Virus record (IMG/VR): IMGVR_UViG_3300048592_000125 | Span: 1 to 30,352 of that record | DNA length: 30,352 nucleotides | Strand: one strand, 5' to 3' | Origin: a virus | Part shown: piece after piece, positions 1 through 30,352 of the stretch | Position numbering within the stretch: the stretch's first letter is position 1 | Layout: the number at the start of each line of letters is the position of its first letter | Translations under genes and position numbers: made by a program | Notes under the pieces: model-generated | Databases searched by the model: none | The model's input: only the letters and a program-made list of their open reading frames with translations | Told to the model about the DNA's origin: nothing

Positions 1-1
1 G

Positions 2-133
2 ATCGCACCTGCTGCCTTCGACCCGACATTGCCGCCACGAGTGGCTGAGGGCTGGCAGCAGGAGGCGAAGCGCAAGGCTCGAGAGTGGCTAGAGGAGGTA
101 AAGCGAATTGAGCTACACCATCGCCCTGATTGA
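2..133 (+). CDS. C-terminal end of an unknown protein (partial)
   Basis: The frame starting at base 2 is open to TGA at 131-133, giving the last 43 residues of a protein whose start lies left of the window. The visible part is Pro/Ala-rich, then strongly charged and probably helical (AEGWQQEAKRKAREWLEEV). It overlaps the next gene by 26 bases, and the next gene's Shine-Dalgarno sequence (AGGAGGT, about 93-99) lies inside it, which fits an operon. No family can be recognised from so short a piece. The frame could be a chance one, but the overlap arrangement is like that of the neighbours. Confidence 0.5.
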   Translation: MAPAAFDPTLPPRVAEGWQQEAKRKAREWLEEVKRIELHHRPD

Positions 134-437
134 TCCCGAGACGTTCGAGGACGTCACCAGTCGAGAGCCGGCATCGCTCGATCATGACGAGTACACGGCG
201 GTCGGCCTGAGAGCCCTCAAGCCGTTCACCACGTCGCTGGCCTGTGTGGTCAACGGCGACTATCGGAAGATCGTTCACATGCAGCAGCCAGTGGGTTGCC
301 GAGAGACTGAGCGAGAGTGGAAGCGGTTCTGCGTAGCCGTTCGTGCCGTCGTGCTCGGAGAGGAAACGCTGTCCGAGCGAGCCGACCGGTACCGTCGACT
401 GCTCCTGTGTCATGGGATAGACCCCGATGAGAGATGA
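108..437 (+). CDS. Unknown small phage protein, TTG start
   Basis: A 109-residue protein that I do not recognise. The start is TTG at 108, chosen because a near-perfect Shine-Dalgarno sequence (AGGAGGT) sits 8 bases upstream and no ATG is available nearby. The N-terminal third is acidic (IDPETFEDV, SLDHDEY). The C-terminal half is Arg/Glu-rich and probably helical (TEREWKRFCVAV, SERADRYRRLLL) and ends in GIDPDER. There is no signal peptide or membrane segment. It overlaps both the upstream partial gene and the following synthase-like gene (start 427), so the three are probably translated from one message. A role linked to nucleotide metabolism is suggested only by position. Confidence 0.7.
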   Translation: MSYTIALIDPETFEDVTSREPASLDHDEYTAVGLRALKPFTTSLACVVNGDYRKIVHMQQPVGCRETEREWKRFCVAVRAVVLGEETLSERADRYRRLLLCHGIDPDER

Positions 438-1230
438 CTGGCTTGACAGCGCGCTGGCAATGTGCGGCCAGAAAGCAGCGTTCTACTCGGGGGCTCGAAA
501 GATCCTCCGAGGACGCTCTGTCCTTTACCGAAACTGGGAGAATGATCTGACGCTGGCGGACTGCGGGTACACCAAGTCCAAGATGACGATGCTCCACAAG
601 TACTACCTGCACGAGGAGTCTCGCGCTGAGGCAATGCGTCAGTGGGAGGCAAGACTCGGCAAGGCCAAGTACGGCAGCGTTGGATTTCATACGTACAACC
701 ATCTAGTCAAGGGGCACGAGGGCTCGTCGAAGCGAGCCAGCGTCATGGGCCCGTGCATTCAATCCGTCTGCCTGACACTGCAGAATAACAAACGGACGGG
801 GATTGACATCTTCTACAGGACTACGGAATACTTCAAGAAGTTCCCGGCGGACCTGGTGTTCGTTCGGGACGTGCTGCTGGAGGGCTTCGAGCTGGACGTG
901 GAGTCCGTGCGCTTTCACTTCGCCAATATCACGCTTCACCCGATGTACTTCGTCACGATCATCCCGTTGCTCGACCACCCTGTGGCAGATCTTGAGGACA
1001 TCAGGAGTCGGGACAAGTACTTTTTCGACTGGATCGTGAAGTGGACTGCTCGCTATCTGTGCCCAGAGCACAATCGCGGCATTGCGAAGTTTGCTCAGGC
1101 GATGCGAGTGCACGACGACGCTCACAGCCGGATCGAGAAATCTCAGCTGAGATCGCTCATCAAGTATTTGAACGATCACCACCCTGGCTATAGGAAAGAG
1201 TACGTAGACCCAGACGAGGATGATGAATGA
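427..1230 (+). CDS. Divergent thymidylate synthase / dCMP hydroxymethylase-like protein A
   Basis: A 267-residue protein, close to the usual length of thymidylate synthase (about 264 in E. coli). I assign it to that superfamily from aligned motifs, not from overall similarity. A GPC motif (Cys110) can be the catalytic nucleophile. It is followed 21 residues later by YRTTE (Arg131, Glu134), at the place of the phosphate-binding RSxD motif. The string FPAD then puts Pro140 and Asp142 at the positions of E. coli Pro175 and Asn177. A later ITLHPMY segment (His171, Tyr174) resembles the HLY ribose-binding motif. Asp instead of Asn is the hallmark of dCMP-specific enzymes such as T4 dCMP hydroxymethylase. 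The acidic C-terminus (DPDEDDE) overlaps the start of the second synthase-like gene by 4 bases. The family call is moderate; substrate and product are inference. It could be a non-catalytic partner. Confidence 0.55.
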   Translation: MRDDWLDSALAMCGQKAAFYSGARKILRGRSVLYRNWENDLTLADCGYTKSKMTMLHKYYLHEESRAEAMRQWEARLGKAKYGSVGFHTYNHLVKGHEGSSKRASVMGPCIQSVCLTLQNNKRTGIDIFYRTTEYFKKFPADLVFVRDVLLEGFELDVESVRFHFANITLHPMYFVTIIPLLDHPVADLEDIRSRDKYFFDWIVKWTARYLCPEHNRGIAKFAQAMRVHDDAHSRIEKSQLRSLIKYLNDHHPGYRKEYVDPDEDDE

Positions 1231-2069
1231 TCACCGACCGCAACTTTCAGAACCTGATGGCCCGCGTAAAGCAAGATATGTACGCCAACGGCAGGCAGGC
1301 CAAGCCGATGCACTGGCAGGGCATGAACGTCGCCAACCGACCAGAGATGAAAACCTACGAGCTGATGCACTTCAACTGCAAGGTGCCGCTCCAAGGTATC
1401 GAAGACCTGACCCACTGGCGAAAGGACATTCAGCCTAACCTCCCGTGGGCCGACGCCCATTTCCTCGAGCGTGTCTGCGGCGCTCCTATCAACCCGGGTG
1501 TGGAGTGGGAGAACTGGCCCTGGGGTAACAGCGCGGATCGTTTCAGGAGCGATGAGCAATTCAACCACAACTACATGGAGCGATATTGGCCACGCTACGC
1601 CGGCGTGGTGACTGCTCCGACCCGCACTCCGGAGGACTGGGATGCTGGCTTCATGGAGCTGGACAACCCTGTCGGCCACTACGGTATCCGTGCTCGATAC
1701 GGCGATCTTCGCGATCTGCTCAACCTGCTTGTGCGAGATCCTCAGACGAGGCAAGCATGGCTGCCTATCTACTTCCCGGAAGACGTTTCGCTGGGGCCGA
1801 CCCACCGGAAGCCCTGCACCCTCGGCTACCAGTTCATCATGCGAGAAGGTCGACTGGACGTATACTACCCGCTCCGATCCTGTGACTTCATCAGGCACTT
1901 CCGGGACGATATCTACCTCACAATTCGACTGTTGCTGTGGGTGCTCGAGCAGCTGAGGATCGACGACGAGCTCTGGCACGACGTGAAGCCCGGCCTCTAC
2001 GTCATGCACTGCACCAGCCTCCACATCTTCGAGAATGACTGGTATGCCCTCTATGGCAAAAAGCCGTAA
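1227..2069 (+). CDS. Thymidylate synthase / dCMP hydroxymethylase family protein B
   Basis: A 280-residue protein with clear superfamily motifs: R-x-YGDL and DPQTRQA (around 157-177, matching the arginine-containing phosphate-binding region), catalytic PC (Cys197) followed by YQF, then RSCD (217-220) exactly 20 residues after the Cys as in E. coli, and SLHIF (264-268) near the C-terminus in place of THLY. Eight residues after the Asp of RSCD lies Asp228, where E. coli thymidylate synthase has Asn177. In the family this change shifts specificity from dUMP to dCMP. The enzyme would transfer a one-carbon unit from methylene-tetrahydrofolate to C5 of a pyrimidine nucleotide in the cytoplasm, giving a methylated or hydroxymethylated product. 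The ATG at 1227 overlaps the preceding gene's stop (ATGA). Family confidence is good; the exact product is unknown. Confidence 0.75.
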   Translation: MITDRNFQNLMARVKQDMYANGRQAKPMHWQGMNVANRPEMKTYELMHFNCKVPLQGIEDLTHWRKDIQPNLPWADAHFLERVCGAPINPGVEWENWPWGNSADRFRSDEQFNHNYMERYWPRYAGVVTAPTRTPEDWDAGFMELDNPVGHYGIRARYGDLRDLLNLLVRDPQTRQAWLPIYFPEDVSLGPTHRKPCTLGYQFIMREGRLDVYYPLRSCDFIRHFRDDIYLTIRLLLWVLEQLRIDDELWHDVKPGLYVMHCTSLHIFENDWYALYGKKP

Positions 2070-2382
2070 GTACTCCGTCGCCGGCTCTAAGCCCAACTGG
2101 ACGCAGGAGGAGGACGACCTCCTTCGACGTCTATGGGCCACAGGGATGGGAGCTAAGCAAGTCGCACTGTACATGGAGGGTCGTTCGTGGAGTGCGGTCA
2201 AGAAGCGTAGGATGGCACTGGGGCTTCCTCGCAAGAGGGAGGTCGAGACCAAGGACCAGTCTCTCCGGGTCAACCTGACGGAGCGAGAGTACTGGCAAGT
2301 TCGTCAACGCGCCGCCTCTCGGGGACTCACTGTGGCTGAGTACCTGAGACAGCTTATAAGGGCTGACCATGAGGATAAGTAG
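2053..2382 (+). CDS. Myb/GcrA-like HTH plus ribbon-helix-helix DNA-binding protein
   Basis: A 109-residue protein. Residues about 15-60 (NWTQEEDDLLRRLW, then GAKQVALYM and SAVKKRRMALGL) look like the tryptophan-containing Myb/SANT or GcrA-type helix-turn-helix found in many phage and alphaproteobacterial regulators. Residues about 70-105 (LRVNLTEREYWQVRQRA, then LTVAEYLRQLI) fit a ribbon-helix-helix fold, with a short strand followed by two helices. I chose ATG 2053 because the protein then begins MAKSRKYS; in-frame ATGs at 2035 and 2044 are possible and none has a strong Shine-Dalgarno sequence. It overlaps the synthase gene before it and the dCMP deaminase after it. It probably binds DNA as a regulator; the target is unknown. 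Confidence 0.65.
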   Translation: MAKSRKYSVAGSKPNWTQEEDDLLRRLWATGMGAKQVALYMEGRSWSAVKKRRMALGLPRKREVETKDQSLRVNLTEREYWQVRQRAASRGLTVAEYLRQLIRADHEDK

Positions 2383-2833
2383 ACCCTCCATGCTCATGGA
2401 GATCGCTCACGTAGTCTCCAAGCGGAGTACGTGCTTCCGCCTCAATGTGGGAGCTGTGGTAGTCGTACAGAACCGCATCGTGAGCATAGGCTATAACGGT
2501 GCGCCTCCTGGCGCTCCGCACTGTACGGGCAACCTATGCCCTGGAAAGAATAGCTGTCACGAGACGATCCACGCGGAAGTCAACGCGCTGGACTACGTCC
2601 CGCCGTCACTGTGGGGCTCGATCAAGGACTTGTACGTCACGGACAGCCCGTGCCAGAATTGCCTCGAGTACGTTGGCTCTCGGTACGTCAGCCGCCTGTT
2701 CTTCGACCGGCTCTACCGCCACCATGATCACCTGCTCAAATACCCCCAGTTCTTCCCGGGCGGCATTTATCAGGTGACTCCTTCGGGATACGTGATAGAC
2801 TGGCGAACGAAGGAGATCGTTGATGAGAAGTGA
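2369..2833 (+). CDS. Deoxycytidylate (dCMP) deaminase
   Basis: A 154-residue zinc enzyme that converts dCMP to dUMP, feeding thymidylate or modified-pyrimidine synthesis. The diagnostic motifs are present: GYNGAPPGAPHC (41-52, substrate binding), HAEVNAL (68-74, zinc ligand His68 and catalytic Glu70) and PCQNC (zinc ligands Cys95 and Cys98). Length is normal for the ComEB/T4 Cd family. The final part (about 125-154) is a phage-specific extension. The start at 2369 overlaps the preceding stop by 14 bases, and its own stop overlaps the polymerase start by 11 bases, so it belongs to the nucleotide-replication operon. Together with the two synthase-like genes it forms a pyrimidine cassette like that of T-even phages. 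Confidence 0.93.
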   Translation: MRISRPSMLMEIAHVVSKRSTCFRLNVGAVVVVQNRIVSIGYNGAPPGAPHCTGNLCPGKNSCHETIHAEVNALDYVPPSLWGSIKDLYVTDSPCQNCLEYVGSRYVSRLFFDRLYRHHDHLLKYPQFFPGGIYQVTPSGYVIDWRTKEIVDEK

Positions 2834-5672
2834 GGAGTGCAAGCTCTGTAAGCTTCACCAGACGTGCCAGACGGTCGGCCTCATGGGTACGGGGCCGACT
2901 CCCTGCGATATCATGATAGTGGGCGAAGCTCCCGGAAGGAGAGAGGATGAGGGAGGAGAGCCCTTCATCGGGAAGGCCGGTCAGCTGCTGACGGAGATCC
3001 TGGCATCCTACGGCATCAGTCGCAAGAGAGTCTACATCACTAACGCAGTCCACTGCCGCCCTCCTGACAATCGAACACCCACCAAAAGCGAGATCAAGAA
3101 GTGCAAGGCCTGGCTTGACTACGAGATCCAGAAGGTAAGGCCGAAGTTCGTCCTGCTCCTCGGAAACACGCCACTCATGTCGATCACCGGGTCTTCCGGC
3201 ATCAGCACTCGACGGGGCAGGCCATTCGAGCAGGACGGCATCATCTATCTGCCAACGTTTCACCCGGCATTCGCTCTGCGGGATCCTACTCAGACCCACT
3301 TTATAGAGAGCGACGTTCGGCTGCTATGCGAGATTGTGAAGGCGGGTGAGATACCTCGCGAGGAGAAGCTCAGGCCTAACCTTGTCAGGACCACAGCTGA
3401 CTTCAAGAGGATGCTAGCCGCTCTTCGCGGCATCGTGTCCTTCGACATTGAGACCACGTGCCTCTACCCCTGGCAGAAGACTGAGCTCAAGACCGTAGCC
3501 GGCAAGCCCACCTACGTTGATGCTCCGGCCAAGATCACGATGATCGGCTTCGGCACAAGCGTCGGCGAGTTCTCTCTACCCCTTCATCATCTGGAGTCTC
3601 CCTTCAGCGAGGAGGCTATCGACCAGATGATCCACGAGATAGACCGCACCCTCGAGGAGTATGAGGTCGAGCTCGCGGTCCACAATGGCAAGTTCGATGG
3701 CCTGTGGATGTGGGTTCACTACGCAGTGAAGTGGTATCAGCGGATGGTCTTCGACACGATGCTGGCTCACTACGCCCTAGACGAGAATAGTCGTCATGGG
3801 CTGAAGGAGCTGGCCATGAAGTTCTGCGGTGCCCCCGACTGGGATATCGACAAAGACAAGAAGCGTGGCAACACTTCGCTGGAGAAGCTAGCGTTGTATC
3901 ACGCTCATGACCTGTACTATACGCTTGACCTAAGGCGCAAGTTCCGCAAGATGCTGTTGAAGGACCCGGAGAGCCATCAGGTCTTCATGAAGATACTCAT
4001 GCCCTGCGCCAGGATGTTCACTGAGATCGAGTACAGTGGCATCTACATCGACCACACGAAATTCGACGAGGCTGAGGAAGTCCTCCGCAAGCTAAAGGAC
4101 GAGGCTGAGCAGGAGCTCAAGCAGTGGGGCGATATCAACTGGGGTTCGACTGCTCAGCTTAGCGATCTGCTCTACAACCAGCTGAAAATCCCTGTGGTCG
4201 AGAAGACCAAGACTGGGGCGCCGTCGTGCAGCGAGTCTGCGCTCAACCAGATAGACCACCCATGCGTCGGGGCGCTGATCAGGTATCGTGGGGCCAAGCA
4301 GCAGCTGTCGTTCTTCATTGATGGCTGGAAGCCCTTCATTCACTGGAGGCGCATCAAGGGCGAGAAGCACGCCTTCCTTCACCCGTCGTTCAAGCTGCAC
4401 GGCACCGTGACCGGTCGGCTGTCCTGCGAGCACCCCAACCTTCAGCAAGTTCCCCGGGATCCTCGCATCCGGACGTTGATCACTGCCCCGCCAGGCTGGA
4501 CACTGATCGAGTGCGACCTTAGCCAGATCGAGCTACGTGTGGCTGCTGAGCTAGCCAACGAGCGAACACTCTTGCAGGTCTTCTATAATGACGGAGACCC
4601 ACACTGGACTACGGTTATCCGCTCTCTAGAACGAGGGGCGGGTGGTGAGTACCTGGAGGTAATGAATGAAACCGCGGCAATGTTTCTTGTGTCAATCGGC
4701 CTACCTCCCGACGGGACCGGCGCAAAAATACTGCTTGACCTGTGGCGAGCAGCGAAAGAGAGAGTTGGTGCGGCGCAACTCCTACAATCATGCTATAAGG
4801 AGTGGTCGAATAAAGAGTCCAGGTTGCGGCAGCGGTGGCAATCAGAGGAACAGCTTAAATCCCTACTGGAAAGGGGGTGGCCCGATCTGGGCGAGAAAGT
4901 TCAGGGGAACGTGCTGCGAGCGCTGCGGGTCTACTTCGAACACCTGTCTTCATCACAAGAACGGAAACAGGAAAAACAACCACGTATCCAATTTGGAGAC
5001 GTTGTGTCGATCCTGTCATGCCTCGGAGCATCAGTTGCAGAAGAATTTCGCAAGGAGTGGAAAGAGCTGAGGAAGAAAGCAAAGGCTGAGAACTTCGGGT
5101 TTTTATACGGAATGTGGTGGAAGAAGTTTCTCGTCTACGCTCGGGATAACTATGGAGTCAATCTGACAGAAACGCAAGCCCAAGAAAGTCGAGAGTCCTT
5201 CTTTGCCTTGTACGTAGACCTTCCTCAGTGGCACAACAAGCAGCGGCACTTCGCCCGTCGCAACGGCTACGTTCGGTCGCTGTCTGGCCGGAAGCGTCGG
5301 CTGCCCAACGCGATGCTGATGGAGGACACGCCACAGAGGAGGGAGGCCGAGCGTCAGGCGATCAACTCGCCTGTGCAGTCATTCGCCAACGATATCAACC
5401 TAATGTCGGCTATTCAGCTTCGAAAGGAGTATGGACTAGACAAGGTTCGTATTGTCGGCACTGTCCATGACGCCATCCTAGCGATGGTCAAGGATGAGTA
5501 CCTGCCCGAAGTCATGCGTCGACTGCTGACCATCATGACGAGGCCCAAGCTCTTCGACGACTTTGACATTCAGCTCAAGGTCCCAGTCCTCGCGGACGGC
5601 AAGGTCGGACCCTGGGGCGCTGGAATTTCACTAGAGAAGTGGGAGAAAGCCAATGCTGTTCAAAGTAAATGA
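2823..5672 (+). CDS. Family-4 uracil-DNA glycosylase fused to family A DNA polymerase, with an inserted segment
   Basis: A 949-residue replicative polymerase. Residues 1-190 are a family-4 uracil-DNA glycosylase (SPO1 polymerase-related) domain: Fe-S cysteines in ECKLC plus HCRPP and KKCK, active-site GEAPG followed by EPFIGKAG, and FHPAF. A 3'-5' proofreading exonuclease follows: DIE (Asp208/Glu210), N288-x3-D292, and Y359-x3-D363. The polymerase domain has TGRL, motif A DLSQIELR (Asp565), motif B Arg750/Lys754/Phe758/Tyr762-Gly763 and motif C HDA (His882, Asp883), so catalytic residues look intact. In E. coli Pol I, motif A Asp to motif B Arg is 49 residues; here it is 185. The excess of about 136 residues coincides with an HNH gene in another frame. 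ATG 2823 is preferred over TTG 2820, with AAGGAG upstream. Whether the long product is active as such, or the insert is removed, cannot be told from sequence. Confidence 0.9.
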   Translation: MRSEECKLCKLHQTCQTVGLMGTGPTPCDIMIVGEAPGRREDEGGEPFIGKAGQLLTEILASYGISRKRVYITNAVHCRPPDNRTPTKSEIKKCKAWLDYEIQKVRPKFVLLLGNTPLMSITGSSGISTRRGRPFEQDGIIYLPTFHPAFALRDPTQTHFIESDVRLLCEIVKAGEIPREEKLRPNLVRTTADFKRMLAALRGIVSFDIETTCLYPWQKTELKTVAGKPTYVDAPAKITMIGFGTSVGEFSLPLHHLESPFSEEAIDQMIHEIDRTLEEYEVELAVHNGKFDGLWMWVHYAVKWYQRMVFDTMLAHYALDENSRHGLKELAMKFCGAPDWDIDKDKKRGNTSLEKLALYHAHDLYYTLDLRRKFRKMLLKDPESHQVFMKILMPCARMFTEIEYSGIYIDHTKFDEAEEVLRKLKDEAEQELKQWGDINWGSTAQLSDLLYNQLKIPVVEKTKTGAPSCSESALNQIDHPCVGALIRYRGAKQQLSFFIDGWKPFIHWRRIKGEKHAFLHPSFKLHGTVTGRLSCEHPNLQQVPRDPRIRTLITAPPGWTLIECDLSQIELRVAAELANERTLLQVFYNDGDPHWTTVIRSLERGAGGEYLEVMNETAAMFLVSIGLPPDGTGAKILLDLWRAAKERVGAAQLLQSCYKEWSNKESRLRQRWQSEEQLKSLLERGWPDLGEKVQGNVLRALRVYFEHLSSSQERKQEKQPRIQFGDVVSILSCLGASVAEEFRKEWKELRKKAKAENFGFLYGMWWKKFLVYARDNYGVNLTETQAQESRESFFALYVDLPQWHNKQRHFARRNGYVRSLSGRKRRLPNAMLMEDTPQRREAERQAINSPVQSFANDINLMSAIQLRKEYGLDKVRIVGTVHDAILAMVKDEYLPEVMRRLLTIMTRPKLFDDFDIQLKVPVLADGKVGPWGAGISLEKWEKANAVQSK
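4666..5070 (+). CDS. HNH homing endonuclease overprinted in the polymerase gene
   Basis: A 134-residue protein in the +1 frame relative to the polymerase that surrounds it. It starts at ATG 4666, 5 bases after a strong Shine-Dalgarno sequence (GGAGGT, 4655-4660). The N-terminal CFLC and YCLTC pairs (Cys6, 9, 23, 26) form a likely zinc finger. NPYWKGG (65-71) resembles a DNA-contact motif of phage homing endonucleases. The C-terminal half is a classical HNH nuclease: CERC (84-87), LHHKNGNRKNN (95-105), then NLETLCRSCHASEH (109-122). Its last dozen codons and stop run into conserved polymerase sequence. Such enzymes cut a cognate site in gene copies lacking the insertion and so spread themselves. 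This stretch is more A-rich than its surroundings, supporting recent insertion. Confidence 0.85.
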   Translation: MKPRQCFLCQSAYLPTGPAQKYCLTCGEQRKRELVRRNSYNHAIRSGRIKSPGCGSGGNQRNSLNPYWKGGGPIWARKFRGTCCERCGSTSNTCLHHKNGNRKNNHVSNLETLCRSCHASEHQLQKNFARSGKS

Positions 5673-5919
5673 TCCCGTGATGAAGGTGGGAGGAGACTAC
5701 CAGATCCGAGGCGTTGTGGTAGCTCGCTTCAATCTGTACGAGGGCCTGCCGCACGAGCCGGCTGCTCGCTACGTCGTTCGTCACGAGGCGGCGGGAGGAG
5801 GTTACTTCCTGCACGTCTACTCGGAGAAGAACCTGGCTCACGCCGAAGAGCCGACGATCTATGCTGACGCCAGGATGGCTGACGGCACCTGGCTACCGGG
5901 AGCGTTCGATGAGACTTGA
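5653..5919 (+). CDS. Unknown small protein, possible SH3-like fold
   Basis: An 88-residue protein not assigned to a named family. It begins MLFKVNDPVMKVGGDY, continues with alternating hydrophobic stretches (IRGVVVARF, ARYVVRHE, YFLHVYSEKNL) and ends in TWLPGAFDET. The pattern of short beta strands after KVGG resembles small SH3-like proteins seen beside polymerase genes in phages. It overlaps the polymerase stop by 20 bases and has GGGAG about 8 bases upstream of its ATG inside the polymerase gene, so it is translationally linked. There is no membrane segment or signal peptide. Function unknown. Confidence 0.65.
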   Translation: MLFKVNDPVMKVGGDYQIRGVVVARFNLYEGLPHEPAARYVVRHEAAGGGYFLHVYSEKNLAHAEEPTIYADARMADGTWLPGAFDET

Positions 5920-6100
5920 GATAACACGAGAAGAGGCTCAGATACTTGAGTCTATGCTAGACAAGGTAGAAGAGACCGCTGATAACCTAGCAGGAGCAAT
6001 GAATGGCCCGGGCAAAGAAGTCTTCCTCCACAGAGCCAGAGTCCTCGGCGACCTCCACAGGAGGATCCAACGTTTTCTACGTGTCCCAGAGCAAGGTTAA
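5909..6100 (+). CDS. Unknown small helical protein
   Basis: A 63-residue protein starting at ATG 5909 (MRLEITREEAQIL), overlapping the upstream stop by 11 bases. The composition is that of a helical hairpin: ITREEAQILESMLDKVEE, a short loop, then HRARVLGDLHRRIQRFL. Similar tiny EEA-type helical proteins are common in phage early regions, but I cannot name a family. It overlaps the following nuclease gene, which starts at 6003, by 98 bases, which is unusual. Both starts look genuine, because the nuclease has its own AGGAG and this protein has normal-looking sequence on both sides of the overlap. A longer in-frame start at 5861 is possible but reads like a shadow of the upstream gene. Confidence 0.55.
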   Translation: MRLEITREEAQILESMLDKVEETADNLAGAMNGPGKEVFLHRARVLGDLHRRIQRFLRVPEQG

Positions 6101-6992
6101 GACCTGGCGCAGGTGTCACTACGCCTACCACCTGAGATACGTAGAGAACCTTCGGCCCAAGAAAGTGAGCCGACCGCTTCAGTTCGGCCGTCTCGTTCAC
6201 GAGGCTATCGAGAAGTATGCCAACGGCGACGACTGGCAGGAAGCGCTGGACGTAGAGGCGAACACGCCAGAGCTCGAGGAGATCCTCGAGACAGCCCGTA
6301 TCGTCATGACAGAGTACTTCGAACACTGGCCGGAGAAGTCGCTGGTCTACGTCAGGATGAACGGCAAGGCTGCTGAGCACGAGTTCCAGGTAGAGATCTC
6401 TGACGGCATTGTCGCCAAGGGCAAGATCGACGCTTTCGCCAAGGCCAAGGGCATGAGGTGGCTGGTCGAGCACAAGACGTTCAGCAAGATGATGAACGAC
6501 GACCACCGCTGGCGTAACCTGCAGTCCTCCGTCTACATCCGTGTGGTCGACATACTAGGCTGGAAGCCCGTGGAGGGAACGATCTGGGACAACATACGGT
6601 CGAAGCCCCCGATGCGTCCCGAAGTACTCAAGTCGGGCAAGCTCAGTCAGCGACAGCTCGATACGCTCCCTACGGCAGTGCTTGAGACACTGAACGATCT
6701 AGGACTGAACCCCCGAGACTACGAACACCTGCTGGAGGGAGCGAGGCAGAACCGAGGCGAGTACTTCAAGAGAATTTTTAACCCTACAAAGCCACAGGTG
6801 GTTGATATACTCTTCGCTGACTTCATAGAGACCGCTCGGGAAATGTCCGAGCGTCACGGCAAGTCCAAGGTGAAGAGCATAGAGAACCACTGTGACTGGT
6901 GCGACTTTGAGCCTATATGCCGCGCCGAACTCCAGGGGTCAGATGTTGACTACACGAAGGAGCGAGAGTTCTATGTCGAAGAAGACGGGTGA
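6003..6992 (+). CDS. PD-(D/E)XK nuclease, RecB/Cas4-like with Fe-S cysteines
   Basis: A 329-residue exonuclease-type protein. After a Ser/Thr-rich start it has SQSKVKTWRRC (Cys38), FGRLVHEAIE (His66), KGKIDAF (Asp143), LVEHKT (Glu156, Lys158) and QSSVY (Gln174, Tyr178), the ordered catalytic motifs of RecB-family nucleases. The C-terminal HCDWCDFEPIC (Cys297, 300, 306) together with Cys38 gives the four-cysteine pattern that holds a 4Fe-4S cluster in Cas4/AddB-type enzymes. It probably degrades or trims DNA ends for recombination. ATG 6003 is chosen because AGGAG lies at 5992-5996. The Sak4-like ATPase follows with a 20-base overlap, forming an exonuclease/annealase-type pair. All key residues appear present. 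Confidence 0.85.
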   Translation: MARAKKSSSTEPESSATSTGGSNVFYVSQSKVKTWRRCHYAYHLRYVENLRPKKVSRPLQFGRLVHEAIEKYANGDDWQEALDVEANTPELEEILETARIVMTEYFEHWPEKSLVYVRMNGKAAEHEFQVEISDGIVAKGKIDAFAKAKGMRWLVEHKTFSKMMNDDHRWRNLQSSVYIRVVDILGWKPVEGTIWDNIRSKPPMRPEVLKSGKLSQRQLDTLPTAVLETLNDLGLNPRDYEHLLEGARQNRGEYFKRIFNPTKPQVVDILFADFIETAREMSERHGKSKVKSIENHCDWCDFEPICRAELQGSDVDYTKEREFYVEEDG

Positions 6993-7767
6993 CCTGGAAA
7001 CTACCCCTGTGGGCCGTGTCAAGCGGTACCGCAGCTTCGTCCTGTACGGCAGGAGCGGCACTGGAAAGACCACACTGGCATCATCGTTCCCCGGGCCTAT
7101 CCTCTACCTAGACGTCCGGGATGAGGGGACTGACAGCATCGCTGACGTGAAGGACATTCACGTCAAGGAGATCGAGGCCTTCGAAGACTTCGAGGAAGTG
7201 TACTGGTGGCTGAAGAGCAATCCCAGCCGGTATAAGACAATCGTGGTTGACACGGTCAGCCAGCTGCAGCAGATAGTCGTGGAGGAAGTAGCTGCCAAGA
7301 AGAAGAAGCCGGGCAAGCGTGCCGGCGACTGGGGCAGCATGACGAAGCAGGACTGGGGCAACGTGGCCGGTCAGCTGAAGGAGTGGCTGGTCAACTATCG
7401 AGACCTATCAAAGCTCGGCATGAACATCGTCTTCATAGCCCAGGACAGGACCTTCAACCTGGATGAAGACGCGGACGATGAGCAGACGCTGTCGCCGGAA
7501 GTGGGACCCGCTCTGTCTCCCAGCGTAGTTCGCACCTTGAATGCTGCTGTCTCAGTGATCGGTAACACCTTTATCCGTCACCGTCAGATCAAGAAGGAGG
7601 TTAACGGTAAGAAAAAAATCGTCGAGAAGATGGAATATTGCTTGCGTATCGGTCCCAATCCAGTGTATGTCACCAAGGTCCGGAAGCCGAAAGGTACCCA
7701 GTCGCCGGACGTGATAGTAGACCCGACGTATGAAGATATCGTCGAGATAATCTCCGGAGATGAATAA
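6973..7767 (+). CDS. Sak4-like RecA-fold ATPase (single-strand annealing recombinase family)
   Basis: A 264-residue P-loop ATPase. Walker A is GRSGTGKT (26-33) and Walker B is YKTIVVDTV (Asp93). The middle GDWGSMTKQDWGNV and the segment around 145-165 (LGMNIVFIAQDR) are typical of the Sak4/AAA_24 phage family, whose members anneal single-stranded DNA and need a cognate single-strand-binding partner. The start at 6973 is chosen over 6892 because the first 27 residues of the longer frame look like a shadow of the upstream gene. Its TAA stop shares its last base with the ATG of the DUF669 gene. It likely acts with the upstream nuclease and the downstream DUF669 protein in recombination-dependent replication or repair. 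Confidence 0.85.
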   Translation: MSKKTGDLETTPVGRVKRYRSFVLYGRSGTGKTTLASSFPGPILYLDVRDEGTDSIADVKDIHVKEIEAFEDFEEVYWWLKSNPSRYKTIVVDTVSQLQQIVVEEVAAKKKKPGKRAGDWGSMTKQDWGNVAGQLKEWLVNYRDLSKLGMNIVFIAQDRTFNLDEDADDEQTLSPEVGPALSPSVVRTLNAAVSVIGNTFIRHRQIKKEVNGKKKIVEKMEYCLRIGPNPVYVTKVRKPKGTQSPDVIVDPTYEDIVEIISGDE

Positions 7768-8438
7768 TGGCTCGTAGCACTCGCCGCAAGTCCTCGTCCC
7801 TTCGCGTCAACCTCTCGAATGTTGAGGAGCGCGTCAAGGTCCCCGAGGGCGAACATCCGATGAAAGTGCTGGAAGTGTCCAGCGAAGAGGGCCAGAACGG
7901 CACCTACCTCAAGTGGAAGTTCCTGATCACCGACGGCGAAGCCGAAAGTGGCATCGTCTACTACAACACCAGCCTGCTGCCACAGGCCCTGTGGAATCTC
8001 AAGGGGCTGCTGAGGGCTCTCCAGTATGATATCCCCGATGATGAGTTCGAGCTGCCGCTGGACGAGTTCGTCGATCTGGAGTGCGTCGGCCTCATCGAGC
8101 ACGAGCTCTATGACGGCAAGAAGCAGTCGAGGCTGTCTGACTTCTGGCCCCTCGAGAAGGCCAAGCCGAAGAAGTCGACCAAGGATGAGGACGAGAAGCC
8201 GGCGAAGGGAAAGGGCCGGAAGGACGAGGAAGACGAGAAGCCTTCTCGGTCCAAGCGTGGCTCGAAGAAGTCGAAGACAGTGTCTTCGGACGAGATCGAG
8301 GACATGGACGAGGACGAGCTCGCTGACTTCGTCGACGAGCACGAGCTCGAGGTTGACCTGGACGACTACAAGACGCTTCGCAAGAAGCGCGCAGCCGTGA
8401 TAGACGCCGGCCAGGAAGCAGGCATCATCGAGGATTGA
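7767..8438 (+). CDS. DUF669-type protein, probable ssDNA-binding partner
   Basis: A 223-residue protein. The first 135 residues (RVNLSNVEERVKVPEGEHPM, then TYLKWKF, SLLPQALWNLKGLL, and LDEFVDLECVGLI) match the general pattern of DUF669 phage proteins, which usually lie next to Sak4-type ATPases and are thought to bind single-stranded DNA through an OB-like fold. Residues about 137-190 are a highly charged Lys/Asp/Glu/Ser linker, and the last 40 residues are acidic (SSDEIEDMDEDELADF). A flexible linker with an acidic end recalls single-strand-binding proteins that recruit partners through their C-terminus. It is the last gene before a strong terminator. The fold and role are inferred from family and position. 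Confidence 0.75.
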   Translation: MARSTRRKSSSLRVNLSNVEERVKVPEGEHPMKVLEVSSEEGQNGTYLKWKFLITDGEAESGIVYYNTSLLPQALWNLKGLLRALQYDIPDDEFELPLDEFVDLECVGLIEHELYDGKKQSRLSDFWPLEKAKPKKSTKDEDEKPAKGKGRKDEEDEKPSRSKRGSKKSKTVSSDEIEDMDEDELADFVDEHELEVDLDDYKTLRKKRAAVIDAGQEAGIIED

Positions 8439-8460
8439 CCGCTCCTCGATGACAACTGGA

Positions 8461-8488
8461 AGCCCGGGCTCATCACCCGGGCTTTTTT
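8461..8488 (+). terminator. Rho-independent terminator after the recombination genes
   Basis: A perfect 8-base stem (AGCCCGGG / CCCGGGCT) with a 7-base loop is followed at once by TTTTTT, 23 bases after the stop of the DUF669 gene. It ends the long upstream operon. The nuclease/helicase pair that follows must use read-through or a promoter in 8489-8540, where I see no convincing -35/-10 pair. Confidence 0.9.
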
Positions 8489-8540
8489 CAGAGAGCGAGG
8501 ATATCAAAGGTGCCGCTAGTCGTCAACAGGGAAATTGGAA

Positions 8541-8957
8541 ATGGCTAAAAAGCCTGAGAGTCGACTACAGCGCCGGATACGTGATAGGCTTGAGAAGGAG
8601 GTCGGCGGCTGGTGGTTCAAGGTTCATGGTAGCATGTTCCAGGTCGCAGGCGTCCCCGACCTCGTGGGATGCGTTAACGGCATGTTCTTTGCGCTGGAGG
8701 TAAAGACTGAGGATGGCGACACGAGTGAGATCCAGGACGAGACGATCCGGCGTATCAAGCTCGAAGGAGGCGGCGCAACCGTCGTCGTTACGCCGAAGGA
8801 AGCTGTGGCCTTCGTCAAAGAGCACTTACGAAAAGCTGGACGACTATCAGAAGCACGCGGTCCAGTTCGTGCTCGACATCCAGACGGCGGCTCTGATCTT
8901 CGAACAAGGAACAGGAAAGACGTGGATCGCCACTGGCGTCGTCGAAGCACTCGCTGA
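8541..8957 (+). CDS. VRR-NUC domain nuclease
   Basis: A small PD-(D/E)XK nuclease. Catalytic motif GVPD (Asp40) is followed by FFALEVKT (Glu53, Lys55). The conserved N-terminal ESRLQRRIRDRL and the C-terminal GGGATVVVTPKEAVAFVKE complete a standard domain of about 95 residues. VRR-NUC proteins are structure-specific nucleases, or restriction-type nucleases, often encoded next to SNF2-type helicases in phages. ATG 8541 follows AGGGA by 7 bases; TTG 8535 is an alternative. The frame does not stop after the domain. It runs about 43 more codons, Arg-rich and shadow-like, over the helicase coding region to TGA at 8955-8957. This suggests that the true end, or a frameshift into the helicase, lies near 8815-8830. 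Confidence 0.8.
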   Translation: MAKKPESRLQRRIRDRLEKEVGGWWFKVHGSMFQVAGVPDLVGCVNGMFFALEVKTEDGDTSEIQDETIRRIKLEGGGATVVVTPKEAVAFVKEHLRKAGRLSEARGPVRARHPDGGSDLRTRNRKDVDRHWRRRSTR

Positions 8958-10212
8958 CAGCCGCTTCTCTGGGCTGCTCGTCGTTCCGCTGAATAACCTC
9001 GAGACGACATGGGTAGCCACGCTCAAGGCCCAGGTGCCACAGGTTACGCTGTGCCGGTCGCTCGACGAGTTCCTAGTCGCCCCATGCCCTCGATTGCTGC
9101 TGCTTCACTACGAGGCCGTGCCCAAGCATATCAAGAAGCTTCGCAAGCAGCGGTGGGACTTGATCGTCTATGATGAGTCTCAACGCCTGAGAGAGCGGTC
9201 ATCGCTAACCTCCCGAACGGCAGCGAAGCTCGGCTCGTCCTCTGAGTACAAGGTGATCCTCACCGGCACGCCACTCGACAAAGCGCCACAGGAGTTCTGG
9301 GCTCAGTTCAGGTTCCTCAATGTAGACGTCTTCGGCAGCCGGTGGCAAGACTTCGAGGACGAGTACATGGAGCCCCTGAACTTCGACTTCACCGGGATCC
9401 CGCCGGGCTCAATGCGATGGCTGAGGAAGATGAAGCAGAGGCAGATAGCTCAGCGTCGTCGTCGCTTCAACCAGGAGAAGCTGCCACAGTTCCTGAGCGC
9501 TGTGGCCTTGTACTGCATGAGCGTCCGGGCTGACGACGTGCTGACGCTCCCGAAGCTGACGATACATGAGGAGTCTGTGCGCCTGCGAGGAACCCAGCGC
9601 GAGATCTACGAGGAGCTGGAGGGCGACTTGGTGACACGCCTCAGCGAGGAGTCTACGGTCACAGCAGCGCTCAAGGTAACCCAGATCGTCAAGCTGCGGC
9701 AGGTCTGTGGCGGCTACGTGATAGACGACACTGGCGACACAGTGGAGGTGGGGCGTGCTAAGTTGCGACGTGCCAGCTCGATCATTCACCGGATGAAGCG
9801 GGAGGGCAGGATGCCCGTCGTGGTGTTCTGCTGCTACACCGAAGAAGTTATTGCGCTGCGGGATGAGCTGGACGGGATGACGGTCGACACACTGACGGGG
9901 AAAACGAAGCATAGGCCAGAGCTGATCAGACGGTTCCAGGCTGGGGAGATTGACGTATTGATCTGTCAAATCAAGACTGGCGGGGTCGGCATTGACCTAT
10001 ACCGTGCCAGTGTAGCCATCATGTACTCGCTGCCGCATAGCTATATCGACTACGCTCAGGCGGTAAAACGCATCCACAGGAGGGGCCAAGAGAAAGATTG
10101 CGACGTCTTTCTTCTGTATGCCGAAGGAACTGTTGACGAGGACTGCCTTCTGGCTATAAAACGTAAAGGCAAGGTAACCGACGTGATCTTGGATCGTCTC
10201 AGGAGAAGATGA
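8713..10212 (+). CDS. SNF2-type superfamily 2 DNA helicase
   Basis: A DNA translocase/helicase. Numbering from ATG 8713: motif I EQGTGKT (64-70), motif II DESQ (154-157), motif III LTGTPLD, and in the second RecA lobe VVVFCCYTEE (IV), TGGVGIDL (V) and QAVKRIHRRGQ (VI). It probably remodels replication forks or recombination intermediates, perhaps with the VRR-NUC nuclease. The start is uncertain: recognisable helicase sequence begins near residue 39 (TYEKLDDYQKHAVQF), but no ATG, GTG or TTG lies close upstream. The first 37 residues are Arg/Ser-rich and overlap the nuclease domain in another frame. ATG 8713 has GGAGGT 11 bases upstream. The only other option I see is a frameshift from the nuclease. 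The 3' end lies 1 base from the next ATG. Confidence 0.9.
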   Translation: MATRVRSRTRRSGVSSSKEAAQPSSLRRRKLWPSSKSTYEKLDDYQKHAVQFVLDIQTAALIFEQGTGKTWIATGVVEALADSRFSGLLVVPLNNLETTWVATLKAQVPQVTLCRSLDEFLVAPCPRLLLLHYEAVPKHIKKLRKQRWDLIVYDESQRLRERSSLTSRTAAKLGSSSEYKVILTGTPLDKAPQEFWAQFRFLNVDVFGSRWQDFEDEYMEPLNFDFTGIPPGSMRWLRKMKQRQIAQRRRRFNQEKLPQFLSAVALYCMSVRADDVLTLPKLTIHEESVRLRGTQREIYEELEGDLVTRLSEESTVTAALKVTQIVKLRQVCGGYVIDDTGDTVEVGRAKLRRASSIIHRMKREGRMPVVVFCCYTEEVIALRDELDGMTVDTLTGKTKHRPELIRRFQAGEIDVLICQIKTGGVGIDLYRASVAIMYSLPHSYIDYAQAVKRIHRRGQEKDCDVFLLYAEGTVDEDCLLAIKRKGKVTDVILDRLRRR

Positions 10213-10213
10213 A

Positions 10214-10522
10214 ATGGCGAAGGAAAAGGCGGAAACGCCCAAGACTGACATGAAGTACGGCATCGCCGAGCTGGCGGAGGCCGTCGGCATGGTTCCCGAG
10301 ACTGTGCGGCTCAAGCTGCGCAAGCTCGGCGTTCCGAAGGCCGGCAAATCCTACGGCTGGAACACCAAGGACGAGCTCAAGGCCGTCGTGGAGAAGCTGA
10401 AGGCCGAACCGACCAAGGTGAAGGTCGAGAAGAAGGCCGAGGCGAAGCCGGCGAAGGCCGAGCCGAAGAAGGCAGTGAAGGCCGAGGCGAAGCCGGCGAA
10501 GGCCACCAAGAAGGCTGCGTGA
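10214..10522 (+). CDS. Small HTH protein with histone H1-like Lys/Ala/Pro tail
   Basis: A 102-residue basic protein. Residues 13-60 (YGIAELAEAVGMVPETVRLKLRKLGV, then KSYGWNTKDEL) form a helix-turn-helix resembling MerR/excisionase-like winged HTH modules. Residues 65-102 are almost only Lys, Ala, Pro, Glu and Val, with repeated AEAKPAKA and KKA units like the C-terminal tail of histone H1. Such tails bind DNA without sequence preference and often condense it. It starts 1 base after the helicase stop and is followed by a terminator, so it ends this operon. A nucleoid- or replication-associated role is inferred. Confidence 0.75.
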   Translation: MAKEKAETPKTDMKYGIAELAEAVGMVPETVRLKLRKLGVPKAGKSYGWNTKDELKAVVEKLKAEPTKVKVEKKAEAKPAKAEPKKAVKAEAKPAKATKKAA

Positions 10523-10547
10523 TCCCAGGACGGGATATCGCCGCCGC

Positions 10548-10578
10548 GCCCGTCCTCATCCGTGAGGGCGGGCTTTTT
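10548..10578 (+). terminator. Rho-independent terminator after the HTH gene
   Basis: An 11-base stem (GCCCGTCCTCA / TGAGGGCGGGC, one G-T wobble) with a TCCG loop is followed by TTTTT. It lies 25 bases after the stop of the HTH/H1-like gene and closes the nuclease-helicase-HTH operon. Confidence 0.88.
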
Positions 10579-10591
10579 AATGGAGGCGACT

Positions 10592-10663
10592 ATGGAGTGG
10601 ATCATTTTCTTAGCATTGCTGGTTGGCGTAGCTGTGGCTATCATCGCACTTCGTGGCGATTAA
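10592..10663 (+). CDS. Very small membrane peptide (23 residues)
   Basis: An ATG with GGAGG 5 bases upstream opens a 23-residue frame that is a single hydrophobic segment (MEWIIFLALLVGVAVAII) ending ALRGD. It is just long enough for one membrane helix. It lies between a terminator and the next small membrane gene. The strong ribosome-binding site and the bias towards membrane residues support translation, but so short a frame could be chance. No function can be assigned. Confidence 0.45.
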   Translation: MEWIIFLALLVGVAVAIIALRGD

Positions 10664-10713
10664 CCTTTCCTTAACCCGTCAGGGATAGACTGATCGGGTG
10701 AAAGGAGAAAGCC

Positions 10714-10845
10714 ATGCTTGATCGCATCTTGTTCTGGTTCGAAGACAACGTGGAACCCGTCAGCGCCGCTTGCGCCCTCGTAAGCGTCGCCAGCTGCATC
10801 ATCATCCTCTACTCGTGGGTGTATCTGAAATGTCCATGCCTCTAG
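10714..10845 (+). CDS. Small single-pass membrane protein (43 residues)
   Basis: Starts at ATG 10714 with AAAGGAG 7 bases upstream. The short amphipathic N-terminus (MLDRILFWFEDNVEPV) is followed by one hydrophobic segment (AACALVSVASCIIILYSWVYL) and ends KCPCL, with four cysteines in all. It overlaps the next gene by 16 bases. Small membrane proteins of this sort in early phage regions often act on the host envelope or on superinfection, but here that is only a possibility. Confidence 0.6.
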   Translation: MLDRILFWFEDNVEPVSAACALVSVASCIIILYSWVYLKCPCL

Positions 10846-11030
10846 GCCAACTACTCGCTGCGAACTTCTCACCGCTGCTGGTGTTCCTCACCATTGCTGC
10901 TATGGCGTCGTTCTTTGAGAGCCGAGACAATCTCAACGCGAAAGCGCAGGCGGCCATCGCCTCCTGCATCCTCATCCCTCTAACGATCACCGCGCTGGCC
11001 TACGCCACAGGATGGTTGGAGGTTGGGTGA
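10830..11030 (+). CDS. Small two-helix membrane protein
   Basis: A 66-residue protein from ATG 10830 (10836 is a second ATG). It has two hydrophobic segments (about residues 10-26, FSPLLVFLTIAAM, and 41-60, AIASCILIPLTITALAY) joined by a charged loop (ESRDNLNAKAQ). The size and hairpin topology are those of small holins or antiholins, but it sits in the early operon and not beside the endolysin, so I leave it as an unknown membrane protein. Its stop TGA shares a base with the next ATG. An upstream in-frame ATG at 10770 would add 20 residues that look like a shadow of the preceding gene. Confidence 0.6.
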   Translation: MSMPLGQLLAANFSPLLVFLTIAAMASFFESRDNLNAKAQAAIASCILIPLTITALAYATGWLEVG

Positions 11031-11413
11031 TGCTCATTCGAAGGATCAAGGACTGTACCAGGGTAGTCGGGAAGAGTCAGGGGTACCTAGGGCTGCCGGT
11101 CCGGGATATCACGGTTAACGATGCCGTGAGCGGGCCGGGCACGCCAGCGATGCAGACCGCTTGGGAGCCCACACCAGGAGAGCTGAAGCTCATCCAGGCG
11201 GGTAGCTCCATCATCCTCACAGTGTTGGGAACCTCGCACCCGCCAGTCATCTTGACGGTGGACGGGCTCTCGGAGGATGAGTCGGTGACTGCTCGGAGGA
11301 TCGTCGAAGCAATGAGGGCTTATATTCAATCTATCACTGGGTACTTGCCGGCAGAGCACGCAAAGATCGGAAATGATATCGCTATGCTGGCGGCTCGCTA
11401 CCTCGGGAAATAA
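11030..11413 (+). CDS. Unknown phage protein, last gene of the + strand block
   Basis: A 127-residue protein starting at ATG 11030, chosen because GGAGG lies 7 bases upstream and the start overlaps the preceding stop. After a basic N-terminus (MLIRRIKDCTRVVGKSQGY) it has a segment (WEPTPGELKLIQAGSSIILTVLG, then HPPVILTV) of a kind I associate with short conserved phage proteins without known role. The C-terminal half is helical. No membrane helix or catalytic motif is obvious. It ends at the bidirectional terminator where the two transcription blocks meet. Confidence 0.7.
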   Translation: MLIRRIKDCTRVVGKSQGYLGLPVRDITVNDAVSGPGTPAMQTAWEPTPGELKLIQAGSSIILTVLGTSHPPVILTVDGLSEDESVTARRIVEAMRAYIQSITGYLPAEHAKIGNDIAMLAARYLGK

Positions 11414-11440
11414 AAAAGGCCGCACGATGGCGGCCTTTTC
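11412..11440. terminator. Bidirectional terminator between convergent blocks
   Basis: The stem AAAAGGCCGC / GCGGCCTTTT with a 6-base loop (ACGATG) is flanked by A-run and T-run, so it works as a Rho-independent terminator on both strands. It fills the whole gap between the + strand stop at 11413 and the - strand stop at 11441. Confidence 0.92.
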
Positions 11441-11950
11441 TTACAAAGCACAGGCTGGCTTAGGCTCGCCGGGCACTACGAGGCAAATTCTCAAGGTGTC
11501 CGGCGTTTCTGTTGGCTGCAGGCCATCGCACAGAGGCGCGTTGACCGAGCGGTAGCGGTAGATGCCTGGTAGGGGCTTCTCACCGGTCAACGTGTTCTCA
11601 GCGGGAGCTGGCACGTTGAAGTCGACAACATAGCCACCCGTGTTCACCTCGGTGTAGCCGCCGGTTATGGGCGGGAACCTCGTCCACGGCTGGCCATCCT
11701 CTCTCAGCCAGAATGATGCGATGATGCTGGGGCACAGGTGAAAGCGACGAGCCTGCAGTTCTATGGTCACCGCCTGCCCCGGCTGCACCTGTGGGTTCTT
11801 GACGTAGGCTCGGTCTATCACGAAGGCCTGGATGCCAGCGCTAGGACTGAGTGCTTCTGTGACGGCCCACCACGTCGTGAAGCCTGCGGCAGACATGAAG
11901 AGCACGCCCACCCAGGCTATAATAGCCCCGATAAGTCCTGGACGTTTCAT
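11441..11950 (-). CDS. Membrane-anchored periplasmic protein of unknown function
   Basis: A 169-residue protein with one N-terminal membrane segment (LIGAIIAWVGVLFMSAAGFTTWWAV, residues 6-30) followed by a probable beta-rich periplasmic domain: QPGQAVTIELQARR, SIIASFWLREDGQPW, GGYVVDFNVPAPAEN, YRYRSVNAPLCDG. Cys appears at several places in the domain (including HLCPS, PLCDG and the C-terminal PACAL), so disulfides are possible. It is the last gene of the - strand operon, starting with a 4-base overlap after the preceding small membrane protein, and lies in the lysis region. It could modulate lysis or the envelope, but I recognise no family. Confidence 0.65.
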   Translation of the reverse strand: MKRPGLIGAIIAWVGVLFMSAAGFTTWWAVTEALSPSAGIQAFVIDRAYVKNPQVQPGQAVTIELQARRFHLCPSIIASFWLREDGQPWTRFPPITGGYTEVNTGGYVVDFNVPAPAENTLTGEKPLPGIYRYRSVNAPLCDGLQPTETPDTLRICLVVPGEPKPACAL

Positions 11951-12210
11951 GTCGCCCCCTTCAGCGCAAAGTAGGTGATGATCACGCTGGCAGCTGCCAC
12001 ACCAGCGTTTGTTACGAGGCTCCTGAAGAAGGTTCTCCAGGTAGCGTCAGCCGATGAGGCTAGCGCCAGAGCGCGCTGAAGGGACTTCACCTCGTCTCGA
12101 TTGCTCAAGTCTATCCCGAGGACTAAGAACGTCTCGTGCACCGCTTCCTGAGCTGCTGCTCGAGCAATCTGTTTCACTGCTTCTCTCGTCATGCTATCGG
12201 AGTCGCTCAT
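11947..12210 (-). CDS. Small membrane protein, holin/DUF6127-like
   Basis: An 87-residue protein starting at ATG 12210 (GGGAG upstream; the longer frame to 12249 lacks support). The N-terminal 60 residues are helical and charged (TREAVKQIARAAAQEAVHETF, then NRDEVKSLQRALALASSAD). One C-terminal hydrophobic helix follows (TNAGVAAASVIITYFAL). This is the layout of DUF6127-type alphaproteobacterial phage proteins that sit in lysis cassettes and are often listed as holins. Position beside the spanins supports a lysis role. Confidence 0.6.
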   Translation of the reverse strand: MSDSDSMTREAVKQIARAAAQEAVHETFLVLGIDLSNRDEVKSLQRALALASSADATWRTFFRSLVTNAGVAAASVIITYFALKGAT

Positions 12211-12224
12211 AGCAGCTCCCGTCC

Positions 12225-12494
12225 TTATGGATTGCAGAGCTCGCTCCACACGGCGTTGTGGGCCTTGACTTCAAGGATCGTTTCGTCTGTATCCCGTGAG
12301 CTCCATGTTATGGGTTGAAAGGATCTACAGGCTACGGAAGTAACTGCGCTAGTCGCGCTTATGCCCGTCGTCGTCGCGCAGCCGCTCAGGGTCAGCGTTA
12401 CGACTATTAGCGTCACTACGAGCGTGATCAGCTCGGAGGACAGCCATCGAGGTGGCTTCCGCCAGCTCGAGAGCCACACGAATACGCTCTGCAT
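12225..12494 (-). CDS. Outer-membrane spanin lipoprotein (Rz1-like)
   Basis: An 89-residue protein with a positively charged start, a hydrophobic signal segment (ELITLVVTLIVVTLTL) and a lipobox LSGC with Cys39 as the lipidated residue. The mature part ends with a pattern common to o-spanins of this kind: ACRSFQPITWS, DTDETI, then HNAVWSELC. After lipidation it would sit on the inner face of the outer membrane and pair with the inner-membrane spanin to fuse the membranes at the last step of lysis. Its start lies inside the i-spanin gene in another frame, overlapping by 146 bases, the well-known embedded Rz/Rz1 arrangement. Confidence 0.78.
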   Translation of the reverse strand: MQSVFVWLSSWRKPPRWLSSELITLVVTLIVVTLTLSGCATTTGISATSAVTSVACRSFQPITWSSRDTDETILEVKAHNAVWSELCNP

Positions 12495-12576
12495 CTTGGA
12501 CCTGCCGACGCTCGAGGAGCGTAGCGAGTGCCCGGAGTAACCCGAGCACTGCTACGATGAGTTTGAGCGTGGTCAT
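12349..12576 (-). CDS. Inner-membrane spanin candidate (Rz-like)
   Basis: A 75-residue protein with an N-terminal membrane helix (LKLIVAVLGLLRALATLL, residues 4-21) followed by a charged helical stretch (ERRQVQDAERIRVALELAEA) and a hydrophilic tail. It is shorter than typical i-spanins (over 100 residues) and its tail is encoded by the same DNA as the o-spanin start in another frame. The ATG overlaps the stop of the holin-like gene by 4 bases. The i-spanin call rests on topology and on the clear embedded o-spanin; it could instead be a short membrane protein that only overlaps it. Confidence 0.6.
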   Translation of the reverse strand: MTTLKLIVAVLGLLRALATLLERRQVQDAERIRVALELAEATSMAVLRADHARSDANSRNADPERLRDDDGHKRD

Positions 12577-12743
12577 TCCCTTGGCTTATTCGGGACGAGA
12601 TAGACCAGAACCGCTCCGATGACTCCCGAGACACTGACGATGATCTCTGTGGAGGCATACTGGGCGATGGGGGGCCACCAGATCGCGATCAAGCTGACCA
12701 GCGCGGTGAGGAACGCAACGATTGCCTTGTTGTAGTGAGCCAT
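12573..12743 (-). CDS. Holin-like small membrane protein (56 residues)
   Basis: Starts at ATG 12743, just after the endolysin stop. Two hydrophobic segments (AIVAFLTALVSLIAIWW, residues 7-23, and IIVSVSGVIGAVLVYLV, 34-50) are separated by a short loop (PPIAQYASTE), with charged ends (MAHYNKA and PNKPRE). Two helices, about 56 residues and a position directly after the endolysin match small two-helix holins that open the inner membrane at lysis time. The ATGA overlap with the i-spanin candidate places it inside the lysis cassette. The family is not certain. Confidence 0.7.
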   Translation of the reverse strand: MAHYNKAIVAFLTALVSLIAIWWPPIAQYASTEIIVSVSGVIGAVLVYLVPNKPRE

Positions 12744-12746
12744 GGC

Positions 12747-13277
12747 TTACCTCTCATCAACCGAGATTGCGCCCGACGCTTCGAGATAGATGCGGCGAAC
12801 GTTCGAAGGAACCGCCGTCTTGTATTGACGACGGACCGCAATGCACCGTGACTTGAGCAACCTCACGATGCAGACCATGTCCTGTTGGTTACCGCCGAGG
12901 ACATGATAGCAAGAGCTGTCCTCCCCCACGTAGATGCCTACGTGACCGCCGCCACCGCGGCGAGTGAAGACAAGCACGTCACCGAGCATAGCGAGCGGGG
13001 TAGCGCTGCCCCAGTTAGCCCATGATCTGGCCCACAGGGGAGTGGCCGGAACGCTCTTCCCCGCTCGCTTGGCCACGACCGCCATGAAGAGGCCACACCA
13101 GGGAGTGAGGTCGTCCCTGTAGGTCCGGTCGAGGCCTGTCTCTTTCGCCCAGCCGATGATCACCGGGTTATCCTCGTCTCCCGGATGCTCCTTGACTCCG
13201 TACTCCTTAAGTGCCTCGATGAGCATCCTCGGGGTCGGCTCGGCGTTGAGCCATTCATATTCTTTGGGTAGCTTCAC
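12747..13277 (-). CDS. Endolysin, TIGR02594-like cysteine amidase/peptidase
   Basis: A 176-residue NlpC/P60-CHAP-type peptidoglycan hydrolase. The N-terminal helix region (IEALKEYGVKEHPGDEDNPVI) leads to the catalytic motif TPWCGLF with Cys61. The second motif, GGGGHVGIYVG, holds His112, and the intervening GDVLVF strand is typical. The length and the opening (ALKEYGVKE followed by NPVI and a Trp-Cys pair) agree with the TIGR02594 family used as endolysins by many alphaproteobacterial phages. There is no signal peptide, so release needs a holin, and one holin-like gene lies directly downstream. It cleaves cell-wall peptide or amide bonds in the periplasm. Confidence 0.85.
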   Translation of the reverse strand: MKLPKEYEWLNAEPTPRMLIEALKEYGVKEHPGDEDNPVIIGWAKETGLDRTYRDDLTPWCGLFMAVVAKRAGKSVPATPLWARSWANWGSATPLAMLGDVLVFTRRGGGGHVGIYVGEDSSCYHVLGGNQQDMVCIVRLLKSRCIAVRRQYKTAVPSNVRRIYLEASGAISVDER

Positions 13278-13286
13278 ATCTTCCTC

Positions 13287-15749
13287 CTACGCTGAACCCA
13301 GCCAGTAGACAACGGAGGGAACGACAACGCCGGTGGCCCTAGCGATGCCCGCCACAGTGGTGAGGCCGATTGAGGTTCCCACCGCCCCAGCTGTGGCAGC
13401 CGCCTGTCCTTCAGCCGCCGAGATGCCTGCTGACACGGCGATGGAGGAGAAGGACGCCCGCGCCACGACAGACACAGCGGCAACGCCCTGCGCTGTGCCG
13501 ACGGCTGACGCGAGCGCCCTTCCAGACCCGAGCACGGTCGCCGCTCCGTTGCTCGAGCCTATCGCATCGGCATACTCGGCAAAGCTGGTGAATGCCTGAG
13601 TGGTTGCCTGTCCTGTCGCCGCAGCGACCGCATCCCCATATGCCGCAAGTTGACCCGCGACAGTGGCAATACTGTCAGAACTTGCAATAGCGTCAGCATT
13701 TGACGCCCCAAGTCCTGAGGTAGTCGACGATCCCGCAGCGCTCGCGCTCGTCGAAGCGCTCGCAGCAGCGACACCAGACACGCTCGCTTGGCCCGTAGAC
13801 GAAGCGACAGAGCCGGAGGCGGTGAGTCCTAGTACAGTACCCCCGGCAGTGACCGCCCAGACCGCTGAGAACGTCGCCGCGCCAACGCCGCTCACACTTG
13901 CGGCACTGACAGAACTACCTACAGCACTGAAGCTAGCAGCGGCATTGCCATTGACGCTAGCCGCGCCAGCTGCCGAACCAACAGCCTGAGCTCGAGCGCC
14001 GAACGACCCTGTAACCGTAGCCGAACCCGAGGCACTCGCTGTCGCCGCGGCACTAGCGGCAGCCAGGAAGGATGCGGTTGCCTGACCGGTGACACTGACA
14101 GTGCTATTCGCGTTAGCTCTCGCCTGAGCAGTCGCAGTCGACGAGCCCGCCGATGAGCCAACGGTGTCAAACCCGGCGGCGGCTTGGACCGACGACGAGG
14201 CAACACCAGCCGCAGAGCCAGCCGATGCTGCCTGCGCGGCAGCGATAGCCGAGACTGACGCAACGCCAGAGACATTGCCCACACCTCCTGCATGAGCAGC
14301 ACCAACGCCAGAGGCAGTGGCCGAGCCAGCAGAAGTGCCCACAGACCCTGTGGCAACTTCCTTGAGGACGACGAGGAACAGGAGGTTCTCGTCGTCGCTG
14401 TCGCCGGTGTACGTGAACGACGTCGAGACCGCCGTTCCGCTGCTCGGGATCTCCTTCCACCCGACGGCGATGGCGGGGGTGCCGGCGTCGGCGTTCGAGT
14501 AGAACTGCTGGGTCGTCGGACCCGGCGCCATGATGAAGTCGTTGCTGAACACCTGATTGGTCGAGGTGTCGCAAGACCCATAGCTGTCGTTGCACCAGAA
14601 GGCGAGCGCGAGGCCGCCAGCTGCTGTCGTGTTGGCCGTCGTCGCGGTGCCGGACGTCTTGGCCGGGGTCGACAGGTTCGTCGTCGCCGTCGCCGAGACG
14701 TCGATCTCGACCTCGCCCTCGATCTCGATGAAGAAGACGTTCTCGCCGGACCCGGAGCCAGTGTAGCTCGGGTCGAAACTGCTCTCCGTACCGTCCGAGA
14801 CCTTGCGGAACAGGGCGGCGCCGACGGCGGTGCCGCTGCGCTCCTGCATTTCCCGCGTCCAGCCCGTCACCGTGACGTCGGACGTCGCGTCCTTGTCTAT
14901 GGCCACGAAGGCGAACAGGGTGTTACCGGACGTCGGCGTGAAGGGGATCGTCACCGCGCCGGGCGTCGGGTAGTTCGCCGCGCTGCCGCTGTTGACCACC
15001 TTGAGGGTGGTCGCTTGCACCTGCTGGATCCGCATCCCGACCCAGCCGGGCCGGACGCTCAGGCTGTTCGTCGCGACCTGAATGTTGCCGGTCGAGCCGG
15101 CGGTGTCCTTCACGGCGAGGCCGATGGACCCCGAAATGTCGGCGCCGGACGTTGTGCCGTTCGACTGGAGCCGCTTCCACGACGTCGTCGGATCGATCAG
15201 GCCGACGGTGCCGTAGCCGCTCGCGCCGCTAGCGACAGACGGATCCGTGGCGGCGTCCCAGTTCGACCATGTCGCGTTTCGGCCGGTCGACAGGAAGACA
15301 ACGATGCACTCATCATCAATAGTGGTCGTGAAGTTGGCCGTGACCGGAGTCGTCGAGCCGCTACCGTTGGTGCCGGTCTGCGTCTCGACAATGTCAAACT
15401 CGTAGCCGAGGGCCGGCGCGAGCGTGATGGCGCCGCGCAGGGCGACCGTCGTGCCGCCGCGCGAGAAGGTCCAGTCCGGATCCGCGTTGCCGTAGATGTG
15501 CGACCAGACGAACTCTTTCGAGATGGCGGCGTCGCTGCCGCTGGTCGAGTTGGAGGTGGTCGGCGAATTTCCGATGGCCGTCCAGTCGCCCGACGTGACC
15601 GGCGCCGGCGTGACGCCGGCGCGCACGCCGACTCGCGCGAGGAACAGGTCACCGCGCTTGATGTTGTTCGGCTTGGTGAAGTCGAAGTCAGCCGAGCCCT
15701 GCGCGATAGTTCTGCTGTCACCGGTCTTGAGGTACCACTTCGTAGCCAT
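13287..15749 (-). CDS. Large adhesin/fibre protein with 20-residue tandem repeats
   Basis: An 820-residue protein with three parts. Residues 1-245 and about 245-465 look like two diverged copies of a beta-sandwich domain: each has a GD/GN plus LFxAxV strand, a Trp-containing middle, a stretch like GSGSTTP or GSGSGEN, and a closing strand (VGMRIQQ, or LLFLVVLKE). Residues 470-809 are about 17 degenerate repeats of 20 residues made of Ala, Ser, Gly, Val and Thr. The last 11 residues are hydrophobic (VVPSVVYWLGS). It is probably a virion surface or side-fibre protein: paired binding domains on a repetitive shaft. No chaperone domain or signal peptide is seen. The repeats lack charged residues almost completely. 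The N-terminal two thirds use very GC-rich third codon positions, suggesting a different origin from its neighbours. Confidence 0.7.
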   Translation of the reverse strand: MATKWYLKTGDSRTIAQGSADFDFTKPNNIKRGDLFLARVGVRAGVTPAPVTSGDWTAIGNSPTTSNSTSGSDAAISKEFVWSHIYGNADPDWTFSRGGTTVALRGAITLAPALGYEFDIVETQTGTNGSGSTTPVTANFTTTIDDECIVVFLSTGRNATWSNWDAATDPSVASGASGYGTVGLIDPTTSWKRLQSNGTTSGADISGSIGLAVKDTAGSTGNIQVATNSLSVRPGWVGMRIQQVQATTLKVVNSGSAANYPTPGAVTIPFTPTSGNTLFAFVAIDKDATSDVTVTGWTREMQERSGTAVGAALFRKVSDGTESSFDPSYTGSGSGENVFFIEIEGEVEIDVSATATTNLSTPAKTSGTATTANTTAAGGLALAFWCNDSYGSCDTSTNQVFSNDFIMAPGPTTQQFYSNADAGTPAIAVGWKEIPSSGTAVSTSFTYTGDSDDENLLFLVVLKEVATGSVGTSAGSATASGVGAAHAGGVGNVSGVASVSAIAAAQAASAGSAAGVASSSVQAAAGFDTVGSSAGSSTATAQARANANSTVSVTGQATASFLAAASAAATASASGSATVTGSFGARAQAVGSAAGAASVNGNAAASFSAVGSSVSAASVSGVGAATFSAVWAVTAGGTVLGLTASGSVASSTGQASVSGVAAASASTSASAAGSSTTSGLGASNADAIASSDSIATVAGQLAAYGDAVAAATGQATTQAFTSFAEYADAIGSSNGAATVLGSGRALASAVGTAQGVAAVSVVARASFSSIAVSAGISAAEGQAAATAGAVGTSIGLTTVAGIARATGVVVPSVVYWLGSA
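13323..14342 (-). repeat. About 17 degenerate 60-bp (20-codon) tandem repeats
   Basis: Within the 820-residue protein, units start with Val/Ile-Gly/Ala-Ser/Thr, have Gly near position 6, a beta-like Ala-Ser/Thr-Val run at 8-10, and alternating Ala in 12-20. Examples of unit starts are VGSAAGAASVNG, VGSSVSAASVSG, IGSSNGAATVLG and VGTAQGVAAVSV. Fourteen of the first sixteen units are exactly 20 residues; the others are 18 and 22. The DNA repeats are too diverged to be a CRISPR or recent amplification, so the period is kept by protein structure, probably a beta-solenoid or trimeric fibre. Confidence 0.8.
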
Positions 15750-15768
15750 ATCATTGCCCCGAAAAGTT

Positions 15769-15835
15769 GCCGGGCGTCTTCAGCCCTACTGGCCCGGCTC
15801 AGTAGCCCCGTGGGGCAGTCGGGGTATGGCTGAAG
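15769..15835 (-). promoter_or_regulatory. Interleaved stem-loops ahead of the large fibre gene
   Basis: The 86-base gap between two structural genes is packed with inverted repeats. GCCGGGC (15769-15775) pairs with GCCCGGC (15792-15798), CTTCAGCC (15778-15785) pairs with GGCTGAAG (15828-15835), CTACTG pairs with CAGTAG (15786-15805) and GCCCC pairs with GGGGC (15805-15816). The first two pairs interleave, so they form either a pseudoknot or alternative folds. On the transcribed (-) strand the region follows the stop of the preceding gene immediately and ends with AACTTTTC, a weak terminator-like tract. Confidence 0.55.
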
Positions 15836-16276
15836 TCAGTCTTCGGTGATAGTGCTGGTCGTCAGGATACGGGGAGTGACACCGTTGGCCAGCGCGATGT
15901 TCGGCGACAGCGCTCCCTTGTACAGCAGCTTGCCCGTCGAGCTTGCCGCCGTGCCGATGCCGAAGTGGGTCAGGGTCGCGGAGTTGCCAGACGTGCCGGC
16001 AGCGAACACGATATCCGCCACAGGAGACACCGAGTTGCCGGTGACGGTCCAGCCGCCGGTGGTTCTCGCGACAGCCACACGAGCGTAGTTGGTATAGTTG
16101 CCCGTGGAGACCTCGTTCGTCGTCTGGTTGCCGTTCTCTCCTGGATCAGCGGTGTGCAGAGAGACGTAGAGGTTGGTGAGCGGAGACGCCGATGCGTTGT
16201 CGGCAATGTTCGCGATTGCCGTGGCATTGAAGATGAGCTTGAGCAGGTCGTTCTCGAAGGTATCGCCCTTGGACAT
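15836..16276 (-). CDS. Gp80-like tail-fibre-associated protein
   Basis: A 146-residue protein. The pattern SLHTADPGENGNQTTNEVS, then YARVAVARTTGGW, ADIVFAAGTSG, LTHFGIGTA and LLYKGALS belongs to a widespread phage family (often listed as Gp80 or tail fibre protein) found near tail fibres. The fold is beta-rich and the protein probably forms part of the distal fibre or receptor-binding complex. Start ATG 16276 is chosen because AAGGAG lies 7-8 bases upstream; a longer frame to 16453 would add 59 residues that are shadow of the upstream gene. It sits between the upstream small fibre genes and the structured gap before the large repeat fibre. Confidence 0.75.
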   Translation of the reverse strand: MSKGDTFENDLLKLIFNATAIANIADNASASPLTNLYVSLHTADPGENGNQTTNEVSTGNYTNYARVAVARTTGGWTVTGNSVSPVADIVFAAGTSGNSATLTHFGIGTAASSTGKLLYKGALSPNIALANGVTPRILTTSTITED

Positions 16277-16286
16277 GAAAGTCTCC

Positions 16287-16718
16287 TTACCTGAAGTCTG
16301 CGGCGGCCAGCGCGCCGAGGATAGTGGTGCCACCGTCAATCGTGTCGAAGACAAAACAGTCGATGGCGTTCGGGTCTTGCGTGAGGTTAGGAACTCCTCC
16401 CGCGGGCCAAAGCACGTTGTTTGGCCAGGCAACGGTGTGGCCTCCCACACCATTCTGTTTGAAGTAGACCACCAGTCGCTGAGCGAAGCTGGCAGTCGGT
16501 AGCCCAGTGAAGTTCACCGTGGTCACGTCCTGATCGAGGTTCACCAGGATCGTAGACGCGACATTGAACGGGATCTGAAGCACTCCTGCAGCCGGAGCGT
16601 ATGGCTGGAGAGCGTACTTCGGAACAGCGGGAGCCGGGCCCTGAGGCCCGGCTGACACCACTCGAACGATGGAAGGGCCACTGTACACATTCACTCGGAC
16701 GATGGCCGGGCTAGGCAT
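16287..16718 (-). CDS. Small fibre-associated protein
   Basis: A 143-residue protein, Pro/Ala-rich at first (SIVRVVSAGPQGPAPAVPKY), followed by a beta-rich domain: LQIPFNVASTILVNLDQDVTTVNFTGLP, RLVVYFKQNG, HTVAWPNNVLWPAGG, CFVFDTIDGGTTILG. The GPQGPA string is a single collagen-like element, often used as a hinge in phage fibres. The C-terminal domain resembles small capping domains found at fibre ends in siphoviruses. It overlaps the upstream gene by 8 bases. A structural role in the fibre is inferred from context; no named family is certain. Confidence 0.65.
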   Translation of the reverse strand: MPSPAIVRVNVYSGPSIVRVVSAGPQGPAPAVPKYALQPYAPAAGVLQIPFNVASTILVNLDQDVTTVNFTGLPTASFAQRLVVYFKQNGVGGHTVAWPNNVLWPAGGVPNLTQDPNAIDCFVFDTIDGGTTILGALAAADFR

Positions 16719-17043
16719 TGACGATATAGCCCTCCGAGATAACGACGTGACCGGCGGCTAGCGTCTCACGATTGCCGTCGATCACTCGGTCAAGTTCGTA
16801 GTTCGTGATGGCCCCCAGCGGCAGGGTATTCACGGTGGCCACGGGGATGCGTCCTTCCACAGTGCCAGCCGCAGCGTTGATCGTCAGCTGGGCGTGGGAC
16901 AGTGCAAAGACGCTGTTTCCGTGGTACGCTCTGAACTCGATGGTAGACCCGGTCAGGTTGAACGCTGTCTGGTCAGAGTTCAGACACTCGAACTTGAACC
17001 GTAGGTCGTCCCCGTGCCTGCCGGGGAGATCACTATCCGCCAT
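16711..17043 (-). CDS. Small beta-rich virion protein, possible BppU-N-like
   Basis: A 110-residue protein starting MADSDLPGRHGDDLRFKFECL, then TAFNLTGSTIEFRAYHGN, LTINAAAGTVEGRIPVATV and ITNYELDRVIDGNRETLAAGHVVISEGY. The order of strands (a D-x-F-x-F strand, FNLTGSTIEF, then a turn and IDG) resembles N-terminal domains that attach fibres or receptor-binding proteins to the tail tip (BppU_N type). I cannot confirm this. It overlaps the neighbours on both sides by 8-11 bases and lies in the fibre region. Confidence 0.6.
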   Translation of the reverse strand: MADSDLPGRHGDDLRFKFECLNSDQTAFNLTGSTIEFRAYHGNSVFALSHAQLTINAAAGTVEGRIPVATVNTLPLGAITNYELDRVIDGNRETLAAGHVVISEGYIVNA

Positions 17044-17353
17044 TCTTGTCTCCTTCCAGCATCTCCAGGGCGGGCCCCGCCAGCGCTACGTGGAACGCCT
17101 TGGCCACCCGCTTGCGGACCTTCACGAGGTCTTCTGGGGATAGCTCCACAGGGCCAGGAGAGTCGACGAAGAGCTTGGCGAAGCGATAGGCCTCGAGCTT
17201 CTCGTCAACCGCGGTCATCGTCTCGTCTCCCTTGAGCGGCGTCAGGAAAGACGTAGCGATGAGTTCTCCGAGGGTCCAAGCGGCTCCCTCTTCGTTCTTG
17301 GGGATCGGCTTTCCGTAAAGATCGACGATCTGGGCGTTGCTGTCAACCTTCAT
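17033..17353 (-). CDS. Unknown helical protein after the S74 fibre
   Basis: A 106-residue protein from ATG 17353, one base after the fibre stop, with AAGG 7-8 bases upstream. It begins KVDSNAQIVDLYGKPIP and is then mainly helical (WTLGELIATSFLTPLKG, EKLEAYRFAKLFVDS, SPEDLVKVRKRVAKAF). Phage proteins beginning with LxGxPI and a helical rest are seen near tail or capsid genes, but I know no function. It could be a fibre assembly factor or tail accessory protein. A longer frame from 17371 is less likely. Confidence 0.6.
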   Translation of the reverse strand: MKVDSNAQIVDLYGKPIPKNEEGAAWTLGELIATSFLTPLKGDETMTAVDEKLEAYRFAKLFVDSPGPVELSPEDLVKVRKRVAKAFHVALAGPALEMLEGDKNGG

Positions 17354-17354
17354 G

Positions 17355-19268
17355 TCACACCTTCTCTTCAAGGGCGCTCACGCGCTGTTCAAGCCCTGCG
17401 ATCATGAACAGGGCTAGCTGATCGGCTCGCAGGCTCTGACGCTCTCGGCCATCCTCGAGCTTGTCAGAACACCACAGGCCATACCTCGAGGCATCGAGCC
17501 CCGCCGACTGGAAGGCGTAGTAGACCGCCTGGGCCGTGGGACCAACGTGGATGCGGGCATCGAGCCCCTTCTCCTCCAGCGACTGAAGCCACTGGTACTT
17601 CCCGATCATCCGAGCCATTCGCTTGGAGGCTTCAAGCTCAGGGTCAGTCAAGTACCCAAGGAGCATTTTCTCCCGAGCGTCCGAGGTGCTAATAGTACCT
17701 GTTCCCGCCCAGACAACGCTCCACCGGATACCGGTGTTTCCAAGAGTCTGGGAGTTGTCGGATCCCGGCTGAACAGAACCGCCCGTGGTGATCCTCAGTC
17801 GCTCAGTGAGAGTGCCGCCCGTGGTAGCCACGAAGAACAACAGCCTACTGGGGACCACTCCCGATGAGACGCTGCCGTCCGCCTCACCAAGGATCTGAGC
17901 GCCCCAGGTGAAGTCCGTGCCGTCGTCACCGGCGAAGGCGATTACACCTAGGTTGTCGTTTACAGCGACGGCTCCTCGAGTGCCCACAGTACCGGACATG
18001 CTCTTGGCCAGCACGAGGCGGGCATCAGAACCAGACACGGCAGCCCAGTTCACGAACATAGCGCCGGAGGTGGCAGCACCGTTGCCGTGGATCTGAAGCT
18101 CGTAGTGAGTGCTTGCCGACGAGACGCTGTTGGTGTGGTTGATGATCAGTCGACCGTTCTCTTCGAGGCGCATTGCCTCGCTGCCGCCAGCGTGAAACGC
18201 TAGCTCGTTGGAGGCAGGCACGAAGAAGCCAGTGTCTCGGTCACCGTCCAGCGACAGGAAGCCTGTGGAAGACAGGCACATATTTTCGACAGCAGTCCCC
18301 GAGCTGTTGGGAGCGGTCTTGAACACGATGCGAGCTGGCGTGTCGTTCGAGCCCCAGACCTCGTCAGCCTCTGCGACGATCTCAGCCGCAGCGCGGAACA
18401 CAGTCCCATCATCGCCCAGGAACAGGATTGAGCCGATCTGGTCGTTGAGCGACAGAGTGCCTCGAGTGCCGACGGCAGTGCCACGGGACTTGCCCAGACG
18501 AAGATAAGCGGGGTTGGCATTCGCCGACCAACGCTGAACCCAGTAGCCGTTGGCGTTTGAGTCTAGAGACTGGACCTGGCTGAGCGGAGTCAACGAGGAC
18601 TCGGCCACCTGAGCGACCGTGTGGCCATGAACGACAACGCCGTCTCCGTTCATGAGCCACGGAGTAACGTCGGTCGACGCCTGGTCCTCGAACAAGACCA
18701 CGTTGCCAGGCCCCGTCTGAACCACACGGAGGGCATTCGTGGCATTATTGGCGATGGACCTCATCTCGCCTACCACGTCAAACGCGAAGGCAGGCGAAGC
18801 CGTATTGATGCCCACTCGGTTGCCCGACGAGTCGACATACAGCAACGAGGTATCCACAACCAGGTTGCCAGTGAGCGTCATGGTCCCCGCCACAGACACA
18901 GTCGAGCTGAAGGCGGCGGCGCCCACAACATCGAAGGTAGTAGCAGGAGTAGCCGTGCCGACGCCCACTCGGTTGTTTGTGGCGTCGATCCGGAAGGTAT
19001 TGGTGTCGGCAGTCATGCTGCCAGTCAACGTCAGCCCTGTGAACGTCGGCGAGCTGCCGGTTCCCAGGCCTAGCGCAGTCCTCGCAGCGTTGACGTCCGC
19101 CGCGTTGAGGAACGTTCCCATCTCGGTGATGAACTGAGAGCCCACCGCCATCGTATTGAGAATGTCTCTCAGGTCGGACATGAGGAACGTGTAAACGCCA
19201 GACCCAGGATTGCCCAGCGTATTGTAGTCGCGGAGATCGTTGTCGATCTGGTCTTGCAAGGCAGTCAT
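17355..19268 (-). CDS. Tail fibre with C-terminal S74 intramolecular chaperone
   Basis: A 637-residue fibre. The N-terminal 80 residues are helical (LQDQIDNDLRDYNTLG, then GSQFITEMGTFLNAADVNAARTALG), probably the attachment part. The middle contains repeated trimeric beta elements with N-RVGVG/GINTASP and FDVVG motifs. Near residue 529 the sequence TSDAREK marks the start of an S74 peptidase-type chaperone of about 109 residues: it assists trimerisation and then cleaves itself at the Ser-Asp bond. The final LFMIAGLEQRVSALEEKV is the usual C-terminal coiled coil. The upstream stop and this start overlap by 4 bases with the tail-tip gene. It probably recognises the host surface. Confidence 0.88.
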   Translation of the reverse strand: MTALQDQIDNDLRDYNTLGNPGSGVYTFLMSDLRDILNTMAVGSQFITEMGTFLNAADVNAARTALGLGTGSSPTFTGLTLTGSMTADTNTFRIDATNNRVGVGTATPATTFDVVGAAAFSSTVSVAGTMTLTGNLVVDTSLLYVDSSGNRVGINTASPAFAFDVVGEMRSIANNATNALRVVQTGPGNVVLFEDQASTDVTPWLMNGDGVVVHGHTVAQVAESSLTPLSQVQSLDSNANGYWVQRWSANANPAYLRLGKSRGTAVGTRGTLSLNDQIGSILFLGDDGTVFRAAAEIVAEADEVWGSNDTPARIVFKTAPNSSGTAVENMCLSSTGFLSLDGDRDTGFFVPASNELAFHAGGSEAMRLEENGRLIINHTNSVSSASTHYELQIHGNGAATSGAMFVNWAAVSGSDARLVLAKSMSGTVGTRGAVAVNDNLGVIAFAGDDGTDFTWGAQILGEADGSVSSGVVPSRLLFFVATTGGTLTERLRITTGGSVQPGSDNSQTLGNTGIRWSVVWAGTGTISTSDAREKMLLGYLTDPELEASKRMARMIGKYQWLQSLEEKGLDARIHVGPTAQAVYYAFQSAGLDASRYGLWCSDKLEDGRERQSLRADQLALFMIAGLEQRVSALEEKV

Positions 19269-21322
19269 TGCGGCATCCTAATCGGGTTGTTTCGGGCGGG
19301 CTTCCGCGGCGACTCTACTCCAGAGAAATTCACCGACGCGACGAAGTAGTAGTAAGTGTTCCGCGGCTTGGCTTTGGTGTCACTTACCGTGAAGCGTGTT
19401 CCTTCTCCGCCAGTCTGTGTCGCTACGAGTTCACCGGCCCTCGAGTTGTTCGTCTTGCTGCGATACAGCCGGAACGAAGCGAACCGGTCAGGCTCATCAG
19501 GAGCTGTGGCGGTAACATCAACCTGAGATGCCGAGATAACCGCAGCTCGGATATTCCCCGGGATCTTCGGTGCCACAGGATCACCTATCGCGGCGAAGTC
19601 CTCGATGACTTCCCACTCGCCAGGAGACCCGTCTCCGGCTCGAAGACGAACCCTGAAGTCGTACAGGCCGCCGTCGTTCAGGTTACGGATCTCGACGGTG
19701 TTCTCCTCGCGGATACCGCCGATAGAGTTCCAGATGTTCCGATTAGCTCTGGACCACTGGAACTCGAAGTTCACATTGTCGCCTTTCTCCTTGTTGGTGT
19801 TCCGCTCTGGAACATCAGCACTGAGGATCACGTTTACCCGACGCTGGCCGTTGACTTTCTCGACCTCGGTCACCGCGGTGAAGTTAGTCACAGCCGGGAC
19901 AGCATCCTCTCCCAAGCTGCTCGGGTTGACTGGCTCGTCGCCCTCCTCAATAGCGGGATCGAAGTCATAGAGAGTAGACTCCACAGAGGCAATCTGCATC
20001 TCTACGGTGAGCTCTTCCTCGTCGAAAGCGATACTGACCACTTCGAAGATGCCTGCTTGAATGTCGAGGTCCACGTAGTCTATCGTGATGAACCGTTCAG
20101 TCCAGGCCATCAGTCCGGTGATATCCGTAACGATGGTTCCCTGGTAGGCAGGGTTCAGCTTCTGATCCATGATCTTGGCAATTCGCCGAGCATGGTTGTG
20201 GTTGTCGATAGAGAACAGGTCGAGCGTAGTGTTCTTGACCGCCCCTCCCGACTTCCTCAGCATCTTCTGGTTGACCCACGGATCACTGGTGACCGGCGTG
20301 TAGTTGGCGTTCTTGTTCGTGTAGCGGATGATGATCTCGTTGGCCTCTTGGATCGGCGACGAGGCATCCGCTATATCAGCCATCAGAATGTGAATGTCCT
20401 CGATATGAACCGTGGGCTCTTCCCACCGTCCCACCTTGAACCCCACCTTCCCGTTAGACTTCAGGAACAGGCGGCCATCCATTGCGGCGTTTAGCCGGTT
20501 GATCACGTCCTTGGGCTTCTCTGTCATCTTCCACGACAGAGAGCCGTGGTACCGGCGCTCAGTACCCCCCGACTTGGTGTTGACCAAGCTGTCGGCATGA
20601 GTGGCTGCCTTAGCAAAGTCGTCCTCGTCGATCAGCGACATTGGGATGCCAGCTCCGTCGGGATGCGTCAGGTAGTATAGCATCAGCAACGGCAGGTTAG
20701 ACGTCCACCGGTAAGTCCCAGTGCGAGGATCATAGGGCTTCGCGAAACGACCTAGCACGTTTACCAGTGGGATGCGGTTCGGGTACACCTTGGCCACCCG
20801 AGACGGGCCTACGGCGTCAGCATAGACAAGCGCTGTCGCCAGTCCGTCGCCCCGCCACTTGCGATCCACGATACTGGTGAAGGCCGACATGAGAGAGGCA
20901 TAGACAGAGCTGCGATCCTCACCCGTCCGCCACTCTAGCCTCACGATGTTCCGCTTATCGTAGGGCTTGCTCTTGATCCAACCATCACTGTCCATGATGA
21001 CAGATCGACTGTCCACGAACCACTCCTCGTAGCCGTCCACAGGTCCCTGGCCGAAGTACACGATCAGCCAGAGAGCGTTCTCCAGCGTCTCGAGGAAGAT
21101 CAGCGGGCCACCTGTGCGAACTCGACCAGCGTGAACGATACGCTCCGGGGTAGACTGGCGGAACACCTGCTGAATGTCGTCAGGCTTGGGCTGCTTGACC
21201 ATCAGCATCTGGATGAGCGCAAGGCCGACATTCAGCAGGACGCTGAAGATCATGGAGCCGGTGATACCGAGCGCTGCGAAGCCAGACGAGACGACGGCGA
21301 AGACAGCTCCTAAGAACGGCAT
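19265..21322 (-). CDS. Tail tip / host specificity protein (gpJ-like hub)
   Basis: A 685-residue tail-tip protein. The N-terminus has a hydrophobic segment (GSMIFSVLLNVGLALIQMLMV, residues 21-41) typical of lambda gpJ-like proteins. It continues with IVHAGRVRTGGPLIFLE and LWLIVYFGQGPVDGYEEWFVD. The middle (KPKDVINRLNAAMDGRLFLKSNGKVGFKVG) is the hub or tail_3 domain. From about residue 480 two fibronectin type III-like domains follow (AVTNFTAVTE to YDFRVRLRAGDGS, and PGNIRAAVISASQVDV to YYYFVASVNFSG). It closes the tail tip and holds fibres. Length is about half of lambda J. It follows the tail peptidase-like gene by 1 base. Confidence 0.82.
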   Translation of the reverse strand: MPFLGAVFAVVSSGFAALGITGSMIFSVLLNVGLALIQMLMVKQPKPDDIQQVFRQSTPERIVHAGRVRTGGPLIFLETLENALWLIVYFGQGPVDGYEEWFVDSRSVIMDSDGWIKSKPYDKRNIVRLEWRTGEDRSSVYASLMSAFTSIVDRKWRGDGLATALVYADAVGPSRVAKVYPNRIPLVNVLGRFAKPYDPRTGTYRWTSNLPLLMLYYLTHPDGAGIPMSLIDEDDFAKAATHADSLVNTKSGGTERRYHGSLSWKMTEKPKDVINRLNAAMDGRLFLKSNGKVGFKVGRWEEPTVHIEDIHILMADIADASSPIQEANEIIIRYTNKNANYTPVTSDPWVNQKMLRKSGGAVKNTTLDLFSIDNHNHARRIAKIMDQKLNPAYQGTIVTDITGLMAWTERFITIDYVDLDIQAGIFEVVSIAFDEEELTVEMQIASVESTLYDFDPAIEEGDEPVNPSSLGEDAVPAVTNFTAVTEVEKVNGQRRVNVILSADVPERNTNKEKGDNVNFEFQWSRANRNIWNSIGGIREENTVEIRNLNDGGLYDFRVRLRAGDGSPGEWEVIEDFAAIGDPVAPKIPGNIRAAVISASQVDVTATAPDEPDRFASFRLYRSKTNNSRAGELVATQTGGEGTRFTVSDTKAKPRNTYYYFVASVNFSGVESPRKPARNNPIRMPQ

Positions 21323-21323
21323 G

Positions 21324-21761
21324 TCAAATCCTCCAGGCGGCGACCACCTTTACCTTGGTCAAGATCATCACGCCGTGAGTGCATTTCATGGCCCAGCGTC
21401 CCGACGGCGTTCGGATAGCCGAGATGTGTTCGGATGTGCCATCCTGACGATAGACACGAACCACTCCCACATCTCCGGGTCGAAACTCGTAGACGCGGGA
21501 GAGATCGAGCTCCTTGGCGATGCGGCGGAAGATCCGCAGCAGCCCGCCGTGCTCACGAAGGATCGCCGAGCACTCTTCTTCAGTCCGGTACTTGCCACGG
21601 AACAGCTCCGCCGGATCGTAGTTCCTGCCCTGAGAGATCATCCAGTCCGCGATGACGAGAGCGCAGTCAGTGTGGCCCCACACGAAGGGGCGGCTGGCTA
21701 CATCTCTCAGAAAGCAGGAAACGTGATAAGCTTCGTTTCGATGCCTGCTAACCGCGAACAT
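21324..21761 (-). CDS. DUF6950 / NlpC-P60-like tail assembly cysteine hydrolase
   Basis: A 145-residue protein with the pattern RPFVWGHTDC (Cys33), YDPAELFRGKYRTEEEC, GGLLRIF, FRPGDVGVV and GTSEHISAI (His112). Cys33 and His112 fit the catalytic pair of NlpC/P60-like proteins; the FxWGxxDC motif followed by ADWM is typical of DUF6950. In siphoviruses the gene just before the tip protein commonly encodes such a hydrolase, used in tail assembly or cell-wall penetration. It overlaps the preceding minor tail gene by 55 bases, longer than other overlaps here, so the true start might be downstream, though I found no better one. Confidence 0.75.
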   Translation of the reverse strand: MFAVSRHRNEAYHVSCFLRDVASRPFVWGHTDCALVIADWMISQGRNYDPAELFRGKYRTEEECSAILREHGGLLRIFRRIAKELDLSRVYEFRPGDVGVVRVYRQDGTSEHISAIRTPSGRWAMKCTHGVMILTKVKVVAAWRI

Positions 21762-22282
21762 ATGGCGTCTCCCGGTGACCTTCGGCGTTGGTCGGTGTCA
21801 GTCAGGTAGCTGTTCCTAGCTCTGGCACGTCCTTCGAACGGCGACTCTGCGGTGAGCACCAGCGACTGAAGCTGAGTCTCTTCATCCGTCTGACGCTTTG
21901 AAGACATGGTCTTCATCAACCCCCAGGTCATCACGAGCGGATTGCCCAGCAGGTTCCAGTCGTCGTCGAAGAACTGCCACATAACTCGGACGAGTCGATT
22001 GTAGTACTCATCTCCTGCAGATCGGGCTATCCGCATAAACCGACGGTCAATCCCCGACAGCTCGAACTTGAGCTCCGGGGCAGTGCCGTTATGCGACTGA
22101 CGAATGCCAGTAACTGCACCCATTCCCATGGTGGGATACCACCGATTGCCTTCGAGGTCTGTGAACTCGGTGTGGCCCGGCCAGTACCTCTGAACGCCTG
22201 ACGCGAAATGGAACTCAGCCATCCGCGCCAGGTTGATCTTCTCTCCTTGAAGGAGACGTCTCTGAAGCCTAGAAAACTCCAC
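21707..22282 (-). CDS. Minor tail protein of the tip complex
   Basis: A 191-residue protein lying between the tape-measure/distal-tail genes and the tail peptidase. It begins MEFSRLQRRLLQGEKINLARMAEFHFASG and contains LEGNRWYPTMGMGAVTGI, FDDDWNLLGNPLVMTWGLM, and near the C-terminus YLTDTDQRRRSPGDAIC. The DQxxRxPGD string with a Cys is often seen in lambda gpL-like or DUF2163-like tip proteins, and a C-terminal Fe-S or hub-binding role is possible. I base the tail-tip call on order and this motif; the exact family is not secured. Confidence 0.65.
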   Translation of the reverse strand: MEFSRLQRRLLQGEKINLARMAEFHFASGVQRYWPGHTEFTDLEGNRWYPTMGMGAVTGIRQSHNGTAPELKFELSGIDRRFMRIARSAGDEYYNRLVRVMWQFFDDDWNLLGNPLVMTWGLMKTMSSKRQTDEETQLQSLVLTAESPFEGRARARNSYLTDTDQRRRSPGDAICSRLAGIETKLITFPAF

Positions 22283-23006
22283 CGAAGCTCTCCCGTGCGA
22301 TAATCGAGGGCTCGTAGGTCTCCCAAGCCCTCAACGTCAGCTGACCACTGCCAGGCTCAGCAAGCGTCATGGTTGCTCGAGGATCATCGAAGTCCAGCAG
22401 CTGACGAAGCGGCGTGTCCGTCCTCATCGGCGGAATAAAGTCGATGTACCCCGAGTCCACGTCTCCCACTTCGCTGGACAAGTTGTGTCTCTCTACATTG
22501 ATGATCATGTAGAGACGCTGCCGACTCGTCTTGTCTCTTACCGAGAAATACTGGCCTCTGCGAATGCGGCCCGACCGATGACAGTCGATCCAGATCCGAG
22601 TAGTCCCAGCCGGTATCGTGGCTCCGTAGGGGTTGTTCCCTGGTGCGGCTACAGGGTAGACCTGAATAATCTGCTTCCTGTTGACGTTGCCGCCCACCGT
22701 GACAGTCGGCTTACTGCTCATCCAGTCGAAGCCTGTAGGCCATGGCGCCTGTCGTCGGTCATAGACGGGAATGATGTACTCGCGAGCACCGCCCTCCATT
22801 TTGGCGATGGCAGCCCGCCACTCGCGAACCTCGTCCGCTGTGGCCAGGTTGTACTTTATCTCAGCGTACCAGTGGGGCGCCGCCGACTGAATAGTCTGAC
22901 GACGCCCGTCTGGCAGAGTCGGGCCGACCTTCACCGAAGGCATGGGGTGGAACATCACCTCATTCGGCCTCAGGATAGGCGGCATATCCTCGAACGTGCT
23001 TACCAT
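22269..23006 (-). CDS. Distal tail / minor tail protein
   Basis: A 245-residue protein directly after the tape measure, the usual place of the distal tail (Dit) or first tip protein. The middle is a beta-rich domain (WYAEIKYNLATADEVREWRAAIAKMEGG, then REYIIPVYDRR), a pattern shared with phage proteins that take part in the DUF2460/gpM-like ring. The C-terminal part (YFSVRDKTSRQRLYMIINVER, then PPMRTDTPLRQLLDFDDPRATMTLAEP) resembles other siphovirus tip proteins in which residues like RxxxDxxDPRAxM are conserved. It starts 1 base after the tape-measure stop and overlaps the next gene by 14 bases. Confidence 0.65.
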   Translation of the reverse strand: MVSTFEDMPPILRPNEVMFHPMPSVKVGPTLPDGRRQTIQSAAPHWYAEIKYNLATADEVREWRAAIAKMEGGAREYIIPVYDRRQAPWPTGFDWMSSKPTVTVGGNVNRKQIIQVYPVAAPGNNPYGATIPAGTTRIWIDCHRSGRIRRGQYFSVRDKTSRQRLYMIINVERHNLSSEVGDVDSGYIDFIPPMRTDTPLRQLLDFDDPRATMTLAEPGSGQLTLRAWETYEPSIIARESFGGVF

Positions 23007-23007
23007 G

Positions 23008-25644
23008 TCAATCGTCCCGCCATTCGTTGCTGCGGCTACGCTGAAGCTCCTTGATCAAGTCAGACTGAGCACGACGGATCTTCTTGTCGATACGATCCAC
23101 AGTAGCTCCGTTAGCCTCGCCCTGGATAGTGATGTTGGTATCACCGAACTGGTAGTTGCTACCACCTCGGCCACCGTGCATCTTCACAGGAATAGACCTG
23201 CCATCCGGCAGTGGAACCGCAGCCTCGGGACCAGCCTCGCCGAAGACAGCAGGACGATTAGTCACACCGCCCTTGGCAAAGCCGCCTCCTATCAGGCCTA
23301 GGATAGCGGAGATGAAGCCACCAAGCCCGCCTCCTCCACCGCCACTGCCTCCACCTGCCAGGGCGCCTCCTAGATCAATGAAGCCTTTCCCGAGTGTACC
23401 AAGACCCTCGGTAGCGACGTTGGTAGTCTGGCCAAACTTAGCGAGTGCCTGCTCAGCGCCAGCCAGTCGGCCCGACCAGTTGTGCATCCCTTCAGGATTG
23501 CCCCACGAAAAGCCTTGAGGACGTTCAAAGCCGCCAAAGGCAGCGGTGGCCTCGCGGACGTTCGTAGAGCTCGTCAGAGCGTTCCAAGCCCGACTCTCGG
23601 GACCCTGCATCTCGAGCCAAGCTAGCTCGTGCTGCTTCATCGGATCGCCAAGGAAGCCGCTGATGCCAGCTCTTCTGTTCTGATGATGCTGGTACAGCCC
23701 ATGAGCCAAGCCTCCGTCGCCCACAGCAGAGGGGTTGAAGCCAGACTCGGCGCCTATGTTGCCCATGACACCCGCGATCTGGTGGGGCTTAAGCCCCTTC
23801 GAAGCCCAGAAATTCCAGGCCATCGACTGAGCGTCACCACCGCCCACTTCGGTGCCAGCAGAGAGTCCGTTGACGGCTTCGTCTACGGTCTGAGCCACAG
23901 CTGATACGCCACCGGCGCTGCTGCCACCGCCACCGCTTCCTCCTGCCAGTCGTTTGAACACGCCAGCGAAGGCACCTTCACCGATCAGAGCTCCCTTGAG
24001 CAACTCAGCTATCAGACGCATGATCGCCTGCTTGGCCTGGTCGCCGCCCTGAACCACACCCATGAGAGCCTGCTCGAGGGTGGAGGCCATGAACTTGCCG
24101 GCTTCCTCGGCAGACTTCTGAGCGTCCTTCAGGTCTTCTGTCTGCTGCTGGATCTCAGCCATGATAGCGGCCTTGTTCCGCAGCTGCTGCTCCTCCTGAG
24201 GAGACAGCGCAATGCCCTTCTGCTGAGCCTGCAGCAGGAGTTCCTGCTCGAGCCTGTATCGACGGCCAGCCTCCTCGGTCATGCCAAGGGCTGTCATCTC
24301 GATCCGAAGCTGAGCGATGCGAAGGTCTGTAGCCCGCATAAGCTCGGCGTAGGTGTCGATAGCCTTCGTTTCCTTAGGCTTGTCGACCCTATCCGGATCG
24401 AAATCCAGCAGATTGGGCTTCTTGGGAGGCTGAACCTCGGGTCCCGCCAGCACAGGCCCGCGGAACTCAGGCCCAGACTCCGTCGGCGAACGTACAGAGT
24501 AGACTCGCTTGGCAACCTGTTCGTAGGCTTCCAGCGCTCGAGCGGCCTTGCCTGCTTCCTCAGTAATCTCGAGGAAGTACTTGGCCGCCTCACGCTGGCT
24601 GGCCGATGCTCTGTCGTCCTCGGCGATGGCCGCCATTTGCTCGCGGAACAGCCGAAGGTTCGGCTCGCCAGCAGCGATGCCCTCGTCCAAGTCCCGCATA
24701 GCCCGACGGAACTGCTCCAGCACGTCAATGCTGCCAGCGAAGTCCTCCATGCTGTAGGAGGTGAAGCTCCTGCCGGGGAACGCGCTCGCGGCGTCCTTCG
24801 CGCCGGTCATGACTGACTCGCGAAGGTCGTCTTGCACGAAGCCGCTCAGGGCGCCAAGGACTCTGACGGACTCGTCAGCGTACCCCTTTACTCCCTTGGC
24901 GGCCTCGCCGTAAGCATCCTTAATGCGACCAATCAGGTCCTCATGACGCTTCAGGGCCTCCTCAACCTGACTGCTGCCGGTGCCCCACGTCGACCACAGG
25001 TAAGAGACACCAGCGGCGAGTGCGGCGAGTCCGACCACAGACAGGTTGATCGGGTTTAGCATCTGCATGAAGCCGGCGCCTAGCGCGGCTATGGCGCTTC
25101 GGATCGTGGTGCCAGGCCCAAACATCTGGGCTATCTGAGCGCCCTGCTGAGTGATGACGATGAAGGGAGACTGGCCTGTGGCAAGTCCCATCGCTATGTC
25201 GTTCAGCTGGAACTGAAGATTGCCCATGTTCTGCATGGTCAGATGCGTGGCGTTGGTTGCACTCCGCCCAAAAGTCTGCATCTGATTGCCGGCGCTGACT
25301 GCCCCGGCACCCGCTGCGTCCATCCTCGACTTCAGTGACGACAGGACGGCAGCAGCGTCCGAAGAAGAGATCGTTCCCGCTTCTATAGCTCGGTTCAACC
25401 GGGCCACTTCAGCGCGGAAATTCTGGGCCGCAGAATAGCCTTCGATGTACTTACGGCGCAGGGCCTCGGCTGTCTTGGCGGCGTTAGCGAAGGACTTGTC
25501 TCCCCGTTCCGTATCCTGTGCCAGCTGATCCCCAGCCTTGCCAGCCTTACGCTGTGCCTCCTCAAGGAGCTTGAGCTTGGAGATGGCGGTCTCAGCGCCA
25601 GTAACAGCGGCCTCGATGCGGAGGGAGTTGATCGTGGTAGTCAT
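23008..25644 (-). CDS. Tape measure protein with internal lysozyme domain
   Basis: An 878-residue protein that sets tail length and helps DNA entry. The N-terminal third is helical with coiled-coil features, followed by the conserved QLNDIAMGLATGQSPFIVIT and QQGAQIAQMFGPG (about 145-175) of TMP_2-type tape measures and a hydrophobic stretch (NLSVVGLAALAAGVSYLW). From about 605 to 740 there is a phage tail lysozyme domain: MAWNFWASKGLKPHQIAGV, then GNIGAESGFNPSAVG with likely catalytic Glu633, and GLAHGLYQHH. The C-terminus has Gly-rich linkers and FAKGGVTNRPAVFGEAGPEAAVPL, usual for this family. The ATG overlaps the GT stop (TGATG). By the usual 0.15 nm per residue the tail would be about 130 nm. 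Confidence 0.92.
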   Translation of the reverse strand: MTTTINSLRIEAAVTGAETAISKLKLLEEAQRKAGKAGDQLAQDTERGDKSFANAAKTAEALRRKYIEGYSAAQNFRAEVARLNRAIEAGTISSSDAAAVLSSLKSRMDAAGAGAVSAGNQMQTFGRSATNATHLTMQNMGNLQFQLNDIAMGLATGQSPFIVITQQGAQIAQMFGPGTTIRSAIAALGAGFMQMLNPINLSVVGLAALAAGVSYLWSTWGTGSSQVEEALKRHEDLIGRIKDAYGEAAKGVKGYADESVRVLGALSGFVQDDLRESVMTGAKDAASAFPGRSFTSYSMEDFAGSIDVLEQFRRAMRDLDEGIAAGEPNLRLFREQMAAIAEDDRASASQREAAKYFLEITEEAGKAARALEAYEQVAKRVYSVRSPTESGPEFRGPVLAGPEVQPPKKPNLLDFDPDRVDKPKETKAIDTYAELMRATDLRIAQLRIEMTALGMTEEAGRRYRLEQELLLQAQQKGIALSPQEEQQLRNKAAIMAEIQQQTEDLKDAQKSAEEAGKFMASTLEQALMGVVQGGDQAKQAIMRLIAELLKGALIGEGAFAGVFKRLAGGSGGGGSSAGGVSAVAQTVDEAVNGLSAGTEVGGGDAQSMAWNFWASKGLKPHQIAGVMGNIGAESGFNPSAVGDGGLAHGLYQHHQNRRAGISGFLGDPMKQHELAWLEMQGPESRAWNALTSSTNVREATAAFGGFERPQGFSWGNPEGMHNWSGRLAGAEQALAKFGQTTNVATEGLGTLGKGFIDLGGALAGGGSGGGGGGLGGFISAILGLIGGGFAKGGVTNRPAVFGEAGPEAAVPLPDGRSIPVKMHGGRGGSNYQFGDTNITIQGEANGATVDRIDKKIRRAQSDLIKELQRSRSNEWRDD

Positions 25645-26428
25645 CAGAGCCCTCGCTTCCGGTTCTCTTCTTCGGCTCTACGTTCTTCGGCGATCTGTTC
25701 GTGACGATCCTTGATGAATGTGGCGTCTAGCGCACGGATCAGGGTCTCGAACCGCCTGAACGAGTCTTGGTCCTCATCGTAGCCATACGCCTGAGCGTAG
25801 GCCACGATAGAAGCGAACGGGATAGCCAGCGGCACCCCGTTCGTAAAGTTGCGATCACCGCTCAGTGACCAGAAAGCCTCGAGGATATGCGTCAGCTCAG
25901 GCCTGAGCTCGGGCTGAGTCCTCAACGGCAAGGGTAGACGGCCGTCCCTCTTTGTCCATTCGTCGAACTCGGCAAGATCTTCGCCGTAAACGATGGCCCA
26001 ACGAAGGACGGCTATCAGTTTCCCTTGTCTTCCTCGAGCTGCTCCTTCTTGGCATTCCGGACCTGCTGGCTCGCCCAGTAAGCGGCGTTCCACAGGTCTA
26101 TGAGGTCGGGATCCTTGAAGTACTCGAGCGCTTTCTCGGCCGAGTAGTGGATAGGCGTGCCATCGTCCTCGGTGAGCCCTCGCCAGTCGAGCATGACGCA
26201 CTCCACGAAGGCGTCTACCTCAACGTCCATAGTGCTCAGCTTGTCCGGCGGCACGCCATTCGCTTTCGCTTCCGCAGCCTTCTCTCGGATAAGGTCGGCG
26301 CGGCGACGCTGGTAGTCGACGTTCTCCAGGCCACGGAGCTTGATAGCGACTCCGTCCAGCCAGGGAATGTCGATCCAGACTCCGCTGCGGATAGCAGCGG
26401 AATTGACCTTGATCTGAGATACCTTCAC
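25644..26428 (-). CDS. Tail assembly chaperone GT, made by -1 frameshift
   Basis: The frameshifted product would have 261 residues: the 137 residues of G followed by 124 residues in the -1 frame, starting LIAVLRWAIVYGEDLAEFDEW and ending with a charged helical tail (FIKDRHEQIAEERRAEEENRKRGL). Both frames meet at the slippery sequence 26018-26024 directly before the G stop. The T part shows conserved-looking helices and lacks a usable start of its own: the open frame extends to 26201 but that part is Arg-rich shadow of G. GT binds the tape measure (through G) and tail-tube subunits (through T) during tail assembly. It ends with a TGATG overlap with the tape-measure gene. Confidence 0.88.
26015..26428 (-). 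CDS. Tail assembly chaperone G
   Basis: A 137-residue helical protein, the unshifted product. It contains IDIPWLDGVAIKLRGLENVDYQRR, a helical middle, DAFVECVMLDWRGLTEDDGTPIHYS and YFKDPDLIDLWNAAYWASQQV, ending EEDKGN. The pattern of a small domain with VDAFVECVMLDWRGL, followed by a cryptic frameshift and the tape measure gene, is that of phage tail assembly chaperones. It overlaps the preceding 61-residue gene by 4 bases. Confidence 0.85.
   Translation of the reverse strand: MKVSQIKVNSAAIRSGVWIDIPWLDGVAIKLRGLENVDYQRRRADLIREKAAEAKANGVPPDKLSTMDVEVDAFVECVMLDWRGLTEDDGTPIHYSAEKALEYFKDPDLIDLWNAAYWASQQVRNAKKEQLEEDKGN
26018..26024 (-). promoter_or_regulatory. Programmed -1 frameshift slippery site GGGAAAC
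   Basis: On the - strand the end of G reads AAG GGA AAC TGA. The heptamer G GGA AAC fits the X XXY YYZ rule perfectly in the G frame and is followed directly by the stop. Slipping back one base gives GGG AAA and then CTG ATA GCC, entering the T frame. Same kind of site and position as in many siphoviruses. Confidence 0.9.
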
Positions 26429-26610
26429 TTCTTGCCTCCACCGGTGAGCGGAAGCTTCGACTCGGCGGTGTCAGCCGGCTCGGCATGCCCCTTGGTGACG
26501 AGCAGCTGAGCGTAGTCGTCGTCCAAGTTATCGACGACTTCTCCTGCGCCGAACAGACGGTAGACTCCGTCTGGGTACCCTTCGAAGGAATGAAGAACGC
26601 GGATCTTCAT
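26425..26610 (-). CDS. Small protein between tail tube and chaperone genes
   Basis: A 61-residue protein with no known function: MKIRVLHSFEGYPDGVYRLF, AGEVVDNLDDDYAQLLVTKGHAEP, ending LPLTGGGKK. The layout (a beta strand KIRVL, a GxF-type turn, AGE-V, then D-YA-LLV-KGHA) recurs in short proteins next to tail or head genes of phages. The start overlaps the tail-tube stop by 4 bases and its stop overlaps the G chaperone start by 4 bases, so it is co-translated with tail genes. It is possibly structural or an assembly factor. Confidence 0.7.
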   Translation of the reverse strand: MKIRVLHSFEGYPDGVYRLFGAGEVVDNLDDDYAQLLVTKGHAEPADTAESKLPLTGGGKK

Positions 26611-27554
26611 GCGACGGCCCTCGTGATCTTGAGGCTGGTGGCCTCAGTGTTGTCGTACGTACCCCTGAACGGGATACGGACCTTAATGTCGTCGTTCAAC
26701 GACTTGCCGATACGCTCACCATCGCCGTACCGCAGACGCGGCAGCAGGAGAGTGTACTTCTTGTTGGCCTCGAAGCCGATGGTGACGGAAAGGGCACCAA
26801 GATCGTGACGATCCACGATCTCGTAGTGGCTCTTATCCTCGAAGTAGATCGTGATCTCGCCTGTCACGTCGCACTTGCCGACGCGAGGCTGCAGCGAGTA
26901 CTCATCGTCTACCACAGGACGCTCGGCCAGATTGTTGTTCACGTTGAGCGAGAAGCTCAAGACCTTCGGCGCGGCCAGCGTGACGGCAGTGCCAGTGAAG
27001 GACCCGATCACCAGAGACCCAGAGGTCGGGATGATCTTCTCGGTGTTGACCGCGGTGTAGGTCGCACCAGTGATGAGCGTATGACCCGTGGCATGATCCT
27101 CCTTCTTCCCGAGGAAGCCGAAGGTGGTCATCATCTTCTCGCGAGCGGGAGCCTCGAGCGACCACGTGTCGACCATCATGCCGGGGAAGCGAGCATAGCG
27201 GGGGTTTGCGCTTCCCACCTCGGACGTCTCTTCGATGGTGAACGAGCGAAGAGTCGAGCCGACCTTGAGGACGTTGGTGGTCCAGGTGCCCATCAGGCAG
27301 GCCTCGATCAAATCATCGAAGCTGCCATAGCTGAACTCGGCCTCGATGCTGCCGCCGGCCGAACGCGAGAGGACGATCTCGTCCACCACGTTGCGGTCAT
27401 CGCGGATCTCATCCGAGGTGGCCGTGCCCTTGTTGCCACGGAGGGAGTTGCGGTTCAGTCGGAGGTTCTTGAACGTCGGCGTGGCCGGCGTAGTCCCCCA
27501 AGTAGTCTCGGCGATGTATGCCGTACGAAGACGAGAGCCCTGATTGATGGCCAT
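26607..27554 (-). CDS. Major tail tube protein
   Basis: A 315-residue protein, the main subunit of the tail tube. The start (INQGSRLRTAYIAETTWGTTPATP, residues 3-26, then LRLNRNSLRGNKGTATSDEIRDDR) is the signature of Phage_tube_2-type tail tube proteins, where the E-TTWGTTP and S-EIR-DR segments are conserved. It is beta-rich throughout, with a Ser/Thr/Val-rich middle and a C-terminal repeat of strands ending SLKITRAV. It precedes the chaperones G/GT and tape measure in the standard order. It starts 12 bases after the tail terminator gene and is probably among the most highly expressed proteins of the operon. Confidence 0.9.
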   Translation of the reverse strand: MAINQGSRLRTAYIAETTWGTTPATPTFKNLRLNRNSLRGNKGTATSDEIRDDRNVVDEIVLSRSAGGSIEAEFSYGSFDDLIEACLMGTWTTNVLKVGSTLRSFTIEETSEVGSANPRYARFPGMMVDTWSLEAPAREKMMTTFGFLGKKEDHATGHTLITGATYTAVNTEKIIPTSGSLVIGSFTGTAVTLAAPKVLSFSLNVNNNLAERPVVDDEYSLQPRVGKCDVTGEITIYFEDKSHYEIVDRHDLGALSVTIGFEANKKYTLLLPRLRYGDGERIGKSLNDDIKVRIPFRGTYDNTEATSLKITRAVA

Positions 27555-27565
27555 GGAGACTGCTC

Positions 27566-27967
27566 CTATTTGACGAAGTAGTAGGTATAAGCGACTTCGA
27601 CGGTGACATATCTCAAGCCATTGACCGTCTCGTCTGTTGACACCAAGTCCTCTGTACAGACGTCTTCGAACCGCTTGGCGCGGAACAAATCCATCAGTTC
27701 CTCCTTGGTATCATCGTTAGCCACACGGTCCTTGTTTGGTCGCGTGACCAGCGTTAGGATCGCTCGGCCCGTTTCCTCCCAGGCAGCGGGAGTGCCGTAA
27801 GGCGCCATGCTAGTCTGGGTTTGCACAGAGGCATCAAACTCGAGCGTGAGGCGCTCGCTGGAGCCGGGGACGCCGGCGCCAGCATCATCCGGACCTACAA
27901 CTGGAGTCTGGCTCCAGTTAGCCGTTAGGTAGGCCAAGAACGCATTGACTACGTTTTTATCTGCCAT
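27566..27967 (-). CDS. Tail terminator protein (gpU-like/DUF4128-like)
   Basis: A 133-residue protein from ATG 27967 (a GTG directly before is possible). It begins MADKNVVNAFLAYLTANWSQTPV, then GSSERLTLEFDASVQTQTSM, GRAILTLVTRPNKDRVANDD, TKEELMDLFRAKRFEDV and VTVEVAYTYYF at the C-terminus. The alpha/beta order with an early helix, a middle strand pair, and a final aromatic strand matches phage tail terminators, which cap the tail tube and join it to the head. The position just before the tail tube gene supports this. The start overlaps the preceding stop by 3 bases. Confidence 0.72.
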   Translation of the reverse strand: MADKNVVNAFLAYLTANWSQTPVVGPDDAGAGVPGSSERLTLEFDASVQTQTSMAPYGTPAAWEETGRAILTLVTRPNKDRVANDDTKEELMDLFRAKRFEDVCTEDLVSTDETVNGLRYVTVEVAYTYYFVK

Positions 27968-28617
27968 CACCTAAACCTTATGATGAGAGCGGGGTTGCGG
28001 CGATCCCGAGCCTGCTGGTGGCGATTGCGTCCCGGCCTCTTCTGAGCCCACCGGCCAAGATGTGTACCGCCTCCTATGATATCGGCGAAGGTAAACTTGA
28101 CTGAGACACCGCCGCCCCGAAACTTCTTCTGAGCGTATTTAGCCGCGTTCTCGAACAGCTTTCCGGGAAACTTACCCTGACCGCGTTCGATCTTTCGAGC
28201 ATAGGCCACAGTTGGGGCTATGATGATCTCAGAGGCTCCTACAGCCTGCGCCGGATCCGTCACGCGGACGCCATCGGCGTAGATCCATATCGTGTCCCTG
28301 AAGCGTCCTGTGAGGACAGGTGCAGTCCTCCTGAGGTAGATCATGATCTGCTCTACCAGATCGCTGACTATCTCGTACTCGACGACGACGCTGCCCGGAA
28401 CCTTCAAGCCTTCCAGCGTGTCGCTGATGCGACCGTCCACGTAGATGACTTTCTCAGGTATCCGGCCCAGCGCCGTCCTGTTGATGTTGTCCGCCTTCTG
28501 TATCTCCTTCTCAGCGAACTTGCGGAACGCCATGGTCTGAGCCTTAGGCGACAACGTGCGATCTATCAGAGCCTCGATTGCCTGGCCCAGTGGCTCGATC
28601 CGAGTCTTGACAGCCAT
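27967..28617 (-). CDS. Neck / tail completion protein (HK97 gp10-like)
   Basis: A 216-residue protein starting at ATG 28617 (TGATG overlap with the upstream stop; the longer frame to 28689 is shadow). It has PLGQAIEALIDRTLSPK, YLRRTAPVLTGRFRDTIWIYADG, YARKIERGQGKFP and KLFENAAKYAQKKF. The segments TAPVLTGRFRDT and AYARKIERG are the core features of HK97 gp10-like neck or tail-completion proteins, where a PxxTGxLRxS motif and a YAxxxExG motif are conserved. It lies between the head-closure gene and the tail terminator, as expected. The C-terminal 35 residues are Arg/Gly-rich. Confidence 0.78.
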   Translation of the reverse strand: MAVKTRIEPLGQAIEALIDRTLSPKAQTMAFRKFAEKEIQKADNINRTALGRIPEKVIYVDGRISDTLEGLKVPGSVVVEYEIVSDLVEQIMIYLRRTAPVLTGRFRDTIWIYADGVRVTDPAQAVGASEIIIAPTVAYARKIERGQGKFPGKLFENAAKYAQKKFRGGGVSVKFTFADIIGGGTHLGRWAQKRPGRNRHQQARDRRNPALIIRFR

Positions 28618-28937
28618 CAGCCGACTCCTTCGAGCTCCACCTCGTAGGCCACGTTGTGAGGCCTGACGTGAATGCCAGTGATCGTCCATTCCTTGCCGCT
28701 GATGACAAGTACATCCACATTCGGCCTCAGCGGCAGGAAACGAGCAGGAACGTCCTCTCCTATCAGCAAGAACCTTCGGAGGAACGGTGACAGGTTACGG
28801 TCCTCCTCGCTTGTGCTGGAGAGCCTGATCTGAACCGCAAGAACCTCGGCATCGTCGAGGCCCTCTCGGCGCAAGGTTACGGTGCTCGCGCCTCGCGCGA
28901 TCATCATCGCTCGGGTTGACGCTGAGAAGCTCATCAC
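28617..28937 (-). CDS. Head closure / head-tail joining protein
   Basis: A 106-residue protein (starts at 28937 or 28934, MM). Its strands are STVTLRREGLDDAEVLAVQIRLS, RFLLIGEDVPARFLPLRPNVDVLVISGKEWTITGIHVR and NVAYEVELEG. This is a compact beta-barrel pattern with a GKEWTITGI turn typical of small head-closure or stopper (Hc1-like) proteins. Gene order (connector, this gene, neck protein) supports the assignment; sequence similarity alone is weak. It overlaps the connector stop by 4 bases. Confidence 0.65.
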   Translation of the reverse strand: MMSFSASTRAMMIARGASTVTLRREGLDDAEVLAVQIRLSSTSEEDRNLSPFLRRFLLIGEDVPARFLPLRPNVDVLVISGKEWTITGIHVRPHNVAYEVELEGVG

Positions 28938-29566
28938 GGCACCAGGCGGTAGGGAGACACAAGACGATCAATAGCAGCCTCGTTCGACTTCATCAGCGAG
29001 CCGGTGGTGTCCCACTCGTGGCTCCCTACTCCGTCTATGACGATGCGCCTAAGTCCTACGTCGTTCCTGGTGCTCGAGTAAAGCGTTCCCACAGTCAGGA
29101 GCAAGGCCTGCTTGATGGGAGCAGGAACATCAGCGGCTGAGGGACCGAAGCCTGCGACGAACCGAACCCGAACTGCCTCTGGCTTACCCGACACGAGCGG
29201 CCAGGTGTAAGGAGCGACAGCAGAAATCGTTGTCCGACCAGTGTTCCACCGTCGGATAGCGTAGTTGTCGGAGTCGATCAACTGATCCGCGCCGTTGATA
29301 TCATCGTAGTGGATCGTAGTGATCGAGCTAGCAGGAAAGGGCAGCTCCATAGACCGAAAGTCATCGTAGTGCTGGTCCCACGTCTGCGATATCATGCAGC
29401 GGCCGAGGACTCCGTTCCATCCGTCGAAGTACTGGACTGCTACGTCTATCAACGCCTCGAGCAGAACATCATCGTCTGTGGACGTGATCCGGCAATGACG
29501 TCTCGCCTCGACGACGGAGATGGGCTTGACGTTAGGAGCAGAGTACCGTGTCGGGGCGTATCCCAT
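28934..29566 (-). CDS. Head-tail connector adaptor (gp6-like)
   Basis: A 210-residue protein with PISVVEARRHCRITSTDDDVLLEALIDVAVQYFDGW near the start, the classical helical core of phage gp6-like connector adaptors (SLEEAK-HLR-DD-DD-LL--LI--A----E). It continues with CMISQTWDQHYDDF, ELPFPASSITTIHYDD, VRVRFVAGFGPSAADVPAPIKQALLLTVG and YSSTRNDVG. The VxxxAGxG..xxxVPxxIKxAxLLxxGxxYxxR pattern is highly characteristic. It forms a ring below the portal. The ATG at 29566 follows AGGAG by 8 bases. Confidence 0.9.
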   Translation of the reverse strand: MGYAPTRYSAPNVKPISVVEARRHCRITSTDDDVLLEALIDVAVQYFDGWNGVLGRCMISQTWDQHYDDFRSMELPFPASSITTIHYDDINGADQLIDSDNYAIRRWNTGRTTISAVAPYTWPLVSGKPEAVRVRFVAGFGPSAADVPAPIKQALLLTVGTLYSSTRNDVGLRRIVIDGVGSHEWDTTGSLMKSNEAAIDRLVSPYRLVP

Positions 29567-29584
29567 CTTCTTCTCCTGAAAAGT

Positions 29585-29608
29585 GAGGCCCGCCCGAAGG
29601 CGAGCCTC
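29585..29608 (-). terminator. Stem with UUCG tetraloop, likely attenuating terminator
   Basis: On the - strand GAGGCTCGCC-TTCG-GGCGGGCCTC forms a 10-base stem with one mismatch capped by the very stable UUCG loop and followed by ACTTTTC. It lies just after the gene ending at 29618 and before the connector gene. It probably lowers read-through from the highly expressed capsid genes or stabilises their message; the U-tract is short. Confidence 0.65.
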
Positions 29609-29617
29609 AGCCTCAGA

Positions 29618-30043
29618 TTACTGGGGCGGGTTAGCAGTCGGCTTGTAGGCCGGATAGCCAAGAACAGCCACAGCCGCCAGGAAGATGTTGCCGGAGTCGT
29701 TGCCCGACGGAGTCACCGTCAGACGGACGTACCGCTTATTGCCACGATAGCCGATCTTCCGCGTCTCGGTATCGTCGTCAAAGGCGAAGCCGGCGAGGGC
29801 CTCGGTGCCATTCAGGTCGGCGTCCGCCACAGCCGAGAAGTTGGCTCCGGACTCGTCGGACTCCTCGACGAGCACGGCGAAGGTGGCGTTGGCGTCGGTG
29901 TTCGTCCCGATGGAGAGAGCGAACATGAGAGCATCGTAGCCCTTGCGGTCGACGACGGTCCCGACGATGGCAGTGTTGTCGGTTCGAGCAGCCACCGGAG
30001 GAATGACGTTCCGCAGGTGGAGGTTGTTCGTGATATCACGCAT
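29618..30043 (-). CDS. Probable head accessory / capsid decoration protein
   Basis: A 141-residue beta-rich protein directly downstream of the major capsid gene. It reads MRDITNNLHLRNVIPPVAARTDNTAIV, then GYDALMFALSIGTNTDANATFAVLVEES, ADADLNGTEALAGFAFDDD, KRYVRLTVTPSGND and FLAAVAVLGYPAYKPTANPPQ. The pattern matches a group of small conserved proteins that I recall following capsid genes in rhizobial and related phages, whose function is not proven. The Ig-like strand order and position favour a capsid surface or decoration role. It is bordered on both sides by hairpins, so it may be expressed at a level different from the genes after it. Confidence 0.65.
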   Translation of the reverse strand: MRDITNNLHLRNVIPPVAARTDNTAIVGTVVDRKGYDALMFALSIGTNTDANATFAVLVEESDESGANFSAVADADLNGTEALAGFAFDDDTETRKIGYRGNKRYVRLTVTPSGNDSGNIFLAAVAVLGYPAYKPTANPPQ

Positions 30044-30070
30044 TAGTGCGTCTCCTGAGAAGGAAGGTGA

Positions 30071-30090
30071 CCCGGCGCAAGAGCGCCGGG
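30071..30090 (-). other. Hairpin after the major capsid gene
   Basis: A perfect 8-base GC-rich stem (CCCGGCGC / GCGCCGGG) with a 4-base loop lies 9 bases after the capsid stop. There is no T-tract on either side, so it looks more like an mRNA stabiliser or weak attenuator than a true terminator. Confidence 0.6.
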
Positions 30091-30098
30091 CCTATTGA

Positions 30099-30352
30099 TC
30101 AGGTGGTGCTGAACTTGAGGAACTTCAGCGCCTCGAAGTCGAGCGCACCGCCGCCGACGCGCCGGGTCGTGTAGAACCCGATGTACGGCTTGTTAGTGAG
30201 CGCGTCACGCAGGACACGGATGCCAGTGCGGTCCACGATGGTGTAGGCCTCGGCGAAGTTGCCGAACGCGATGGACAGCGAGTCCGCGCCGACAGTCGGC
30301 ATGTCCTCGCACTCCATGACGGGGAAGCCGATGAGGTTCCCGGTCTCGAAGG
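30099..30352 (-). CDS. Major capsid protein, HK97 fold (C-terminal part)
   Basis: The gene runs off the right edge; 84 C-terminal residues are visible. The sequence FETGNLIGFPVMECEDMPTV, then SLSIAFGNFAEAYTIVDRTGIRVLRDALTNKPYIGFYTTRRVGG and LKFLKFS is the highly conserved C-terminal part of HK97-fold major capsid proteins: a Gly-Phe/Tyr-Pro-Val string, the D/E-MP turn, the FGNF-A-Y strand, and the VLRD-TNKP--FYTTRRVGG block. It forms the icosahedral capsid lattice. It is the first gene seen of the - strand structural operon; the portal, protease and terminase genes should lie to the right of the window. Confidence 0.92.
   Translation of the reverse strand, partial: FETGNLIGFPVMECEDMPTVGADSLSIAFGNFAEAYTIVDRTGIRVLRDALTNKPYIGFYTTRRVGGGALDFEALKFLKFSTT

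Follow-up and report, generated by a model that had tools for sequence, protein, structure and literature searches.

What would a phage make with two dissimilar thymidylate synthase (TS)-like proteins whose genes lie end to end? The question is raised by the DNA analysed here (the window), a stretch of 30,352 nucleotides from the viral record IMGVR_UViG_3300048592_000125. A preliminary description had noticed the catalytic pattern of TS in both proteins and had proposed that the pair might make a C5-modified pyrimidine nucleotide, perhaps as a heterodimer with one merely regulatory subunit. Our analysis shows that the pair is real and common; most likely it serves to modify cytosine and includes a new member of the TS fold.

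Organization of the gene pair and its surroundings

Gene 1 (427..1230, plus strand) encodes a 267-aa protein of predicted TS fold, which is usually annotated as 'hypothetical'. Gene 2 (1227..2069, plus strand) encodes a 280-aa homologue of TS and pyrimidine hydroxymethylases. As read from the sequence, the two adjacent ORFs share the four bases ATGA at 1227..1230 (plus strand), exactly the overlap reported before, which is a sign of translational coupling between the genes. The identical −4 overlap of genes 1 and 2 was found at 58 relative loci, duplicates counted in.

Downstream on the plus strand, a dCMP deaminase (2369..2833; PF00383, 9.4e-15; phrog_174, 9.3e-34) belongs to the same cassette as genes 1 and 2. 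It is followed by a DNA polymerase of family A that carries a family 4 uracil-DNA glycosylase domain at its N-terminus (2820..5672; PF03167, 1.2e-34; PF00476, 4.2e-66; TIGR00758, 4.8e-47). The contig of the window begins just ahead of gene 1, so the kinase and the pyrophosphatase that accompany the pair in its relatives are not visible in the window.

Several other features of the region were recorded. Between gene 2 and the deaminase lies an ORF for a small DNA-binding protein of unusual composition (2035..2382, plus strand), combining a GcrA/Myb-like part with a NikA-like ribbon-helix-helix (Pfam PF07750, 1.4e-6; PF21983, 2e-6); its start falls within the 3' part of gene 2, and an alternative start near 2056 is possible. 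The glycosylase domain of this PolA fusion is seemingly degenerate in relatives such as L002 and L004, where it is without the Cys cluster. At 4553-5050, polA is about 290 nt longer than in the close relative L001 and the PolA frame stays open; an HNH-endonuclease-like ORF (4666-5070) lies there in a different frame. In the stretch 100-426, the ORF at 108-437 directly before gene 1 is missing from the otherwise collinear L001, which matches positions 1-99 of the window at 100% and resumes its match from 427. Farther downstream, a short ORF (8535-8957) that by eye is VRR-type nuclease-like precedes an SNF2-like helicase ORF. No Rfam RNA was found in the window or in loci L133 and L156.

Gene 2 is a member of the TS superfamily

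Gene 2 encodes a clear TS superfamily protein. It is a member of phrog_160 (E 2.8e-25), which is labelled thymidylate synthase, and yet its invariant Asp says dCMP. The match to the Pfam TS profile (2e-4) was just under the cut-off of that profile. The top profile match was AfhB (1.9e-8), the flavin-dependent dCMP hydroxylase of Escherichia phage HY126, and hhalign gave 98.3% for AfhB, 97.1% for ThyA and 94.2% for T4 dCMP hydroxymethylase. The gene 2 homologue of L004 (53% identity) was modelled and gave Z of 17.7-18.4 to AfhB, MilA, TS and T4 dCMP hydroxymethylase.

In gene 2 the catalytic Cys197 is followed 20 residues on by Arg217, and Asp228, at the position of Asn177 of TS, lies 11 residues past Arg217 and 8 past Asp220. 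Cys197, Arg217, Asp228, Arg175, Gln176 and His266 were invariant in 107/107 relatives. Glu118 was Glu in 104 of the 107, and Asp220 (169 position) was Asp in 106. Equivalents of the TS Cys, Arg166, Arg126, Glu58 and His207 are all present (Cys197, Arg217, Arg175, Glu118 and His266), and Arg175-Gln176 stands where TS has Arg-Arg. In the profile alignments E118-xx-W121 may be read onto E58-xx-W61 of TS, and Y158-G onto Y94-G. The residue following the Cys, Thr198 in the window, was Thr in 69 relatives and Ser in 38 (n = 107). The Cys is followed by Thr also in T4 dCMP hydroxymethylase, MilA and AfhB, all with Asp at 177, and by His in E. coli TS; gene 2 carries both sequence marks of dCMP hydroxymethylases, Asp at 177/179 and a residue other than His after the Cys. 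Replacement of Asn177 by Asp in TS favours dCMP over dUMP.

Gene 2 of L133 (3440-4702) and of L156 (11024-12472) contains an in-frame LAGLIDADG homing-endonuclease stretch at about the same place in both. No group I intron was detected by Rfam at either interrupted gene.

Gene 1 has a predicted TS fold

None of 75 members of the gene 1 family matched Pfam PF00303. Gene 1 also gave no match to the NCBIfam TS profiles, and none to PDB by sequence search. Nothing significant came from comparing the gene 1 profile with gene 2 or AfhB, or the actinophage set of gene 1 proteins with gene 2. A Pfam MCR_alpha hit (E 0.019) was rejected, being below the cut-off and found in 1 of 75 members. Because the profile comparisons gave no significant match, the question of kinship was moved to structure.

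The AlphaFold2 model of gene 1, built with 75 relatives, had a pLDDT of 92.7 and a pTM of 0.88. Foldseek against PDB returned AfhB (9iqu/9iqc), MilA and thymidylate synthases as best matches (E 3e-5 to 1e-3). By VIA, gene 1 aligned with AfhB (9iqu) at Z 13.1 over 177 residues and 3.7 A, with about 11% identity, and with MilA and TS at Z 10.4-12.4. TS-fold enzymes occupied the top 50 structural matches. A best Z of 7-8 is common in VIA for unrelated models; the 13 of gene 1 is well above this, with one superfamily filling the list. Gene 1 is thus predicted, in a confident model, to have the TS fold, and its place in the superfamily rests on this fold together with the spacing of four residues.

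Those residues, Tyr60, Cys110, Arg131 and Asp142, were the only ones invariant among 94 different gene 1 relatives, some of them down to about 15% identity with the protein of the window. Arg131 lies 21 residues past Cys110, and Asp142 lies 11 past Arg131 and 8 past Glu134. The successive spacings of Y60/C110/R131/D142 are 50, 21 and 11, vs 52, 20 and 11 for Y94/C146/R166/N177 of E. coli TS. Cys110, Arg131 and Asp142 fit Cys146, Arg166 and position 177 of TS, with Asp for Asn. We infer the equivalence of Tyr60 and Tyr94 from spacing and helix order rather than superposed coordinates. The Glu134 column (169 position) was Glu in 91 of 94 relatives, and Lys52, on the helix preceding Tyr60, was basic in 94/94. 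No column before Cys110 was acidic in more than 85% of the 94 sequences, so the Glu58 of folate chemistry seems to be absent from gene 1, the helix correspondence being itself deduced. Without a conserved Glu58, ordinary folate chemistry by gene 1 appears unlikely.

The Cys/Arg/Asp spacing given in the preliminary description, with Asp142 and Asp228, proved exact in both proteins, and the invariance of the pattern (C110/R131/D142, with Tyr60, n = 94; C197/R217/D228, n = 107) takes the resemblance to TS far beyond chance. The TS fold, which it had set as a test, was recovered in the gene 1 model and in that of the L004 gene 2 homologue. The kinship of gene 2 with TS was confirmed by sequence, including the profile search that had been proposed. 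For gene 1 it held at the level of fold and residue spacing and failed in sequence profiles, where no TS profile was matched.

Distribution and cassette content

The arrangement had been thought unfamiliar. It is not peculiar to the window, since the pair occurs in more than 100 named phage records and dozens of IMG/VR contigs. By tblastn, gene 2 was found in 108 named phage records; gene 1 was found in 103, of which 18 were hit with the protein of the window, while the GTE2 protein as query added 85 actinophage records. Phages carrying the pair include Muddy, GTE2, Serbin, PMBT14 and the Gordonia Emalynvirus phages. GTE2 orf39 and Muddy gp47 were assigned to gene 1 by hhalign (E 6e-6) and by the common Cys/Arg/Asp, and Muddy gene 1 also gave an independent profile match (E 1.8e-6).

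Gene 2 relatives were present in 395 IMG/VR stretches, of which the best 80 were taken. Among these, 56 loci had 4 kb on both sides; gene 1 was present in 50 of the 56, dCMP deaminase in 56, the pyrophosphatase in 55 and the kinase in 50. Gene 1 occurred together with gene 2 at 136/150 loci, a redundant set in which some loci were retrieved through gene 1. Gene 2 lacked gene 1 in a minority of loci, and the pair is not strictly inseparable. The customary order is kinase, pyrophosphatase, gene 1, gene 2, deaminase, PolA, Cas4-like and Sak4. At gene 1 loci (n = 74) an NTP-PPase of d(U/C)TPase-like type was present in 73, dCMP deaminase in 72 and a TMPK-like kinase in 70. ThyX was additionally present at 7 of the 74 loci, and dTMP therefore has another source there. 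The literature searched yielded no paper on a paired TS system, and neither biochemistry nor a study of virion DNA for a phage with gene 1.

Gene 1 and a variant C5-cytosine methyltransferase seem to exclude each other

Of the 56 well-flanked loci, six lacked gene 1, two of which are near-identical. Each of the six carried a C5-cytosine methyltransferase-like protein, which was found at 0 of the 50 loci with gene 1. Three of these methyltransferases matched Pfam PF00145 (E 6e-18 to 5e-11). Their motif IV is HPEC, QPKC or HCEC and their motif VI is DDL, ENL or DNL. In a separate scan with the methyltransferase protein, 34 loci were found; a gene 2-type TS was nearby in 31 and gene 1 in 0. Whole-contig searches found gene 1 in 0/26 methyltransferase contigs and the methyltransferase in 0/49 gene 1 contigs, that is, in none of 75 contigs were both present (positive controls 6/6 and 4/4). 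In the neighbourhood of gene 2, gene 1 and the variant METHYLTRANSFERASE appear to be ALTERNATIVES; each adjoins gene 2, most often on its upstream side.

On the gene 2 tree the gene 1/methyltransferase label changed at least 7 times, 4 of the changes being forced by well-supported branches, vs about 30 changes in shuffles. This tree was built rapidly and has many weak forks, and the labels played a part in choosing the sets, so that the number of swaps (4 to 7) is rough. The modules also differ in content: the kinase was present in 70/74 loci of the gene 1 type vs 11/29 of the methyltransferase type, and an N6/N4 methyltransferase in 0/74 vs 17/29. The loci are related, and P values for these two comparisons are not independent tests.

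In L080 (4877-7039) the variant C5-methyltransferase has an intein-like insert at the catalytic Cys of motif IV (HPE/C...VMKN/CGNFS), a position that suggests the importance of this Cys. In L036 (5308-7614) a single ORF holds the variant and an N6/N4-methyltransferase-like domain (NNPPY motif), which are encoded by adjacent genes in other loci.

The repeated swap points to a common role. Gene 1 and the variant methyltransferase might be interchangeable second-step enzymes that attack C6 of the cytosine hydroxymethylated by gene 2 and replace the hydroxyl, which would yield an undescribed hypermodified cytosine; one enzyme would act on the nucleotide and the other on DNA. We regard this as doubtful. 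A better, still tentative, case can be made for two separate anti-restriction strategies in which gene 1 and the methyltransferase serve a different biochemical step. Such strategies would account for the difference between whole modules (N6/N4 methyltransferase and kinase), but the two proteins have the same neighbour in gene 2, mostly occupy one slot next to it and were swapped several times on its tree. A plain C5-methyltransferase would moreover be left without a substrate if gene 2 had already filled every cytosine C5. Separate strategies compete with the second-step proposal and are compatible with our best explanation of the pair.

Discussion

The cassette, the published parallels given here and the presence of ThyX besides the pair at some loci point, indirectly, to cytosine and away from dTMP. 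Pyrophosphatase, kinase and dCMP deaminase around the pair are what phages with modified cytosine carry. In the MetaGPA study, TS proteins on modified-cytosine contigs mostly have Asp177, with position 147 as the other marker, and dCMP deaminase and PRA-PH are among the co-occurring domains (PMC8670742). Shewanella phage Thanatos, whose cytosine modification was proven by LC-MS, has a TS-like protein along with a dCMP deaminase and a dCTPase (PMC12838424). A 2026 paper describes 5-hydroxy-dCMP as also made by a synthase of the TS superfamily (PMC13390438). The 9g-group relatives of Serbin have a queuosine-type gene cluster, and Serbin is without the cluster and with the TS set; the Serbin genome report makes no mention of modified DNA (PMC6509536). 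No glycosyltransferase or other hypermodifying enzyme was annotated in Muddy or in the examined parts of Serbin.

Of the known systems, AfhB (9iqu, 9iqc) is nearest to gene 1 by fold and to gene 2 by profile. It shares the TS fold and Asp at 177 with the pair and the Cys-Thr nucleophile motif with gene 2. It differs in being a single protein of a T4-like phage and in an Asn at the place of Asp220 of gene 2 and Glu134 of gene 1. A large N-terminal insert further sets gene 2 apart from AfhB, and gene 1, again unlike AfhB, is without a conserved Glu58 equivalent. T4 gp42 dCMP hydroxymethylase resembles gene 2 in Asp at 177/179, Thr after the Cys, Glu58/60 and Asp at 169, and works, like the cassette, beside a dCTPase, a kinase and a deaminase. 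T4, however, has one TS-like protein, not two; gene 2 is about 20% identical to gp42, and, unlike in T4, no glucosyltransferase was found near the gene pair. The CMP hydroxymethylase MilA (5b6d, 5jp9) has the TS fold, Cys-Thr and an Asp-type pyrimidine reader, but is a ribonucleotide enzyme of antibiotic synthesis, and we know of no second TS-like partner for it. The Asp177 TS proteins of MetaGPA are like gene 2 in Asp177, in a changed 147 and in dCMP deaminase and PRA-PH pyrophosphatase neighbours; the TS sections of that report describe no gene 1-like second TS-fold partner, the characterised partner being a carbamoyltransferase (PMC8670742).

Our best explanation, for which we judge the chances to be about even, is that genes 1 and 2 are two catalytic TS-fold enzymes, both specific for cytosine nucleotides, in a phage cassette making C5-modified dCMP. 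Gene 2 would most likely take the first step and put a hydroxymethyl (one-carbon) or a hydroxyl group onto C5 of dCMP. Hydroxymethylation is our leading guess, because the folate-type residues Glu118 and Asp220 (Asn in AfhB) are kept, and AfhB-type hydroxylation comes next. Gene 1 would most likely be a second catalytic step or a partner. Having retained the Cys nucleophile, the Arg for the phosphate, the Asp that reads cytosine and the Tyr, but not the Glu, it would probably form a Cys-C6 adduct on dCMP or on the gene 2 product and then carry out chemistry other than methylene transfer. The pyrophosphatase of the relatives would clear dCTP/dUTP, and the TMPK-like kinase would phosphorylate the modified dNMP; its association with gene 1 suggests a modified dNMP that requires a kinase of its own. 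The PolA-family polymerase would then put the modified dNTP into DNA, probably as an escape from restriction. The earlier proposal of a C5-modified pyrimidine nucleotide is supported in part, by the two TS folds, the dCMP-favouring Asp in both proteins and a cassette of the modified-cytosine type. The product is most likely a C5-modified dCMP, and virion DNA would then contain modified cytosine. Fold, residues, conservation, synteny and the partner swap are shown here, and the substrates, the products, the order of steps, incorporation and protection are proposed on that basis.

The pair could instead be an obligate heterodimer: gene 1, with no reaction of its own, would complete, shield or regulate the active site of gene 2 within a mixed TS dimer. 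TS enzymes are dimers in which Arg126/Arg127 are supplied across the interface; genes 1 and 2 adjoin and are often translationally coupled, and the Arg-Arg of TS is Arg175-Gln176 in gene 2. A linked gene 1-gene 2 chain of L004 (stops between the genes read as Ser) was predicted with both domains folded at a pTM of 0.48, a value that speaks neither for nor against a mixed dimer. The Cys, Arg, Asp and Tyr of gene 1 are, on the other hand, 100% invariant in 94 relatives, beyond the need of a structural subunit, which also weakens the earlier suggestion of a merely regulatory member, and gene 2 occurs without gene 1, with the methyltransferase instead. In L046 and L057 gene 1 lies 5 kb from gene 2, and no natural fusion was seen; both points speak mildly against a strict complex. 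We consider such a heterodimer rather unlikely.

Also unlikely, in our estimate, is an AfhB-like system, in which one or both proteins would be flavin-dependent dCMP hydroxylases yielding 5-hydroxy-dCMP. In its favour, AfhB ranks first among the structural matches of gene 1 (9iqu, Z 13.1; 9iqc is with FAD) and likewise among the profile matches of gene 2. For gene 2 AfhB is nevertheless tied structurally with MilA, TS and T4 dCMP hydroxymethylase, for gene 1 the identity is only about 11%, and genes of the arabinosyl pathway were not seen. AfhB has Asn at the Asp169 of folate enzymes, and the residue there is Asp in 106/107 gene 2 relatives and Glu in 91/94 gene 1 relatives, although Asn has not been established as a defining mark of AfhB. 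Very improbable is ordinary nucleotide supply, with gene 2 a dTMP synthase tolerating Asp177, gene 1 an accessory and the DNA normal. The annotation of gene 2 as 'thymidylate synthase' agrees with it, and the TMPK-like kinase, the dUTPase_2 protein and the dCMP deaminase would also serve dTMP synthesis; but Asp228 is kept in 107/107 relatives despite its preference for dCMP, His147 is replaced by Thr or Ser in gene 2, and ThyX is carried additionally at 7/74 loci.

In more than 100 named phage records an Asp177 'thymidylate synthase' has as its neighbour a 'hypothetical protein' of a TS-fold family whose catalytic tetrad is invariant. Phages already in cultivation allow a direct test of the cytosine reading of the pair. 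If it is true, Muddy, the Gordonia Emalynvirus phages, Serbin and PMBT14 carry modified cytosine, which we found reported nowhere in the literature, and if the two second-step enzymes were indeed interchangeable, a hypermodified cytosine would be spread through siphophages of many hosts, the mycobacteriophage Muddy included. Modified cytosine in these phages would have a bearing on restriction, CRISPR, type IV defence and phage therapy.

Follow-up and report, generated by a model that had tools for sequence, protein, structure and literature searches.

An intact HNH endonuclease gene nested out of frame within an open phage DNA polymerase gene

A predicted HNH endonuclease gene is nested out of frame within a family A DNA polymerase gene of a virus (IMG/VR record IMGVR_UViG_3300048592_000125), with no stop in the polymerase frame over the whole of the nested gene. 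Judged from sequence comparison, the locus looks like a real and unusual case of intronless homing endonuclease insertion, in an architecture that is apparently recurrent.

Results

The window is the whole stretch of viral DNA that was analyzed, 30,352 nucleotides in length. The host gene (2823..5672, plus strand) encodes a family-4 uracil-DNA glycosylase domain, a 3′-5′ exonuclease, and a family A DNA polymerase (PolA). The ORF reading of the window gives an ATG start at 2823, an alternative TTG at 2820, and no stop up to 5672, so the first-pass annotation was right that the frame is open across the HNH gene. The glycosylase domain (2829–3340) opens the polymerase, and its fusion to exonuclease and PolA is common to many relatives. 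Motif A (DLSQIELR) lies at 4515..4538, motif B (RKKAKAENFGFLYG) at 5070..5111, and motif C (TVHDAIL) at 5460..5480, all on the plus strand. Every catalytic motif, motif C included, and the flanking protein sequence are intact. The closest relative (L001) shares 79% protein identity and, over the flanks, ~80% DNA identity.

The nested gene (4666..5070, plus strand) has 134 codons and a stop, and is in the +1 frame relative to the polymerase. Its Shine-Dalgarno sequence, GGAGG (4655..4659, plus strand), lies inside polymerase codons six bases 5′ of the ATG. The locus thus holds an endonuclease gene with its own Shine-Dalgarno sequence and ATG (4655–4668) in a conserved gene whose relatives are without the insert, and both frames are open and intact over the overlap. 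The earlier description of a complete HNH gene with a strong ribosome-binding site in the +1 frame of the polymerase was confirmed for both ORF and GGAGG. A frameshift fusion of HNH to polymerase was ruled out by two HNH-frame stops, TAA TGA, immediately 5′ of the ATG.

Family alignment placed an N-terminal CxxC...CxxC zinc-ribbon part at 4681..4743 and the HNH nuclease core (C84, C87, H96, H97, N109, C114, C117, H118, and H122) at 4915..5031, both on the plus strand. All 13 residues that are invariant among 17 family members are kept, namely C6, C9, C23, C26, and the nine of the core. The protein is 29–44% identical to 16 relatives over its full length and matches PHROG 25862 (E 9e-11, residues 5–131, N-terminal zinc ribbon included). 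It scored under the cut-off of Pfam HNH models, and Foldseek with a model of the HNH protein and a PDB sequence search gave weak matches only, some of them to other HNH nucleases. By its sequence, the nested ORF is an HNH endonuclease of the intron-type family PHROG 25862, with predicted nuclease activity.

Motifs A and B are 189 codons apart in the window, between anchors chosen in this analysis. The spacing is 91–110 in 44 distinct long-type relatives (92 in L001) and 51–60 in more distant branches. The first-pass annotation had counted 185 residues, from Asp565 to Arg750; the unusual length stands, and the exact figure differs with the anchors. It had named as counter-evidence a segment of equal length in relatives that have no HNH gene. 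No such segment was seen in the ~70 related viral polymerases whose spacing could be measured, the longest being 110. Its yardstick, the 49 residues that separate the two motifs in E. coli Pol I, was wrong for a gene with long-type phage relatives, and the near-equality of a ~136-codon excess with the length of the HNH gene came from that yardstick. Measured against L001, the net gain is ~97 codons, with ~132 inserted and ~33–35 ancestral codons replaced. In the long-type polymerases of L001–L051 the motif A–B spacing exceeds that of a typical PolA (~53) by ~40–55 residues.

Alignment to HNH-less relatives, proposed earlier for finding exact borders, placed the 3′ edge at 5050 and left the 5′ edge uncertain by ~20 nt. 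At the 3′ border, DNA similarity to L001 restarts at 5051, right after the codon for F128 (5047–5049), where conservation of the HNH family ends in the family alignment. At the 5′ border, codon-by-codon similarity to L001 declines near 4650, at the ribosome-binding site of the HNH gene. These borders point to a cassette of ~132 codons that replaced ~33–35 polymerase codons, and also indicate that the final six HNH codons and stop derive from polymerase DNA in another frame. The putative foreign cassette spans 4653..5050 (plus strand, 5′ edge uncertain by ~20 nt each way) and stands in place of L001 ~4408–4507. It corresponds to the foreign loop that had been suggested earlier for the motif A–B region beside the fingers, with ~97 net residues. 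The same insert was not found in the other related viral polymerases searched, and no HNH remnant was seen in the +1 frame of polymerase relatives, which has stops throughout. No repeats or inverted repeats were found at the cassette borders.

At least 11 full-length relatives of the HNH protein are encoded in what appear to be group I introns interrupting PolA genes at motif B. They lie between two PolA parts in phages 4HA13, BSBP01, KEN_02, and Av-05 and in contigs including L087, L089, L090, L091, L092, L102, and L105. In these loci PolA is broken at motif B, and in most of them group I-like signatures flank the ORF, with GAGCCAAG upstream and ATAGTC downstream. The HNH stop in the window is ~30 nt, and the cassette edge ~50 nt, upstream of the point that matches the introns of relatives. 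A peptide pattern search confirmed no close HNH relatives in viral contigs, and a genome-contig scan for HNH gave mainly short, weak matches.

The Rfam group I intron model RF00028 was unmatched in 4000–5800 up to E 5. This silence supports the absence of an intron and is weak alone, because Rfam also missed the HNH-bearing gaps in KEN_02 (L083), where it found an intron in the neighboring gap, and in 4HA13. Lack of space is the stronger argument: the cassette is almost wholly HNH coding sequence and a ribozyme has no room. On both grounds a group I intron, already called unlikely in the first-pass annotation, was rejected for the window. An intein was rejected too, since Pfam and NCBIfam scans found no splicing domain in the window polymerase and the HNH gene is out of frame; the same libraries do detect intein domains in L122, L352, and L221. 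Translational bypassing has a precedent in T4 gene 60. It was rejected here because ribosomes would meet no stop in the polymerase frame and the borders have no repeats.

The possibility that the segment is nonetheless removed, as a very compact unrecognized intron or through bypassing by ribosomes, was the other branch of the first-pass annotation and is the weaker one. It would leave ~53–57 residues between motifs A and B, and more distant PolA relatives have a spacing of 53. Removal is favored by the fact that HNH relatives occupy motif-B group I introns in this type of gene, and by the failure of Rfam on the HNH-bearing introns of those relatives. However, nothing in an open frame needs removal or bypass, the match to Rfam was lacking even at a permissive threshold, and excision would delete a segment present in all 44 distinct long-type relatives and discard polymerase-like sequence in the overlapping frame. 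Removal is therefore quite unlikely.

The odds of an open polymerase frame were computed with the HNH protein fixed and synonymous codons redrawn by phage usage or uniformly. The frame was open with a probability of 0.0047–0.0063 under phage codon usage and ≤0.0002 when synonymous codons were uniform, and none of 20,000 draws left the third frame open. The first-pass annotation gave ~0.002 under uniform base use; given the HNH protein, the figure under phage usage is somewhat higher. Correct register at both sides of the cassette would add a chance factor of about three. In the surveyed HNH relatives the equivalent frame contains stops, apart from the nested cases treated further on.

Polymerase-likeness was scored with a profile of the motif A–B region from 44 relatives, against recodings of 4666–5037 with native flanks and open frames only. 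The polymerase frame of the window scored 107.0 bits, a value reached by 0.1% of open recodings under phage usage and 0.7% under uniform codons. The signal is located in 4948–5037, above the HNH core (p 0.003–0.004). With shorter resampled segments and uniform codons the figure climbs to 2–6%. In a same-register control, 15 HNH relatives joined to the native polymerase tail scored 31.5–37.4 bits and the tail alone 32.8, compared with 47.1 for the window. The polymerase-like bias of the overlap (p ~0.001–0.003 under phage codon usage, weaker under uniform codons) is suggestive, not decisive. Codon-usage likelihood did not distinguish the two frames within the insert.

AlphaFold2 with 41 relatives modeled the polymerase core with confidence (mean pLDDT 86) and insert residues ~645–716 with low confidence. 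Helices were placed at 722–740, in the dual-coded part, a placement that the alignment may have steered. The recoding test, the control with relatives, and the model together outline an apparent dual-coding stretch (4947..5049, plus strand) in which the HNH core overlaps polymerase-like helix sequence. This is evidence that the polymerase may be read through the insert, with a distal part that has been fitted, or happens to fit, to the pre-motif-B helix of relatives. The window is a single sequence and no ortholog with the insert was found, which weakens the case for selection on the polymerase frame. The earlier suggestion that the frame may be maintained gains support from the open-frame odds and the polymerase-like overlap.

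Among 135 distinct HNH-motif ORFs in the fetched loci, about a dozen rows, near-identical contigs included, were nested in a longer frame that is open on both sides. Nearly all have the frame relation of the window (+1 to the host). One set lies in C5 cytosine methyltransferases (L284:851-1309, L288:3001-3459, L289:3004-3462, L303:2803-3261, L309:2803-3261, and L356:3001-3453), and the hosts of L288 and L289 match PF00145. In L284, L288, L289, L303, and L309 the C-terminal sequence of the methyltransferase restarts immediately after the HNH gene. A relative of these HNH genes lies under gp45 of the sequenced isolate Staphylococcus phage CUB-EPI_14, which is annotated as a methyltransferase only. 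Pairwise identity in the methyltransferase cases is 64–78% in the HNH frame and 39–65% in the host frame. Third-position differences at conserved residues are 0.28–0.53 in the HNH overlap versus 0.41–0.72 in the adjacent single-coding methyltransferase tail, which is a short flank. Slower third-position change in the overlap is the pattern expected under joint constraint, and these values are consistent with it within the limits of so short a flank.

The other set lies in genes for the terminase large subunit with an intein, where the HNH gene is out of frame inside the intein (L122:2884-5433, HNH 3509–4444; L352:1965-4454, HNH 2509–3468). L131 and L132 are near-identical to L122. The host-frame segment in these inteins is presumably removed by protein splicing. 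In L121, a different HNH gene (3782–4273) lies out of frame near the C terminus of a methyltransferase-like frame of 575 codons. In the polymerase of L221 (1420–4809), a relative of that in the window, an HNH intein lies in frame immediately upstream of motif A and is flanked by TGRTSC and CEHPN.

The recurrence of the layout in methyltransferases with conserved host frames bears on the reading that the polymerase is crippled or decaying, with a recent HNH landing, a frame open by luck, a meaningless overlap, and replication by another polymerase. The chance of an open frame (0.005) is small and yet non-negligible for a case that was picked by a reader, and the poorly modeled residues of the insert would also fit decay. 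The open frame might also be a survivorship effect in a polymerase with damage of other kinds. Such decay is unlikely nevertheless, given the intact catalytic motifs and flanks, the 79% identity to L001, and an overlap that is polymerase-like above expectation. An assembly chimera or sequencing artefact could be suspected in a metagenomic contig whose insert has no second copy among the sequences found. It is highly improbable: both joins are in frame without a stop, the gene is otherwise intact, and the architecture is present in unrelated contigs and in the isolate CUB-EPI_14.

Discussion

The features of the locus are probably best explained by an intron-type homing endonuclease gene that was inserted without its intron, with the polymerase read through and carrying an extra segment in the fingers. 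An HNH gene from the family of motif-B group I introns would have entered the polymerase gene as a reading frame alone, ~30–50 nt upstream of the intron site of relatives, and would have replaced most of a length-variable fingers segment (~33–35 codons). The invader would persist since the host frame is uninterrupted, with the polymerase gaining a net ~97 residues. The endonuclease would be made from its own ribosome-binding site within the polymerase message. The enzyme would cut, near motif B, polymerase alleles that lack the insert, and would spread by recombination through flanking homology. We infer the translation and activity of both proteins, tolerance of the insert by the polymerase, cleavage, and homing.

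Intruding endonuclease genes in essential genes survive by splicing, as introns or inteins, or by splitting of the host into subunits. The window suggests a third route, in which one stretch of DNA is shared by two frames. Such sharing could be an intermediate stage linking bare endonuclease genes to mobile introns at a single target, motif B of PolA, and would exemplify dual coding over a long stretch in a large DNA phage. Chances are about even that overprinting is a repeatable lifestyle of HNH homing endonuclease genes, which would sit +1 in conserved phage genes (PolA, cytosine methyltransferase, and terminase inteins) with the host frame open, need no intron or in-frame intein, and evolve under joint constraint. 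The locus also draws attention to nuclease genes that are overlooked in annotation since they lie inside annotated genes, such as gp45 of CUB-EPI_14. An incomplete literature search found no paper describing the overprinting of an open host frame by an HNH gene.

Several known systems share features with the window. I-HmuI (SPO1), I-BasI (Bastille), and I-PfoP3I (Pf-WMP3) are HNH endonucleases encoded by group I introns within genes for phage DNA polymerases (PMC11878797, PMC3428280), and the window likewise has an HNH nuclease gene inside the gene for such a polymerase. The relatives in 4HA13 and KEN_02 are full-length homologs of the window HNH protein and are found at motif B. Unlike these and other intron-borne HNH genes of the I-HmuI type, the window gene is without an intron, its ORF lies ~30 nt upstream of the site of relatives, and its host frame is open. 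Free-standing homing endonucleases in phage genes include mobE in nrdA (Aeh1), mobA in gene 60 (T4), and seg43 at gene 43 (phage 25) (PMC2988022). Like them, the window endonuclease gene is bare and lies inside an essential phage gene with no intron; their hosts are split into separate polypeptides (PMC2988022), whereas the host frame of the window is uninterrupted. HNH inteins, such as the in-frame intein of L221, share with the window a nuclease coding sequence in an uninterrupted host frame. In contrast to them, the window polymerase has no match to a splicing domain and its HNH gene is out of frame. The HNH genes in methyltransferases and terminase inteins found here are also +1 in an open, otherwise conserved host gene, although their host genes are others and their HNH proteins belong to different subfamilies.
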